DNA from: Bifidobacteriaceae bacterium
Lineage (GTDB): Bacteria > Actinomycetota > Actinomycetes > Actinomycetales > Bifidobacteriaceae
Direction of reading: 5' to 3'
Length of the DNA stretch: 46,658 nucleotides
Assembly (NCBI GenBank): GCA_022649925.1
Contig: JALCOX010000006.1
Span: forward strand, 1-46,658
Shown: positions 1 to 46,658 of the stretch, piece after piece
Numbering within the stretch: the stretch's first letter is position 1
Layout: each line of letters begins with the position of its first letter
Program-made: the position numbers and the translations under genes
The notes under the pieces: model-generated
What the model saw: the letters and a program-made list of their open reading frames with translations, nothing else
The model's database searches: none
What the model was told of the DNA's origin: nothing

Positions 1-2
1 CG

Positions 3-1268
3 GTCGTAAAGACGGCCGATATGCTGGCAGTTCCTTTCACCGTGATCTCGCTGATCATTGCGTTCTTGGCGTGGTTCTTCGCCGGAGATCCGTTGCGCTT
101 CGCACAGGTGCTCGTTCTGGCGACGCCGTGCCCGCTTCTGATTGCAGCACCGGTCGCCTACATGGGCGGCACCGGTCGACTGGCAAAAATCGGCGTCATC
201 ATCAAAACGCAGGACGTGCTCGAAAACCTTGGCAACGTCTCCCACATCTTCTTCGACAAGACCGGTACGCTGACGCGCAAGCGCCCCGAGGTCTCACGCA
301 TCGACGTGCTGCCGGTAGCCTCCAAACACTTCGGATTCTCTGCCGACGATATTCTGCGGCTTGCGGGGCCACTCGAGGCTTACTCGGTGCACATTCTCGC
401 CAAGGGTATTTCACTGTCCGCAACCAATCTCATCCGAGACAAGCATCTCGAGCGGCCTTCGGTTGAAGGTGCTCGTGAGGAATCCGGCAATGGCACAGTC
501 GGGCGAGTGGATGGGCACGAAGTCAAGGTCGGGCGTCTCTCCTTCGTGGCTCAAGCGACGAGCGAATCCGCGGATGCCACGCTTTTCGCACCACTTGCAC
601 CCAACGAAATGGTCGCCTACGTCTCCGTTGACGGCGAGCTCGTGGCCCGCATCGTCCTGAGTGACTTTGCGCGCTCCAACTCTGTGACCGCCGTCCGCAG
701 GCTGCGCGATCTCGGAATCAAGCGCCTCTCCATGCTGACCGGCGACAATTTCGCTTCCGCGACGGCAATCGCCGACCAAGTCGGCATCTCCGACGTGCAC
801 GCCCAGCTCCTGCCCGAGGAGAAGGTCGACGCGCTCAAGAATGCGCAGCGTGACTCCCTTCCCAAGCAATCCAAGCTGTGGCTATTCCTGCGCCACCTCG
901 TAGGGGCACCCACACCGGCCGCTGTCACCATGATGGTGGGCGACGGTGTGAACGACGCACCCGTCCTCGCCTCCGCCACCATCGGCGTCGCCATGACGGA
1001 CGGCTCCACGACGGCGGCGAGCGAGTCCGCGCAAGTCGTCATCATGAACGACGACATCGAAATGGTTCCCGCCGCGATCCTCATTTCGCGCCAGACCAAG
1101 CGAACCATGCTTCAGGCCGTTCTCGCCGGCTTGGGACTGGCGATCGTGCTCATGGTGTGCGCCGCCTTCAACTTCATCCCCGTGGTGGTGGGCGCTTTCC
1201 TGCAAGAGGTCATTGACGTGATGTCGATCCTGTGGGGATTGACCGCCATCGTCGACCGGAAGAAGTGA
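3..1268 (+). CDS. Heavy-metal P1B-type ATPase, C-terminal part (5' end outside window)
   Basis: This is the C-terminal part of a membrane pump that moves a metal cation out of the cytoplasm using ATP. The frame is open to the window edge, so the N-terminus is missing. Visible in order are a membrane segment, the intramembrane metal-site motif TPCPLL (bases 123-140), the phosphorylation motif DKTGTLT (Asp codon at 255), an HILA segment where the HP-locus is expected, TGD and GDGVNDAP hinge motifs (GDGVNDAP at 939-962), and two closing membrane helices. The CP motif lacks the second Cys of copper CPC pumps, so the metal cannot be assigned; zinc, cobalt or manganese are possible. Mn uptake and Mn-type regulator genes lie within 4 kb on the same side, which makes a metal-homeostasis cluster plausible. 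Family assignment is secure; substrate is open. Confidence 0.93.
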   Translation, partial: VVKTADMLAVPFTVISLIIAFLAWFFAGDPLRFAQVLVLATPCPLLIAAPVAYMGGTGRLAKIGVIIKTQDVLENLGNVSHIFFDKTGTLTRKRPEVSRIDVLPVASKHFGFSADDILRLAGPLEAYSVHILAKGISLSATNLIRDKHLERPSVEGAREESGNGTVGRVDGHEVKVGRLSFVAQATSESADATLFAPLAPNEMVAYVSVDGELVARIVLSDFARSNSVTAVRRLRDLGIKRLSMLTGDNFASATAIADQVGISDVHAQLLPEEKVDALKNAQRDSLPKQSKLWLFLRHLVGAPTPAAVTMMVGDGVNDAPVLASATIGVAMTDGSTTAASESAQVVIMNDDIEMVPAAILISRQTKRTMLQAVLAGLGLAIVLMVCAAFNFIPVVVGAFLQEVIDVMSILWGLTAIVDRKK

Positions 1269-1309
1269 GGCGGGCAGACTGACACGCGCATGCACATGCA
1301 GGTGCGAGA

Positions 1310-1972
1310 ATGAGAGGTATGAGCACCTCAGCTGACCAGGACACCATCCGCACCGCTGCACGCACGCAGGCCTCCGACGCCGTTCTCGCCGAATTAATGA
1401 CGGGCAACGCACGTTTTGTCAGCGGGACCGCGCAGCAGCACCCACATCAGGATGCTGCCCGCCGCCACGAGCTCTCCTCGGTTCAGCATCCACAGACGGT
1501 CGTGCTGAGCTGTTCAGACTCGAGGGTGCCGACTGAAATCATCTTCGATCAAGGGCTTGGCGACATCTTCACCGTGCGTACCGCCGGCGAGATCCTCGAC
1601 ACCGCGGTGATGGCCTCCCTTGACTTCGCAGTCGAGGGGCTGAAGGTCCCGCTGCTCTTTGTTGTTGGTCACGAAAACTGCGGCACTATTGCCGCAACAA
1701 AAAGGACACTCGAGCACAACGTGCCTCTCGGAGGGGCGCAATCGATCATTCTCGAACAGGTCGGGCTCTCAATTCGCACAAGTCTCAACAACGGACTCAC
1801 CACCACCGACGACTTTGAGCGCACCCACGCCCTGCGTATCGCCGCCGAGATTCTCGCTCGCTCGCGGGTCATCAACGACGCAGTGAGAACCGGCCGCCTC
1901 GGAATCGCCGTGGGTCGCTACCTCGTCAGCACCGGCGAGGTAGAACTTCTCAACAGCGCCGATCCGAAATAA
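1310..1972 (+). CDS. Beta-class carbonic anhydrase
   Basis: The protein is a cytoplasmic zinc enzyme interconverting CO2 and bicarbonate, which feeds carboxylation reactions. With the ATG at 1310 it has 220 residues, a normal beta-class length. The zinc site is complete: Cys68 and Asp70/Arg72 in CSDSR, and His121 and Cys124 in GHENCG. A second ATG at 1319 is in frame; the AGG at 1300-1302 sits about 7 bases before 1310, while a GAGAGG lies too close to 1319, so 1310 is slightly favoured. It follows the P-type ATPase gene by about 40 bases on the same strand and may be co-transcribed. The mntH gene converges on it, with a 12-bp palindrome (CCTGCCGGCAGG, 1984-1995) at the junction. Confidence 0.95.
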   Translation: MRGMSTSADQDTIRTAARTQASDAVLAELMTGNARFVSGTAQQHPHQDAARRHELSSVQHPQTVVLSCSDSRVPTEIIFDQGLGDIFTVRTAGEILDTAVMASLDFAVEGLKVPLLFVVGHENCGTIAATKRTLEHNVPLGGAQSIILEQVGLSIRTSLNNGLTTTDDFERTHALRIAAEILARSRVINDAVRTGRLGIAVGRYLVSTGEVELLNSADPK

Positions 1973-1994
1973 CGCTGATTTTCCTGCCGGCAGG

Positions 1995-3404
1995 CTAGAA
2001 CAGCATCGCCACGTCCTGAACCACCAGCTGGAGGTTCAACACCGTCAGCACAGCTGTGGCGAGCCATCCGAGCACGGCGACCCACTTCGGATTCGCAAAC
2101 TCGCCCATGATTTTCTTCGACGACGTGAAGTAAACGAGCGGAATCATCGAAATTGGCAGCGCCACGCACAGGAACACCTGCGAATACACGAGTACCTGGT
2201 CCAGCGTCCCCTCGGTGTCTCCCCATACGAAGGCACAGATGAGCACGGGAATGATGGAAATCACGCGCGTCACGATGCGGCGCAACCACAGCGGAATGTG
2301 CAGGTTGATGAAGCCCTCCATCACGATCTGGCCGGTCAGGGTGCCCGTGATGGTGGAATTTTGCCCCGACGCCAGCAGCGCCACGGCGAACAGCGTGCTC
2401 AGCAATCCCGATGCCACCGGCCCCGCAATGCTCGAATCACTCAGCGCGTTGTACAGCGAGGAGAAGGTGCCCAGCCCCTCGCCGTGCCCATAGAACATCG
2501 AGGCGCCCAGGATCAGCAGTAGCGCATTGACAACGAACGCGGCAGACAGTTGGATGTTGGAATCCCACGTCGCGAAACGCACGGCGGAGCGCACTTGAGT
2601 CTTGTCGTCGCGATCGTAATCGCGGCTCTGCACGATGGAAGAGTGCAGGTAAAGGTTGTGCGGCATCACCGTCGCGCCGACGATTCCCAGCGCCATTGTC
2701 AGCTCGCCGGGGTGCAAAACCTGCGCGGTGGGAATGAGGCCGAGGGCCGCGGCACCCATATCGGGACGCGAAACCACGACTTCATAAATAAAGACAACCA
2801 TGATGACACCGATAAGCGCCACCACAATTGCCTCAACTTTGCGGAAACCAATTTGCATGAGTCCCAGCAACAGCAAGACATCGAAAACAGTGAGAAGGAC
2901 GCCAACAGTGAGCGGGATTTTGAAGAGGAGGTTTAGGGCGATGGCGGCACCGATGACCTCTGCAACGTCGGTCGCCATGACGGCCAGCTCCGTGCAGATC
3001 CACAGGACGATGCCGAGCTTCTTCCCCGAGCGCAGGCGTGTCATCTGGGCGAGGTCCATGCCCGTGACGATGCCGAGCTTCGCCGACATGTACTGCAGCA
3101 TCATGGCGATGAGGCTGGAGACGAGCACCACTGACATCAGGAGATATCCGTATTGCGCCCCGCCGCCGATGGAAGTGATCCAATTGCCCGGGTCCATATA
3201 GCCGACTGCGACCAGCGCACCCGGCCCCGAGAATGCCAAGAGATTTTTGACGAAGCTCGCCGAGTCTTTGGGGACCTTCACCGTCGAGTTAATTTCCTCC
3301 AGTGAAGCCCTCGGCGGTGTTGCGCGCTTCCCGGTCGCTGTGCTGTGCACGGCGCTTCCCTTGGCTCGCCGCTCGTCGGTCTCGACTGTCATCGTCACTC
3401 TCAT
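1995..3404 (-). CDS. mntH: Nramp-family manganese transporter MntH
   Basis: This is a proton-coupled importer of Mn2+ (and possibly Fe2+) in the cytoplasmic membrane. About 470 residues carry eleven or so predicted helices after a charged N-terminal stretch of about 50 residues. The two metal-binding Nramp motifs are intact: DPGN at residues 71-74 in helix 1 and MPHN at 247-250 in helix 6. Start choice is uncertain: GTG 3407, ATG 3404 and ATG 3392 are in frame, and the last has a weak GAGAG ribosome site. The gene is monocistronic and convergent with the carbonic anhydrase gene. A DtxR-family regulator with Mn-type metal ligands lies 1.2 kb away and is its likely repressor; I could not pick out a convincing regulator box upstream by eye. 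Confidence 0.95.
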   Translation of the reverse strand: MRVTMTVETDERRAKGSAVHSTATGKRATPPRASLEEINSTVKVPKDSASFVKNLLAFSGPGALVAVGYMDPGNWITSIGGGAQYGYLLMSVVLVSSLIAMMLQYMSAKLGIVTGMDLAQMTRLRSGKKLGIVLWICTELAVMATDVAEVIGAAIALNLLFKIPLTVGVLLTVFDVLLLLGLMQIGFRKVEAIVVALIGVIMVVFIYEVVVSRPDMGAAALGLIPTAQVLHPGELTMALGIVGATVMPHNLYLHSSIVQSRDYDRDDKTQVRSAVRFATWDSNIQLSAAFVVNALLLILGASMFYGHGEGLGTFSSLYNALSDSSIAGPVASGLLSTLFAVALLASGQNSTITGTLTGQIVMEGFINLHIPLWLRRIVTRVISIIPVLICAFVWGDTEGTLDQVLVYSQVFLCVALPISMIPLVYFTSSKKIMGEFANPKWVAVLGWLATAVLTVLNLQLVVQDVAMLF

Positions 3405-3738
3405 CACCAGATTGAAGATTAGAACTTAATTGTTTGATACCTCGAAGTCTAGTGATTGCATATTTCATCGCAAGCGGGTTTTACTTAGCAGTTACATAAG
3501 AAGGTGCTGGCGTCGCGTGGCGCATGCCTCAGAGTGTGTGCGCTTGGTACGTGTCTCCCTACCCTTTTCCCCTCTCTCCCCCTCTTCCTCCATTGGATGG
3601 GCGATATCGTCAAAAGGTGGGCGATAATCAAGCCTTAAAAGGGGGGTTATGCCTATTTATCGCCCACCTAATGCAACTATCGCCCACCTTGCGCACCAGC
3701 CCACGCCCCGCGACCTCCACTCTGAGACCCCAATCGCC
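3405..3738. other. Gene-free region with inverted 12-mers
   Basis: This stretch lies upstream of mntH and downstream of the HD-hydrolase gene, both on the minus strand. No convincing ORF was seen. It holds a pyrimidine-rich run (about 3557-3592) followed by a cluster of related inverted 12-mers between 3596 and 3689, listed separately. The first 70 bases should contain the mntH promoter. Confidence 0.6.
3596..3689. repeat. Cluster of inverted AGGTGGGCGATA 12-mers
   Basis: AGGTGGGCGATA occurs at 3615-3626, and its exact reverse complement TATCGCCCACCT occurs twice, at 3658-3669 and 3678-3689. A diverged copy (GGATGGGCGATA) lies at 3595-3606. The copies can form alternative stem-loops with loops of about 31 or 51 bases. 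It could be a 3' structure of the HD-hydrolase transcript, a protein-binding array or a small palindromic repeat element. Confidence 0.8.
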
Positions 3739-4455
3739 CTACAAAATCGTGGCTTTGTACTCGTCCGCCAACGGCCTCAGGTTCGGAACACCGTAGCGAC
3801 CCACAAGCGCGTCGAAGCGCTCGGCGTTGCCCTCACCGAAGCGTGCCGCAGACCGGCGCGCAGCCTCCACCGACACAAATTGCGGCGGGCGCGACTTGGT
3901 GTGGAACTTGTCGGCGTACATCACAATCTCCTGCTCAATGGTGCGAGGCGTGTAATCGGCGGGCGGAAGCGGAAGTCCCTGCTGCTCCACCTCCGCGCGA
4001 GTGATGCCCACGCCCGTGTGGTTGCGGGCAAACTGGGCCAAGGTCTCGCCATAACCTTCGTCGATAAGAATGCGATACCCCTCGAGCCCGTGGAAAATAT
4101 AGCGTCCCCTTTCAAAAGATATTCCGTCTTCGGCAAAGACCCGGTACACGCCAATGTCGTGAAGCAATCCTCCGAGATAGGCGAGGCCCGCATCCGGGAA
4201 CGCATTACCCCAGGGATTCGTATCACTCGCCGCCCTGCCGCGGTCCATGCTTGCACGGTATTGCACCGCAAAGAGCCGCGCAATGCGGGCGACAATCTGG
4301 CAGTGCGTCCACACGAGGTCATAGGCAGCCTGCGACGGCGCCAGTTGATGATGCAACCACGCGATCTTGCGAAAATTCTCCTCATTCAGCGGCAACGGAA
4401 TCGGCACCGAGCGCGCCACGCCATGTTTCTTTTCCCACTCATCCTGTTCGCTCAC
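3739..4455 (-). CDS. HD-domain phosphohydrolase
   Basis: This is a soluble metal-dependent phosphohydrolase of the HD superfamily; the substrate is not predictable, though such proteins often act on nucleotides or phosphomonoesters. With the GTG at 4455 it has 238 residues. The canonical metal ligands can be seen: His51, the doublet His99-Asp100 (LLHDIG), His122, His146 and Asp182 (YADKF). The reading frame extends to a TTG at 4503, giving 16 more residues, but GTG 4455 followed by SEQDEW is a more ordinary start; neither has a strong ribosome site. It is transcribed divergently from the DtxR-family gene, with less than 100 bases between them. The C-terminal end abuts the repeat-rich region before mntH. 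Confidence 0.88.
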   Translation of the reverse strand: MSEQDEWEKKHGVARSVPIPLPLNEENFRKIAWLHHQLAPSQAAYDLVWTHCQIVARIARLFAVQYRASMDRGRAASDTNPWGNAFPDAGLAYLGGLLHDIGVYRVFAEDGISFERGRYIFHGLEGYRILIDEGYGETLAQFARNHTGVGITRAEVEQQGLPLPPADYTPRTIEQEIVMYADKFHTKSRPPQFVSVEAARRSAARFGEGNAERFDALVGRYGVPNLRPLADEYKATIL

Positions 4456-4550
4456 TCTGCCATTGTGCCGCGCGAGATGACTTTGCGCCACTGAATCGCA
4501 CAATGACCGCTTTCATAGGAAAAGCATCCCAAGCGAATACACTGAGATGT

Positions 4551-5264
4551 ATGGCATTCGAAGATCTCTCCATCAACTCGCAGGATTACCTCAAGGTGAT
4601 CTGGGATCTTCAGGAGTGGACGGGGCAGGCCGTCCAACCCAAGGCCCTGGCAAAGAAGACGGGGATGAAGCTATCCACCGTTTCGGGCGCGATCGGACGT
4701 CTCGCTGCCTCCAGCCTCGTCGAACACACGCCCTACGGCGCCATCACGCTGACGCAGGAGGGCGAGCGCTACGCACTCATCATGGTCCGCCGCCACCGCC
4801 TGCTCGAATCTTTCCTTGTAAAAACGCTCGGTTACACCTGGGACGAGGTGCACAACGAGGCGGATGCGCTCGAGCACGCCGTCAGCGACAAGCTCGTCGA
4901 GCGCATCGACGCAACTTTGGGACGCCCCACCCACGACCCCCACGGCGACCCCATCCCCGACGCGAACGGAACCATCGTGGAGGAAGCCACCCTTCCCCTC
5001 TCGCAAGCTGCGGAAGGCTCACTCGTCACGGTCGAGCGCGTCTCAGACGAGGACCCCGACCTGCTGAGGTACCTCACGCAGGAGGGAATTGTGGTGGGCA
5101 CCCAGCTTCGCATTGGGCGCAAAGCCCCTTATTCGAATTCTGTAAACGCTACTGTTGTGCACCATGACGCACGCGGCGAGACCCCAGCGGATCCCGCACC
5201 GAGCGTCACCCTTGGGAATGCGGCCGCAGAGTATATTCGCATCCTCGAACACACTGCGCAGTGA
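4551..5264 (+). CDS. mntR: DtxR-family metal-dependent repressor, manganese-sensing type
   Basis: This is a dimeric DNA-binding repressor that uses a divalent metal as co-repressor. It has 237 residues from the ATG at 4551: a winged-helix domain (about 1-70), a metal-binding and dimerisation domain (about 71-150), and an SH3-like FeoA domain at the end. By alignment to DtxR from memory, the primary-site Met10 is Asp12 here and Cys102 is Asp105, while Glu108 and His109 are kept; ancillary-site His82, Glu86 and His101 are also present. The Asp in place of Met10 is characteristic of Bacillus-type MntR, so Mn2+ sensing is inferred. An in-frame ATG at 4503 would add 16 atypical residues and is less likely. 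The nearby mntH is the obvious target. Confidence 0.9.
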   Translation: MAFEDLSINSQDYLKVIWDLQEWTGQAVQPKALAKKTGMKLSTVSGAIGRLAASSLVEHTPYGAITLTQEGERYALIMVRRHRLLESFLVKTLGYTWDEVHNEADALEHAVSDKLVERIDATLGRPTHDPHGDPIPDANGTIVEEATLPLSQAAEGSLVTVERVSDEDPDLLRYLTQEGIVVGTQLRIGRKAPYSNSVNATVVHHDARGETPADPAPSVTLGNAAAEYIRILEHTAQ

Positions 5265-5312
5265 GCCGTCACACCGCGTCACAATGAGAAAAATGAGATA
5301 GGAGATATGCGA

Positions 5313-6851
5313 ATGGCCGAGACAGCCTCTTCGTGGACGAATCCCCTGCGAGACCCTCAGGACCTGAGGCTCCCTCGCATCGCCGGGCCCTGTTCAGTCG
5401 TCATTTTCGGTGTCACCGGTGATCTGGCGCAGAAAAAACTTCTGCCCGCAATCTACGACCTCGCCAACCGTGGCCTACTCCCTCCGAGCTTCGGCCTGAC
5501 CGGTTTCGGTCGCCGCGACTGGAGCAACGAGAAGTTCGCCGAATTCGTCAAGGTGGCCGTCCAGAAGGGCGCGCGCACCACGTTCAAGGACTCCACGTGG
5601 GAACAGCTCGCCGCCGGGATCCGCTTCGTGCAGGGCGAGTTTGACGACCCCGATGCCTTCAAGCGCCTCTCCGACACCGTCGCCGAGCTCGACCGCGTGC
5701 GCGGAACCCGCGGAAATCACGCCTTCTATATGTCGGTGCCTCCGAGTGCCTTCCCGATCGTCTCCCGTCAGCTCGCCGAATCTGGCCTTTCAAAGTCGCA
5801 AGAGGGGGCGTGGCGCAGGGTGATCATTGAGAAGCCCTTCGGTCACGACCTGAGCAGCGCCAAGGAACTCGCCGAGACTGTCTCCTCGGTTTTCGAGCCC
5901 GACTCGATTTTCCGCATTGATCACTATCTGGGCAAAGAGACCGTTCAGAACCTGCTGGCCCTGCGCTTTGCCAACATGCTTTTCGAACCCATTTGGAATG
6001 CCAACTACGTTGACCACGTTCAGATCACCATGGCCGAAGACATTGGCATCGGCGGGCGCGCCGGCTACTACGACGGCATCGGTGCCGCGCGCGATGTGAT
6101 CCAGAATCATTTGCTGCAGCTGCTGGCCCTCACAGCGATGGAGGAACCGGTTTCCTTCTCGGCGCACGACCTGACCCTCGAGAAGACAAAGATCCTCTCC
6201 GCCGTGCGCATTCCCAAGGATCTCGCGGCACATACGGCTCGCGGTCAATACGCGGCCGGCTGGCAGGGACCTGAGAAGGTCGTGGGCTATCTGGATGAAA
6301 AGGGCATCGACAAGACGTCCGAGACCGAAACCTACGCGGCCGTGCGGCTGAATATCGATACTCGCCGCTGGGCGGGAGTGCCGTTCTACCTGCGCACGGG
6401 CAAGCGCCTAGGCAAGCGCGTCACCGAGATCGCCGTGGTCTTCAAGAAGGCGCCGCACCTCCCGTTTGAATCCACCGCCACCAAGGAACTCGGAAAGAAC
6501 GCCATTGTGCTGCGCGTTCAGCCGGACGAGGGAATCACCCTGCGGTTCGGTTCCAAGGTTCCCGGAACGGCAATGGAGGTCCGCGACGTCAACATGGACT
6601 TCAGCTACGGCCGCTCCTTCACCGAGGCGTCGCCAGAGGCTTACGAACGCTTGATTCTCGACGTGTTCCTCGGCGAACCCTCCCTCTTCCCCACCACCGA
6701 AGAGGTCAATCTGTCGTGGAATATTCTCGATCCCATCGAGGAATTCTGGGCCACACAAGGCCAGCCGCAACCCTATCGCTCCGGCACATGGGGACCCGAG
6801 CAGGCCGACGAAATGATGCATAACGACGGACGCGCTTGGAGGATGCCGTGA
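5313..6851 (+). CDS. zwf: Glucose-6-phosphate 1-dehydrogenase
   Basis: The enzyme oxidises glucose 6-phosphate to 6-phosphogluconolactone with NADP+, the entry step of the oxidative pentose phosphate pathway. It has 512 residues, the family norm. A dinucleotide-binding segment GVTGDLA lies at 33-39, EKPFGHD at 173-179, and the active-site signature RIDHYLGKE at 201-209. ATG 5313 is preferred over ATG 5307 because the AGGAGA at 5300-5305 sits 7 bases before it and only one base before 5307. It is translationally coupled to opcA by a 4-base GTGA overlap, and pgl follows on the same strand, so this is the usual actinobacterial zwf-opcA-pgl order, although gnd is displaced. Confidence 0.98.
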   Translation: MAETASSWTNPLRDPQDLRLPRIAGPCSVVIFGVTGDLAQKKLLPAIYDLANRGLLPPSFGLTGFGRRDWSNEKFAEFVKVAVQKGARTTFKDSTWEQLAAGIRFVQGEFDDPDAFKRLSDTVAELDRVRGTRGNHAFYMSVPPSAFPIVSRQLAESGLSKSQEGAWRRVIIEKPFGHDLSSAKELAETVSSVFEPDSIFRIDHYLGKETVQNLLALRFANMLFEPIWNANYVDHVQITMAEDIGIGGRAGYYDGIGAARDVIQNHLLQLLALTAMEEPVSFSAHDLTLEKTKILSAVRIPKDLAAHTARGQYAAGWQGPEKVVGYLDEKGIDKTSETETYAAVRLNIDTRRWAGVPFYLRTGKRLGKRVTEIAVVFKKAPHLPFESTATKELGKNAIVLRVQPDEGITLRFGSKVPGTAMEVRDVNMDFSYGRSFTEASPEAYERLILDVFLGEPSLFPTTEEVNLSWNILDPIEEFWATQGQPQPYRSGTWGPEQADEMMHNDGRAWRMP

Positions 6852-7780
6852 TCGTTCAGTTGACAGATACCACCACTCATGACATTTCCGAGAAATTGGA
6901 CCAGATGCATGAGGAGCGTGGAGAGACCACATCCGGACGCGTGCTGACACTGCTCATCACCTGCTCGCCGCTGGATCTCGACGAATCCGTGCACGTGGCG
7001 AGCGCCGCCAGCCGTGAGCATCCGTGCCGCATCATCGCCCTGGTGAAGGGTTCTGTTGAGGCCGCGGAATCGCGCCTCGACGCCGAGATTCGCACGGGAA
7101 CGGACGCAGGCGCGGGAGAGGTCATCATCCTCAAGCCGGTCGGCGAACTCACCGGACACCTCGACACTCTGGTGATTCCGCTCATGGTTCCGGACACCCC
7201 GGCCGTCGCGTGGTGGCCGACGACTCCCCCGACAAATCCGTCGAAGGATCCCATCGGTGCCATGGCCTCGTCTCGCCTGACCGACGCCTCGCGCACCCCC
7301 GACCCCCAGCGCACCTTTGAGCGCCTGCGCAAATATGCGACGCCCGACGACGTGGATCTCTCGTGGACCCGCTTGACTGTTTGGCGCGCGATGCTCGCCT
7401 CCCTGCTCGATCAGCCACCGCACGTGCCGATCACCTCCGCGCAGGTATCCGGCGAACCGGGGAACCTGTCGGTGTGGATGCTCGCCGCGTGGCTGCACGA
7501 GCGGCTCGGCGTACCAGTCTCCATCGAGTGGGACTCCGCCGCCACCGCGGTTCGTGGAGTCAAAATGTTCCGCGCCGACGGCGAGCTGAGCTTCGACCGC
7601 CCCTGCGAGGACCAGGCGATCGTGTCGGTGCCGGGGGAACAGCCGCAGCGCGTCTCCGTGCCCTTGCGCACACTGGTCGAGTGCATGAGCGAGGAACTGC
7701 GCCGTCTCAACCCGGACGAAGTGTACGTGCAGGTCATCAACTCCAACTTCGACTTCGCCGAGACCTTCGTGGAGGACTAG
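6848..7780 (+). CDS. opcA: Glucose-6-phosphate dehydrogenase assembly protein OpcA
   Basis: OpcA is an actinobacterial and cyanobacterial accessory protein needed for assembly or redox control of glucose-6-phosphate dehydrogenase; it has no known catalytic activity. The protein has 310 residues. A conserved stretch with WWPTTPPTNPSKDPIG at about residues 118-133 is typical of the family. The GTG start at 6848 overlaps the zwf stop by 4 bases and has a GGAGGAT ribosome site at 6840-6846 region, so the two proteins should be made in step. A large stem-loop lies between this gene and pgl. Confidence 0.96.
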   Translation: MIVQLTDTTTHDISEKLDQMHEERGETTSGRVLTLLITCSPLDLDESVHVASAASREHPCRIIALVKGSVEAAESRLDAEIRTGTDAGAGEVIILKPVGELTGHLDTLVIPLMVPDTPAVAWWPTTPPTNPSKDPIGAMASSRLTDASRTPDPQRTFERLRKYATPDDVDLSWTRLTVWRAMLASLLDQPPHVPITSAQVSGEPGNLSVWMLAAWLHERLGVPVSIEWDSAATAVRGVKMFRADGELSFDRPCEDQAIVSVPGEQPQRVSVPLRTLVECMSEELRRLNPDEVYVQVINSNFDFAETFVED

Positions 7781-7844
7781 GAACTAGGCCCCCTCTCCCC
7801 TGTCCCTCTGTCCTGTCCCTCTGTCCCGTCCCGTCCTCGTCTCT

Positions 7845-7924
7845 CTTCGCTGTGTTTTTAATGACGTTAAGAGGTCCATTTGGCCCATTTTGAGCGGCTA
7901 AACGTCATTAAAAACACAGCGAAG
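7845..7924. repeat. Perfect 24-bp-arm inverted repeat between opcA and pgl
   Basis: The arms at 7845-7868 and 7901-7924 are exact reverse complements of each other around a 32-base loop. The left arm begins CTTCGCTGTG and the right arm ends CACAGCGAAG. Outside the arms, a pyrimidine-rich strand on the left (about 7801-7844) faces a purine-rich strand on the right (7925-7955), which could extend the helix imperfectly. There is no T-run in terminator position on either strand. It sits inside what should be one zwf-opcA-pgl transcript, so it may act as an attenuator, an RNA-stability element or a cruciform. Confidence 0.9.
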
Positions 7925-8021
7925 AGGCGGGAGGGGAGGAGACGGGGAGGAGAGAGAATAGACTTTTAGTAGTGGCAGTCTTTGCCTCGTAGAATTTGAA
8001 CACACCAAAGAAGGTATCCGC

Positions 8022-8867
8022 ATGGCACCGCAGATTCAGCATGCAACTCGATCTCTAGCGACGGGAGCGGCACTCGCCCCCCGCGTCGTCGTTCGCTACT
8101 CCGACGAGGAGGCCGTGGCATACGCGGCCGCCAACCGCATCATCCTCACGATTGCTGACATCCTCGCGACCCCGGGTCACGATCGCGCCGACATCGCGGT
8201 AACCGGAGGCGGAGATGGAATCCACGTGCTCGAGGTGATGGGCGTCAATCCCCTGCTGGAATCTGTCGACTGGTCGCGCGTGCATTTCTGGTGGGGCGAC
8301 GAACGCTTCGTTCCCGCCGATGACGACGATCGCAACGCCAAGCAGGCCCGAGAAGGTCTCCTCGACTCACTGGTCTCCAGAGGCCTGCTCCCCGAGGCCA
8401 ACATCCACGAGATGCCCGCCGACGCCCGCAATGCCAAGGAACGCGAGACCGCCAGCGACGAAGACAATCAGGCAGCAGCCGACGCCTCCGCTGCACTTTA
8501 CCAAGAGGAACTCGTCGCCAATCTCGGCCCAAACCCGCGGCTCGACATCGCCCTCTTCGGCGTCGGCCCCGACGGCCATTTCGCCTCGCTCTTCCCCGGG
8601 CACGAGGAGGTCAAGATTGTCGACGCGCGCCTGGCTTGCGGAGTCATCAACTCTCCCAAGCCCCCGTCACTGCGAGTAAGCCTCACCGTTCCCATGATTC
8701 AGCGGTCCCACCACGTGTGGGTCATCGCATCGAGCGATCGCAAGAAGGACGCCATCACAGCGGCACTGGGCACCGTGAACGACCCCATGGTTCCCGTCAG
8801 CCACGCTGCCGGAACGGACTCCACCGTGTGGATGGTGGACAGGGTGGCAAGCCCGTCCGTGAAGTAA
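8022..8867 (+). CDS. pgl: 6-phosphogluconolactonase
   Basis: The enzyme hydrolyses 6-phosphogluconolactone to 6-phosphogluconate, the second step of the oxidative pentose phosphate pathway, in the cytoplasm. It has 281 residues and the family segments GGGDGIHVLE, WWGDERFVP and GVGPDGHFASLFPGH. The ATG at 8022 has an AGAAGG ribosome site about 8 bases before it. It lies 241 bases after opcA, separated by the large inverted repeat, and ends at a strong bidirectional terminator shared with the convergent GH2 gene. Confidence 0.97.
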   Translation: MAPQIQHATRSLATGAALAPRVVVRYSDEEAVAYAAANRIILTIADILATPGHDRADIAVTGGGDGIHVLEVMGVNPLLESVDWSRVHFWWGDERFVPADDDDRNAKQAREGLLDSLVSRGLLPEANIHEMPADARNAKERETASDEDNQAAADASAALYQEELVANLGPNPRLDIALFGVGPDGHFASLFPGHEEVKIVDARLACGVINSPKPPSLRVSLTVPMIQRSHHVWVIASSDRKKDAITAALGTVNDPMVPVSHAAGTDSTVWMVDRVASPSVK

Positions 8868-8877
8868 TGCGGGCAAG

Positions 8878-8924
8878 TTTCGCGGGGTGAACACGCTGTG
8901 TAGCATGATGTTCACCCCGCGAAA
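8878..8924. terminator. Bidirectional terminator between pgl and the GH2 gene
   Basis: Perfect 16-bp arms at 8878-8893 and 8909-8924 (TTTCGCGGGGTGAACA and its reverse complement) surround a 15-base loop. The right arm is followed by TTATTATT on the plus strand. It lies between two convergent stop codons, where a shared terminator is expected. Confidence 0.85.
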
Positions 8925-8930
8925 TTATTA

Positions 8931-10847
8931 CTACTCAGCCTTGCCCATCACGATGTCGTGAATTTCCTCGACAGGGAGCTTGGGGACGCGATTTTCATCC
9001 ATCAAGCCATTCGCTTCCTGACGAGTATCCGTCAGCTGCGTGTAGCAGAAGCCGGAAATGGCGGAGCAATGGTAAACGGCCGCAAAAAGTTCCTTCAGGC
9101 GGCGCCGATAATCGTCGGCGGACGTCGCCGTGGCATAACCCCACGAGTCCGAAGCACTGTTGACGGCGAACTCGACGCCTCCAAATTCGGAAATCATCAT
9201 CGGTAAATTATGGGCGTGCGCGTGCTCGCCACCCTCAAGCAGCGGCTCGGCGTAGACGAGACGTCCCTGCGGACCGTAGCCGTCGATCATGGCATTCACG
9301 GCCTCAAGCGAGCCGTACCGCGCAATGATCTCGGACCCCTTTTGCGAATAATCATGAATCGTGATGATGTCGGAATGCGTGTGTTCCCATCCATCGTTGG
9401 AAATCACGGGACGAGTCGGGTCGAGCGCGCGCGTCAGGTCGCAGATGCCCCGCGAAAAGGCCCGCTGCGCCGGCGACGTCGAAATGTGCTGCACGCCCCA
9501 GCTTTCGTTGAGCGGAACCCACGTCACGATGCTCGGATGCGAACGATCGCGCAGCACCTCCTCAGTCCACTCCGCGGTTGAGCGCGTCATGGCCTTCGTC
9601 GTGAATTCATACGCCGCCGGCATCTCTCCCCACACGAGCAGACCCAAGCGGTCCGCCCAGTAGAGGAACCGAGGGTCGCCGATCTTCTGGTGAATGCGGA
9701 CGGCATTGAAGCCCAGGGACTTGATGTGCTCCACCTCTTCGCGCAAGGCCTGCGACGATGGTGCCGCGAGATGGGACTCACGCCAGTAGCCCTGCTCGAG
9801 CACCGAGCGCACATAGCAAGGTCGGTCATTGAGCAAGAAGGCACGATCGTTGATGCCGACGGTGCGTAGGCCGAGATAAGACTGGACGCGATCCAACACG
9901 ACCCCGCCGTCGTTTTCCGCATCCGAGGCCGGCGCGCTCAACGTCACCGTGGCGTCGAGGAGTCGCGGCTTGTCCGGCGACCACAGCAGATTCTGCTGAT
10001 GCTGACCGTTCCACATCTGCCTGACGGTCAGGCGCCCTGTGCCGAGTTCGTCGGTCATCTCGATCGAGCCAGAGGCGACGGTCTCCCCCTCAAAAGTCAG
10101 CTCAATGGCGAGGCACGTGCCCTTTTGCGGAACCCCACTGAGCTCGACGTCGAAGTCGACATTTGAGCAATCGGGAGAAACCTTCCAGAAGATATTCTCG
10201 ATGGAGACCTCCGCAACGGCCTCAAGCCACACCGGCTGCCAGATGCCGCTGGTGTTCTCGTACCAAATGTCGTGAGGAGCGCGCCAGTCCTGCTTACCGC
10301 GCGGCTTGCTGACGTCGGCGATGCGATCTTGCGAGCGCAGCACAATGAAGAGGGACGCGTCGGCGTCGGCGGCCTCGGCTTCGACGGCCTGCTCCGTTAT
10401 ATCGGCGGTGAAGGGCGCGTGGCCACCCTCATGCGTCGCCACCAGCTCGCCGTTGCACCACACGCGCGCTTGATAATCGACGGCGCCAAAGTGCAGGAGA
10501 AGGCGACGGCCCGCAGAAAAGCCCGCGGATTTGCGCTCTTGCGGAGTTATTTCGCGGAAGTACCAGTTGATCTCGTGACCGGTTTCAGCAATCCCCGACA
10601 TGGGAGATTCCGGGGGGAAGGGGACGGTGATGGCTCGCGTTGATTTTTTTTGCTGCGAGCTCGCCGGCAGCTCGGAGGCACCTGCCGCATGCTCGATTCG
10701 CAGTTTGTTCCACGCTTGCCGGACGCCCTCATCCGCGTCATCGAAGGCAAATTGCCATGTTCCCGAGAGGTCCGACCACTCTGGGCGGAAGAACTGCGGA
10801 CGCGGATAACTGCCGCGCTGATTGATTTCATCTTCGAAAGTGTTCAT
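8931..10847 (-). CDS. Glycoside hydrolase family 2 beta-glycosidase
   Basis: This is a retaining beta-glycosidase (beta-galactosidase, beta-glucuronidase or beta-mannosidase type) with 638 residues. It has an N-terminal sugar-binding jelly roll (about 30-200), an immunoglobulin-like domain (about 210-320) and a TIM barrel to the end. The acid/base is Glu448 in LNESWG and the nucleophile is Glu554 in MISEFGG. No signal peptide is seen, so it acts in the cytoplasm on an imported glycoside. It is shorter than LacZ and closer in size to beta-glucuronidases, but the specificity cannot be read from the sequence. The ATG at 10847 has an AGGA site 8 bases upstream. A LacI-type operator lies 22-37 bases upstream, matching operators before the symporter gene, so it belongs to the same regulon as the symporter and sulfatase. 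Confidence 0.94.
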   Translation of the reverse strand: MNTFEDEINQRGSYPRPQFFRPEWSDLSGTWQFAFDDADEGVRQAWNKLRIEHAAGASELPASSQQKKSTRAITVPFPPESPMSGIAETGHEINWYFREITPQERKSAGFSAGRRLLLHFGAVDYQARVWCNGELVATHEGGHAPFTADITEQAVEAEAADADASLFIVLRSQDRIADVSKPRGKQDWRAPHDIWYENTSGIWQPVWLEAVAEVSIENIFWKVSPDCSNVDFDVELSGVPQKGTCLAIELTFEGETVASGSIEMTDELGTGRLTVRQMWNGQHQQNLLWSPDKPRLLDATVTLSAPASDAENDGGVVLDRVQSYLGLRTVGINDRAFLLNDRPCYVRSVLEQGYWRESHLAAPSSQALREEVEHIKSLGFNAVRIHQKIGDPRFLYWADRLGLLVWGEMPAAYEFTTKAMTRSTAEWTEEVLRDRSHPSIVTWVPLNESWGVQHISTSPAQRAFSRGICDLTRALDPTRPVISNDGWEHTHSDIITIHDYSQKGSEIIARYGSLEAVNAMIDGYGPQGRLVYAEPLLEGGEHAHAHNLPMMISEFGGVEFAVNSASDSWGYATATSADDYRRRLKELFAAVYHCSAISGFCYTQLTDTRQEANGLMDENRVPKLPVEEIHDIVMGKAE

Positions 10848-10868
10848 GTGCTGAATCCTAACACGGAA

Positions 10869-10884
10869 TTTTCAACGTTGTAAA
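10869..10884. promoter_or_regulatory. LacI-type operator before the GH2 gene
   Basis: The 16-mer TTTTCAACGTTGTAAA differs at one position from the perfect palindrome TTTACAACGTTGTAAA centred on CG, which is the form LacI-family proteins bind. It is 22-37 bases before the GH2 start codon. The half-site CGTTGTAAA recurs upstream of the symporter gene at 12394-12409 and 12557-12572. The regulator is probably the adjacent LacI gene. Confidence 0.75.
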
Positions 10885-10942
10885 TTTTGTGGCGTCACGG
10901 CATGGCGCATTTAGCGCGTGCTTGCATGTGCTTGCACAATGC

Positions 10943-11061
10943 TGTTCGTGGAAAAATGACCACTCACACGTGCCTATGCACCCTCGCACTCCCTTGTTCG
11001 TGGAGTTTTGACCGCTGAGGTGGCGGTTGGCACGTGTGAGTGGTCAAAACTCCACGAACAA
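10943..11061. repeat. TTCGTGGA palindrome family, locus 1
   Basis: There are three related arms in this gap. TTGTTCGTGGAGTTTTGACC at 10994-11013 is the exact reverse complement of 11042-11061 (loop of 28). A further arm at 10943-10974 is inverted with respect to 11029-11060, matching at 28 of 32 positions. The right arm can therefore pair with either left arm, giving two mutually exclusive hairpins. The same core (TTCGTGGA) makes two stem-loops at 31483-31706. It lies between the end of the LacI gene and the start of the GH2 gene. Confidence 0.88.
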
Positions 11062-11112
11062 CGTGAGTCGTACAACACGCACACACATATGCATATGCAT
11101 ATGCACCAAGAG

Positions 11113-12117
11113 TCACTCCGTGCTTTCGCGCACCGTGAGTCGATAGTCCACCAGTTCGTGCCTGCCCACACCGTCATACCCGTTGATGCGCTCCACCAAC
11201 ATATCCATGGCCCTTGAGCACAGCGCCGGAATATCAGGGGTGATCGTCGTCAGAGACGGATTGGAGTACTTCGCGACGAAAATGTCGTCCCAACCCACCA
11301 CCGCCACATCTTCGGGAACCGACTTTCCCGCTCGCCGCAAGGCGCGCATCGCTCCGACGGCGGCCAAATCGTCGTAGCAAACGAGACCGTCGAACTCGAC
11401 ACCCTTCTTCAACGCCTCGGAGACACCCGCCTCTGCGGCATCGGCCCCGAACGCGGGCGCCGGAACGTAGATCGAAGGCCCAGCCTGACGACCACCCTCC
11501 TTGAGCGCGGACTCATACCCCTTCAATCGCTGCTTGACCGTATCGGAGGAATCAGGGTCTTTGTAGGCGAGAAAACCGATGTGATGACGGCCCTGCTCGA
11601 CCAAATGTCGCGTCGCAGTCGCAGCGGCCGCAACGTTGTCGATCATGACATGATCCACCGAAAGCGGAGGCAAGATCTCTCCGAGCAGCACGAGCGGAAC
11701 ATGCCCACGCAGATGGGATATCTCCTTTGAAGAGAGCTTCACCGGCTCGAAAATGATGCCGTCAACCAGCCCTTGTTCGCGGTCCGCGAGAACTGCGCGC
11801 TCGTTCTCAATGCGATTTTCTGTCTGCTCGATCAGCAGCCGCAGGTCGTGCTTCTTGGCCTCTTTGTGCATCTGATCGGCAACTTCGGCAAAATAAGGGG
11901 CCTTCAATTCAGGAAAAGCCATCTTGACCATGCCGGTCCGCCCGGTCACCAGGCGCCGCGCAGTGGTGTTAGGCACATAGCCGAGCTCGTCGATGGCCCG
12001 CTCCACGCGCTCCTTCATAGCGGCACTCACGTGGGGCTGATCGCGCACAACATTCGACACAGTCTTAACGGAGACACCCGCTAATTTCGCAACGTCTCGA
12101 AGCGTCGCTCCTGGCAT
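11113..12117 (-). CDS. LacI-family transcriptional regulator
   Basis: This is a sugar-responsive repressor with 334 residues. The helix-turn-helix is at residues 5-24 (TLRDVAKLAGVSVKTVSNVV), followed by a hinge helix (NTTARRLVTGRT) and a periplasmic-binding-protein-like ligand domain. It is transcribed away from the symporter gene and lies between that gene and the GH2 gene. Palindromes with a shared CGTTGTAAA half-site precede both targets, so the inferred job is local repression relieved by the imported glycoside or its product. The GH2 gene downstream is on the same strand but has its own operator and is separated by 265 bases containing a palindrome cluster. Confidence 0.95.
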   Translation of the reverse strand: MPGATLRDVAKLAGVSVKTVSNVVRDQPHVSAAMKERVERAIDELGYVPNTTARRLVTGRTGMVKMAFPELKAPYFAEVADQMHKEAKKHDLRLLIEQTENRIENERAVLADREQGLVDGIIFEPVKLSSKEISHLRGHVPLVLLGEILPPLSVDHVMIDNVAAAATATRHLVEQGRHHIGFLAYKDPDSSDTVKQRLKGYESALKEGGRQAGPSIYVPAPAFGADAAEAGVSEALKKGVEFDGLVCYDDLAAVGAMRALRRAGKSVPEDVAVVGWDDIFVAKYSNPSLTTITPDIPALCSRAMDMLVERINGYDGVGRHELVDYRLTVRESTE

Positions 12118-12393
12118 GGTCTGCCCCCCTGACTAAAAAAACGCCAACTCTTTAACTGTGCGCGAGGAACGTCCTCACCGTAGTCTCCTGCGCGCAATTC
12201 GCACACACTCCCTACGCACGACGCACAAGTCGGCGCAGATAGGCGCACAGATGCGTATCATTCCGATAGGCACGACCCCGCCACATGCGGGAGTAAAGGA
12301 AGCGGAGAGTATGCGGACACCACGCTCAGCCTCGCATGTGCATACAAGGCCCACGCGCGACCGCACCGATGATATCGCACGGTAGAGATGCCG

Positions 12394-12409
12394 GTTTTAC
12401 CGTTGTAAA
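12394..12409. promoter_or_regulatory. LacI-type operator, symporter promoter region (distal)
   Basis: GTTTTACCGTTGTAAA matches the inferred operator TTTACAACGTTGTAAA at 12 of 16 positions, with the right half-site intact. It lies about 190 bases before the symporter start. Confidence 0.55.
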
Positions 12410-12425
12410 TTTTACTGTACAATGT

Positions 12426-12441
12426 TTTACAACGATAGAAA
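12426..12441. promoter_or_regulatory. LacI-type operator, inverted copy
   Basis: TTTACAACGATAGAAA matches the inferred operator at 13 of 16 positions, here with the left half-site intact. It is centred 32 bases from the distal operator, about three helical turns, which would allow cooperative binding on one DNA face. Confidence 0.5.
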
Positions 12442-12556
12442 CGCCGAGAAGGAGAATATTCCAGACTCCAGATATCCCTGAGAATACGGGGTTTTTGCAG
12501 TGATATTAGCGTTTCTGTTAGATCCTCAGTTTGCGGAGGATAATCGGTCGGTAATA

Positions 12557-12572
12557 TAGTAAACGTTGTAAA
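12557..12572. promoter_or_regulatory. LacI-type operator overlapping symporter -10 region
   Basis: TAGTAAACGTTGTAAA matches the inferred operator at 12 of 16 positions, with a perfect right half. It starts inside the candidate -10 box TATAGT (12555-12560) and ends 23 bases before the symporter ATG. Confidence 0.6.
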
Positions 12573-12595
12573 TTTTGTATATCAAAGGAGATATC

Positions 12596-13924
12596 ATGGA
12601 CTCCGGAAAGTCAAAGGGCTTGTCGAAAACAGTGAAGCGCACTGTTCTGGCGAGCTTCCTCGGTTCGACCTTCGAATGGTACGACTTCGTTTTGTATACG
12701 ACAGTCGCAGCACTCGTGTTCGACCAAGTGTTCTTCCCCACGGAGAACGCCGCTGTAGGAACGCTCTCAGCACTCGTCACCGTCGCCATCGGCTACATCA
12801 CTCGCCCACTCGGCGCCCTGATATTCGGCCATTTCGGCGATAAGGTAGGCCGCAAGAGCCTCCTGGTCATCACCATGCTCATCATGGGCCTGCCAACACT
12901 CATCATCGGCCTTCTGCCCGGCTACGACACCATCGGCATCGCAGCGCCTATCCTTCTGCTGATCTGCCGCCTTCTCCAGGGCATCGGCCTGGGCGGAGAA
13001 TACGCCGGCGCCGCTCTGGCAACCATCGAATCCGTCCCCGAAGAGGAACGCGGCTTCTACGGCTCCATCCCCCAGCTCGGCAACCCGGTTGGCGGCTCGT
13101 TGGGCACTCTCTTCGTGCTGTTCTTCACCACCATCTGGGGTGACGAAGCCTTCGCTGCCTGGATGTGGCGCATTCCGTTCCTCCTGTCCGCACTCCTGCT
13201 CGGGTACGCACTCGTCGTTCGCCTGCACATGGCGGAGACCGGCGATTTCGCCGAGCTGGTCAAGGAAGACAAGATCGTCAAGAGCCCCATCAAGGAAGTC
13301 GTTGTCCATCACTGGAAGCCACTGCTGCTCGGCCTGGGCGCGCGCTGCTCTGACGCCATCTCCGGAAACGTCGCGGGAACTGTCGTCATCGCTTACGTCG
13401 CCACCTACTTGCACATGCAGAACTTCATTGGTCTGCTCGCCACCTTCATCCCAACGCTAATCGCCATCCCACTCATGTTGGTGGTAGGAAAGGTCTCCGA
13501 TCACGTCGGCCGCAAGAAGATGTTCGTGGTCGGCATGATCCTGGTCGCCGCCTCGATGATCCCCATGTTTGCCATGCTCAACACGAAGATCGTCTTCGTC
13601 ATGGTCCTCGGCGTCATCCTTATGCGTACTTGCAACATGATTCCGTTCGCCGTTCAGTCCGCCGTCCTCTCCGACATCTTCCCTCCCGAGGTGCGCTACA
13701 CGGGCGTCTCGCTGGTCTACCAGGTCACCGCAATCGTCGGCGGCCTCACTCCTTCCGCCTGCGTGGCAGTTCTCATCGCGGCCCACGGTAACGCCTATAT
13801 CCTCGGCATCGTGCTCACCGTTACTTGCGCCCTTTCCGCACTGTGCGGCGCCGCGCTCAAGAAGGCGGCACCGACCGTCCCCGAGGTCGGACTCGACGGT
13901 GAGGCGTCGCTCGAAACCGCCTGA
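12596..13924 (+). CDS. MFS symporter of the metabolite:H+ (MHS) family
   Basis: This is a twelve-helix secondary transporter in the cytoplasmic membrane with 442 residues. The N-terminal FEWYDF segment, the DKVGRKS loop between helices 2 and 3, and GIGLGGEYAGA in helix 4 are MHS hallmarks (relatives carry proline/betaine, shikimate, alpha-ketoglutarate or citrate). The ATG at 12596 has an AAAGGAG site at 12585-12590; an upstream TTG gives seven implausible extra residues. The gene is controlled by LacI-type operators shared with the GH2 gene and is followed by a sulfatase gene, so an anionic or sulfated glycoside is the likely cargo, although MHS proteins usually move organic acids or amines and not sugars. 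Confidence 0.93.
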   Translation: MDSGKSKGLSKTVKRTVLASFLGSTFEWYDFVLYTTVAALVFDQVFFPTENAAVGTLSALVTVAIGYITRPLGALIFGHFGDKVGRKSLLVITMLIMGLPTLIIGLLPGYDTIGIAAPILLLICRLLQGIGLGGEYAGAALATIESVPEEERGFYGSIPQLGNPVGGSLGTLFVLFFTTIWGDEAFAAWMWRIPFLLSALLLGYALVVRLHMAETGDFAELVKEDKIVKSPIKEVVVHHWKPLLLGLGARCSDAISGNVAGTVVIAYVATYLHMQNFIGLLATFIPTLIAIPLMLVVGKVSDHVGRKKMFVVGMILVAASMIPMFAMLNTKIVFVMVLGVILMRTCNMIPFAVQSAVLSDIFPPEVRYTGVSLVYQVTAIVGGLTPSACVAVLIAAHGNAYILGIVLTVTCALSALCGAALKKAAPTVPEVGLDGEASLETA

Positions 13925-13952
13925 TCCCACAAGACTCACAACAGAAGTAATC

Positions 13953-13982
13953 TGACCGACGGAAGATATCTCCCGTCGGTCA
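13953..13982 (+). terminator. Intercistronic hairpin between symporter and sulfatase genes
   Basis: TGACCGACGG at 13953-13962 pairs perfectly with CCGTCGGTCA at 13973-13982 around a 10-base loop, followed only by TTT. It is better read as a partial terminator or mRNA-stability element that lowers sulfatase relative to transporter than as a full stop. Confidence 0.6.
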
Positions 13983-14005
13983 TTTCAGAAAGGATTTCGA
14001 TCACC

Positions 14006-15568
14006 ATGACAAAGAACGATAAACCAGACATCGTTCTGGTGCTCTCCGACCAGCATCGCGCAGATGTCTGCGGCCGCGAGGGCTTCCCCCTCGACACCAC
14101 GCCCTTCTTGGACTCGATGGCTCACGAGGGGGTCTGGTTCAACAGGGCTTATACCACTGCACCGCTGTGCTGTCCCGCCAGAACCTCAATCTTCACGGGC
14201 CGTTACCCCACTGCGCATCGCGTCGTCGAGAACTCTGCCGCAGAACTCGCCGTTCCGGGAACGAATCTTTTCGAGGTTGCCAAAAAGGCGGGCTACACCA
14301 CCGCCATGGTCGGCAAGAACCACACCTGGCTCTCCGCTGACGACGTCGACTACTGGGACGAATTCTCCCACGAAGGTCGCGTAGAGCCCTCCGAAGGCGA
14401 CGGCGCAGCATTCGACGATTGGCTCCACAAACGCCGTCACCGCACGGCGACCGAGCCCACGCCCTTCCCGGTCGAGGTACAGAATCCTTATCGCATCGTG
14501 TCTGAGGCGCTCGATTGGGCCAAGCAGCAGAGCCCCAACAAGCCCATCATGCTCGTCGTGTCCTTCCCCGAGCCGCACAACCCCTACCAGGTTCCAGAAC
14601 CTTACTTCTCCATGTTCCCGACCGAATTGCTGCCCCCGATTGAGCCTGGACCCGAAGAGCGCAAGAAGCAGTCTTTCGCGTGGGAATACCTGCACGAGAT
14701 CGGCGAAGAAGCAAATCCGCAATATGACGAGCTCATCGATCGCGCACGCGCAAACTACTTCGGAATGCTGCGGCTCATCGACGACCAGGTCAAGCGCCTC
14801 TACGAAGGCCTCGAGGAGCGCCATCAGGGACGAAATCGCATCATGGCAGTCACTGCAGACCACGGCGACTACGTCGGTGCCTTCGGACTGGTGCGCAAGG
14901 GCGCGGAAATTCCAGAGCTCTTGGCGCGCATCCCCATGGTCGTCTCCGGAGACGGCATCGTCGGTGCATTGACTGGCGTCTCAAACGAATCCGCACAGAG
15001 TGCGTTCGTTTCACTCGCCGACCTCATGCCGACATTCTGCGAGGCAATGGGCGAGGAGATTCCGATCAGTGCGCAGGGCCGCAGCCTTCTGCCGATGCTC
15101 ACCGGCCACGACTATCCGAAAGAGGAGTTTGCGAGCGCCTACATCGAACAGGGCTTCGGCGGGCTTCCTTACACGGCCGCGGACGTACCGGATGGGGCCG
15201 GGGCTGTGCACCCGGGCATCATGTGGGACGACGGTGAACCTGTGCCGCGACTCGATGAGCTCAACTCGGTCACCCAGAGCGGACGGCACCGCAAGGTTCG
15301 TAGCGGCGATTGGGCGCTTTTCGCAGGCATGACGGGTGACTTCCGCCTGTTCAATGTTCGCGAGGATCCTTATGAACTCAACAATCGGTGGGATGATCCC
15401 ACGCCGGAAGTTCAGGCCGTGCGCAGCGCCCTGCTCGAGTTGCTCGCTGTATGGCAGATGCGCTCGGAGGACCCGCTGCCCGTCAAGGACTACGTCCGCA
15501 AGCGCGACCCACATGGGTATTTGGAGCCTTACTCCACCCTCCCGGTTGTACCTGACGGCGTGAAGTAA
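14006..15568 (+). CDS. Type I sulfatase (formylglycine-dependent)
   Basis: The enzyme hydrolyses a sulfate ester and belongs to the alkaline phosphatase superfamily. It has 520 residues. The sulfatase signature CCPAR is at 55-59, within LCCPARTSIFTGRYP; Cys55 would be oxidised to formylglycine by a maturase encoded elsewhere. Metal-binding segments VLSDQHRAD (about 12-20) and TADHGD are present. There is no signal peptide, so it should work in the cytoplasm on an imported sulfated compound, which is notable because many bacterial sulfatases are exported. Its ATG has an AAAGGA site 13 bases upstream. It ends in a clear terminator. Together with the GH2 enzyme it suggests desulfation followed by glycoside cleavage; the exact substrate is unknown. 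Confidence 0.94.
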   Translation: MTKNDKPDIVLVLSDQHRADVCGREGFPLDTTPFLDSMAHEGVWFNRAYTTAPLCCPARTSIFTGRYPTAHRVVENSAAELAVPGTNLFEVAKKAGYTTAMVGKNHTWLSADDVDYWDEFSHEGRVEPSEGDGAAFDDWLHKRRHRTATEPTPFPVEVQNPYRIVSEALDWAKQQSPNKPIMLVVSFPEPHNPYQVPEPYFSMFPTELLPPIEPGPEERKKQSFAWEYLHEIGEEANPQYDELIDRARANYFGMLRLIDDQVKRLYEGLEERHQGRNRIMAVTADHGDYVGAFGLVRKGAEIPELLARIPMVVSGDGIVGALTGVSNESAQSAFVSLADLMPTFCEAMGEEIPISAQGRSLLPMLTGHDYPKEEFASAYIEQGFGGLPYTAADVPDGAGAVHPGIMWDDGEPVPRLDELNSVTQSGRHRKVRSGDWALFAGMTGDFRLFNVREDPYELNNRWDDPTPEVQAVRSALLELLAVWQMRSEDPLPVKDYVRKRDPHGYLEPYSTLPVVPDGVK

Positions 15569-15590
15569 AGAACCTCAACATCGAGATCGA

Positions 15591-15648
15591 ATTGCAGGCA
15601 CTGCCTTCTTCCCCATGGGAGGGTAGAGAGTGCCTGCAATTTTTATAT
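15591..15648 (+). terminator. Rho-independent terminator after the sulfatase gene
   Basis: Perfect 12-bp arms ATTGCAGGCACT (15591-15602) and AGTGCCTGCAAT (15629-15640) are followed by TTTTATATTT. It begins 22 bases after the stop codon. Confidence 0.88.
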
Positions 15649-16015
15649 TTATCGCGCTCTCTGCTTTATTCGCGGCCCTACCTCGAGACGCGACACCTTA
15701 TTTTGTCGGTCGGCCTCACCGTTGCTCCGGTGCGCGGGATATTTCGGGACTTTTAGAGGTATTTTGCCGCTCGAAAGTGAATTCGAAAGCTCGAAAGGCA
15801 CTGGCGGTCGTTACAACCCTCTTCTGAAGGGCAAAAGTAGTGAAGTTTCGTTGATTATGCGAGGGGTAAGTGAGGGGTATAGAAAGGGGCAGTACCTTTC
15901 GAGACTCCGAGATGACTGTCGAGACTCCAGAATTACTTTCGACCCCCTGAATTCACTTTCGAGCAACTCCTGCCAGATTTTTACCCCGCACTGACCTTCA
16001 CCCTCGCCCCGCTGA
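15649..16015. other. Gene-free region with long-range inverted repeat
   Basis: No supported gene lies here. It contains CTCGAAAGTGAATTC at 15770-15784 and its exact reverse complement at 15949-15963, 164 bases apart, with further TCGAAAG and TCGAGACTCC motifs between them (CGAGACTCC at 15899-15908 region and again at 15920-15928). It separates the convergent sulfatase and gnd genes. Confidence 0.65.
15770..15963. repeat. Inverted repeat, 15-bp arms enclosing 164 bases
   Basis: The arms at 15770-15784 (CTCGAAAGTGAATTC) and 15949-15963 are perfect reverse complements. Extra CTTTCGA/TCGAAAG copies occur nearby (about 15784-15800 and 15895-15942), so several alternative stems are possible. There is no coding capacity between the arms; it may be a small palindromic insertion or a structured RNA. 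Confidence 0.75.
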
Positions 16016-16052
16016 CAAAAAATGTGGCCACCTCCCGAAGGAAATGGCCACA
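16016..16052 (-). terminator. Rho-independent terminator of gnd
   Basis: Read on the minus strand, TGTGGCCA (16052-16045) pairs with TGGCCACA (16030-16023) and is followed by a run of T residues encoded by the A-run at 16016-16022. It lies about 45 bases past the gnd stop codon. Confidence 0.85.
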
Positions 16053-16095
16053 AAGTCTGGCACTACCATTGCACTACCGCTGCATCACGATGAAC

Positions 16096-17580
16096 TCACG
16101 CGTTGTACACGGCAGAATCATCTTCCTTGATCTCCTTGCGACCCTCCTCGCCCCACAGGGTGTGGAAGACGCCGGGCTCATCGACACGGCCGTAGGTGTG
16201 CGCGCCGAAGAAGTCGCGCTGGCCTTGAATGAGAGCGGCGGGCAGACGGTCAGAACGCAGGCCATCGTAATAGGCGAGCGAGCTCGAGAACGCCGGAACC
16301 GGAACGCCACCCAGAGCAGCGTCGGAGACCACGCGACGCCATGAATCCTGTGCCTTACCGAGGGAATCGGTGAAGTAGGGATCGAACACGAGCGAGCTCG
16401 TCATCTTGCCGGAGTCATACGCATCGGAGATGCGGTTGAGGAACTTTGCACGAATGATGCAGCCCGCGCGCCAAATGCGTGCGACGTCACCCAGGTTGAT
16501 GTCCCAGCCATATTCCTTTGCGCCTTCGGTGATCTCATCGAAGCCCTGCGCATAGGCGATGATCTTGGAGGCATACAGAGCCCGACGCACGTCCTCGATG
16601 AACGCCTTGCGAGAGGCCGGGTCACTGCCAACCTCGATGTGGGATGCCACACCTGGCAGGGTCTTGGCGGCGGCTTCCTTGCGCTGCTCGGAGCGGCTCG
16701 AGAGCCCACGAGCGAACACAGCCTCGGCGATGCCCGTCACGGGGACAGCGAGGCTCAGAGCCGTTTGGACGGTCCACGTTCCGGTGCCCTTCATGCCGGC
16801 GTGGTCCACCACGATGTCCAGGAACGGCTTGCCCGTCTTGGCATCCGTGTGATGAAGGACTTCCTCGGTGATCTCGACGAGATAAGAATCGAGTTCGCCC
16901 TTGTTCCACTCCGCGAAAATATCACCGATCTCGGAGGGGGACAGTCCCAGACCGCGACGCAACAAATCGTAGCTTTCAGAGATGAGCTGCATATCGGCGT
17001 ACTCAATGCCGTTGTGCACCATCTTGACGAAGTGACCGGCTCCGTTCTCACCGATGTGAGTGACGCAGGGAGCGCCATCTTCGGGAGCCTTGGCCGCGAT
17101 GGATTCAAGAATCGGGCCCAGAGTCTTCCACGACTCGGCGGTGCCACCGGGCATCATGGAAGGCCCATTGAGCGCGCCTTCCTCACCACCCGAGATGCCG
17201 CAGCCCACGAAGTGGAGACCGCGTGCGCGGATTTCCTTCTCGCGACGAATGGTGTCCTTGAAGTAGGTGTTGCCACCGTCGATGATGATGTCGCCAGGCT
17301 CCATAGCGTCGGCGAGCGCGTTGATCATCGCTTCCGTCGGAGCTCCGGCCTTGACCATGATGATGGCGGTGCGCGGAACGCTCAACGAAGCGACGAACTC
17401 CTCGATCGTCTTCGCGGGAATGAACTTTCCTTCAGTACCGTGCTCGTTCATCAGCGTCTCGGTGCGGCCATAGGAACGGTTGAAAACGGCCACCGTATTG
17501 CCATGGTGCGCGAGATTGCGTGCCAGATTAGACCCCATGACGGCCATGCCGACAACGCCGATATTTGCCTTTTCGCTCAT
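16096..17580 (-). CDS. gnd: 6-phosphogluconate dehydrogenase (decarboxylating)
   Basis: The enzyme converts 6-phosphogluconate to ribulose 5-phosphate with NADP+ and completes the oxidative pentose phosphate pathway. It has 494 residues. The nucleotide-binding GxGxxG-type segment GVVGMAVMG is at 8-16, the signature GISGGEEGAL at 128-137, and the catalytic Lys186, Asn190 and Glu193 in KMVHNGIEY. The ATG at 17580 with an AAAGG site about 9 bases upstream is preferred over the upstream in-frame ATG at 17604. It is on the opposite strand and 7 kb away from zwf-opcA-pgl, with the GH2/LacI/sulfatase module between. It has its own terminator and appears monocistronic. Confidence 0.98.
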   Translation of the reverse strand: MSEKANIGVVGMAVMGSNLARNLAHHGNTVAVFNRSYGRTETLMNEHGTEGKFIPAKTIEEFVASLSVPRTAIIMVKAGAPTEAMINALADAMEPGDIIIDGGNTYFKDTIRREKEIRARGLHFVGCGISGGEEGALNGPSMMPGGTAESWKTLGPILESIAAKAPEDGAPCVTHIGENGAGHFVKMVHNGIEYADMQLISESYDLLRRGLGLSPSEIGDIFAEWNKGELDSYLVEITEEVLHHTDAKTGKPFLDIVVDHAGMKGTGTWTVQTALSLAVPVTGIAEAVFARGLSSRSEQRKEAAAKTLPGVASHIEVGSDPASRKAFIEDVRRALYASKIIAYAQGFDEITEGAKEYGWDINLGDVARIWRAGCIIRAKFLNRISDAYDSGKMTSSLVFDPYFTDSLGKAQDSWRRVVSDAALGGVPVPAFSSSLAYYDGLRSDRLPAALIQGQRDFFGAHTYGRVDEPGVFHTLWGEEGRKEIKEDDSAVYNA

Positions 17581-17790
17581 TTGATCGCCTTTCGTCAACT
17601 CCAAGGAAGTCTAAGGAACTCCAGGAACCCTACGGAACTCCCGCGGAGCAATCTAAACGTCATATCTTTCCGCCACAAGTCTATCGCTAGCACCGAATCA
17701 GGCGGGGAATCGGAATATCCTCAAACAGCCCACCAGCTCAGCGCTACGCAAGCGCCGACCTTCCCTCAGTCTCACACGGTCTCAGCGATC

Positions 17791-19299
17791 TCACGCGGTC
17801 GCATCGTGAATTTTGCCATCCTCCGCGGCACGCTCCATGATGCGCGCAACATTGATGTCGGGGTTATCGTCCTGAGTCGCCACCAACTCGCGCGCCTCGT
17901 CGAGAGAAGACACCGTCGGCATGGCGCCCGGCATCGGCTTGCGAGCCGATTCCCGCAGGAACAGGGCCGCGGCGACGCCGCACACTGAGGTGAAAATGAT
18001 CCAAAAGGCAGGCGCGAGCGAATTGCCACTCACCGTCACCAGCGATTCCATGATGAGCGGCGCGGTGCCCGCAAACAGCGTCGCCGCGAAATTGTACGAG
18101 ATCCCCATGCCCGAATAACGCACGGAGGTTGGGAAGAGCGCGGGCAGGGTCGAGGCGATATTGGCGACGAGGCACGCCATGGGAACCGACAGCAGAAGCA
18201 GCCCGCAGAAAGTCTCAACGAGGGAGCCCGTCCCCATCAGCAGAAAGGCGGGGATCACGAGAATGGCACCGCCGAGCGAGCCGAGCAACAACACCGTCTT
18301 GCGCCCAATGCGATCGGAGAGCGCCCCCATCAACGGGATGAGCACGGCCAGCACGACGAGCACCGGAATGGTGACCAGATTGCCGTGCGCAGAGTCGTAA
18401 CTGAGCGTGGTGGTCAGATACGTCGGCATGTACGACGTCAGAGTGTATCCGATGGTATTGCCCGCCGCCACGAGCGTAAAACCGATGAGAAGTTCACGCC
18501 AATAGTCGTGGAAGAGGAATGAGAAGCCACTGCGAGACTCGGCGGAGGAACCAGACGCCTCACCACCAGAAACCCCACTACCAGCGTCCGCCACGGCACG
18601 CGCCTGCTTTGACTCCTGCACCTTGCGGTAGATCGGGGTGTCATCGACTCGATTGCGGAAGTAAATGGCAACTGCGGCCAGCGGCAGGGCAATCACAAAG
18701 GGGATGCGCCATCCCCAGTTGTTCATGATCTCTTCGGCGACGTTCATCTGCATGATCGAGACCACGACAGCGCCGAGCGCAAAACCGAGATAGGACCCCA
18801 CATCGAGCAGCGACGAGTAGAAGCCGCGGTGCCTATCGGGCGCATACTCGGTGATGAGCGTGGTGGCACCGGCATATTCTCCGCCCGTCGAGAATCCTTG
18901 AACGAGCTTGAGCAGCACGAGCGCAAAGGGTGCCCATCCCCCGGCCTGTGCGAAATCGGGGAGGACGCCGATGAGGAACGTGGCCGTCGACATGGCGAGA
19001 AGCGTAAAGGCGAGGACGCGCTGACGTCCGAGACGGTCACCGAGGGAACCCAACAAGACACCGCCGAGGGGACGGGCAATGAAGGTCACCGCGAAGACGC
19101 CCAGGGAAAAGAGCCGCTGCACGGAGTCCGTCGCGTTCGAAAGGAACACGTGGCCGATGGTGACGGCGAGATAGCCGTACACGCCCACGTCGTACCACTC
19201 CATGAGATTGCCGACCACCGTACCCGCGATGGCGCGCCGCAGCACTGGTTTCTCGACGACGATGACATCGTCAACCTTCAAACGTCTCTGGGATTCCAT
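17791..19299 (-). CDS. MFS symporter of the MHS family (ProP-like)
   Basis: This is a second MHS-type proton symporter with 502 residues and about twelve membrane helices. Family segments are NLMEWYDVGVYGY near residue 31, DRLGRQR after helix 2, and GFSTGGEYAGA in helix 4. A hydrophilic insertion with a Ser/Gly-rich run (about residues 240-265) sits in the central loop, and the C-terminal tail is extended. The nearest relatives by eye are ProP-type proline/betaine carriers; substrate is not certain. The ATG at 19299 has an AAAGGGGA site just before it and is preferred over ATG 19335 and 19401. It lies downstream of the amidotransferase gene on the same strand, 167 bases away. Confidence 0.9.
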   Translation of the reverse strand: MESQRRLKVDDVIVVEKPVLRRAIAGTVVGNLMEWYDVGVYGYLAVTIGHVFLSNATDSVQRLFSLGVFAVTFIARPLGGVLLGSLGDRLGRQRVLAFTLLAMSTATFLIGVLPDFAQAGGWAPFALVLLKLVQGFSTGGEYAGATTLITEYAPDRHRGFYSSLLDVGSYLGFALGAVVVSIMQMNVAEEIMNNWGWRIPFVIALPLAAVAIYFRNRVDDTPIYRKVQESKQARAVADAGSGVSGGEASGSSAESRSGFSFLFHDYWRELLIGFTLVAAGNTIGYTLTSYMPTYLTTTLSYDSAHGNLVTIPVLVVLAVLIPLMGALSDRIGRKTVLLLGSLGGAILVIPAFLLMGTGSLVETFCGLLLLSVPMACLVANIASTLPALFPTSVRYSGMGISYNFAATLFAGTAPLIMESLVTVSGNSLAPAFWIIFTSVCGVAAALFLRESARKPMPGAMPTVSSLDEARELVATQDDNPDINVARIMERAAEDGKIHDATA

Positions 19300-19466
19300 G
19301 GTCCCCTTTCCGCACGGCACCTCGGAATCGCTCATCTGAACTCGCCTGCGCCGACATACAACCGAATCGCATTGTATCCCGCCAGGCGTAACAAAGCCCA
19401 TTCATTCTCTTCCTCTGAGAAGTCCCCTGGAATACCCCTCCCCCGAGAGACAGGGAGAAAGAACGA

Positions 19467-20375
19467 CTACTCCCCCAGCGCCACCACCCGATACTTACCG
19501 GTTCGAGTGTCCACGGCGATGAGGGTGTTGTTCTCGAGATCCTTCCAGCCTTCGTCGTCGGGCTGCTCGAATCCGGTCGAGGCGACGACCACGCCGCCGT
19601 CATCCAACTCGCGGTACTTGATGTCGCGATAGTCGGCAATGTGCTCGGCAAAGTCGTTGTCGGTGTAGATCTTGCCGAGCTCCTCGCTCACGGGTCCCTC
19701 GCCCACTGCGTGGGTAAAGACGAGTGCGTCGTCGGTCTGCAAGACGCTGTTGTAGGAGGAATCGGGGTACTTCTCGCGCAGTGTGGCAATCGTCCGGCTC
19801 ACTGCCGCGACCAGATTCCCATCCTTCTCATAGTTCTTGATGATGGTGGCGAAATAGATCGCCGAGTCAGACCGCCCGCCTGTGCGCTCAAATTCCTCGT
19901 GCGTCACGGGCAGATTCTCTGCGGCCTTGCGCGCGGTTTCTGGCTTGCCGAGGCCCGCGAGCGCGTCATAGTCGTCGAGAATGTTGCCCTCGTCGTTCTC
20001 GATGGAGCCGTTGTGCATGAAGGTCATGCCGTCGCAGGAGAAGGGCTGCTGGTTCTCGATGTTGAGCGGTATTCCAGGAGTTGCCAGGCGGAGATGGAAG
20101 ATGGCCGAGCGAGCCGGCTCGGCGGTCACGGCCTCGACGAGAGGATCGAGGAACGCGGATTCTGTGGAGCGATAGATGCTCGTCGTCGTCTCCTGGCTCG
20201 GCGCGCCGCCATCCTCGATGCCTGCGGAATCGGACGCATCGACCATGTGAGCCGCACCCCAGCCGTCGTTGTGAATGGTCGACATCCACAGGAATCCCTC
20301 AATCTGCTCGGGCGTCAGAACCTCCTTGAGGCTCTTGTTTTCCTTTGCAGCAGCATAGGCAAGAAGTCTGCACAC
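19467..20375 (-). CDS. Class II glutamine amidotransferase (EgtC/YafJ-like)
   Basis: This is an N-terminal-nucleophile amidase of the class II glutamine amidotransferase fold with 302 residues. The GTG at 20375 places Cys at position 2, as maturation requires (MCRLLAY). Fold motifs include HNDGWG at 35-40, HLRLATPG at 94-101 and HNGSI at 121-125. The frame continues upstream for 70 residues of low-quality sequence, and a GGAG lies before the GTG, so the short form is right. The gene lies 52 bases after a glutamate-cysteine ligase gene. That pairing resembles egtA-egtC of ergothioneine biosynthesis, where EgtC removes a gamma-glutamyl group, but no egtB or egtD is in the window. A role in cleaving another gamma-glutamyl compound is equally possible. 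Confidence 0.9.
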   Translation of the reverse strand: MCRLLAYAAAKENKSLKEVLTPEQIEGFLWMSTIHNDGWGAAHMVDASDSAGIEDGGAPSQETTTSIYRSTESAFLDPLVEAVTAEPARSAIFHLRLATPGIPLNIENQQPFSCDGMTFMHNGSIENDEGNILDDYDALAGLGKPETARKAAENLPVTHEEFERTGGRSDSAIYFATIIKNYEKDGNLVAAVSRTIATLREKYPDSSYNSVLQTDDALVFTHAVGEGPVSEELGKIYTDNDFAEHIADYRDIKYRELDDGGVVVASTGFEQPDDEGWKDLENNTLIAVDTRTGKYRVVALGE

Positions 20376-20427
20376 AGGCCCGCTCCGTCCCCTTTTCGTC
20401 GGCGTAAACACGCTCTTCAATACGCTC

Positions 20428-21690
20428 TTAAGCGTACCCGTCATTCGTGAGCTTGTAGCAAAAGGCATCGGTCTCGTCACTTTCTCGTATTCCCAACAGC
20501 TCGCACCACTGCTCGAGCGAGCGTCCATAGGGGCGGGCCTGGGCACCGTTAGCCTGTATGTCGGCCTTGGCGGCGAGCACATCAACCTCCCTCACACCAC
20601 CGAGAAGGTGCTGCAGTCGGTCAAGCTGTGCGTCGTCGCAGAACAGTGATTCGACGATCTCCATGAGCCTGCGCACCCGATCGATGGGCAGCGAATCCCA
20701 ATGTCTGAACTCCAGGAATTGCTTGAGTCGCACGTCGTTGAAATGGGTGGAGAGAATATGCGCCATCTCGTAGTCGTTGAGCGCCCGATCCGGATATATG
20801 TCCGCGGCGTTTTCATGCCACACCGTGAAGACCTTCTCGCGGCCCTCGTGCTCCGGGGTTCCTCCCATGTCCGCGACCATCAGCGGAGTCGACAGCATGT
20901 TGACGGCGTAGTCTTCCCACCCGAATCCATCGCTGAACAGACCCGGCGTGAGCCCCGTGCGCTGCGGGTCCGTGCGCTCCCACATCTCCTGGCGCATCAG
21001 CGGCAACGGCGAGGGGCCGGACTCGAAATACGGAGAGTTACGGAAAAACCAGCCGAGCAGCGGGCCAGCTGCCGACCCTAGCCGCATCTTTCGCACGGAG
21101 TCCGCCTCGCTGCTGAAGTCGATGCTCACCTGCGTCGACGCCGAGCAGCGCATCATGAGCAGTCCGTAGCTGCCCACCGTGCCAAAATACTCGTCGAGCA
21201 CTCGGTAACGCCCCGTGGGCAGTATCCGCACATCCGAATGCGGCGTGCGCGGCTGATATCCGTAGGGGACGAGATCAAAATTGAGCTCGGTGAGGATCGG
21301 GTCGGCGAGCGTGCGAAACTGAGCGTACAGCTCCTCCGCCTCCGCCGGCGACTTTACGGGGCCCAGCGCGGTTTCCACTTGCGCGCCCGGCTCGGTCGAC
21401 ACGTCGATTTTGCCACGGCGCAGACCGAGCAGGTGACCGTTCTCCCACGTCTCTTCCTCTGGCTCGAATCTGGGCCGGAGTGCCCGGAGAAAATCTTCCA
21501 CCCCGTTCTCGGAATACAGATCGACCGCCGCTCCCGTTCCATTGCGGATGGGAAGATGCTCGATTTCGACCCCGAAGACATACTCGCTGCGAGGCACGGC
21601 CCCGCGTGCGATGTAGGAGACGAGGCTGCGCACATGCTCGTCGTTGACCGTGGCGCCCATATGGGCGTAATGCTTGCGTCCATATCTCAT
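20428..21690 (-). CDS. Glutamate-cysteine ligase family protein (GCS2 type, EgtA-like)
   Basis: This protein belongs to the ATP-grasp-like carboxylate-amine ligase family that joins glutamate to cysteine. It has about 420 residues. Segments typical of the family are FGVEIEHLP near residue 40, a glycine/acidic region (KIDVSTEPGAQVETALGP), MRCSASTQVSIDFSS and GPLLGWFFRNSP. The start is uncertain: ATG 21690 is used here, ATG 21660 is also possible, and neither has a strong ribosome site. It is followed by the class II amidotransferase gene and the two probably form one transcript. The product could be gamma-glutamylcysteine for glutathione, ergothioneine or a related thiol; the sequence alone does not decide. 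Confidence 0.9.
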   Translation of the reverse strand: MRYGRKHYAHMGATVNDEHVRSLVSYIARGAVPRSEYVFGVEIEHLPIRNGTGAAVDLYSENGVEDFLRALRPRFEPEEETWENGHLLGLRRGKIDVSTEPGAQVETALGPVKSPAEAEELYAQFRTLADPILTELNFDLVPYGYQPRTPHSDVRILPTGRYRVLDEYFGTVGSYGLLMMRCSASTQVSIDFSSEADSVRKMRLGSAAGPLLGWFFRNSPYFESGPSPLPLMRQEMWERTDPQRTGLTPGLFSDGFGWEDYAVNMLSTPLMVADMGGTPEHEGREKVFTVWHENAADIYPDRALNDYEMAHILSTHFNDVRLKQFLEFRHWDSLPIDRVRRLMEIVESLFCDDAQLDRLQHLLGGVREVDVLAAKADIQANGAQARPYGRSLEQWCELLGIRESDETDAFCYKLTNDGYA

Positions 21691-21802
21691 ATTCCGAGCG
21701 TATCGGGAGAGTTTGGCGCAACACCCCCAGCCCGGCAAGGCAGAAGGTTATCCGAAGGAGATCCGAGGCCTTCTCTCAGTCCGTTTCCAGGCTGCGGAAT
21801 CG

Positions 21803-21835
21803 GTCACCCCGTCACCGCTGCGTCGGTGGGGTGAC
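21803..21835 (-). terminator. Hairpin downstream of kup
   Basis: GTCACCCC (21803-21810) and CACCG (21813-21817) pair with CGGTG and GGGTGAC within 21824-21835, leaving a 2-base bulge. It begins just past the kup stop on the minus strand but has no T-run, so it may only slow or stabilise the transcript. Confidence 0.5.
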
Positions 21836-21840
21836 GCTGA

Positions 21841-24800
21841 CTACTTCTTCGGCGCGGTCTCCTTCGCGGGGCGCTCATTCGCTGATCGCGCGGGGGATGC
21901 AGCCGCCGCAGCCGAGGCGCGCGGCGCTGACTTCTTGTGCGCAGCATGCGACGTCGTCTTGGCGGACTTCGCAGGAGACTTCACTGCGGTAGTCTTCGCT
22001 GCGGGAGACTTCACAGCCGCCGTCCCGCTCGATGCAGTGGACTTCTTCGAAACCGCCGCCTTCTTCGCAGTATTGGCTTTCCGTACGGCCGGCGTCTTCT
22101 TCGGGGCAGACGCCGCCACCGACGACGTCTTGGCAGACTTCACTGTTTTTGCAGCCTTTGCGGACGTGGTCTTCGCACCCGTGGCCTTCGCGGATCGCGT
22201 GGCGGCCTTGCGCCCGCTCGTCGACGTGGTGCGCCGGCGAACGCGCTTCACCGCAACAGCGGTCGCGGAGCTCGCTGCGGCCGACGACGTCTTGCGATCG
22301 GTCTCAACCCTGTCAGACTTGTCGGATGCGCTCGAGGCGCGCTCCTTACCCGCATCTGCCTTCGGAGCCTTTGTGGCCTTCGTGGACCTGGCCTTTTCGG
22401 TCTTAGATTTTTCGGACTTGGCCTTCTCAGTCTTCTCGGCGTCCTGCTCTTCTTTCGCTGCCTGCTCTTCAGCGGCCTCCGCCAAAATCGCCTGCAACGT
22501 GATGGGCTTCTTGACCTTGCGCAAAGCGGTGCGCTTCAACGGCGGCACCGCCACCGTCGACACGAAGAGCGGCAGCACCTCAACGAGCGGGTTGTACGCG
22601 GACAGACCGAACCACTTGACCGGCGAGCCTGCCACGTGACGAATCGCGTACTTCACGCGCAGCGCCAGGGCACCGCGCGAGGTGATCTTCGACTCGGGAA
22701 TGAGGTTCTTGTGAATCAGCACGTACTTGATGGTGCCGATCTGCTGATCCTCGTCGAGCTTGGGGTAGATGGTGGCCTGCTCTGGCAGCTCGCCCGCCTT
22801 GATGAGATCGTGCATGATCTGGTGCAAGTAGGTGGCGACGTTCTGGTTGATCTTGAACCCGATGCGCAGACGCACACGGAACAGGAAGTCCGTCCCGAAG
22901 TTCTCCACGGAATACTCGCGGGTGAAGGGGTCATCTGTCACCTGGACCGAGACGGCCCACCACGCACGGGCACGCTTGGGGTGATCCGCAAAGATCGAGT
23001 AGAAGATGTCCGTGTCGAGACGGCGCAATTCCGGATCGGGCGTCAGATACACCACGTTGTCGGAACAGTAATCGATGCGATCGTCGCGATGCAGCATGTC
23101 GAGCGCCGGCAGGAACTCCTCGGGAGACATGTGCCGCCTCTGCGAGCGCTCCACCTTCGTTCCCACAGCCCAGGCGTACATAATCCCCAGAATCGCCAGG
23201 GTGAGCGCCATCGTGAACCAGCCACCGTGGAAGAACTTCGTGAGCGAAGCCAACAGGAACAGTATCTGAATGGCGAGGAACACCACCGTGAAGACGATGG
23301 CGAGGAACTTCTTCTTCGAGGCCCACCAAATATAGGCGGCGAGAAGCACCGTGGTGGTGATCATGGTGATGGTGAGCGCCAGGCCATACGCGGCCGAAAT
23401 ATGTTCGGAGTCCTTGAAGAGGAAGAGTACCGCCAGCGTGGCCACACAGAGCACGACGTTGATGGCCGGAATGTAAAGCTGACCGCGCGTGCGGGCAGGG
23501 TAACGCACCTGGAGATGGGGCATCCAGTTGAGGCCCGTCGCCTCGCTCACCATGGTGAAAGCGCCGGTGATGAGGGCCTGCGACGCGATGACGCCCGCAG
23601 CAACCGACAGCACAACGGCGACGGTACGAATGTTGGGATCCATCATCTGGAAGAACGGGTTGAGATTGCTGATCTTCTGGACGTTGGGGTTGGTATTGTT
23701 CGCCAGGATCCAGGCACCCTGACCGAAATAACAGAGCACTAGGGCGATCTTGATGAAGGGCCAGGTGACATAGATGTTGCCGCGGCCCACATGCCCCATG
23801 TCCGAATACAGCGCCTCCGCACCTGTGGTGGAGAGGAAGACGGTGCCCATGATCGCCAAACCGGCCTTGTTTCCGGGTGCCACCAGGAACTCGAGACCGT
23901 AGACGGGGTTGAGCGCCTCGAAGACGGACCAGTCGTTTGACAGGTTGAGGATGCCGGTGACCGCCAGGAAGGCGAACCACACCATCACCACGGTTCCGAA
24001 GACCTTGCCGATGCGCTCGGTTCCGCGCGACTGTACGGCGAAGAGGACCACGATGATGACGGCGGTGATGATGAGCGTGAGGTTCGTGTTGTTCTCGAAC
24101 ACGGACTCGAACGCAGGAATTGTCTTGAGGCCCTCGACTGCGGAAGAAATCGAGACTGCGGGGGTCAGGACAGAATCCGCCAGGAACGCCGCGCCTCCCA
24201 GCATGGCCGCGATGGCGAGCCACTTGCCGTACCGGCGCACCAGAGTGTAGAGCGCAAAGATGCCGCCCTCACCCTTGTTGTCGATGCGCATGGCGATGAG
24301 CACGTACTTGACGGTCGTGATGAGCGTCACCGACCAGAACAGCAGCGAGAGCATGCCCAGAACCGCCGGACGGTCGGCATACTGAATGCCACCCTGACCG
24401 GAGATGAAAGATTGGATGGTGTAGAGGGGTGAAGTGCCGATATCGCCGTACACGACGCCGAGGGCCACGATCGACATTCCCAGGGAGACCTTGTCGCGTG
24501 ACATCTGGAGCTTGCGCCACCACCGACCCAAGGGGGTACGAGCCGGTTTGCTCTGAAGCTTTGCGGCCTTCTTCGCTTCGCGACGGGCCTCTTCCTCTGC
24601 CTCACGCTCCTCGGCCGAGATCGCGTGCTTGTCGATCTTCGGAGCGTTAGTGATGGTTCCCTTAGGAACAATATTTCCCGTGTCTTCGATGCTTTCGAGC
24701 CTCATGGTCTCTTCCGCATCGGCGGCACGCTTCAAACTTCGGCTAGTGTCCTTGTCTGCCTCCGCGTCTGCCGACGCAGTCGTGTCTGTGGACTTTTCAG

Positions 24801-24864
24801 ACTCCTGCGTGACCTGAGCATCTACCTTCGCGCGCTTACGCGCACGTCCGCCATGCTGTGCCAT
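21841..24864 (-). CDS. kup: KUP-family potassium transporter with histone-H1-like C-terminal tail
   Basis: This is a high-affinity K+/H+ symporter in the cytoplasmic membrane. At 1007 residues it is far longer than the usual 620-670. The transporter core starts near residue 125, with the hallmark GVVYGDIGTSPLYT at 136-149, about twelve helices to around 575, and then the cytoplasmic domain to about 798. The first 120 residues are a charged, Ala/Glu/Lys-rich extension. The last 209 residues (799-1007; bases 21841-22470) are almost only Lys, Ala, Ser, Thr, Arg and Pro, with SPAK, SPKK-like and KKTP motifs as in histone H1 tails. The frame runs through without a break, so this is not a sequencing fusion artefact at first sight. 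ATG 24864 has a GGAGG site 6 bases upstream and is preferred over ATG 24876. Monocistronic. Confidence 0.96.
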   Translation of the reverse strand: MAQHGGRARKRAKVDAQVTQESEKSTDTTASADAEADKDTSRSLKRAADAEETMRLESIEDTGNIVPKGTITNAPKIDKHAISAEEREAEEEARREAKKAAKLQSKPARTPLGRWWRKLQMSRDKVSLGMSIVALGVVYGDIGTSPLYTIQSFISGQGGIQYADRPAVLGMLSLLFWSVTLITTVKYVLIAMRIDNKGEGGIFALYTLVRRYGKWLAIAAMLGGAAFLADSVLTPAVSISSAVEGLKTIPAFESVFENNTNLTLIITAVIIVVLFAVQSRGTERIGKVFGTVVMVWFAFLAVTGILNLSNDWSVFEALNPVYGLEFLVAPGNKAGLAIMGTVFLSTTGAEALYSDMGHVGRGNIYVTWPFIKIALVLCYFGQGAWILANNTNPNVQKISNLNPFFQMMDPNIRTVAVVLSVAAGVIASQALITGAFTMVSEATGLNWMPHLQVRYPARTRGQLYIPAINVVLCVATLAVLFLFKDSEHISAAYGLALTITMITTTVLLAAYIWWASKKKFLAIVFTVVFLAIQILFLLASLTKFFHGGWFTMALTLAILGIMYAWAVGTKVERSQRRHMSPEEFLPALDMLHRDDRIDYCSDNVVYLTPDPELRRLDTDIFYSIFADHPKRARAWWAVSVQVTDDPFTREYSVENFGTDFLFRVRLRIGFKINQNVATYLHQIMHDLIKAGELPEQATIYPKLDEDQQIGTIKYVLIHKNLIPESKITSRGALALRVKYAIRHVAGSPVKWFGLSAYNPLVEVLPLFVSTVAVPPLKRTALRKVKKPITLQAILAEAAEEQAAKEEQDAEKTEKAKSEKSKTEKARSTKATKAPKADAGKERASSASDKSDRVETDRKTSSAAASSATAVAVKRVRRRTTSTSGRKAATRSAKATGAKTTSAKAAKTVKSAKTSSVAASAPKKTPAVRKANTAKKAAVSKKSTASSGTAAVKSPAAKTTAVKSPAKSAKTTSHAAHKKSAPRASAAAAASPARSANERPAKETAPKK

Positions 24865-24995
24865 CGGAACCTCCATTTGCGCTCGACTACCGAGTGCCTC
24901 ACTTCAAACCTTGCACTTTGTACAAACGGTCAGAAGTCTATCCCGTTTGCACCGATAATGATAATCCCGTGAAGAATTGTGGCTCATTTTGTGGC

Positions 24996-25025
24996 TCGCT
25001 GTGACTCACTTGTGACTCACAGCGA
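24996..25025. repeat. Palindrome upstream of kup
   Basis: TCGCTGTGA (24996-25004) and TCACAGCGA (25017-25025) are exact reverse complements, with a further TCA/TGA pair inside after a single mismatch. It lies between tatD (ending at 25154) and kup. The core CGCTGTG also occurs in the opcA-pgl inverted repeat. Confidence 0.7.
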
Positions 25026-25153
25026 AGTCTTGACATTGCCAAGAATCGTCGACATTTTTCTCGGGTATCGCCCGCCCGAAAGCTCTCGATCTCAACTGAG
25101 AGAGCCGTTTGAGAGGGCTGCCGAAAATGCCCCCCCTGGCGTTTCGCGGATTT

Positions 25154-26104
25154 CTAGATTCCGTAGACCGCCGCAGTGTTTTTTCTCGTGAGTGCGGAGA
25201 CCTCCTGCACGCTCATATCGAGCACGTTTGCCATTGCTTGCAGCGTGTACGGGATCATGTACGGAGCGTTCGTGCGGCCGCGGTACGGCATGGGAGACAG
25301 GTACGGGGCGTCCGTTTCGACCATGATGTGACTTTTGTCGACAATGCGCAGAGCCTCTCGGATGTCTTCGTTGCCTTTGTACGATACTGTTCCCGAGAAA
25401 CTCAAGTACCAACCCTGCTCATTCGCCAGCTGCGCCATCTGCGGGCCGCCCGAGAACGAGTGGAACACCGTCCCTTCCGGTGAGCCGTCCGCGAGAAGTG
25501 TTGCAATGACGGGTTCATGGGCATCACGGTCATGGATTTGCATGGGCAATCCCAGCTCCTTGGCGAGGCGAATATGCGCCCTGAAGGCCTGCCGCTGCAC
25601 CTCCTGCGCTTGCTCACCCGTGCGGAAGAGATCCATACCCGTTTCACCGATCGCGACAACCTGCGAGGGATTCTCACGCGCGAGACGCTCCACCTCTGCG
25701 AGGGCTTCATCGAAGGGAATATCGTGCCACGGCTGATACGTGATATCCAGCCCATCCGGGCCCATCGCACCCCTGTGCCCATGAAGGACCGCCTCGTTGG
25801 GATGAATTGCCAGTCCCGCGTGAACAACCCCAGGGTGCTCCTTCGCCATGTCGACCGCACGCTGCAGATTCGGGTATTCACACCCCACGTCGAGGATTCC
25901 CTCGATGCCAACCTCCGAGGCTTGCTTCAAAATTTCGTCGACCGAACGGACCGGAACCGCCGGTTGCTCACGCTCGAGCGCCTGACGATTCATCTCCGCA
26001 GCAAAGGGGACCACGGAGGCCACGTGTGTGTGATTGTCAATGGTGGGGCTCTCGAGGGGCTCGGGAGCTGGCGCCCAACTGCGATTGCGGTGATGTTTCG
26101 TCAT
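25154..26104 (-). CDS. TatD-family metal-dependent hydrolase/DNase
   Basis: The protein has 316 residues and a TIM-barrel amidohydrolase fold; family members act as 3'-5' DNases or D-aminoacyl-tRNA hydrolases. Metal ligands are complete: His25 and His27 in DNHTHV, Glu154 in GETGMD, His191 in IHDRD, His215 in HSFSG and Asp265 in ETDAPYLSP. In actinobacteria tatD commonly follows metG, and metG is the next gene upstream on the same strand, but here 1.1 kb of repeat-rich DNA separates them. The ATG at 26104 has only a weak ribosome site. Confidence 0.95.
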   Translation of the reverse strand: MTKHHRNRSWAPAPEPLESPTIDNHTHVASVVPFAAEMNRQALEREQPAVPVRSVDEILKQASEVGIEGILDVGCEYPNLQRAVDMAKEHPGVVHAGLAIHPNEAVLHGHRGAMGPDGLDITYQPWHDIPFDEALAEVERLARENPSQVVAIGETGMDLFRTGEQAQEVQRQAFRAHIRLAKELGLPMQIHDRDAHEPVIATLLADGSPEGTVFHSFSGGPQMAQLANEQGWYLSFSGTVSYKGNEDIREALRIVDKSHIMVETDAPYLSPMPYRGRTNAPYMIPYTLQAMANVLDMSVQEVSALTRKNTAAVYGI

Positions 26105-26164
26105 GATCCCAGTCTTTGTTTGGGTGCGGACACTGGGTGAGTGAACCGTTGTGACCGTCTCACC

Positions 26165-26220
26165 TCACCCCTCACCCCTCACCCCTCACCCCTCACCCCT
26201 CACCCCTCACCCCTCACCCG
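26165..26220. repeat. Heptamer tandem repeat (TCACCCC, about 8 units)
   Basis: TCACCCC is repeated seven times in a row and followed by a final TCACCCG. It starts about 60 bases upstream of the tatD start codon, so changes in copy number could alter tatD promoter spacing. Confidence 0.95.
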
Positions 26221-26225
26221 AGAAT

Positions 26226-26346
26226 TTTCGCACTCTATGACTTTTTTCAATCAGTGCGAAACATTTTTTACCCATCATCGTTGGAATGACGAGGATGAGC
26301 GAGACCCAACTCTTCGCACTGTATGAAATATGGCGATCAGTGCGAA
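26226..26346. repeat. Two copies of a TTCGCACT hairpin
   Basis: Copy 1 has TTTCGCACT (26226-26234) and AGTGCGAAA (26253-26261), followed by a T-rich stretch. Copy 2 has TTCGCACT (26313-26320) and AGTGCGAA (26339-26346). The 18-base loops are related (both start with a TATGA-like string and end in ATC), so the pair is a duplicated unit and not a chance palindrome. Confidence 0.8.
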
Positions 26347-26382
26347 ATGACAGCCAGTCCTGAGTCAAACCAAACCAATCTG

Positions 26383-26945
26383 GGGTTAAGTAAAGAAAGG
26401 TGGGTCTTAAAACTGGGGTTTGGCATACTGGGTGTAGGCGTGTTGGGGTGTGCTTAATGTTTTAAGTGTTTAAGTACGTGGGGTGCGTGACTTCCGAGTG
26501 TGACTTATTCCGCGGAACTCTTTGCTGGTAGCGGTGTCCGTGAACCAGGGTCCGGTATCAGAAGGTGAGCAAACGATCCCCAGCACCCGGGCAAGGCCAC
26601 GTTGCGAAGAGTAACCCCCATTTGCGCTGAATCTTGGCTGATTGTGGTGAACTACGCTCAGTTGTGATGAACTACGGTCCTTGAATCCACATAAAACCGA
26701 GGCGAACCAGTCCAGAATTCATCGCAACCAGAAGAAACTCATCACAACCAAACAGGCACGAGCCAGAAAAAAGGAAAAAACACCCCACACCCACTCTCGA
26801 ACCCAGTCCAGCAACCCAAACAGGAATACAAGAACCCACTCCCGGCATGCAGAAACTTCACCACCCACGAATCAGGATTCAGCACCAGAAAAAGATAGGC
26901 AGGCCGAACACACCCGGATAAGACCCACGATTCTTTACTTAACCC
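26383..26945. mobile_element. Putative MITE-like element with 27-bp inverted ends
   Basis: The ends 26383-26409 and 26919-26945 are reverse complements at 25 of 27 positions; both begin GGGTTAAGTAAAGAA when read inward. The interior carries no credible ORF but has nested inverted and direct repeats, for example two GTTGTG(G/A)TGAACTAC-like units near 26642-26680 and complementary CATCACAACC-type strings near 26719-26752. I could not identify a target-site duplication. A structured RNA locus is an alternative reading. Confidence 0.5.
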
Positions 26946-26965
26946 TAATGGCCCATCAGGCAAAA

Positions 26966-26998
26966 GAAAAACCCGATGGAGAGAGAAGCCATCGGGTT
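26966..26998 (-). terminator. Strong minus-strand terminator about 250 bases after metG
   Basis: On the minus strand AACCCGATGG pairs perfectly with CCATCGGGTT around a 9-base loop and is followed by TTTTCTTTTG. It could end the metG transcript after a 250-base 3' region, or end an independent small RNA starting in 27000-27250. Confidence 0.75.
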
Positions 26999-27250
26999 AT
27001 TAGAGAGAGAAGAAGGGTTCAGTTATGGGGTCTTAAAACCTCTTCAGCGGTTCATTGCTGATAACTAAAGACTAAAAAGCCATTCTTGGGAGAAGGATGT
27101 GTTTACCTGAAAAACCCCTGATAAAATCGCTCTTATCGTTGGAATGACACCATTCCTGAACCCCACGATAAGTCAGGAATTCTTCGCGACACGCCTTGCA
27201 ACCCGGCACGCCGAGCCGTGCGACGACCCCACGCACCAGGTCCCACTCAA

Positions 27251-29119
27251 CTACTTTTCCTCGGCGAGCTTGGCCTTCTCCCCTTCCAAACGCGCCTTCT
27301 CAGCCTCTTGACGAGCGGCAATCTCGGCCTCGATGCGATCCGTCTCCTCCTGCACCGCCTCCTTGGGAATCTTCACGAAGAGCGGACTGGGCTTGGAAAT
27401 CGGCGTCCCCGCGACGATCTCGGCGCGCTTCCACGGCGCCACGTTGACGCCGAGTTCATATTTACCAGTGATAATCGGGTAGTTAAATCCGGGCTTGTCG
27501 AGATCCTCAACGTCCTTGAGCTCGGGCAGCGGAGCAATAATCCCCGTCCCGCCCAACGTCTCGTGGACCTTCTGCGCGGAGTGAGGTAGGAACGGAGCCA
27601 ACAGCAGGTTCGCGTCGTTCACCGCCTGCGCAGCCGTGTGAAGCACTGCGGCCAGACGCCCCTTATTGCTCTTCATCTTCCACGGTTCTGTCGCAGAAAT
27701 GTACTTGTTGATCTCGCCGACGATGCGCATCGCCTCTCCCAGCGCGGCCTTCTGGCGGTGACGCTCGATGAGGTCGCCCACCGTGTCGAAAGCGGCGGCG
27801 GTCTCCTCGAGAAGCGCTGTGTCGATGGGCTCAATGTCGGCATCGTCTACGGCCGGGATCTCACCGAAGTTCTTGAAGAGCAACACCGCCACGCGGTTGA
27901 CGAGATTGCCCCAGCCAGACACCAGCTCCTCGTTGTTGTGACGCACGAACTCCGCCCAGGTGAAGTCGGAGTCCTGATTTTCCGGGCCCGCCACCGAGAT
28001 GTAGTACCGCACAGCATCCACCTGATACCGCGCGAGGATGTCCTTCACATAGATGACGATGCCGCGCGAACTCGAGAACTTCTTGCCCTCCATCGAGAGG
28101 AATTCAGAGGCAACCACCTGCGTGGGCAGGTTGAGGTGGCCGAAAGCGCCCGGCTGACCGCCCTTGGACCCGTCGCCGTCGTAAGCGAGGATCTCAGAGG
28201 GCCAGATCTGGGAGTGAAACGTGATGTTGTCTTTACCCATGAAGTAGAAGCCGGGAGCCTGCGGGTCGGTCCACCACTTCTTCCAAGCGTCGGGAGTTCT
28301 CTGGCGGCGCGCCCATTCGATGGAAGCCGACAAATAACCGATGACGGCGTCGAACCACACGTAGAGCTTCTTGTTTGGATTGTCGATCCAACCCTCAACT
28401 GGCACGGGGATGCCCCAGTCGATGTCACGGGTGATGGCTCGTGGCTTCACTTCCTTGAACAGGCCCTTCGAGAAGTTGATGACGTTGGTGCGCCAACCCT
28501 CGCGCGTGTTCAGCCAGGCGAGATTCGCCTCGGCGAGCGCGGGCAAGTCAAGGAAGAAGTGCTCGGTTTCCTTGAAGATCGGGGTTTCGCCGTTGATTTT
28601 GGAGCGCGGGTTCTTGAGATCGATGGGGTCGAGCTCGTTGCCGCAGTTGTCGCACTGGTCGCCGCGAGCGCCCTCGTAGCCGCAGATAGGGCACGTGCCC
28701 TCAATGTAGCGATCAGGCAGAGTGCGGCCCGTAGAAGGCGATATGGCCACCATCTGAGTGCCTTTATAGATGTATCCGTTCTTGAGGCATTGGGTGAACA
28801 TCTCCTGGACCACATGCTCATGGTTGCCCGTTGTGGTGCGGGTGAAGAGGTCGTAGCTCAACCCGAGATCCGCCAAATCCTTGGCGATGACGCGGTTGTA
28901 GCGATTGGCGAGCTCTTGCGCGCTCACACCTTCCTTTTCCGCCTGCACGAGAATGGGCGTGCCGTGCTCGTCAGTTCCACTCACCATGAGGACGTTATTG
29001 CCCTTCATGCGCTCGTATCGTGCATAGACATCTGAGGGAACGCCAAAACCGGCGACATGGCCGATGTGACGGGGGCCGTTCGCATACGGCCAAGCAACGG
29101 AAACAAGGATATTAGTCAT
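27251..29119 (-). CDS. metG: Methionyl-tRNA synthetase
   Basis: The enzyme charges tRNA-Met and is essential for translation. It has 622 residues. The class I signatures are HIGH at 18-21 and KFSSS in place of KMSKS, with the zinc knuckle CPICGYEG...CDNCG in the connective domain. The C-terminus ends in a short charged Ala/Glu/Lys helix. The first 24 residues of the longest frame (to 29191) are unlike the family, and ATG 29119 ([15 protein letters not shown]) is the natural start even though no clear ribosome site precedes it. The plus-strand gene after it is divergent. Confidence 0.98.
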
Positions 29120-29314
29120 AGGGCGATTATCGGCGAAACGCCGGACACTGAAGCGCACAGCCGATGCCGCGTCGGAGGTAAAGTGGGCCACTCACGCCGA
29201 CGACAAGTCCACAACTTTTCCACACCCCGTGCCGACCGCGGGTGAGTTACGCACATATGCACACTTCGAGGGTCGCTTTCCACGCACGCTCGTCAATCCT
29301 GATACCTTGTGCGC

Positions 29315-30031
29315 ATGAGTATACGCAACGAAGCCTTACGTCATTCCACTCCCGCCCCCGCTCCAGGCCCGCCGGCGAAAACTCGACCGCGCGGCCGGTC
29401 CGACTCTGTGCGCCCTCGCGAGCAGAGTCGCGAGGGCGCCCGCCCCACTGTTCCCGAGCGCCGCATCAGCAATCCCATCGTCTCGGTGGGAGACGTCCCC
29501 GGCCCCCTGAGTCTTGGTCTCATGGAGAAACGCGGGATGATCGTCATGCTTGATTCCACGGCCGGTTACCTCACCGCCAGCGCGCAGACGGTTTACGGCA
29601 GGGCCAGCATCGCGCGCAGGCTCGTGCCGATGGGTGGGATCGCGGCTGAATGCATCGCCTTCTGGGTGTGGTTCGCCGGACCGCTGCCTCGCGAGATTGC
29701 GGTCATCTGCAGTTCTCATTACCGCTCCAGCGTGTATGGCCGGCGCATCTGCGTCCTCAACCGCATCGCCGTCCCCGACGAGATTCACCACATCGGATCA
29801 CTCAACGTCACTTCTCCCCTGAGAACGGCCTGTGACATAGCCTGCCTGTCGAGGTCGGACTTCGATCGGGACATCGGGATGGCCGCCTTCATCGCGTTCC
29901 TCCAGTTTTATGAGATACCCGCTCGAACCTGTATGAAGGCGCTGGGCGAGAATACCCGGAGACCTGGCTTTTCCAACGGTGTTCGGCTCTTCGACGAGAT
30001 GCTGCGAGGAAGCCTCGCGAATCTTGCGTAA
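29315..30031 (+). CDS. Hypothetical protein, AbiEi-like
   Basis: I do not recognise this 238-residue protein with certainty. The first 50 residues are Pro/Arg-rich and probably disordered. The middle holds a hydrophobic stretch (AECIAFWVWFAGPLP, about 111-125), and residues 165-176 read VTSPLRTACDIA, a motif common in actinobacterial proteins related to AbiEi antitoxins and their DUF559 relatives (from memory). No toxin-like partner is next to it, so an orphan regulator or nuclease-like remnant is possible. The ATG at 29315 has no obvious ribosome site. It is divergent from metG. Confidence 0.65.
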   Translation: MSIRNEALRHSTPAPAPGPPAKTRPRGRSDSVRPREQSREGARPTVPERRISNPIVSVGDVPGPLSLGLMEKRGMIVMLDSTAGYLTASAQTVYGRASIARRLVPMGGIAAECIAFWVWFAGPLPREIAVICSSHYRSSVYGRRICVLNRIAVPDEIHHIGSLNVTSPLRTACDIACLSRSDFDRDIGMAAFIAFLQFYEIPARTCMKALGENTRRPGFSNGVRLFDEMLRGSLANLA

Positions 30032-30170
30032 CGTGCGGAGGGCCCGGAACTCACATCTCTCCCCGCGCGATCGGAGAGATCGTCGTCTCGCCGTGATCGC
30101 CGAGAGAGAAGATACTGCAGCGCGGCCTCCCCACGCCCGACTGCTCGTTCCGCCACAGCCGCCTGTACGG

Positions 30171-30401
30171 ATGAGCGCACGCATCGCGCTGGATCCTCGC
30201 GCTGAGATGGACACGCTGTGGGAGATTGCCGAGAACTATCCCAAGCTCAGACATTGGCTCATCGCGAACCCGGCGGCGAGCCCGGAACTTCTCGAATACG
30301 TTGCGCAGCGGGGCGGAGACGGGGTGCGTGAGGGATTCGCGGCTCTCTTTGACGACGACGCTGGCGCTGGCGCTACTGTTGCGCCGGGCGATGGTGGGTG
30401 A
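30171..30401 (+). CDS. Small LRV-type (variant leucine-rich repeat) protein
   Basis: This 76-residue ORF contains one unit of the actinobacterial variant leucine-rich repeat: DPRAEMDTLWEIAENYPKLRHWLIANPAASPELLEYVAQRGG. Such repeats usually occur in longer proteins with unknown binding partners. The frame continues upstream to 29979 but with Arg-rich, non-homologous sequence, so ATG 30171 is chosen. Its last 29 bases overlap the 3' end of the convergent rsmI gene. It may be a true small protein or the surviving piece of a longer one. Confidence 0.6.
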   Translation: MSARIALDPRAEMDTLWEIAENYPKLRHWLIANPAASPELLEYVAQRGGDGVREGFAALFDDDAGAGATVAPGDGG

Positions 30402-31359
30402 GGCTCAACGCCGCGTTGTAGACCTCTTTTTTGTTGGGGAGGCTGCCGTCCGGGAGGGGATGTTCCGCCACAATCTGAGCGATGGCATCTTTGATGCGGA
30501 TATTTTCCGACTGCGCGCGCGCCTGCGCGAGTGCCGCAAGGTCCGGGGCGCCGAGCACCGTGACCGCTCCAACACCTTCTTGGATCTCCTCCACAGAGGC
30601 ACCTTGAATGACAAGGACGAGCTCGCCTCGCGGCGGGTCGTTTTTGACGGAATCGAGGATGCCTGCGACTGTTGAGCGCCGAACTTCCTCGTAATCTTTC
30701 GTCAACTCACGCGCAAGTGCCATGGGGCGATTTGCGGGAAAGACACTGGCGAGATCCTCCATCGCGTCTTCGATGCGATGAGGCGTCTCATAGAACACGA
30801 TTGTTCGAGGCTCAGCGAGGAGCGAGCGGAAGTGCTGCAACCGTTCAGAATGCTTGCGCGGAACAAAGCCCTCGTAGCAGAATCGATCCGTCGGCAGACC
30901 CGACAACGCAAGGGCATCAAGCACGGCAGAAGGGCCGGGCGCACACGTGACGGGGATTCCACGATCGATGGCGCGGCGCACCATCGTGAGACCGGGGTCG
31001 TTAATCGTCGGCATGCCCGCGTCGGAGACCAGTAATACTGTCGCGCCTCTTTCCACGTCGTCGAGGATTCCATCGGCCTTCATGTGCTCGTTGTGATCGT
31101 GGTATGCCACGACCTTGCCTTTTACACGGACGTCGAGCCGATTGGCGAGATCGAAGAGGCGACGAGTATCTTCCGCGGCCACAATATCGGCCGTCTGCAG
31201 CAGCTTTACCAATCGTGCGGAGGCATCGCTCACATTGCCGATCGGCGTGGCAGCGAGTACCACCCTGCCTTCGCCACTAAAATCTGCACGCGACGCGACT
31301 GCGTCGTGCGCACCAGGATGTGTACCCTGCTCCGACGTGGATTCCTCAAGATTGGTCAT
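30373..31359 (-). CDS. rsmI: 16S rRNA (cytidine-1402-2'-O)-methyltransferase
   Basis: The enzyme methylates the ribose of C1402 in 16S rRNA with S-adenosylmethionine. It has 328 residues. Family segments are LAATPIGNVSDAS, AAEDTRRL, LVSDAGMPTINDPG and CAPGPSAVLDALALSGLPTDRFCYEGF. ATG 31359 is preferred over the GTG at 31377. rsmI is often near metG in actinobacteria, as here. Its 3' end overlaps the small plus-strand LRV ORF, and its upstream side is a long palindrome-rich gap. Confidence 0.96.
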   Translation of the reverse strand: MTNLEESTSEQGTHPGAHDAVASRADFSGEGRVVLAATPIGNVSDASARLVKLLQTADIVAAEDTRRLFDLANRLDVRVKGKVVAYHDHNEHMKADGILDDVERGATVLLVSDAGMPTINDPGLTMVRRAIDRGIPVTCAPGPSAVLDALALSGLPTDRFCYEGFVPRKHSERLQHFRSLLAEPRTIVFYETPHRIEDAMEDLASVFPANRPMALARELTKDYEEVRRSTVAGILDSVKNDPPRGELVLVIQGASVEEIQEGVGAVTVLGAPDLAALAQARAQSENIRIKDAIAQIVAEHPLPDGSLPNKKEVYNAALSLTHHRPAQQ

Positions 31360-31403
31360 AAGTCTAGTATCCCCCACGCCTCAACATTGCATGTGCTGGC
31401 GTG

Positions 31404-31491
31404 CGCTCCTCCCTGCATGTGCACACACTCCACCTCACTTGTTCGCACGCTCCTCCCTGCATGTGCACACACTCCACCCACGCTTGTTCGT
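31404..31491. repeat. Direct repeat, 31-bp identical units, 44-bp period
   Basis: The 31 bases at 31404-31434 recur exactly at 31448-31478 (unit starts CGCTCCTCCCTGCATGTG). Both units are followed by a CTTGTTCG string, and the second runs directly into the TTCGTGGA hairpin. Confidence 0.9.
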
Positions 31492-31706
31492 GGAAAATTG
31501 ACCACTTACGCTCCGTTTTGCAGGTACAAGCAGTCATTTTTCCACGAACAAGCTGGGGGTAGTACACGCGCGCACTACACATACACGGAAACGTGCACGC
31601 GCTCTGGCGCACATACGCACATCAATGCTCAAACAATGCTCGAGTTCGTGGAAAATCGACCACTGAAGGCCGGATCGCCGGCACTAGGAGGTCAATTCTC
31701 CACGAA
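31483..31706. repeat. TTCGTGGA palindrome family, locus 2 (two stem-loops)
   Basis: Stem-loop 1: CTTGTTCGTGGAAAATTGAC at 31483-31502 pairs with 31533-31552 at 19 of 20 positions, loop 30. Stem-loop 2: arms at 31645-31661 and 31690-31706 pair at 15 of 17 positions, with a smaller GC-rich hairpin in its 28-base loop. Arm and loop sizes match locus 1 at 10943-11061. Confidence 0.88.
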
Positions 31707-31782
31707 CAAGGGAAGAAGCAGCACGCATGAGCACGTGCGTGTACATACACACACACGTGCACACGCACGTACTTGCGCACAC

Positions 31783-34173
31783 TTACTTCAGCACAACACG
31801 GCCAGCGTGAGAAGCAACAGTTTCACCACTCATGCCTAGGCGAGCACGGAACTCACGCCCATCCGAACTCGAAACACTCACAGAACCATCAGCACCACGC
31901 GAAGCAGAGAACACAACAGACGAACCATCCATCTCAGTCACAGTTGCCGAAGCAGAATCAGCGTCTGCAAGGAACACCGATACAATGGCATCCGAACCCG
32001 CATAGGTGTATTCCGGCGTATCGTGACCGGGGTTGGTCACCAGCACGGACCCATCCCGCACCCACAACGGCACAGAATCAAACGGAACTGTTTCCTTCCG
32101 CCACACGCCACCAGCAACAGCCTCCCCAGTGAAGAAGTTCGTCCACGTACCAGCAGGCAAATAATACGAAACCTCACCAGAACGCGAAAACACAGGCGCC
32201 ACCAGCAAACTCGGCCCAAACATATACTGCCGATCCAACGCAAACGTAGTCGGATCCCCAGGAAACTCCATCACCATCGACCGCATCACCGGAGTACCGT
32301 TCACATGCGGCTCCAACCCCACCTGATACAAATACGGCATCAAATCAAGCTTCAAATGCGTAAACTTCCTGGCAACCTCGACAGCAGACTGACCCGCAGG
32401 ATTCACCACCCCATTGCGAGCATCCTCCTCGTCAAAGAGCCACGGAACCCGATACACCGTCGAACCGTGATAGCGCGAGTGAGACCCCAACAAGCCGAAC
32501 GCCGTCCACCGCTTATACAACGCGGGGTCGGGCTTCTTGCCCTCGAAGCCGCCAATGTCATGGCTCCAGAAACCGAAACCAGAAGACACCAGCGACAGCC
32601 CGCCACGCAAAGTCTGCGCCATGCCGTTGAACGTTGACTCGCAATCACCACCCCAATGCACGGGTTGTTGCTGACCACCAACCGTCGCAGAACGCGCATA
32701 CAGCACAGCCTCACCCTTGCCGCGTGCCTCTTCAAGCACCTCGAAAACGGCTTGGTTGTACATCTGCGTGTACCAATTGTGCATCACCTGCGGATCGGTG
32801 CCATCGAACCAAACGACCCCCTCTGCGGGAATGCGCTCACCGAAATCGGTCTTGATGGCGTCAATACCCTGGCCCAGCAGCGTGCGAATTTTACCTTGGA
32901 ACCACGTGCGCGCCTCGGGATTGGTGAAGTCCACGATGCCCATGCCGGCCTGCCACAGATCGGTCTGATACACCGAACCGTCAACGTTGCGCAGCAGGTA
33001 CCCACGACGGGCAGCCTCGGCGAATGTCGCCCCGCGCTGACCCACGTAGGGGTTGATCCACGCGCACAGGTGCAGTCCCTTTTCATCGTGCAGCTTCTTG
33101 AGCGTAGATTCGGGATCGGTAAAGTGCCTGGAATCCCACTCGAAGTCGCACCAGCGGAATTCGCGCATCCAGAAGGAGTCGTAGTGGAAGGCGCTCAGCG
33201 GAATGCCCCGCTCGCTCATGCCGTCCACCATCGAGGCGATGGTCTCCTCGTCGTATTTGGTGGTGAACGACGTCGTCAGCCATAGGCCGTACGACCACGC
33301 AGGCACATTCGCCGGGCGCCCAACCAACGCCGTATACCGATTGAGAATCTCCTTCGGCGTCGGGCCATAGAACACGAAGAAATCGATGTATTCACCCGGC
33401 ACGGAGAACTGCACAGTCTCCACGTTCTCAGAGCCAACCTCAAACGACACGTGCCCACGGTTGTTGACGAGCACGCCGTAACCGCCCGTGGTCATGTAGA
33501 AGGGGATGTCCTTATATCCCTGCTCCGACGAGGTACCGCCATCCATGTTCCAGGTGTCGATGGTCTGGCCGTTTTTGACGAAGGCGCCGAAACGCTCGCC
33601 GAATCCGTAGACGTAGTCGCCAACGGTCAGTCCCAAAGAGGCCGCGGTGAACACGCGCGACTCGTCAACGGCGCGGCCCGAAGCGGTGGGAGCAAACTCG
33701 CCGGAAGGCTCAGAGGCGACCGGCGAGAGATCCGTCAGGCCGTAGCGCGCCAACGACTTGTTGCCAAGTTGCGTCAGCACGGTGCCGTCGGGCCCGCGGA
33801 ACTCGAGATTCCACGCATCGGAATTGGTGATGACCGCGCTCAAAGGCCCGGAGGTAAAGGTCCCCACGCCGTCGGCCGAGACGGAGGCGGCTCCCGCGGA
33901 ACCGTCCCCCTCGCCCGGAAGCGGGAAGCCGGCGTCTTCGTGCGCGCCGTCCCAATGACGGGCCTGCACGCGAATCACGCCTTCCGCCGGACTGCTCAGC
34001 GACACGTCGAAAGTGGCGAGATTGAGCGTGTCCGCACGGTCGTTGATGAATCTCGTAGTGGCGAGAATATCCAGCGCCGTGCCGTCTTTGCTCGGCTCGA
34101 CCTCGTAGGCCTCGCGAGCAAAAAGGGCGTCAGTATTGGGCTTATTCAGCCAGTATCCATTTGTGAATTTCAT
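31783..34173 (-). CDS. yicI: GH31 alpha-xylosidase (YicI type)
   Basis: This is a retaining exo-alpha-glycosidase that removes alpha-1,6-xylose from the non-reducing end of xyloglucan oligosaccharides or isoprimeverose. It has 796 residues, close to E. coli YicI. The N-terminus (MKFTNGYWLN) and the catalytic region match YicI-type enzymes: nucleophile Asp443 in KTDFGERIP and acid/base Asp510 in HWGGDCES, followed by LRGGLSLVSSGFGFWSHDIGG. No signal peptide is present, so it acts in the cytoplasm on imported sugar. It is the last gene of operon A, and its ATG overlaps the permease stop by one base (TAATG). An insertion at about residues 85-105 is Gly/Ala/Ser-rich. Confidence 0.95.
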   Translation of the reverse strand: MKFTNGYWLNKPNTDALFAREAYEVEPSKDGTALDILATTRFINDRADTLNLATFDVSLSSPAEGVIRVQARHWDGAHEDAGFPLPGEGDGSAGAASVSADGVGTFTSGPLSAVITNSDAWNLEFRGPDGTVLTQLGNKSLARYGLTDLSPVASEPSGEFAPTASGRAVDESRVFTAASLGLTVGDYVYGFGERFGAFVKNGQTIDTWNMDGGTSSEQGYKDIPFYMTTGGYGVLVNNRGHVSFEVGSENVETVQFSVPGEYIDFFVFYGPTPKEILNRYTALVGRPANVPAWSYGLWLTTSFTTKYDEETIASMVDGMSERGIPLSAFHYDSFWMREFRWCDFEWDSRHFTDPESTLKKLHDEKGLHLCAWINPYVGQRGATFAEAARRGYLLRNVDGSVYQTDLWQAGMGIVDFTNPEARTWFQGKIRTLLGQGIDAIKTDFGERIPAEGVVWFDGTDPQVMHNWYTQMYNQAVFEVLEEARGKGEAVLYARSATVGGQQQPVHWGGDCESTFNGMAQTLRGGLSLVSSGFGFWSHDIGGFEGKKPDPALYKRWTAFGLLGSHSRYHGSTVYRVPWLFDEEDARNGVVNPAGQSAVEVARKFTHLKLDLMPYLYQVGLEPHVNGTPVMRSMVMEFPGDPTTFALDRQYMFGPSLLVAPVFSRSGEVSYYLPAGTWTNFFTGEAVAGGVWRKETVPFDSVPLWVRDGSVLVTNPGHDTPEYTYAGSDAIVSVFLADADSASATVTEMDGSSVVFSASRGADGSVSVSSSDGREFRARLGMSGETVASHAGRVVLK

Positions 34174-35063
34174 TACTTCACGGCTCCTGCGGTGATACCG
34201 CGCGACAGTGTGCGCTGGAAGATCAAGTAGAAGATCAGCGTCGGGATGATCGAGATGAGGGAAGCACCCGCAGTCGTGGTGACATCCATGAGCTTATCGC
34301 CGGAGAGTGCGGAAACTGCGATCGGGACGGTCTGGGTGGAGTTGTCCACGAGGAAGGCCATCGGGATCATGTACTCGTTCCACGTCCAGATGAAGAAGAA
34401 GACCAACATGACGGAGAGCGTCGGGCGCGAGATCGGGAAGACGACATCCTTGAGGATCTTCCAACGACTTGCACCGTCGAGGGCGGCCGCTTCAAGAATT
34501 GCTTTGGGGAACGTACCGTACACAGAGCTCAGCAGATACGTGCCGAAGGCGGACTGGATCACTGTAAAGATAATGACGATGGCCCACTGGGAGTTGTACA
34601 GACCAATAGCCTTGAACATGATGTAGAGCGGGTACAGCAGCGCTTCCTGCGGCATCATGTTGGCGAGCATGATGAGCAGGATGATCCAACGGCGTCCCTT
34701 CACTCGGCCGATGCCGAGCGCGAAGGAGTTGAGAATCGAGAGCAGTACGGCGAAGATAGCGACCAGACCGGAAGTCCAGACTGAATTCCATACCTTCTCG
34801 GGGAAGTTTGATGCCGTCCAGAATTTCATAATTCCAGATAGCGTGAATTCTTTAGGCCAACTCAAAGGCCCGGCGCCATTGTAATCAGCAGAGGTCTTAA
34901 AGGCGTTGAGAAGAATCACAACGAATGGGAACAACATAAGGAGCCCGCCGAGAATAAGAATAACAATGGCGACCCAGTCCCCCGCAGACCGGTTCTTCTT
35001 AACTTTCGCCATTTTCTTATAGTCTTCCCTAGTCGGGGAAGCAGAAATTGTTGCATTAGTCAT
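34173..35063 (-). CDS. Sugar ABC transporter permease (MalG type), operon A
   Basis: This is an inner-membrane subunit of a carbohydrate ABC importer with 296 residues and six predicted helices. The EAA loop that contacts the ATPase is EAAALDGASRWKILKDVVFP in the second half. It ends GITAGAVK like many MalG-type proteins. It lies 5 bases after the MalF-type gene and overlaps the GH31 start by one base, so operon membership is firm. Confidence 0.95.
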   Translation of the reverse strand: MTNATISASPTREDYKKMAKVKKNRSAGDWVAIVILILGGLLMLFPFVVILLNAFKTSADYNGAGPLSWPKEFTLSGIMKFWTASNFPEKVWNSVWTSGLVAIFAVLLSILNSFALGIGRVKGRRWIILLIMLANMMPQEALLYPLYIMFKAIGLYNSQWAIVIIFTVIQSAFGTYLLSSVYGTFPKAILEAAALDGASRWKILKDVVFPISRPTLSVMLVFFFIWTWNEYMIPMAFLVDNSTQTVPIAVSALSGDKLMDVTTTAGASLISIIPTLIFYLIFQRTLSRGITAGAVK

Positions 35064-35068
35064 GGCGA

Positions 35069-36079
35069 TTACTCCTCATCCTCACGCTCAGCGCGCTGCT
35101 GAACATTGGTGAATATGATCGAGACGATGACGATGACGATGGTCAGCGCAGTCGAGATCGCAGCGCCGTAGCCAACCTGTTGAGTCTGGAAGAACTGGCT
35201 GTAGGAGTAGTACGACGGAACGATTGTGGAAGTACCTGGACCACCACGTGTCAGCATGTAAACAGGACCGAAGACCTTGAGCGCCGCGATGGTGCAGGTC
35301 AGTGCTACCACGAAGATCTCAGGCTTGATGGAGGGCAACGTGATGGCGCGGAAACGCTGGAACCAATTTGCGCCGTCGAGATTTGCGGCTTCATAAAGCT
35401 CAGGATCCACGCGCTGAAGTCCAGACATGAAGATGACGACCGGGTAGCCGAGCTGAATCCAGATCATGATGATCATGAGCATAATGAGTGCAGTGTCAGG
35501 ACTGCCAAGCCAGTTATGCGAGAGGTTACCGAGCCCTATGCTTTTCAGCAAAGCGTTGAGAGCACCATCGGTCGGGCGCAAGATCCAGCCCATAGCCAAT
35601 GCTGCGACTGCGATAGGAAGCAGCTGCGGAATGTAGTAAACAGCGCGCAGAGTGGAGGCTGTCTTGGAACCGAACTTCTTCTGAATAACATCGAAAAGTA
35701 GCGAAGAGATGAAGAGACCGAGAACAATTGGGACAACCACCATTGCGATAATCATCCAGATCGAGTTCCTGAACGAAACCCAGAACGTCGCATCGTGAAT
35801 CAGTTTGTTCCAGTTGTACCCGCCAATCCACTGAGGAGGACGGATACCACGGTACCGGGTGAAGCTGAGGTAGATGTTCCACACTGTAGGAACGATGATG
35901 ATCCAGGCGAGCATGAGAACACCTGGAATGAGATATACCCAGAACCTTCTCGAAGGATTGCCTGGGATGCGCGACATGCCTTTTTCTCGTTTAGCGGCCG
36001 CATCGAGACGGCGTGCTTTACGAGTTTTCTGAGAAGTCCGCGAACCCTCCGACCCTTGAACACTGCTCTGTGAAGTCAT
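35069..36079 (-). CDS. Sugar ABC transporter permease (MalF type), operon A
   Basis: This is the partner permease of the same importer with 336 residues. A charged cytoplasmic N-terminus of about 45 residues precedes six helices. The EAA loop is YEAANLDGANWFQRFRAITLP, followed by the conserved GPVYMLTRGGPGTST segment. The ATG at 36079 (MTSQSS) is preferred over 36172 because the longer form starts with an unrelated stretch; its ribosome site is weak. The binding-protein gene lies 185 bases upstream with a hairpin between. Confidence 0.94.
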   Translation of the reverse strand: MTSQSSVQGSEGSRTSQKTRKARRLDAAAKREKGMSRIPGNPSRRFWVYLIPGVLMLAWIIIVPTVWNIYLSFTRYRGIRPPQWIGGYNWNKLIHDATFWVSFRNSIWMIIAMVVVPIVLGLFISSLLFDVIQKKFGSKTASTLRAVYYIPQLLPIAVAALAMGWILRPTDGALNALLKSIGLGNLSHNWLGSPDTALIMLMIIMIWIQLGYPVVIFMSGLQRVDPELYEAANLDGANWFQRFRAITLPSIKPEIFVVALTCTIAALKVFGPVYMLTRGGPGTSTIVPSYYSYSQFFQTQQVGYGAAISTALTIVIVIVSIIFTNVQQRAEREDEE

Positions 36080-36237
36080 TGAGATCAGTCCAATCATTGG
36101 TAAGAAAAATTCGAAAAAGAGACGCGAAGGCACCACGACACTGTGAAGCATGGCAATGGCAATGCGTGACAATGCACGTGGCGCCCTGTGTCTACACGGC
36201 TAAGCCGCGAAAGAGGAACTACGAGAGATGAAAGGGT

Positions 36238-36257
36238 GGGCCCGGTGAGCCGGGCCC
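36238..36257 (-). terminator. Intercistronic hairpin after the operon A binding-protein gene
   Basis: GGGCCCGG and CCGGGCCC form a perfect 8-bp stem with a 4-base loop, 8 bases past the binding-protein stop codon. No long T-run follows on the minus strand. Such hairpins often cut transcription or protect the upstream message so that binding protein exceeds permease. Confidence 0.75.
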
Positions 36258-36264
36258 GGAATCA

Positions 36265-37581
36265 TCACTCCTTCACACCGGCGTCCTCGACGCCTTTGTT
36301 GTAGTGTTCCTTGAGGTTGTTGAGCGTGTCGTCGACACTTGCAGTGCCGTTAACCAGCTCTTGAAGTGCAGAGTTGAGCTCATCGTAGAAGGTGGAAGTA
36401 GGCCAATCTGGGTAGAAGCCCAGACCGTCTTCCTTGAGAATTCCAGAGAATTCCTCGAGCAGCTTTGCATTCTTCTTGTCGGTGATCTTTGCGGTATCGG
36501 CATTGATCGGGACGCCACCGGAATTGCCCAGCAGAGTCTGAATATCCTTGCTCAGCGTGATGTCAATGAACTGCGCTGCCGCATCCTTCTTGGTAGAGGA
36601 CTCAGGAATGACCCAGATGTTGCCGGAGGAACCGACGACCTTCTTAGTGTCGGGGAACTTGGACTCGGACCACTGGAACTTCTTGACCTCATTCTGGAAG
36701 CGGCCGAACCACCACGTACCAGAGAAGTACATGGGGTGCTTTGCAGCTTCAAATGCCTGGCCAGAAGCCTCGGCATCGATACCAGTAGAATCCTTGGAAA
36801 TGTAGCCCTTGTCGACCCAATCCTTGATTGTCTGTGTGGCGTACTTCATAGCAGGTGACTTCCAATTCACGTCGCCCTTGTACATCTGGTAGTTCTCGAT
36901 CTCTTGTTCAGTGGCCTTCTGGAGGAAGAGCTGATACCACAGATGCTGCAGTGGGTATTCAGTCACGCCCTCAGATAGAGGCGTGATGCCCTTAGCCTTG
37001 AACTTCGCCATAGCATCTTCAAGCTCCGCCATTGAAGTAGGAACCTTGATGCCGTTCTTCTTGAACATGTCGGTGTTGTAGTACATCACAACGTCTTCAC
37101 CGTAATTGGTGATGCCGTACCAATCTCCGGAACCCATGACGCCCTTGTCGTTATACTTTCCGGTTGCCGCGAGTGAGCCCGTAATGATCTTGTCCCAGCC
37201 GTACTTGGAAACGTAATCATTGAGGTTGCTCAGCAATCCCTGGCTTGCAAGCAGGCCAGCGGTTGCATTGCCCTTGTTGTACTCCATGACGTCAGGTGCG
37301 TCATCAGAGTTAAGAATCTGGCTGGCGTTCTGACGAATCTGCTCGAAGGACTTCTTCTCGAACTTAACGTCAATTCCGGTCTTCTTCTCGAACTGCTCGA
37401 TGGACTTCTTCCAGGCAATACCCATTGCACTGGTGTCCTCTTCGTAATACCAAACCTTGATAGACTTCGGCTTTTCTTCCTGCGACGTGCTAGGAGAAGA
37501 TCCGCATCCTGCAAGGCCCAGTGTTGCCATCGTGCTGATAGCGGCGACGGTAGCGACCACAAGCTTTCTCGATAACTTCAT
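36265..37581 (-). CDS. Sugar ABC transporter substrate-binding lipoprotein, operon A
   Basis: This is a lipid-anchored extracellular binding protein with 438 residues. The signal peptide ends in the lipobox LAGC with Cys26 as lipidation site, followed by a Ser/Gln/Glu-rich linker and an SBP family 1 fold (segments IKVWYYEED and DAPDVMEYNKGN). ATG 37581 has an AAAGGGGA site 6 bases upstream; the longer frame from 37638 adds an implausible 19 residues. It is the first gene of operon A and has a good promoter and a candidate operator upstream. Linkage to a YicI-type alpha-xylosidase suggests it binds xylosylated oligosaccharides. Confidence 0.95.
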   Translation of the reverse strand: MKLSRKLVVATVAAISTMATLGLAGCGSSPSTSQEEKPKSIKVWYYEEDTSAMGIAWKKSIEQFEKKTGIDVKFEKKSFEQIRQNASQILNSDDAPDVMEYNKGNATAGLLASQGLLSNLNDYVSKYGWDKIITGSLAATGKYNDKGVMGSGDWYGITNYGEDVVMYYNTDMFKKNGIKVPTSMAELEDAMAKFKAKGITPLSEGVTEYPLQHLWYQLFLQKATEQEIENYQMYKGDVNWKSPAMKYATQTIKDWVDKGYISKDSTGIDAEASGQAFEAAKHPMYFSGTWWFGRFQNEVKKFQWSESKFPDTKKVVGSSGNIWVIPESSTKKDAAAQFIDITLSKDIQTLLGNSGGVPINADTAKITDKKNAKLLEEFSGILKEDGLGFYPDWPTSTFYDELNSALQELVNGTASVDDTLNNLKEHYNKGVEDAGVKE

Positions 37582-37645
37582 TATTATCCCCTTTGTTGAG
37601 CAAGCATCTTTGCTTAGAGTCAGCATCTTTGCTTCCACGGAACTA

Positions 37646-37659
37646 TCGAAACGGTTCGA
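37646..37659 (-). promoter_or_regulatory. Candidate LacI-type operator, operon A
   Basis: TCGAAACGGTTCGA has 5-bp inverted arms (TCGAA/TTCGA) around ACGG. It lies just downstream of the predicted transcription start, where a repressor would block initiation or elongation. It differs from the CGTTGTAAA sites at 10.9-12.6 kb, so a different regulator is expected; none is encoded next to it. Confidence 0.55.
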
Positions 37660-37672
37660 AGTTCTATGTATG

Positions 37673-37700
37673 ACTATATAAAATCATGTGACAAAGTCAA
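37673..37700 (-). promoter_or_regulatory. Sigma-70-type promoter of operon A
   Basis: On the minus strand TTGACT (37700-37695) and TATAGT (37678-37673) are separated by 16 bases. Both hexamers match consensus at 5 of 6 positions. The start codon is about 90 bases downstream. Confidence 0.65.
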
Positions 37701-37938
37701 GTTCATTTTTTATTTTATGGCGCGATCTTGATACAAATGAGGATTTGTAGAGCGTCGAGATACCGGAGAGATACCAGTATTTCAAAGCCTCACACTTATT
37801 AAGAACGTTCAACCAAGCGCCTCACCCCGTCACGAAAATTGCGACACGATGTCTCAACGAAACGTTTGTCGGGAAGGGTGTTACCGTTCACTTCATGTGG
37901 CTTTCCGCCATTGCCACACCACCGCCTCATCCCGCAAC

Positions 37939-37972
37939 AAAAAGATCCGCCCGGCACGAAGCCAGACGGACC
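37939..37972 (-). terminator. Rho-independent terminator of operon B
   Basis: On the minus strand a 12-bp stem (GGTCCGTCTGGC with GCCGGGCGGATC, including three G-T pairs) has a 5-base loop and is followed by TTTTT. It is about 90 bases past the GH94 stop. Confidence 0.85.
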
Positions 37973-38061
37973 TTTCTACTCACAGCACCAACGACGGGAA
38001 AGACCCGCCCCACCAAACGCGGCAGGGCCCAGCCCCGCCTTCAGAGCCCCTCAGAGCCCCC

Positions 38062-40560
38062 TCAGAACGTCACGGAAACGGCGACGCGCTTGCCGGACGA
38101 AATGTTGGTCGGAATCACATTGCCATCGACCTTTTCCCCGTCCACACTCAGCGACGCAGAGCCCGTGCGCTTGAGCGAGATGTCGTACCACGTTCCACGG
38201 AACAGGCGCGTAATGCTCAAGTCAGTGAACGAAGCGGGCAGGTGCGGATCGATCTGCAAGCCCTCGAAGGTCGGCCGGATGCCCAACAGGTACTGGGACA
38301 CATCCACGAAGGTCCAGGCGGCGGTTCCGGTGAGCCAAGAATTCTTGCCCTCACCCGTCACGGCAGCCTCGGGCCCGGAGACCATCTGGCAATAAACGTA
38401 AGGCTCCGTCTTGCGCACGTCGGACTTGTCCTCAACGTAGGCAGGCGCAGTGCGCTTGTACACGTTGAACGCCTCTTCGTCATTGCCCACCACGGCGTTG
38501 GCGATGGAGATCCACGGATTGTTGTGGCAGAAGATGCCACCGTTCTCCTTGTATCCGCGAGGATACGTGGAAATCTCTCCGAGCTCGATCTTGTACGTCG
38601 AATATGCGGGTGCGAGAATCGCGGTGCCCCAGTCGGTGGTGAGCTTGTCCTTCACCGACGTGAGCGCCTTCTTGGCCTGGCCGTTCTCGGTTCCGATGCC
38701 GGCCATCACGCACATTCCCTGAGGCTCGATGTAAATCTGACCCTCGTCGTTGTTGTGTGAACCGACCGGACGCGAGTACGCGTCGTAGGCGCGCACGAAC
38801 CAATCCCCGTCCCAACCGGCCGTCTCGGCAGCCTGTCGAACCGTCTCGATCGACTCACGCACCGCAGCCGCCTGCGCGATGGTGCGCGAGCGATCAATCC
38901 CCATGATGGGAGCGTATTTCTCAAGAATCTCCACGTATTGAGTCCCATACAGGACGAACATGCCGGCGATGAACACCGACTCCGCCACGTCTTCGTCCTT
39001 GTTGGACTTCACGGTCTGGAAGCTCTCGCCCGGAGTATTGGTGAAAGCGTTGAGATTGAGGCAGTCGTTCCAGTCGGCACGGCCGATGAGCGGCAGCTTG
39101 TGAGGGCCCAGGTGCGTCATGGTGAAGTTCACCGAGCGGCGCAGGTGCTCCAGCAGCGACACCTCGGTGCCGGCGGTGGAGTCGAAGGGAACGTGCTCGG
39201 ACAGGATCGACACGTCACCGGTCTCCGCGAGATAGGCGTGCACGGCGGCGACCAGCCACAGCGGATCGTCGTTGAAGCCACCGCCGATGTCGGCGTTGCC
39301 CTTCTTGGTGAGCGGCTGATACTGGTGCCACGCGGAGCCGTCAGGCAGCTGGGTCGAGGCGATGTCGAGAATGCGCTGGCGAGCGCGATCCGGAATGAGG
39401 TGCACGAAGCCCAGCAAGTCCTGATTGGAATCGCGGAAGCCCATGCCACGGCCCGTTCCCGACTCGAAGTACGAGGCGGAACGGGAGAGGTTGAAGGTGA
39501 CCATGCACTGGTATTGGTTCCAGATGTTGACCATGCGGTCGAGCTTCTCGTCGCCCGAGCGCACCACGAACTTCGACAGTAGCTCGTCCCAGTACTGCTT
39601 GAGCTCGGCGAGCTTGGTCTCCACCCGCGCGTTGGTCGACAGCTCGTCAAACAGCTCATGCGCCGGAGTCTTGTTGATGATGCCAACCTTGGCCGGGTCC
39701 TCGGAGTCTTCCCACTTGTGCGCAGAATCGACCTCGATGTAACCCAGGACGAAGATCAACGTCGCCTTCTGCCCTGCGGCGAGCTCGAGGCGAACGTGCT
39801 CGGCGGCGATAGGAGACCAGCCGTGCGCTACGGAGTCCTTGGACGTGGCCGACGCAATGACGTCGGGGCGGTCCCAACCGTTGAACTTGCCGAGGAAGGT
39901 GTCGCGATCTGTGTCGAAGCCAACGGTTTCGTGGTTTACCGCGAAGAAGGCGTAGTGGTTGCGACGCTCCTTGAATTCAGTCTTGTGATACACGGTGGTG
40001 GACGCCTCGGAGCGCTCGACCTCGACCTCACCGGTGGAGAAGTTGCGCTGGAAGTTGGAACCATCGTCGACCGCGTTCCACAGGCACCACTCAACAGCAC
40101 CCGTCACGTCGAGCGTGACGGCTTCAGAGGAGGTGTTGGTCAGCTCGAGACGGTTGACCTCGGCGTGGGTCTGCAGCGGAACGAACGCAGTCAATTTCGA
40201 AGCGATGTGATTCTTCGACGCCTCAAAGACCGTGTAGCCGATGCCGTGGCGGCACTTGTACTCGTCGAGTTCCTCCCGAGCAGGCAGGAAGGTGGGAGAC
40301 CACGTTGCCGTAGGCCGGCCATCCTTGCCGATGGTGGAGAGGTAATACGAGCGTGCGCCGTTGTCCCCCGGCACGCCGTTGTAGCGATAGCGGGTGATGC
40401 GACGCAGCTTGGCGTCGCGGTAGAAGTCGTAGCCGCCACCCGTGTTGGAGATGAGGCCAAAGAAGTCCTCGTTGCCCAAGTAGTTGATCCACGGCAGAGG
40501 AGTCGCCGGGGTATCGATGACGTACTCGCACGCCTCATCGTCGAAATGACCGTATTTCAT
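38062..40560 (-). CDS. GH94 cellobiose phosphorylase-type enzyme
   Basis: This cytoplasmic enzyme would split beta-linked glucosides with phosphate, giving glucose 1-phosphate and the shortened sugar; cellobiose is the most likely substrate. It has 832 residues: an N-terminal beta-sandwich (to about 290), a linker and an (alpha/alpha)6 barrel. GRGMGFRDSNQDLLGFV is at 371-387 and the catalytic DWNDC at 496-500, where Asp499 is the expected general acid. The resemblance to cellobiose phosphorylases is strong by eye, but cellodextrin or other beta-glucoside phosphorylases cannot be excluded. It is the last gene of operon B, 76 bases after the esterase gene, and ends in a terminator. Phosphorolysis saves one ATP per bond. 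Confidence 0.92.
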   Translation of the reverse strand: MKYGHFDDEACEYVIDTPATPLPWINYLGNEDFFGLISNTGGGYDFYRDAKLRRITRYRYNGVPGDNGARSYYLSTIGKDGRPTATWSPTFLPAREELDEYKCRHGIGYTVFEASKNHIASKLTAFVPLQTHAEVNRLELTNTSSEAVTLDVTGAVEWCLWNAVDDGSNFQRNFSTGEVEVERSEASTTVYHKTEFKERRNHYAFFAVNHETVGFDTDRDTFLGKFNGWDRPDVIASATSKDSVAHGWSPIAAEHVRLELAAGQKATLIFVLGYIEVDSAHKWEDSEDPAKVGIINKTPAHELFDELSTNARVETKLAELKQYWDELLSKFVVRSGDEKLDRMVNIWNQYQCMVTFNLSRSASYFESGTGRGMGFRDSNQDLLGFVHLIPDRARQRILDIASTQLPDGSAWHQYQPLTKKGNADIGGGFNDDPLWLVAAVHAYLAETGDVSILSEHVPFDSTAGTEVSLLEHLRRSVNFTMTHLGPHKLPLIGRADWNDCLNLNAFTNTPGESFQTVKSNKDEDVAESVFIAGMFVLYGTQYVEILEKYAPIMGIDRSRTIAQAAAVRESIETVRQAAETAGWDGDWFVRAYDAYSRPVGSHNNDEGQIYIEPQGMCVMAGIGTENGQAKKALTSVKDKLTTDWGTAILAPAYSTYKIELGEISTYPRGYKENGGIFCHNNPWISIANAVVGNDEEAFNVYKRTAPAYVEDKSDVRKTEPYVYCQMVSGPEAAVTGEGKNSWLTGTAAWTFVDVSQYLLGIRPTFEGLQIDPHLPASFTDLSITRLFRGTWYDISLKRTGSASLSVDGEKVDGNVIPTNISSGKRVAVSVTF

Positions 40561-40636
40561 GTTTCTCCTTATTGAAATCTTTCGTCAGTCTATTGCAGAT
40601 CACCATCGTTGGCACGCTCTTGAGCGCGCTGGCGCG

Positions 40637-41479
40637 CTAGTCCTCCACCAACACGTCTTCCAGCGGGAAGTTCCGCCCCATCCACAGCGCGAAGAGCTGC
40701 ATCCAGCTGGCCGCCCCGGGCTCATCGCCATATCCGTTGGGGATGGAGCTCTCGGCGGTGGCGAGCGCCAGGCCGTGACCACCCTTGGGGTAGAGGTGAA
40801 CCTCCACGGGAACGCCGTGGTTTTTGCAGGCGAGCGCGAACAGCGTCGTATTTTCGACCGGCACGAGATCGTCGGTCATGGTGTGCCACATGAACGTCCG
40901 GGGAGTGTCTTCATCCACTTGATTTTCCAGCGATACCTCGCGCAGGGCCGCAGCGTCGTTCGCCGCATCTCCCAGGAGCTCCGTGAACGAATCGCGGTGG
41001 GCGAATTCGCCCGAGGTGAGCACAGAATATCCGAGCATGAGGCCGTTTGGCTTGATCTGTTCGGCCTGGAATCCGGCGTCGCGCAGACGCTTCTTATTCC
41101 ACATCGTCGCCAGGCTCGCCGCCACGTGCCCGCCCGCGGAAAAGCCCGCAATCACGATCTTGTCGGGGTCGATATTCCACTCCCGCGCGCGACGGCGCAA
41201 CAGTGCGAGCGAGGCCGCCGCCTGCTCAAGTGCCACCGGGAAGCGCGCGGGTGCGCACGAATACCGCAGGATAAAAGCGTTGTACCCCAGGCCGACCATG
41301 CGCTCGGCGATGGGCTCGGCCTCGCGATCCGTCACCCAGGAGTAGCCGCCGCCGGGGCAAATCAGCACCGTGGGACGCACGCGGTCGGGATGCATTTCCG
41401 CGGAGTTCTCGATGACGTACCCGGTGAGCTTTCCGCTCTCACCGGTCGTACTTTTCACACTTTCATTTACCAGGAACAT
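40637..41479 (-). CDS. Alpha/beta-hydrolase esterase (acetyl esterase-like)
   Basis: This is a serine esterase with 280 residues and no signal peptide. The oxyanion segment CPGGGYSWVTDREAEPIA and the nucleophile elbow GFSAGGH are typical of acetyl-xylan and carbohydrate acetyl esterases (BD-FAE/Axe type); the catalytic His is likely in GGHGLAL. ATG 41479 has a GAGGGG site 4-5 bases upstream and is preferred over 41572. Its place between GH42 and GH94 genes suggests removal of O-acetyl groups from imported oligosaccharides. Other short-chain esters are possible. Confidence 0.88.
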   Translation of the reverse strand: MFLVNESVKSTTGESGKLTGYVIENSAEMHPDRVRPTVLICPGGGYSWVTDREAEPIAERMVGLGYNAFILRYSCAPARFPVALEQAAASLALLRRRAREWNIDPDKIVIAGFSAGGHVAASLATMWNKKRLRDAGFQAEQIKPNGLMLGYSVLTSGEFAHRDSFTELLGDAANDAAALREVSLENQVDEDTPRTFMWHTMTDDLVPVENTTLFALACKNHGVPVEVHLYPKGGHGLALATAESSIPNGYGDEPGAASWMQLFALWMGRNFPLEDVLVED

Positions 41480-41544
41480 TGACCCCTCATCCTCACCTGC
41501 CGGCGACGAATCCCGGCGCCCAAAGGCCCCGAAATCCGTCACAG

Positions 41545-41559
41545 ACGGTATATCACCGT
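41545..41559 (-). promoter_or_regulatory. Small palindrome before the esterase gene
   Basis: ACGGTATATCACCGT has 5-bp inverted arms around ATATC and lies between the GH42 stop codon and the esterase start. It could be a regulator site for an internal promoter or a weak RNA hairpin. Confidence 0.35.
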
Positions 41560-41572
41560 ATATCTGTATCAA

Positions 41573-43639
41573 TTACTTGAGAATCACAACGCCGAAGCGT
41601 TCGAGCGTCAGCGTCGACTCCGCGCCACCACCGACCTCACGGCCCGTCAGCAGATCTGTGCGCGGCGCAGCCAGGCGCACCTCGCCTCCCTTGCCGGCAA
41701 GATCGATGACGAACGTGTAGCGCGTGCCGTCACCTGCCACGCGCGTGGTGACTTCGAGCCCATCCGTCACCGTGACATCGCTCGCCTCCCCCAGCTCGGA
41801 GGCGCTCAGTCCTTCCACGAGGCGGTCGATCACGCTCGCGATGGCGGCGGTGTCCGGCATCGTCGCGACGTAATAGCCGCGGCCCTCGCCGAAGTCGTGT
41901 TCCGTCACGGCTGGAGCGCCTGCGTAATAATCCTGACCGCCGTAGGTGGCGAGAACCCGAGTATCTGAATCCACCTGTAGCACATCGCACAGAATGGATC
42001 CCGACGCCGCGCGGTCCGCGCCAGCACCTGCAAACTCGAGAGGCACGGAGACGTCGGGCGCCACGGCGTCCGTCTCCTCGGCCCACACGCCGAAGATGTC
42101 GCGCAGCGGCGAGGGGGCGCCCCCCAGGTGACAGACGTCGTCCTCGTTGGTAATCGAACTCATCGTCGTCGCAAGCAGCCGTCCGCCTCCGCGCACGTAG
42201 CTGCGCAGGTTCGCGGCCGTCGCCTCGTCCACCATGTACAGGCACGGCGCGAGCACGGCGGCGTAGCCGCTCAGATCTGCGGTTTTGCGCACCATGTCGA
42301 CCGGAATGTGACGGCGATACAGCTCGGCGTAATACCGGTTGACCTCAGTGAGGTAGTCGAGGCTCACGGACGGGCCGACGCTGCCGAGCATGCCCCACCA
42401 CGACTGCCAGTCGAACACGATGGCGACGCGGGCGGCGAGGTTCGAGCCCTCGATCTGAGTTCCAAGCCCGCCCAGTTCGGCACCCAGCTGGGCCGTCTCA
42501 CGGAACACGCGGGTGTTACTCGTCCCGTCGTTCTCGATGATGGCGCCGTGGAACTTCTCGCAGCCCGCCTGGGAGCGGCGCATCTGGAAGAACTGAATGG
42601 TGTCGGCACCGTGCGCCATGGCCTGGAAGCTCTGGGCGCGCATCTGACCGGGCCGCTTCAGAGAGTTGAAGGGCTGCCAGTTGGCACGGCTCGGCGTCTG
42701 TTCCATGAGCATGAAGGGGGCCCCTTTGAGCCCGCGCATGAGATCGTGCCACATGGCGATGGCGCTGGGAGCGGTGTCGTAGCTCGGATAGCAGTCCCAA
42801 GACACCACGTCGAGATCCTTGCCCCACTCGAAGTAGTCGAAATCCTTGAAGTCCAGCATGAAGTTTGTGGTCACGGGGGTTTCGGCGTCGTACTTGCGAA
42901 CGGCGTCGGCCTCGAGCTTGTAGACGCCACGCATTGCGTCTGACATGAACCGGCGGTAATTGAGCGTCAACGCGGGCAGGAGCGACCTGTTTTCATCGAC
43001 GGCGTCGCCGAGCTCGTTGGGAGGAAAGATCTCCTCGAAAGAATGGTAGGTATGGCCCCAGAAGTTGGTGGTCCACGCCTGGTTGAGCGCCTCGATAGTC
43101 TTGTACCTCGATTGCAGCCACACGCGGAAGGCGGCGGCGCAGTTGTCGCAGTAGCAGTACCCGCTCATCTCGTTGGAGATGTGCCAGCACACGAGGTTGT
43201 CGAGGTGGGCGTAGCGCTTGGCGATGAGGCCCGCGAGCTTGGGGGCGAACTTGCGGTACGTGGGGCTGGAGGGGCAGGCGTTGTGGCGACCGCCGTGACG
43301 ATGCCTGCGCCCCTGAAAATCGACGCGATTGATGTCGGGATGCTTGAGCGTCATCCATGCGGGAAGTGCACCGGTCGAGGTCGCCATCACAATGGTGAGT
43401 CCGGCCTTCGTGACCGTGTCGACGATGTCGTCGAGCATCGTGAAGTCGTAGGTGTCCTCATCGGGCTGACCCGGCTGCAGAAGTGCCCACGAGAAGACGT
43501 TGAGCGTCACCGAATTGACGTGCGCCTCTTTCAGCAGTCGCATGTCCTCGTCCCACGTCTGACGCGGCCACTGCTCCGGGTTGTAGTCTCCGCCGAAAAG
43601 AATCGACGTGCCCGCTGTTGGCATCTTTGCGTTCGTCAT
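41573..43639 (-). CDS. GH42 beta-galactosidase
   Basis: This is a retaining beta-galactosidase with 688 residues and no signal peptide, so it works on imported galactosides. The acid/base is Glu157 in HISNEMSG and the nucleophile is Glu313 in LMEQTPS. Cys122, Cys162, Cys164 and Cys167 (YCYCDNC) form the GH42 zinc site. The TIM barrel is followed by a trimerisation domain and a small C-terminal domain, the usual layout. ATG 43639 has an AAGGATG site 8 bases upstream. It follows the permease genes of operon B by about 117 bases. In a xyloglucan setting it would remove galactose from xylose side chains; lactose or galacto-oligosaccharides are alternatives. Confidence 0.95.
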   Translation of the reverse strand: MTNAKMPTAGTSILFGGDYNPEQWPRQTWDEDMRLLKEAHVNSVTLNVFSWALLQPGQPDEDTYDFTMLDDIVDTVTKAGLTIVMATSTGALPAWMTLKHPDINRVDFQGRRHRHGGRHNACPSSPTYRKFAPKLAGLIAKRYAHLDNLVCWHISNEMSGYCYCDNCAAAFRVWLQSRYKTIEALNQAWTTNFWGHTYHSFEEIFPPNELGDAVDENRSLLPALTLNYRRFMSDAMRGVYKLEADAVRKYDAETPVTTNFMLDFKDFDYFEWGKDLDVVSWDCYPSYDTAPSAIAMWHDLMRGLKGAPFMLMEQTPSRANWQPFNSLKRPGQMRAQSFQAMAHGADTIQFFQMRRSQAGCEKFHGAIIENDGTSNTRVFRETAQLGAELGGLGTQIEGSNLAARVAIVFDWQSWWGMLGSVGPSVSLDYLTEVNRYYAELYRRHIPVDMVRKTADLSGYAAVLAPCLYMVDEATAANLRSYVRGGGRLLATTMSSITNEDDVCHLGGAPSPLRDIFGVWAEETDAVAPDVSVPLEFAGAGADRAASGSILCDVLQVDSDTRVLATYGGQDYYAGAPAVTEHDFGEGRGYYVATMPDTAAIASVIDRLVEGLSASELGEASDVTVTDGLEVTTRVAGDGTRYTFVIDLAGKGGEVRLAAPRTDLLTGREVGGGAESTLTLERFGVVILK

Positions 43640-43756
43640 CGCAATCACATCCTTACATAGGGTCGTGCTCAAACTAAAGCGCGCCCACCCGACTTGCGCC
43701 GAGTAAGCGCGCCTCACTCATATTTAGCTATCTTCGGTTGTACGCTGCCGTGCGAA

Positions 43757-44770
43757 CTACTTCACCGCTCCAGCCGACAGACCGGACTGCCAGTAACGCT
43801 GCAGGAAGAAGAACGAGATGATCAGCGGGACCACCGCCACGAGCGAGCCCGTGATGATGTAAGAATCCGGCAGACCACCGCCCACCGAGGAGTCGCCACT
43901 CATCTTGAGCCAGAGGTTCAGGCCCACGGTCAGCGGGTAGTTCGAGCGGTCGGACAGCATGATCAACGGCAGGAAGTAGTTGTTCCACGCACCCACCAGC
44001 GAGAACAGCAGCACCGTGACGAATCCTGGAGACAGCAGCGGAAGTGCAATCTTCCAGAAGATCTTCCAGTGGCTCGCACCGTCGAGCTTTGCCGCCTCGA
44101 CCAGCGAGATCGGGATGGACTGCTGTGCGTAAATGATCATGAGGTAGAGGCCGAACGGGAACGACAGCTGCGGTATGATGACCGCCCACATCGTGTCGAC
44201 CAGTCCGATCTGCGAGTACATGAGGAACAGAGGAATCGTGATGACGGTGGTCGGAATCGACATGAAGGCCAGGGTGACGGAGAGCAGCAGCTTCCTGCCA
44301 GGGAACTTCATGACGGCGACCGCGTAGCCAGCGAAGGCGGCGATGACCGTGGAACCCAGTCCCACCACCACTGCGTAGATCACGGTGTTGAGGAGCCACC
44401 GGCCGTAGATTGCGCCGTTGTAGCTGAAGGTTCCCACCAGATTCTGCCAGAGCTGGAATCCGCCGTTCTTGGAATTGGCGAACCACAGTCCGAAGGAGTT
44501 GTAGAGACCTCCGTTGGATTTCGTGGAGGCGAAGAGCAGCCAGAAGAGGGGAATCACGCAGTAGGCGGCCATGAGGAACATGATGATGTGCAAGACCCAG
44601 CTCGAAACACGCTGGCCCTTCGTCATCTTCGGAGCCTGCTCGTTCTTGAGCTTATTGCGATAGTTCCTCTGAGAGGCTTTTGCGTTGCGCTTGTCGCGGC
44701 GGCTCAGCCCTGCAGACGTTTGGGGCTGTGTGGATTGCGCTCCAGTGGGCGTTGCAGTTATATCAGTCAT
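43757..44770 (-). CDS. Sugar ABC transporter permease (MalG type), operon B
   Basis: This is an inner-membrane subunit with 337 residues. A charged, basic cytoplasmic N-terminus of about 55 residues precedes six helices. The EAA loop is VEAAKLDGASHWKIFWKIALP, and the end is GLSAGAVK. The start codon overlaps the previous gene by 8 bases (ATGACTGA), so the two permeases are translationally coupled. Confidence 0.95.
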   Translation of the reverse strand: MTDITATPTGAQSTQPQTSAGLSRRDKRNAKASQRNYRNKLKNEQAPKMTKGQRVSSWVLHIIMFLMAAYCVIPLFWLLFASTKSNGGLYNSFGLWFANSKNGGFQLWQNLVGTFSYNGAIYGRWLLNTVIYAVVVGLGSTVIAAFAGYAVAVMKFPGRKLLLSVTLAFMSIPTTVITIPLFLMYSQIGLVDTMWAVIIPQLSFPFGLYLMIIYAQQSIPISLVEAAKLDGASHWKIFWKIALPLLSPGFVTVLLFSLVGAWNNYFLPLIMLSDRSNYPLTVGLNLWLKMSGDSSVGGGLPDSYIITGSLVAVVPLIISFFFLQRYWQSGLSAGAVK

Positions 44771-45725
44771 TTTCGCTCCACTTGTCTCCGATGAACTTCA
44801 CGATGCCGATGACGATCATGGTCACCAGACCAGCGACCAGCGAGACGGCAGCTGCGTAGTTCACGTTTTGACCCTTGAAGGCCAAAGTATAGGTATACAT
44901 ATTCGGCGTGTACGACGAGTTGATGGCGTCTGGTGCAATTGCTTGCAACAGGTTCGGCTCGTTGAACAGCTGGAAGGCGCCGATGAGGCAGAAGACCACG
45001 GTCATCACGATCGATCCCTTGATTGCCGGAATCTTGATGGACCATGCAATGCGCATTTCGGAGGCGCCATCGAGGCGGGCGGCTTCGTAGAGTTCATCGG
45101 GAATGGTGCGCAGCGAGGAGTAATAGATGAGCATGTTGTAGCCCATGAAGCCCCAGACCACGATGTTCATGATGGCGAACATGATGAGCTGACTGCTCAG
45201 CAGATCGGGGGACTTGCCACCGAAGAGCTGGAAGAACTGACCGACGAGGCCGTAATCCTGGCCGTAAATGTAGCTCCACATCAGTGCTGCGACAACGCTG
45301 GGCACTGCGTAAGGAAGGAACACCAAAATACGTGGGACCGCGACGTGCTTGATGCGGCCGGAGTCCAGAATGAGGGCGGCAACCAGCGCCAGGATGACCA
45401 CAATTGGCACCTGGATTACTGCGTAGATGCTGACCCTTCGGAAGCCCTGCCAGAAGGTGGGATCCGTGAAAGCCTGGACGTAATTGGAGAAGCCGACAAA
45501 TGCGGTTCCGCCAATCATCTTTGTCTGGAAGAAGCCCAAGTACAGAGCGTACAAGAGCGGCAAAATGGTGCCGAACAGGAACACCACCACGTAAGGGGTA
45601 GAGAAAGCCAGGCCGCTCCACTCCCACCTTTCCTTCCTGCCTTTTTCCTTCTTACGGCCGGAAGTTCGTGCAGGATGCACCTTTCCGCCGTCTACTGTCG
45701 CACTGTGTGCCACGACATGCCTCAT
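44763..45725 (-). CDS. Sugar ABC transporter permease (MalF type), operon B
   Basis: This is the partner permease with 320 residues, six helices and the EAA loop YEAARLDGASEMRIAWSIKIP. The start is uncertain: ATG 45725 has its AGGA almost touching it, GTG 45713 is well placed behind AGGAATGAGG, and ATG 45788 lies further up without a ribosome site. A 175-base gap with a tandem repeat separates it from the binding-protein gene. Confidence 0.93.
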   Translation of the reverse strand: MRHVVAHSATVDGGKVHPARTSGRKKEKGRKERWEWSGLAFSTPYVVVFLFGTILPLLYALYLGFFQTKMIGGTAFVGFSNYVQAFTDPTFWQGFRRVSIYAVIQVPIVVILALVAALILDSGRIKHVAVPRILVFLPYAVPSVVAALMWSYIYGQDYGLVGQFFQLFGGKSPDLLSSQLIMFAIMNIVVWGFMGYNMLIYYSSLRTIPDELYEAARLDGASEMRIAWSIKIPAIKGSIVMTVVFCLIGAFQLFNEPNLLQAIAPDAINSSYTPNMYTYTLAFKGQNVNYAAAVSLVAGLVTMIVIGIVKFIGDKWSEND

Positions 45726-45800
45726 TCCTAAATTCAAATTCAAGGGGCCGTGGCTGTCGGCTCGTGCCGCACCGCTGCACTCCTGCATTGCTGCACTTAC

Positions 45801-45828
45801 GTGTGCGGTGTGCGGTGTGCGGTGTGCG
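45801..45828. repeat. Heptamer tandem repeat (GTGTGCG, 4 units)
   Basis: GTGTGCG is repeated four times and followed by a degenerate GTGCGTGGTGCG. It lies between the operon B binding-protein and permease genes, in the same relative place as the hairpin of operon A. Confidence 0.9.
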
Positions 45829-45900
45829 GTGCGTGGTGCGAGCCGGCAGCCAAAGTCATACTGCCATTTACTTACTGCTTGACTACTGGACTACTTGCTT

Positions 45901-46658
45901 CTACTTGTTTTCCGTAACGGTGAAGCCCTGAGCCTTCGCGTACTTGACCAGCTTGGTCTGCCACTTGCCGATGGCGTCGAAGATCGAGTCACCGGAGGTG
46001 TAAGTAGGAACCACGATGTCGTTGTACTCGTTGACGAACTCCTGGTTGAACGGAAGCGTCGACCAGTTGGTGTTCACGAGCTTTGCGGCGTCGAAGTAGA
46101 CCTTGTTCACAGCCTGACCACCGAAGTACTTATCGGTGACAGCGGCCTGAGTTGCGTCATTCTGGTAAACCTTGGCGGCGGAGAAGATGCCACCCTTGGT
46201 CACGAGCGTGTTGACGGCGGTCTTGTCGGAGCTGATGAAGTTCATGAAGGCAACGGCCGCGGCCTGCTTGTCCTTGGAGGTCACGTTCTTGGTGAGCGCG
46301 AGCATGGAACCACCGGAAGTGGAGGAGCGTGCAGTGCCCTCCCAGGACGGAGGAACCTCAACCTTCCACTTGCCCGAGAGGCTCGGGTACATGGACTTGA
46401 GGAGTGCGCCACGCCATGCACCGTCGAGGTAGGTGGCGTAACGGCTCTTGTTCATGGCCTGGTTGAATTCAGAACCAGCGGAAGAGATCGGCTGAAGAAC
46501 GCCTTCCTTGATGCAGCGCTGGATGAAGTCTGCAACCTTCTTGACCTTGGCATTCTGCATGTCGAAGGAGAGGTTCTGGACGTCTTTGACGTTCCACGGC
46601 TCGGAGTCCGCGTAGTCGAGGAAGTTGGTGAGGTTGCGAGGATCCGCGAGATCGACGA
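45901..46658 (-). CDS. Sugar ABC transporter substrate-binding protein, operon B (partial)
   Basis: This is the C-terminal 250 or so residues of an SBP family 1 carbohydrate-binding protein. The frame is open to the window edge (it begins VDLADPRNLTNFLDYADSEPW), so the N-terminus, signal peptide and lipobox are outside. Recognisable parts are the SGKWKVEVPPSWEG segment and the GGSMLALTKNVTSKDKQAAAVAFMNF stretch, shared by maltose/multiple-sugar binding proteins. It precedes two permeases, a GH42, an esterase and a GH94 gene, so galactosylated or cello-type oligosaccharides are likely ligands. Confidence 0.93.
   Translation of the reverse strand, partial: VDLADPRNLTNFLDYADSEPWNVKDVQNLSFDMQNAKVKKVADFIQRCIKEGVLQPISSAGSEFNQAMNKSRYATYLDGAWRGALLKSMYPSLSGKWKVEVPPSWEGTARSSTSGGSMLALTKNVTSKDKQAAAVAFMNFISSDKTAVNTLVTKGGIFSAAKVYQNDATQAAVTDKYFGGQAVNKVYFDAAKLVNTNWSTLPFNQEFVNEYNDIVVPTYTSGDSIFDAIGKWQTKLVKYAKAQGFTVTENK

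Follow-up and report, generated by a model that had tools for sequence, protein, structure and literature searches.

Why does a membrane potassium transporter end in some two hundred residues that recall a histone tail, and does such an ending make the transporter a DNA-binding protein? The question arises from a window of 46,658 nucleotides, the whole stretch of DNA analysed here, which belongs to the draft assembly G000 (1.70 Mb, 77% complete), from a genus of the Bifidobacteriaceae.

The kup gene and the topology of its product

The minus strand of the window encodes, at 21841..24876, a KUP/Kup K+ transporter of 1011 amino acids as one unbroken open reading frame. A Pfam scan placed K_trans (PF02705; E 4.5e-142, 474 bits against a cut-off of 24.8) on residues 135-583 (23128..24474) and K_trans_C (PF22776; E 1.4e-7, 31.8 bits against a cut-off of 24.8) on the cytoplasmic residues 618-760 (22597..23025), while phmmer returned plant potassium transporter 5 as a match. 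The best PDB matches of the structural model in Foldseek were the KimA entries 8b70, 8b71 and 6s3k (E 3.5e-9 to 1.1e-7, probability 1.00, TM-score 0.56-0.59 by target length). Scores against the NCBIfam equivalogs TIGR00794 (357.8 bits) and NF008015 (337.1 bits) stayed below the curated cut-offs of 539.6 and 883, respectively; the protein is a member of the KUP family and lies outside the narrower kup equivalogs as NCBI sets them. Judged by family membership, its core is most probably an ordinary KUP-family K+/H+ symporter.

Hydropathy analysis revealed 12 transmembrane segments, matched by helices of the model, with lysine and arginine richer in the even-numbered loops, and both termini are therefore placed inside. 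In KimA, the solved relative, 12 transmembrane helices are likewise followed by a cytoplasmic C-terminal domain (PMC6994465). Family knowledge and the positive-inside count thus support the statement of the first-pass annotation that KUP C-termini face the cytoplasm, and the tail appears to lie on that side of the membrane. In the AlphaFold model, block pLDDT values of about 75-94 were obtained across most of residues 90-700, and a charged helix at residues 794-829 (22390..22497; block pLDDT 87-92 for about residues 790-820) joins the folded domain to the tail. Residues 832-1011 are predicted to be disordered (pLDDT about 30-40), save for a short helix at 874-882. Kup is commonly viewed as a transporter core with a compact cytoplasmic domain; here, the tail begins past the usual end of the KUP fold, no PDB chain resembling it was found at an E of 1 or below, and our literature search returned no described Kup tail.

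The N-terminus is extended as well. Residues 1-128 (24493..24876) form a mostly disordered cytoplasmic extension, with pLDDT below 50 for residues 1-77, in which the alignment of the three available congeners revealed the conserved stretch AEETMRLESIEDTGNIVPKGTITNAPKI. Within the extension, residues 52-92 (window 24600-24720) contain a stretch of the pattern E[EA]TMR[LI]..I[EQ]DTG.I.PKG..N..KI, which is kept between genera and suggests a second cytoplasmic linear motif.

The C-terminal tail in the genus and in the family

The C-terminal basic tail (21841..22470, minus strand) covers precisely residues 803-1011 together with the stop codon. Its 209 residues include 38 Lys, 14 Arg, 5 Asp and 12 Glu, giving a net charge of +35 or +0.17 per residue, and the combined fraction of Lys, Ala, Ser, Thr, Pro and Arg (KASTPR) amounts to 0.82, with lysine at 18%. 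The earlier description of the tail as consisting almost only of these six residues holds for the distal two thirds (residues 873-1011; KASTPR 0.85-0.88, only 2 acidic residues), whereas the tail start fits it less well. Codon usage resembles that of the transporter, with AAG serving for 34 of the 38 lysines and a third-position GC content of 0.74 compared to 0.81 in the core, and both congeners, the independent MAGs G163 and G164, carry an in-frame counterpart. As the frame is unbroken in three genomes and codon use fits the transporter, frameshift, misassembly and a wrong strand were rejected; the continuity with the transporter frame up to a normal stop, as first annotated, was thereby confirmed, and the 209-residue basic tail is real. 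A plus-strand frame of 321 amino acids (21674-22639) is no more than the tail's mirror image. Copying from another genomic site was likewise rejected, as genome searches with the tail and with its conserved island (see below) returned only kup itself, one extra match to the tail query (E 0.05) containing two stops and being taken as chance.

The tail contains short tandem repeats (15-bp unit, 2.7 copies) and is the most KASTPR-rich 80-residue stretch in 447 kb of its own genome. The next-richest stretches in this sample, found in an unknown TM-like protein, ParB, Ffh and a glycosyltransferase, are all weaker, and a genome-wide habit of H1-like tails was rejected on these grounds. The second most KASTPR-rich protein of the sampled genome, a 364-residue product of L192:6595-7686, lacks any Pfam match and combines a single TM segment with a basic K/S/T/Y/P-rich repeat end (SYSTPKKSYTAPKK-type).

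Measured from the end of the common helix QAILAEAAEEQ, the tails of G000, G163 and G164 span 206, 234 and 231 residues with net charges of +37, +27 and +38. Aligning relatives thus gave a mixed outcome for the initial view of the tail, in that all three congeners are tailed with no sign of a frameshift, but outside the genus most relatives are without this tail or end in another kind. The tail was defined as the sequence past PLFV/PLFL, and three mis-anchored g15 rows were excluded; across the roughly 148 Kup proteins of the family with a correct anchor, tail length varies from 11 to 267 residues (at least 100 in 56) and tail charge from -13 to +41, often switching within one genus. A charge of at least +25 was observed in five, namely the three congeners and the bee-type Bifidobacterium G101 and G107 (= ESL0763). 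Elsewhere in Bifidobacteriaceae the Kup C-terminus is hypervariable: the tail is missing, acidic or mixed, and a single additional lineage has a long basic one. On the core tree, the basic-tailed proteins do not form one group; supported branches split them into two and require 2 changes, and for this reason the long basic tail appears to be a genus trait here that was gained independently in the G101/G107 lineage. All 14 Kup proteins examined from the order's other families stop at the canonical last strand of the domain (..RTVVMGAxxxL) and carry no tail. Since the family tolerates loss of the arm as well as acidic and mixed versions, the arm is unneeded for K+ transport in general.

Further features of the family were recorded alongside. 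The loci L041/L042 of G101 and G107 combine their long basic K/A/S/T tail with a similar K/A-rich N-terminal extension. Several Bifidobacterium genomes (G095-G106) contain a tandem pair of Kup genes (e.g. G098:C1:289152-294097), the copies of which differ in their C-tails, TGEQT[TK]V[ML]PR being present in one type only. In the otherwise variable Bifidobacterium tails, a motif E-x-T-x-V-[ML]-x-[RK] (e.g. DTGEQTTVLPRPD, DGETTVVMQRI) recurs at L124, L126, L128, L143, L148, L150, L056, L057 and L149. The 'ETTVVM' of these sister tails was considered as a remnant of the canonical end 'RTVVMG' and rejected, because the canonical end appears, as judged by eye, to match 'NPLVEVQPLFV' before the tail. 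E-x-T-x-V-[ML] is similar to ETTS, a kinase site in actinobacterial GarA (PMC12321487), and the motif could let a Ser/Thr kinase or an FHA domain dock on a K+ transporter.

Constraint on the tail and its possible roles

Outside one island, tail identity among the three congeners is about 31-48% as compared to 88-95% in the core. For G000 and G164, the core yielded a Ks of 0.77-0.79 and a Ka/Ks of 0.05-0.06, and the tail Ka of 0.58 comes close to the core Ks of about 0.78, so that the tail appears near-neutral at the residue level outside the island. Residue-level conservation is confined to two short Ser/Thr-bearing motifs: RVETDRKTS at residues 856-864 (22285..22311), and the island TAVAVKRVRRRTTS at residues 872-885 (22222..22263). 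In the three-congener pattern, VET[DE]RK[TS]S is followed after 7-8 residues by TA[VI]AVKRVRRR[AT]TS. The island is the best common 14-mer, with 12 of 14 residues identical in all three species where 100 shuffles reach at most 9, and it coincides with the sole helix modelled in the tail. We read the tail as a spacer, disordered and under selection for charge, that bears one specific linear motif.

Whether composition is held against mutation was approached by simulating neutral evolution of the tail DNA (60 runs), with 0.39 substitutions per site in each lineage as given by core synonymous divergence. The observed KASTPR fractions of 0.83 (G000) and 0.86 (G164) exceed the simulated 0.64-0.67 (maximum 0.74), the observed net charges per residue of 0.18 and 0.165 exceed the simulated value of about 0.08 (maximum 0.144), and hydrophobic residues amount to 0.05 and 0.03 compared to 0.12-0.16 in the runs. 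The tail of G163, with a KASTPR fraction of 0.69 and a charge per residue of 0.115, contains more D/E/G and lies near neutral expectation in both respects. Composition and charge are thus kept beyond neutral expectation in two of three species, in a simulation that begins from present-day sequences and leaves out repeat slippage, which could itself hold composition. An alternative, which we regard as somewhat unlikely, is a tolerated low-complexity expansion: the disordered A/K/S/T-rich C-terminus would grow and shrink by slippage and drift, would be constrained only to be 'soluble and not sticky', and would carry its charge without any partner. The wide spread of tail lengths and charges in the family and the switching within genera agree with such an expansion, as do the high tail Ka, the short tandem repeats and the neutral composition of G163. 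It is, however, at odds with the strong conservation of the island in all three species, with a positive charge in G000 and G164 that exceeds every simulated run, and with a tail kept at 206-234 residues throughout the three.

Our preferred reading, to which we assign a probability of roughly 45%, is that the tail is a genus-specific disordered polycationic arm that would tether Kup electrostatically to polyanions in the cytoplasm or to membrane lipids. It is favored because the tail occurs in all three congeners, charge is kept despite divergence, the conserved island carries the predicted helix, and a second, separate basic-tail gain in G101/G107 is joined by a precedent for such chemistry in AlgP; it is weakened by the near-neutral G163, by the free variation of the family at this site and by a simulation blind to slippage. 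Under the tether model, one Bifidobacteriaceae genus would have added an arm of about 200 cytoplasmic residues to the KUP core, in which the conserved basic island (VAVKRVRRR, predicted helix) would provide a specific contact and the long stretch of lysines spaced by A/S/T would form a low-specificity polyanion-binding brush.

We infer polyanion binding by the tail as well as the identity of its partner, the candidates being inner-leaflet anionic lipid, RNA or ribosomes close to the membrane, polyphosphate and DNA. Both congeners (G163 and G164) encode a polyphosphate kinase, and Bifidobacterium strains produce polyphosphate (PMC10329679); for these two reasons, polyphosphate ranks level with DNA as a candidate. 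For a membrane protein, anionic lipid and the RNA close to membrane-bound ribosomes should be at least as reachable, and DNA tethering is possible but unsupported. What makes the arm worth pursuing is that, at a fast-evolving disordered end of the Kup domain, one genus keeps strong basicity and a fixed helix-forming motif. If the arm binds polyanions, it would couple K+ uptake directly and physically to surfaces whose electrostatics respond to K+, namely those of nucleic acid, polyphosphate or the membrane; if it binds none, it would be a clean case of composition alone mimicking a histone tail. The family itself supplies natural tail-less, acidic and basic versions of Kup for comparison.

The two conserved motifs also admit a regulatory role, which we consider improbable. 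VETDRKTS and VKRVRRRTTS would then be putative Ser/Thr kinase or docking sites, the spacer a mere linker, and phosphorylation beside the basic patch would switch Kup or free the tail from the membrane. The restriction of all residue-level conservation to two Ser/Thr-bearing motifs is consistent with such an arm, and so is the GarA ETTS-like E-x-T-x-V-[ML], present in 30 of 90 sister Bifidobacterium Kup tails of 60-299 residues as compared to 0.4 expected by shuffling (PMC12321487). Yet this very motif is absent from the Kup tails of the window's genus, and the long basic part is left unexplained.

Histone likeness and comparison with known systems

SPAK and KKTP had been put forward as H1-type motifs of the tail. 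SPAK, KKTP and SPAA each occur in one copy, and SPAK was found only in this species among the three congeners. The general pattern [ST]P.[KR] is present twice compared to 0.6 in shuffles (P 0.12; 2, 0 and 2 copies in G000, G163 and G164, as compared to 0.4-0.7 shuffled) and [KR][ST]P three times compared to 0.6 (P 0.013); neither is kept in both congeners and no copy of [ST]P.[KR] is positionally conserved, so that the proposed motifs, being near chance or not conserved, do not hold up as H1 signatures. Runs of [KR]{3} are rarer in the tail than in shuffles, the Pfam scan of the whole Kup returned transporter-type domains only and no linker-histone domain, and HU of the congeners is without a comparable tail. 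What survives of the H1 comparison is the broad chemistry, whereas motifs, linker-histone domain, a PDB match to the tail and a high lysine content (only 18% here) do not bear it out; the H1 resemblance is one of bulk chemistry. The tail is a real and mildly surprising observation and is not evidence of a DNA-binding transporter.

The model originally proposed, in which the H1-like tail anchors the nucleoid to the membrane via Kup and couples chromosome organisation to K+ state, is very doubtful, for although the chemistry, the cytoplasmic location and the DNA binding of H1-like tail fragments of AlgP (PMC9239181) speak in its favor, the modest lysine content, the scarcity of [KR]{3} runs, the unconserved SPAK, the missing linker-histone domain and an HU without such a tail speak against it, and the sequence gives DNA no preference over RNA, polyphosphate or lipid. 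We give equally little credence to a broader version, in which the tail of the K+ importer would physically hold either the nucleoid or polyphosphate granules at the membrane, K+ would weaken this binding and so create a local feedback, and the arrangement would have evolved twice on Bifidobacteriaceae Kup.

AlgP of Pseudomonas aeruginosa resembles the present protein in that its N-terminal part, itself unrelated, is extended by a long disordered tail with abundant K, A, P and S/T, and its C-terminus is required for the normal number and spacing of polyphosphate granules (PMC9239181). AlgP is, however, soluble and carries tandem KPAA repeats, whereas the window's tail sits on a membrane transporter and its translation contains no KPAA. 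KPAA-type repeats (AKPAAARPAAAAKAPSKPAAAKPIAVKPAAKAAAK) do occur in the Kup C-tail at L073 (related genus g2, G002), which is nearer to AlgP than the window's tail. The C-terminal domain of eukaryotic H1 and proteins of the chlamydial Hc2 type share the low-complexity basic A/K/S/T/P composition; in contrast to H1, the window's tail has no globular domain, less lysine and no conserved S/TPKK-type motifs. Hc2 also varies in size (PMC2848022), which in its case arises from 36-residue repeat elements that the window's tail does not contain.

With the KUP family, including KimA of Bacillus subtilis (PDB 6s3k/8b70) and the plant HAK5-type transporters, the window's Kup shares PF02705, 12 TM helices and a cytoplasmic C-terminal domain, to which it adds a disordered N-terminal extension of 128 residues and a C-terminal one of about 220 residues past the canonical end. 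Although Kup, unlike the Oxa1/YidC/Alb3 insertases, is not part of protein insertion, it resembles them as a membrane protein with a basic cytoplasmic C-terminal tail, and the basic C-terminal tails of Oxa1/YidC/Alb3 bind ribosomes.
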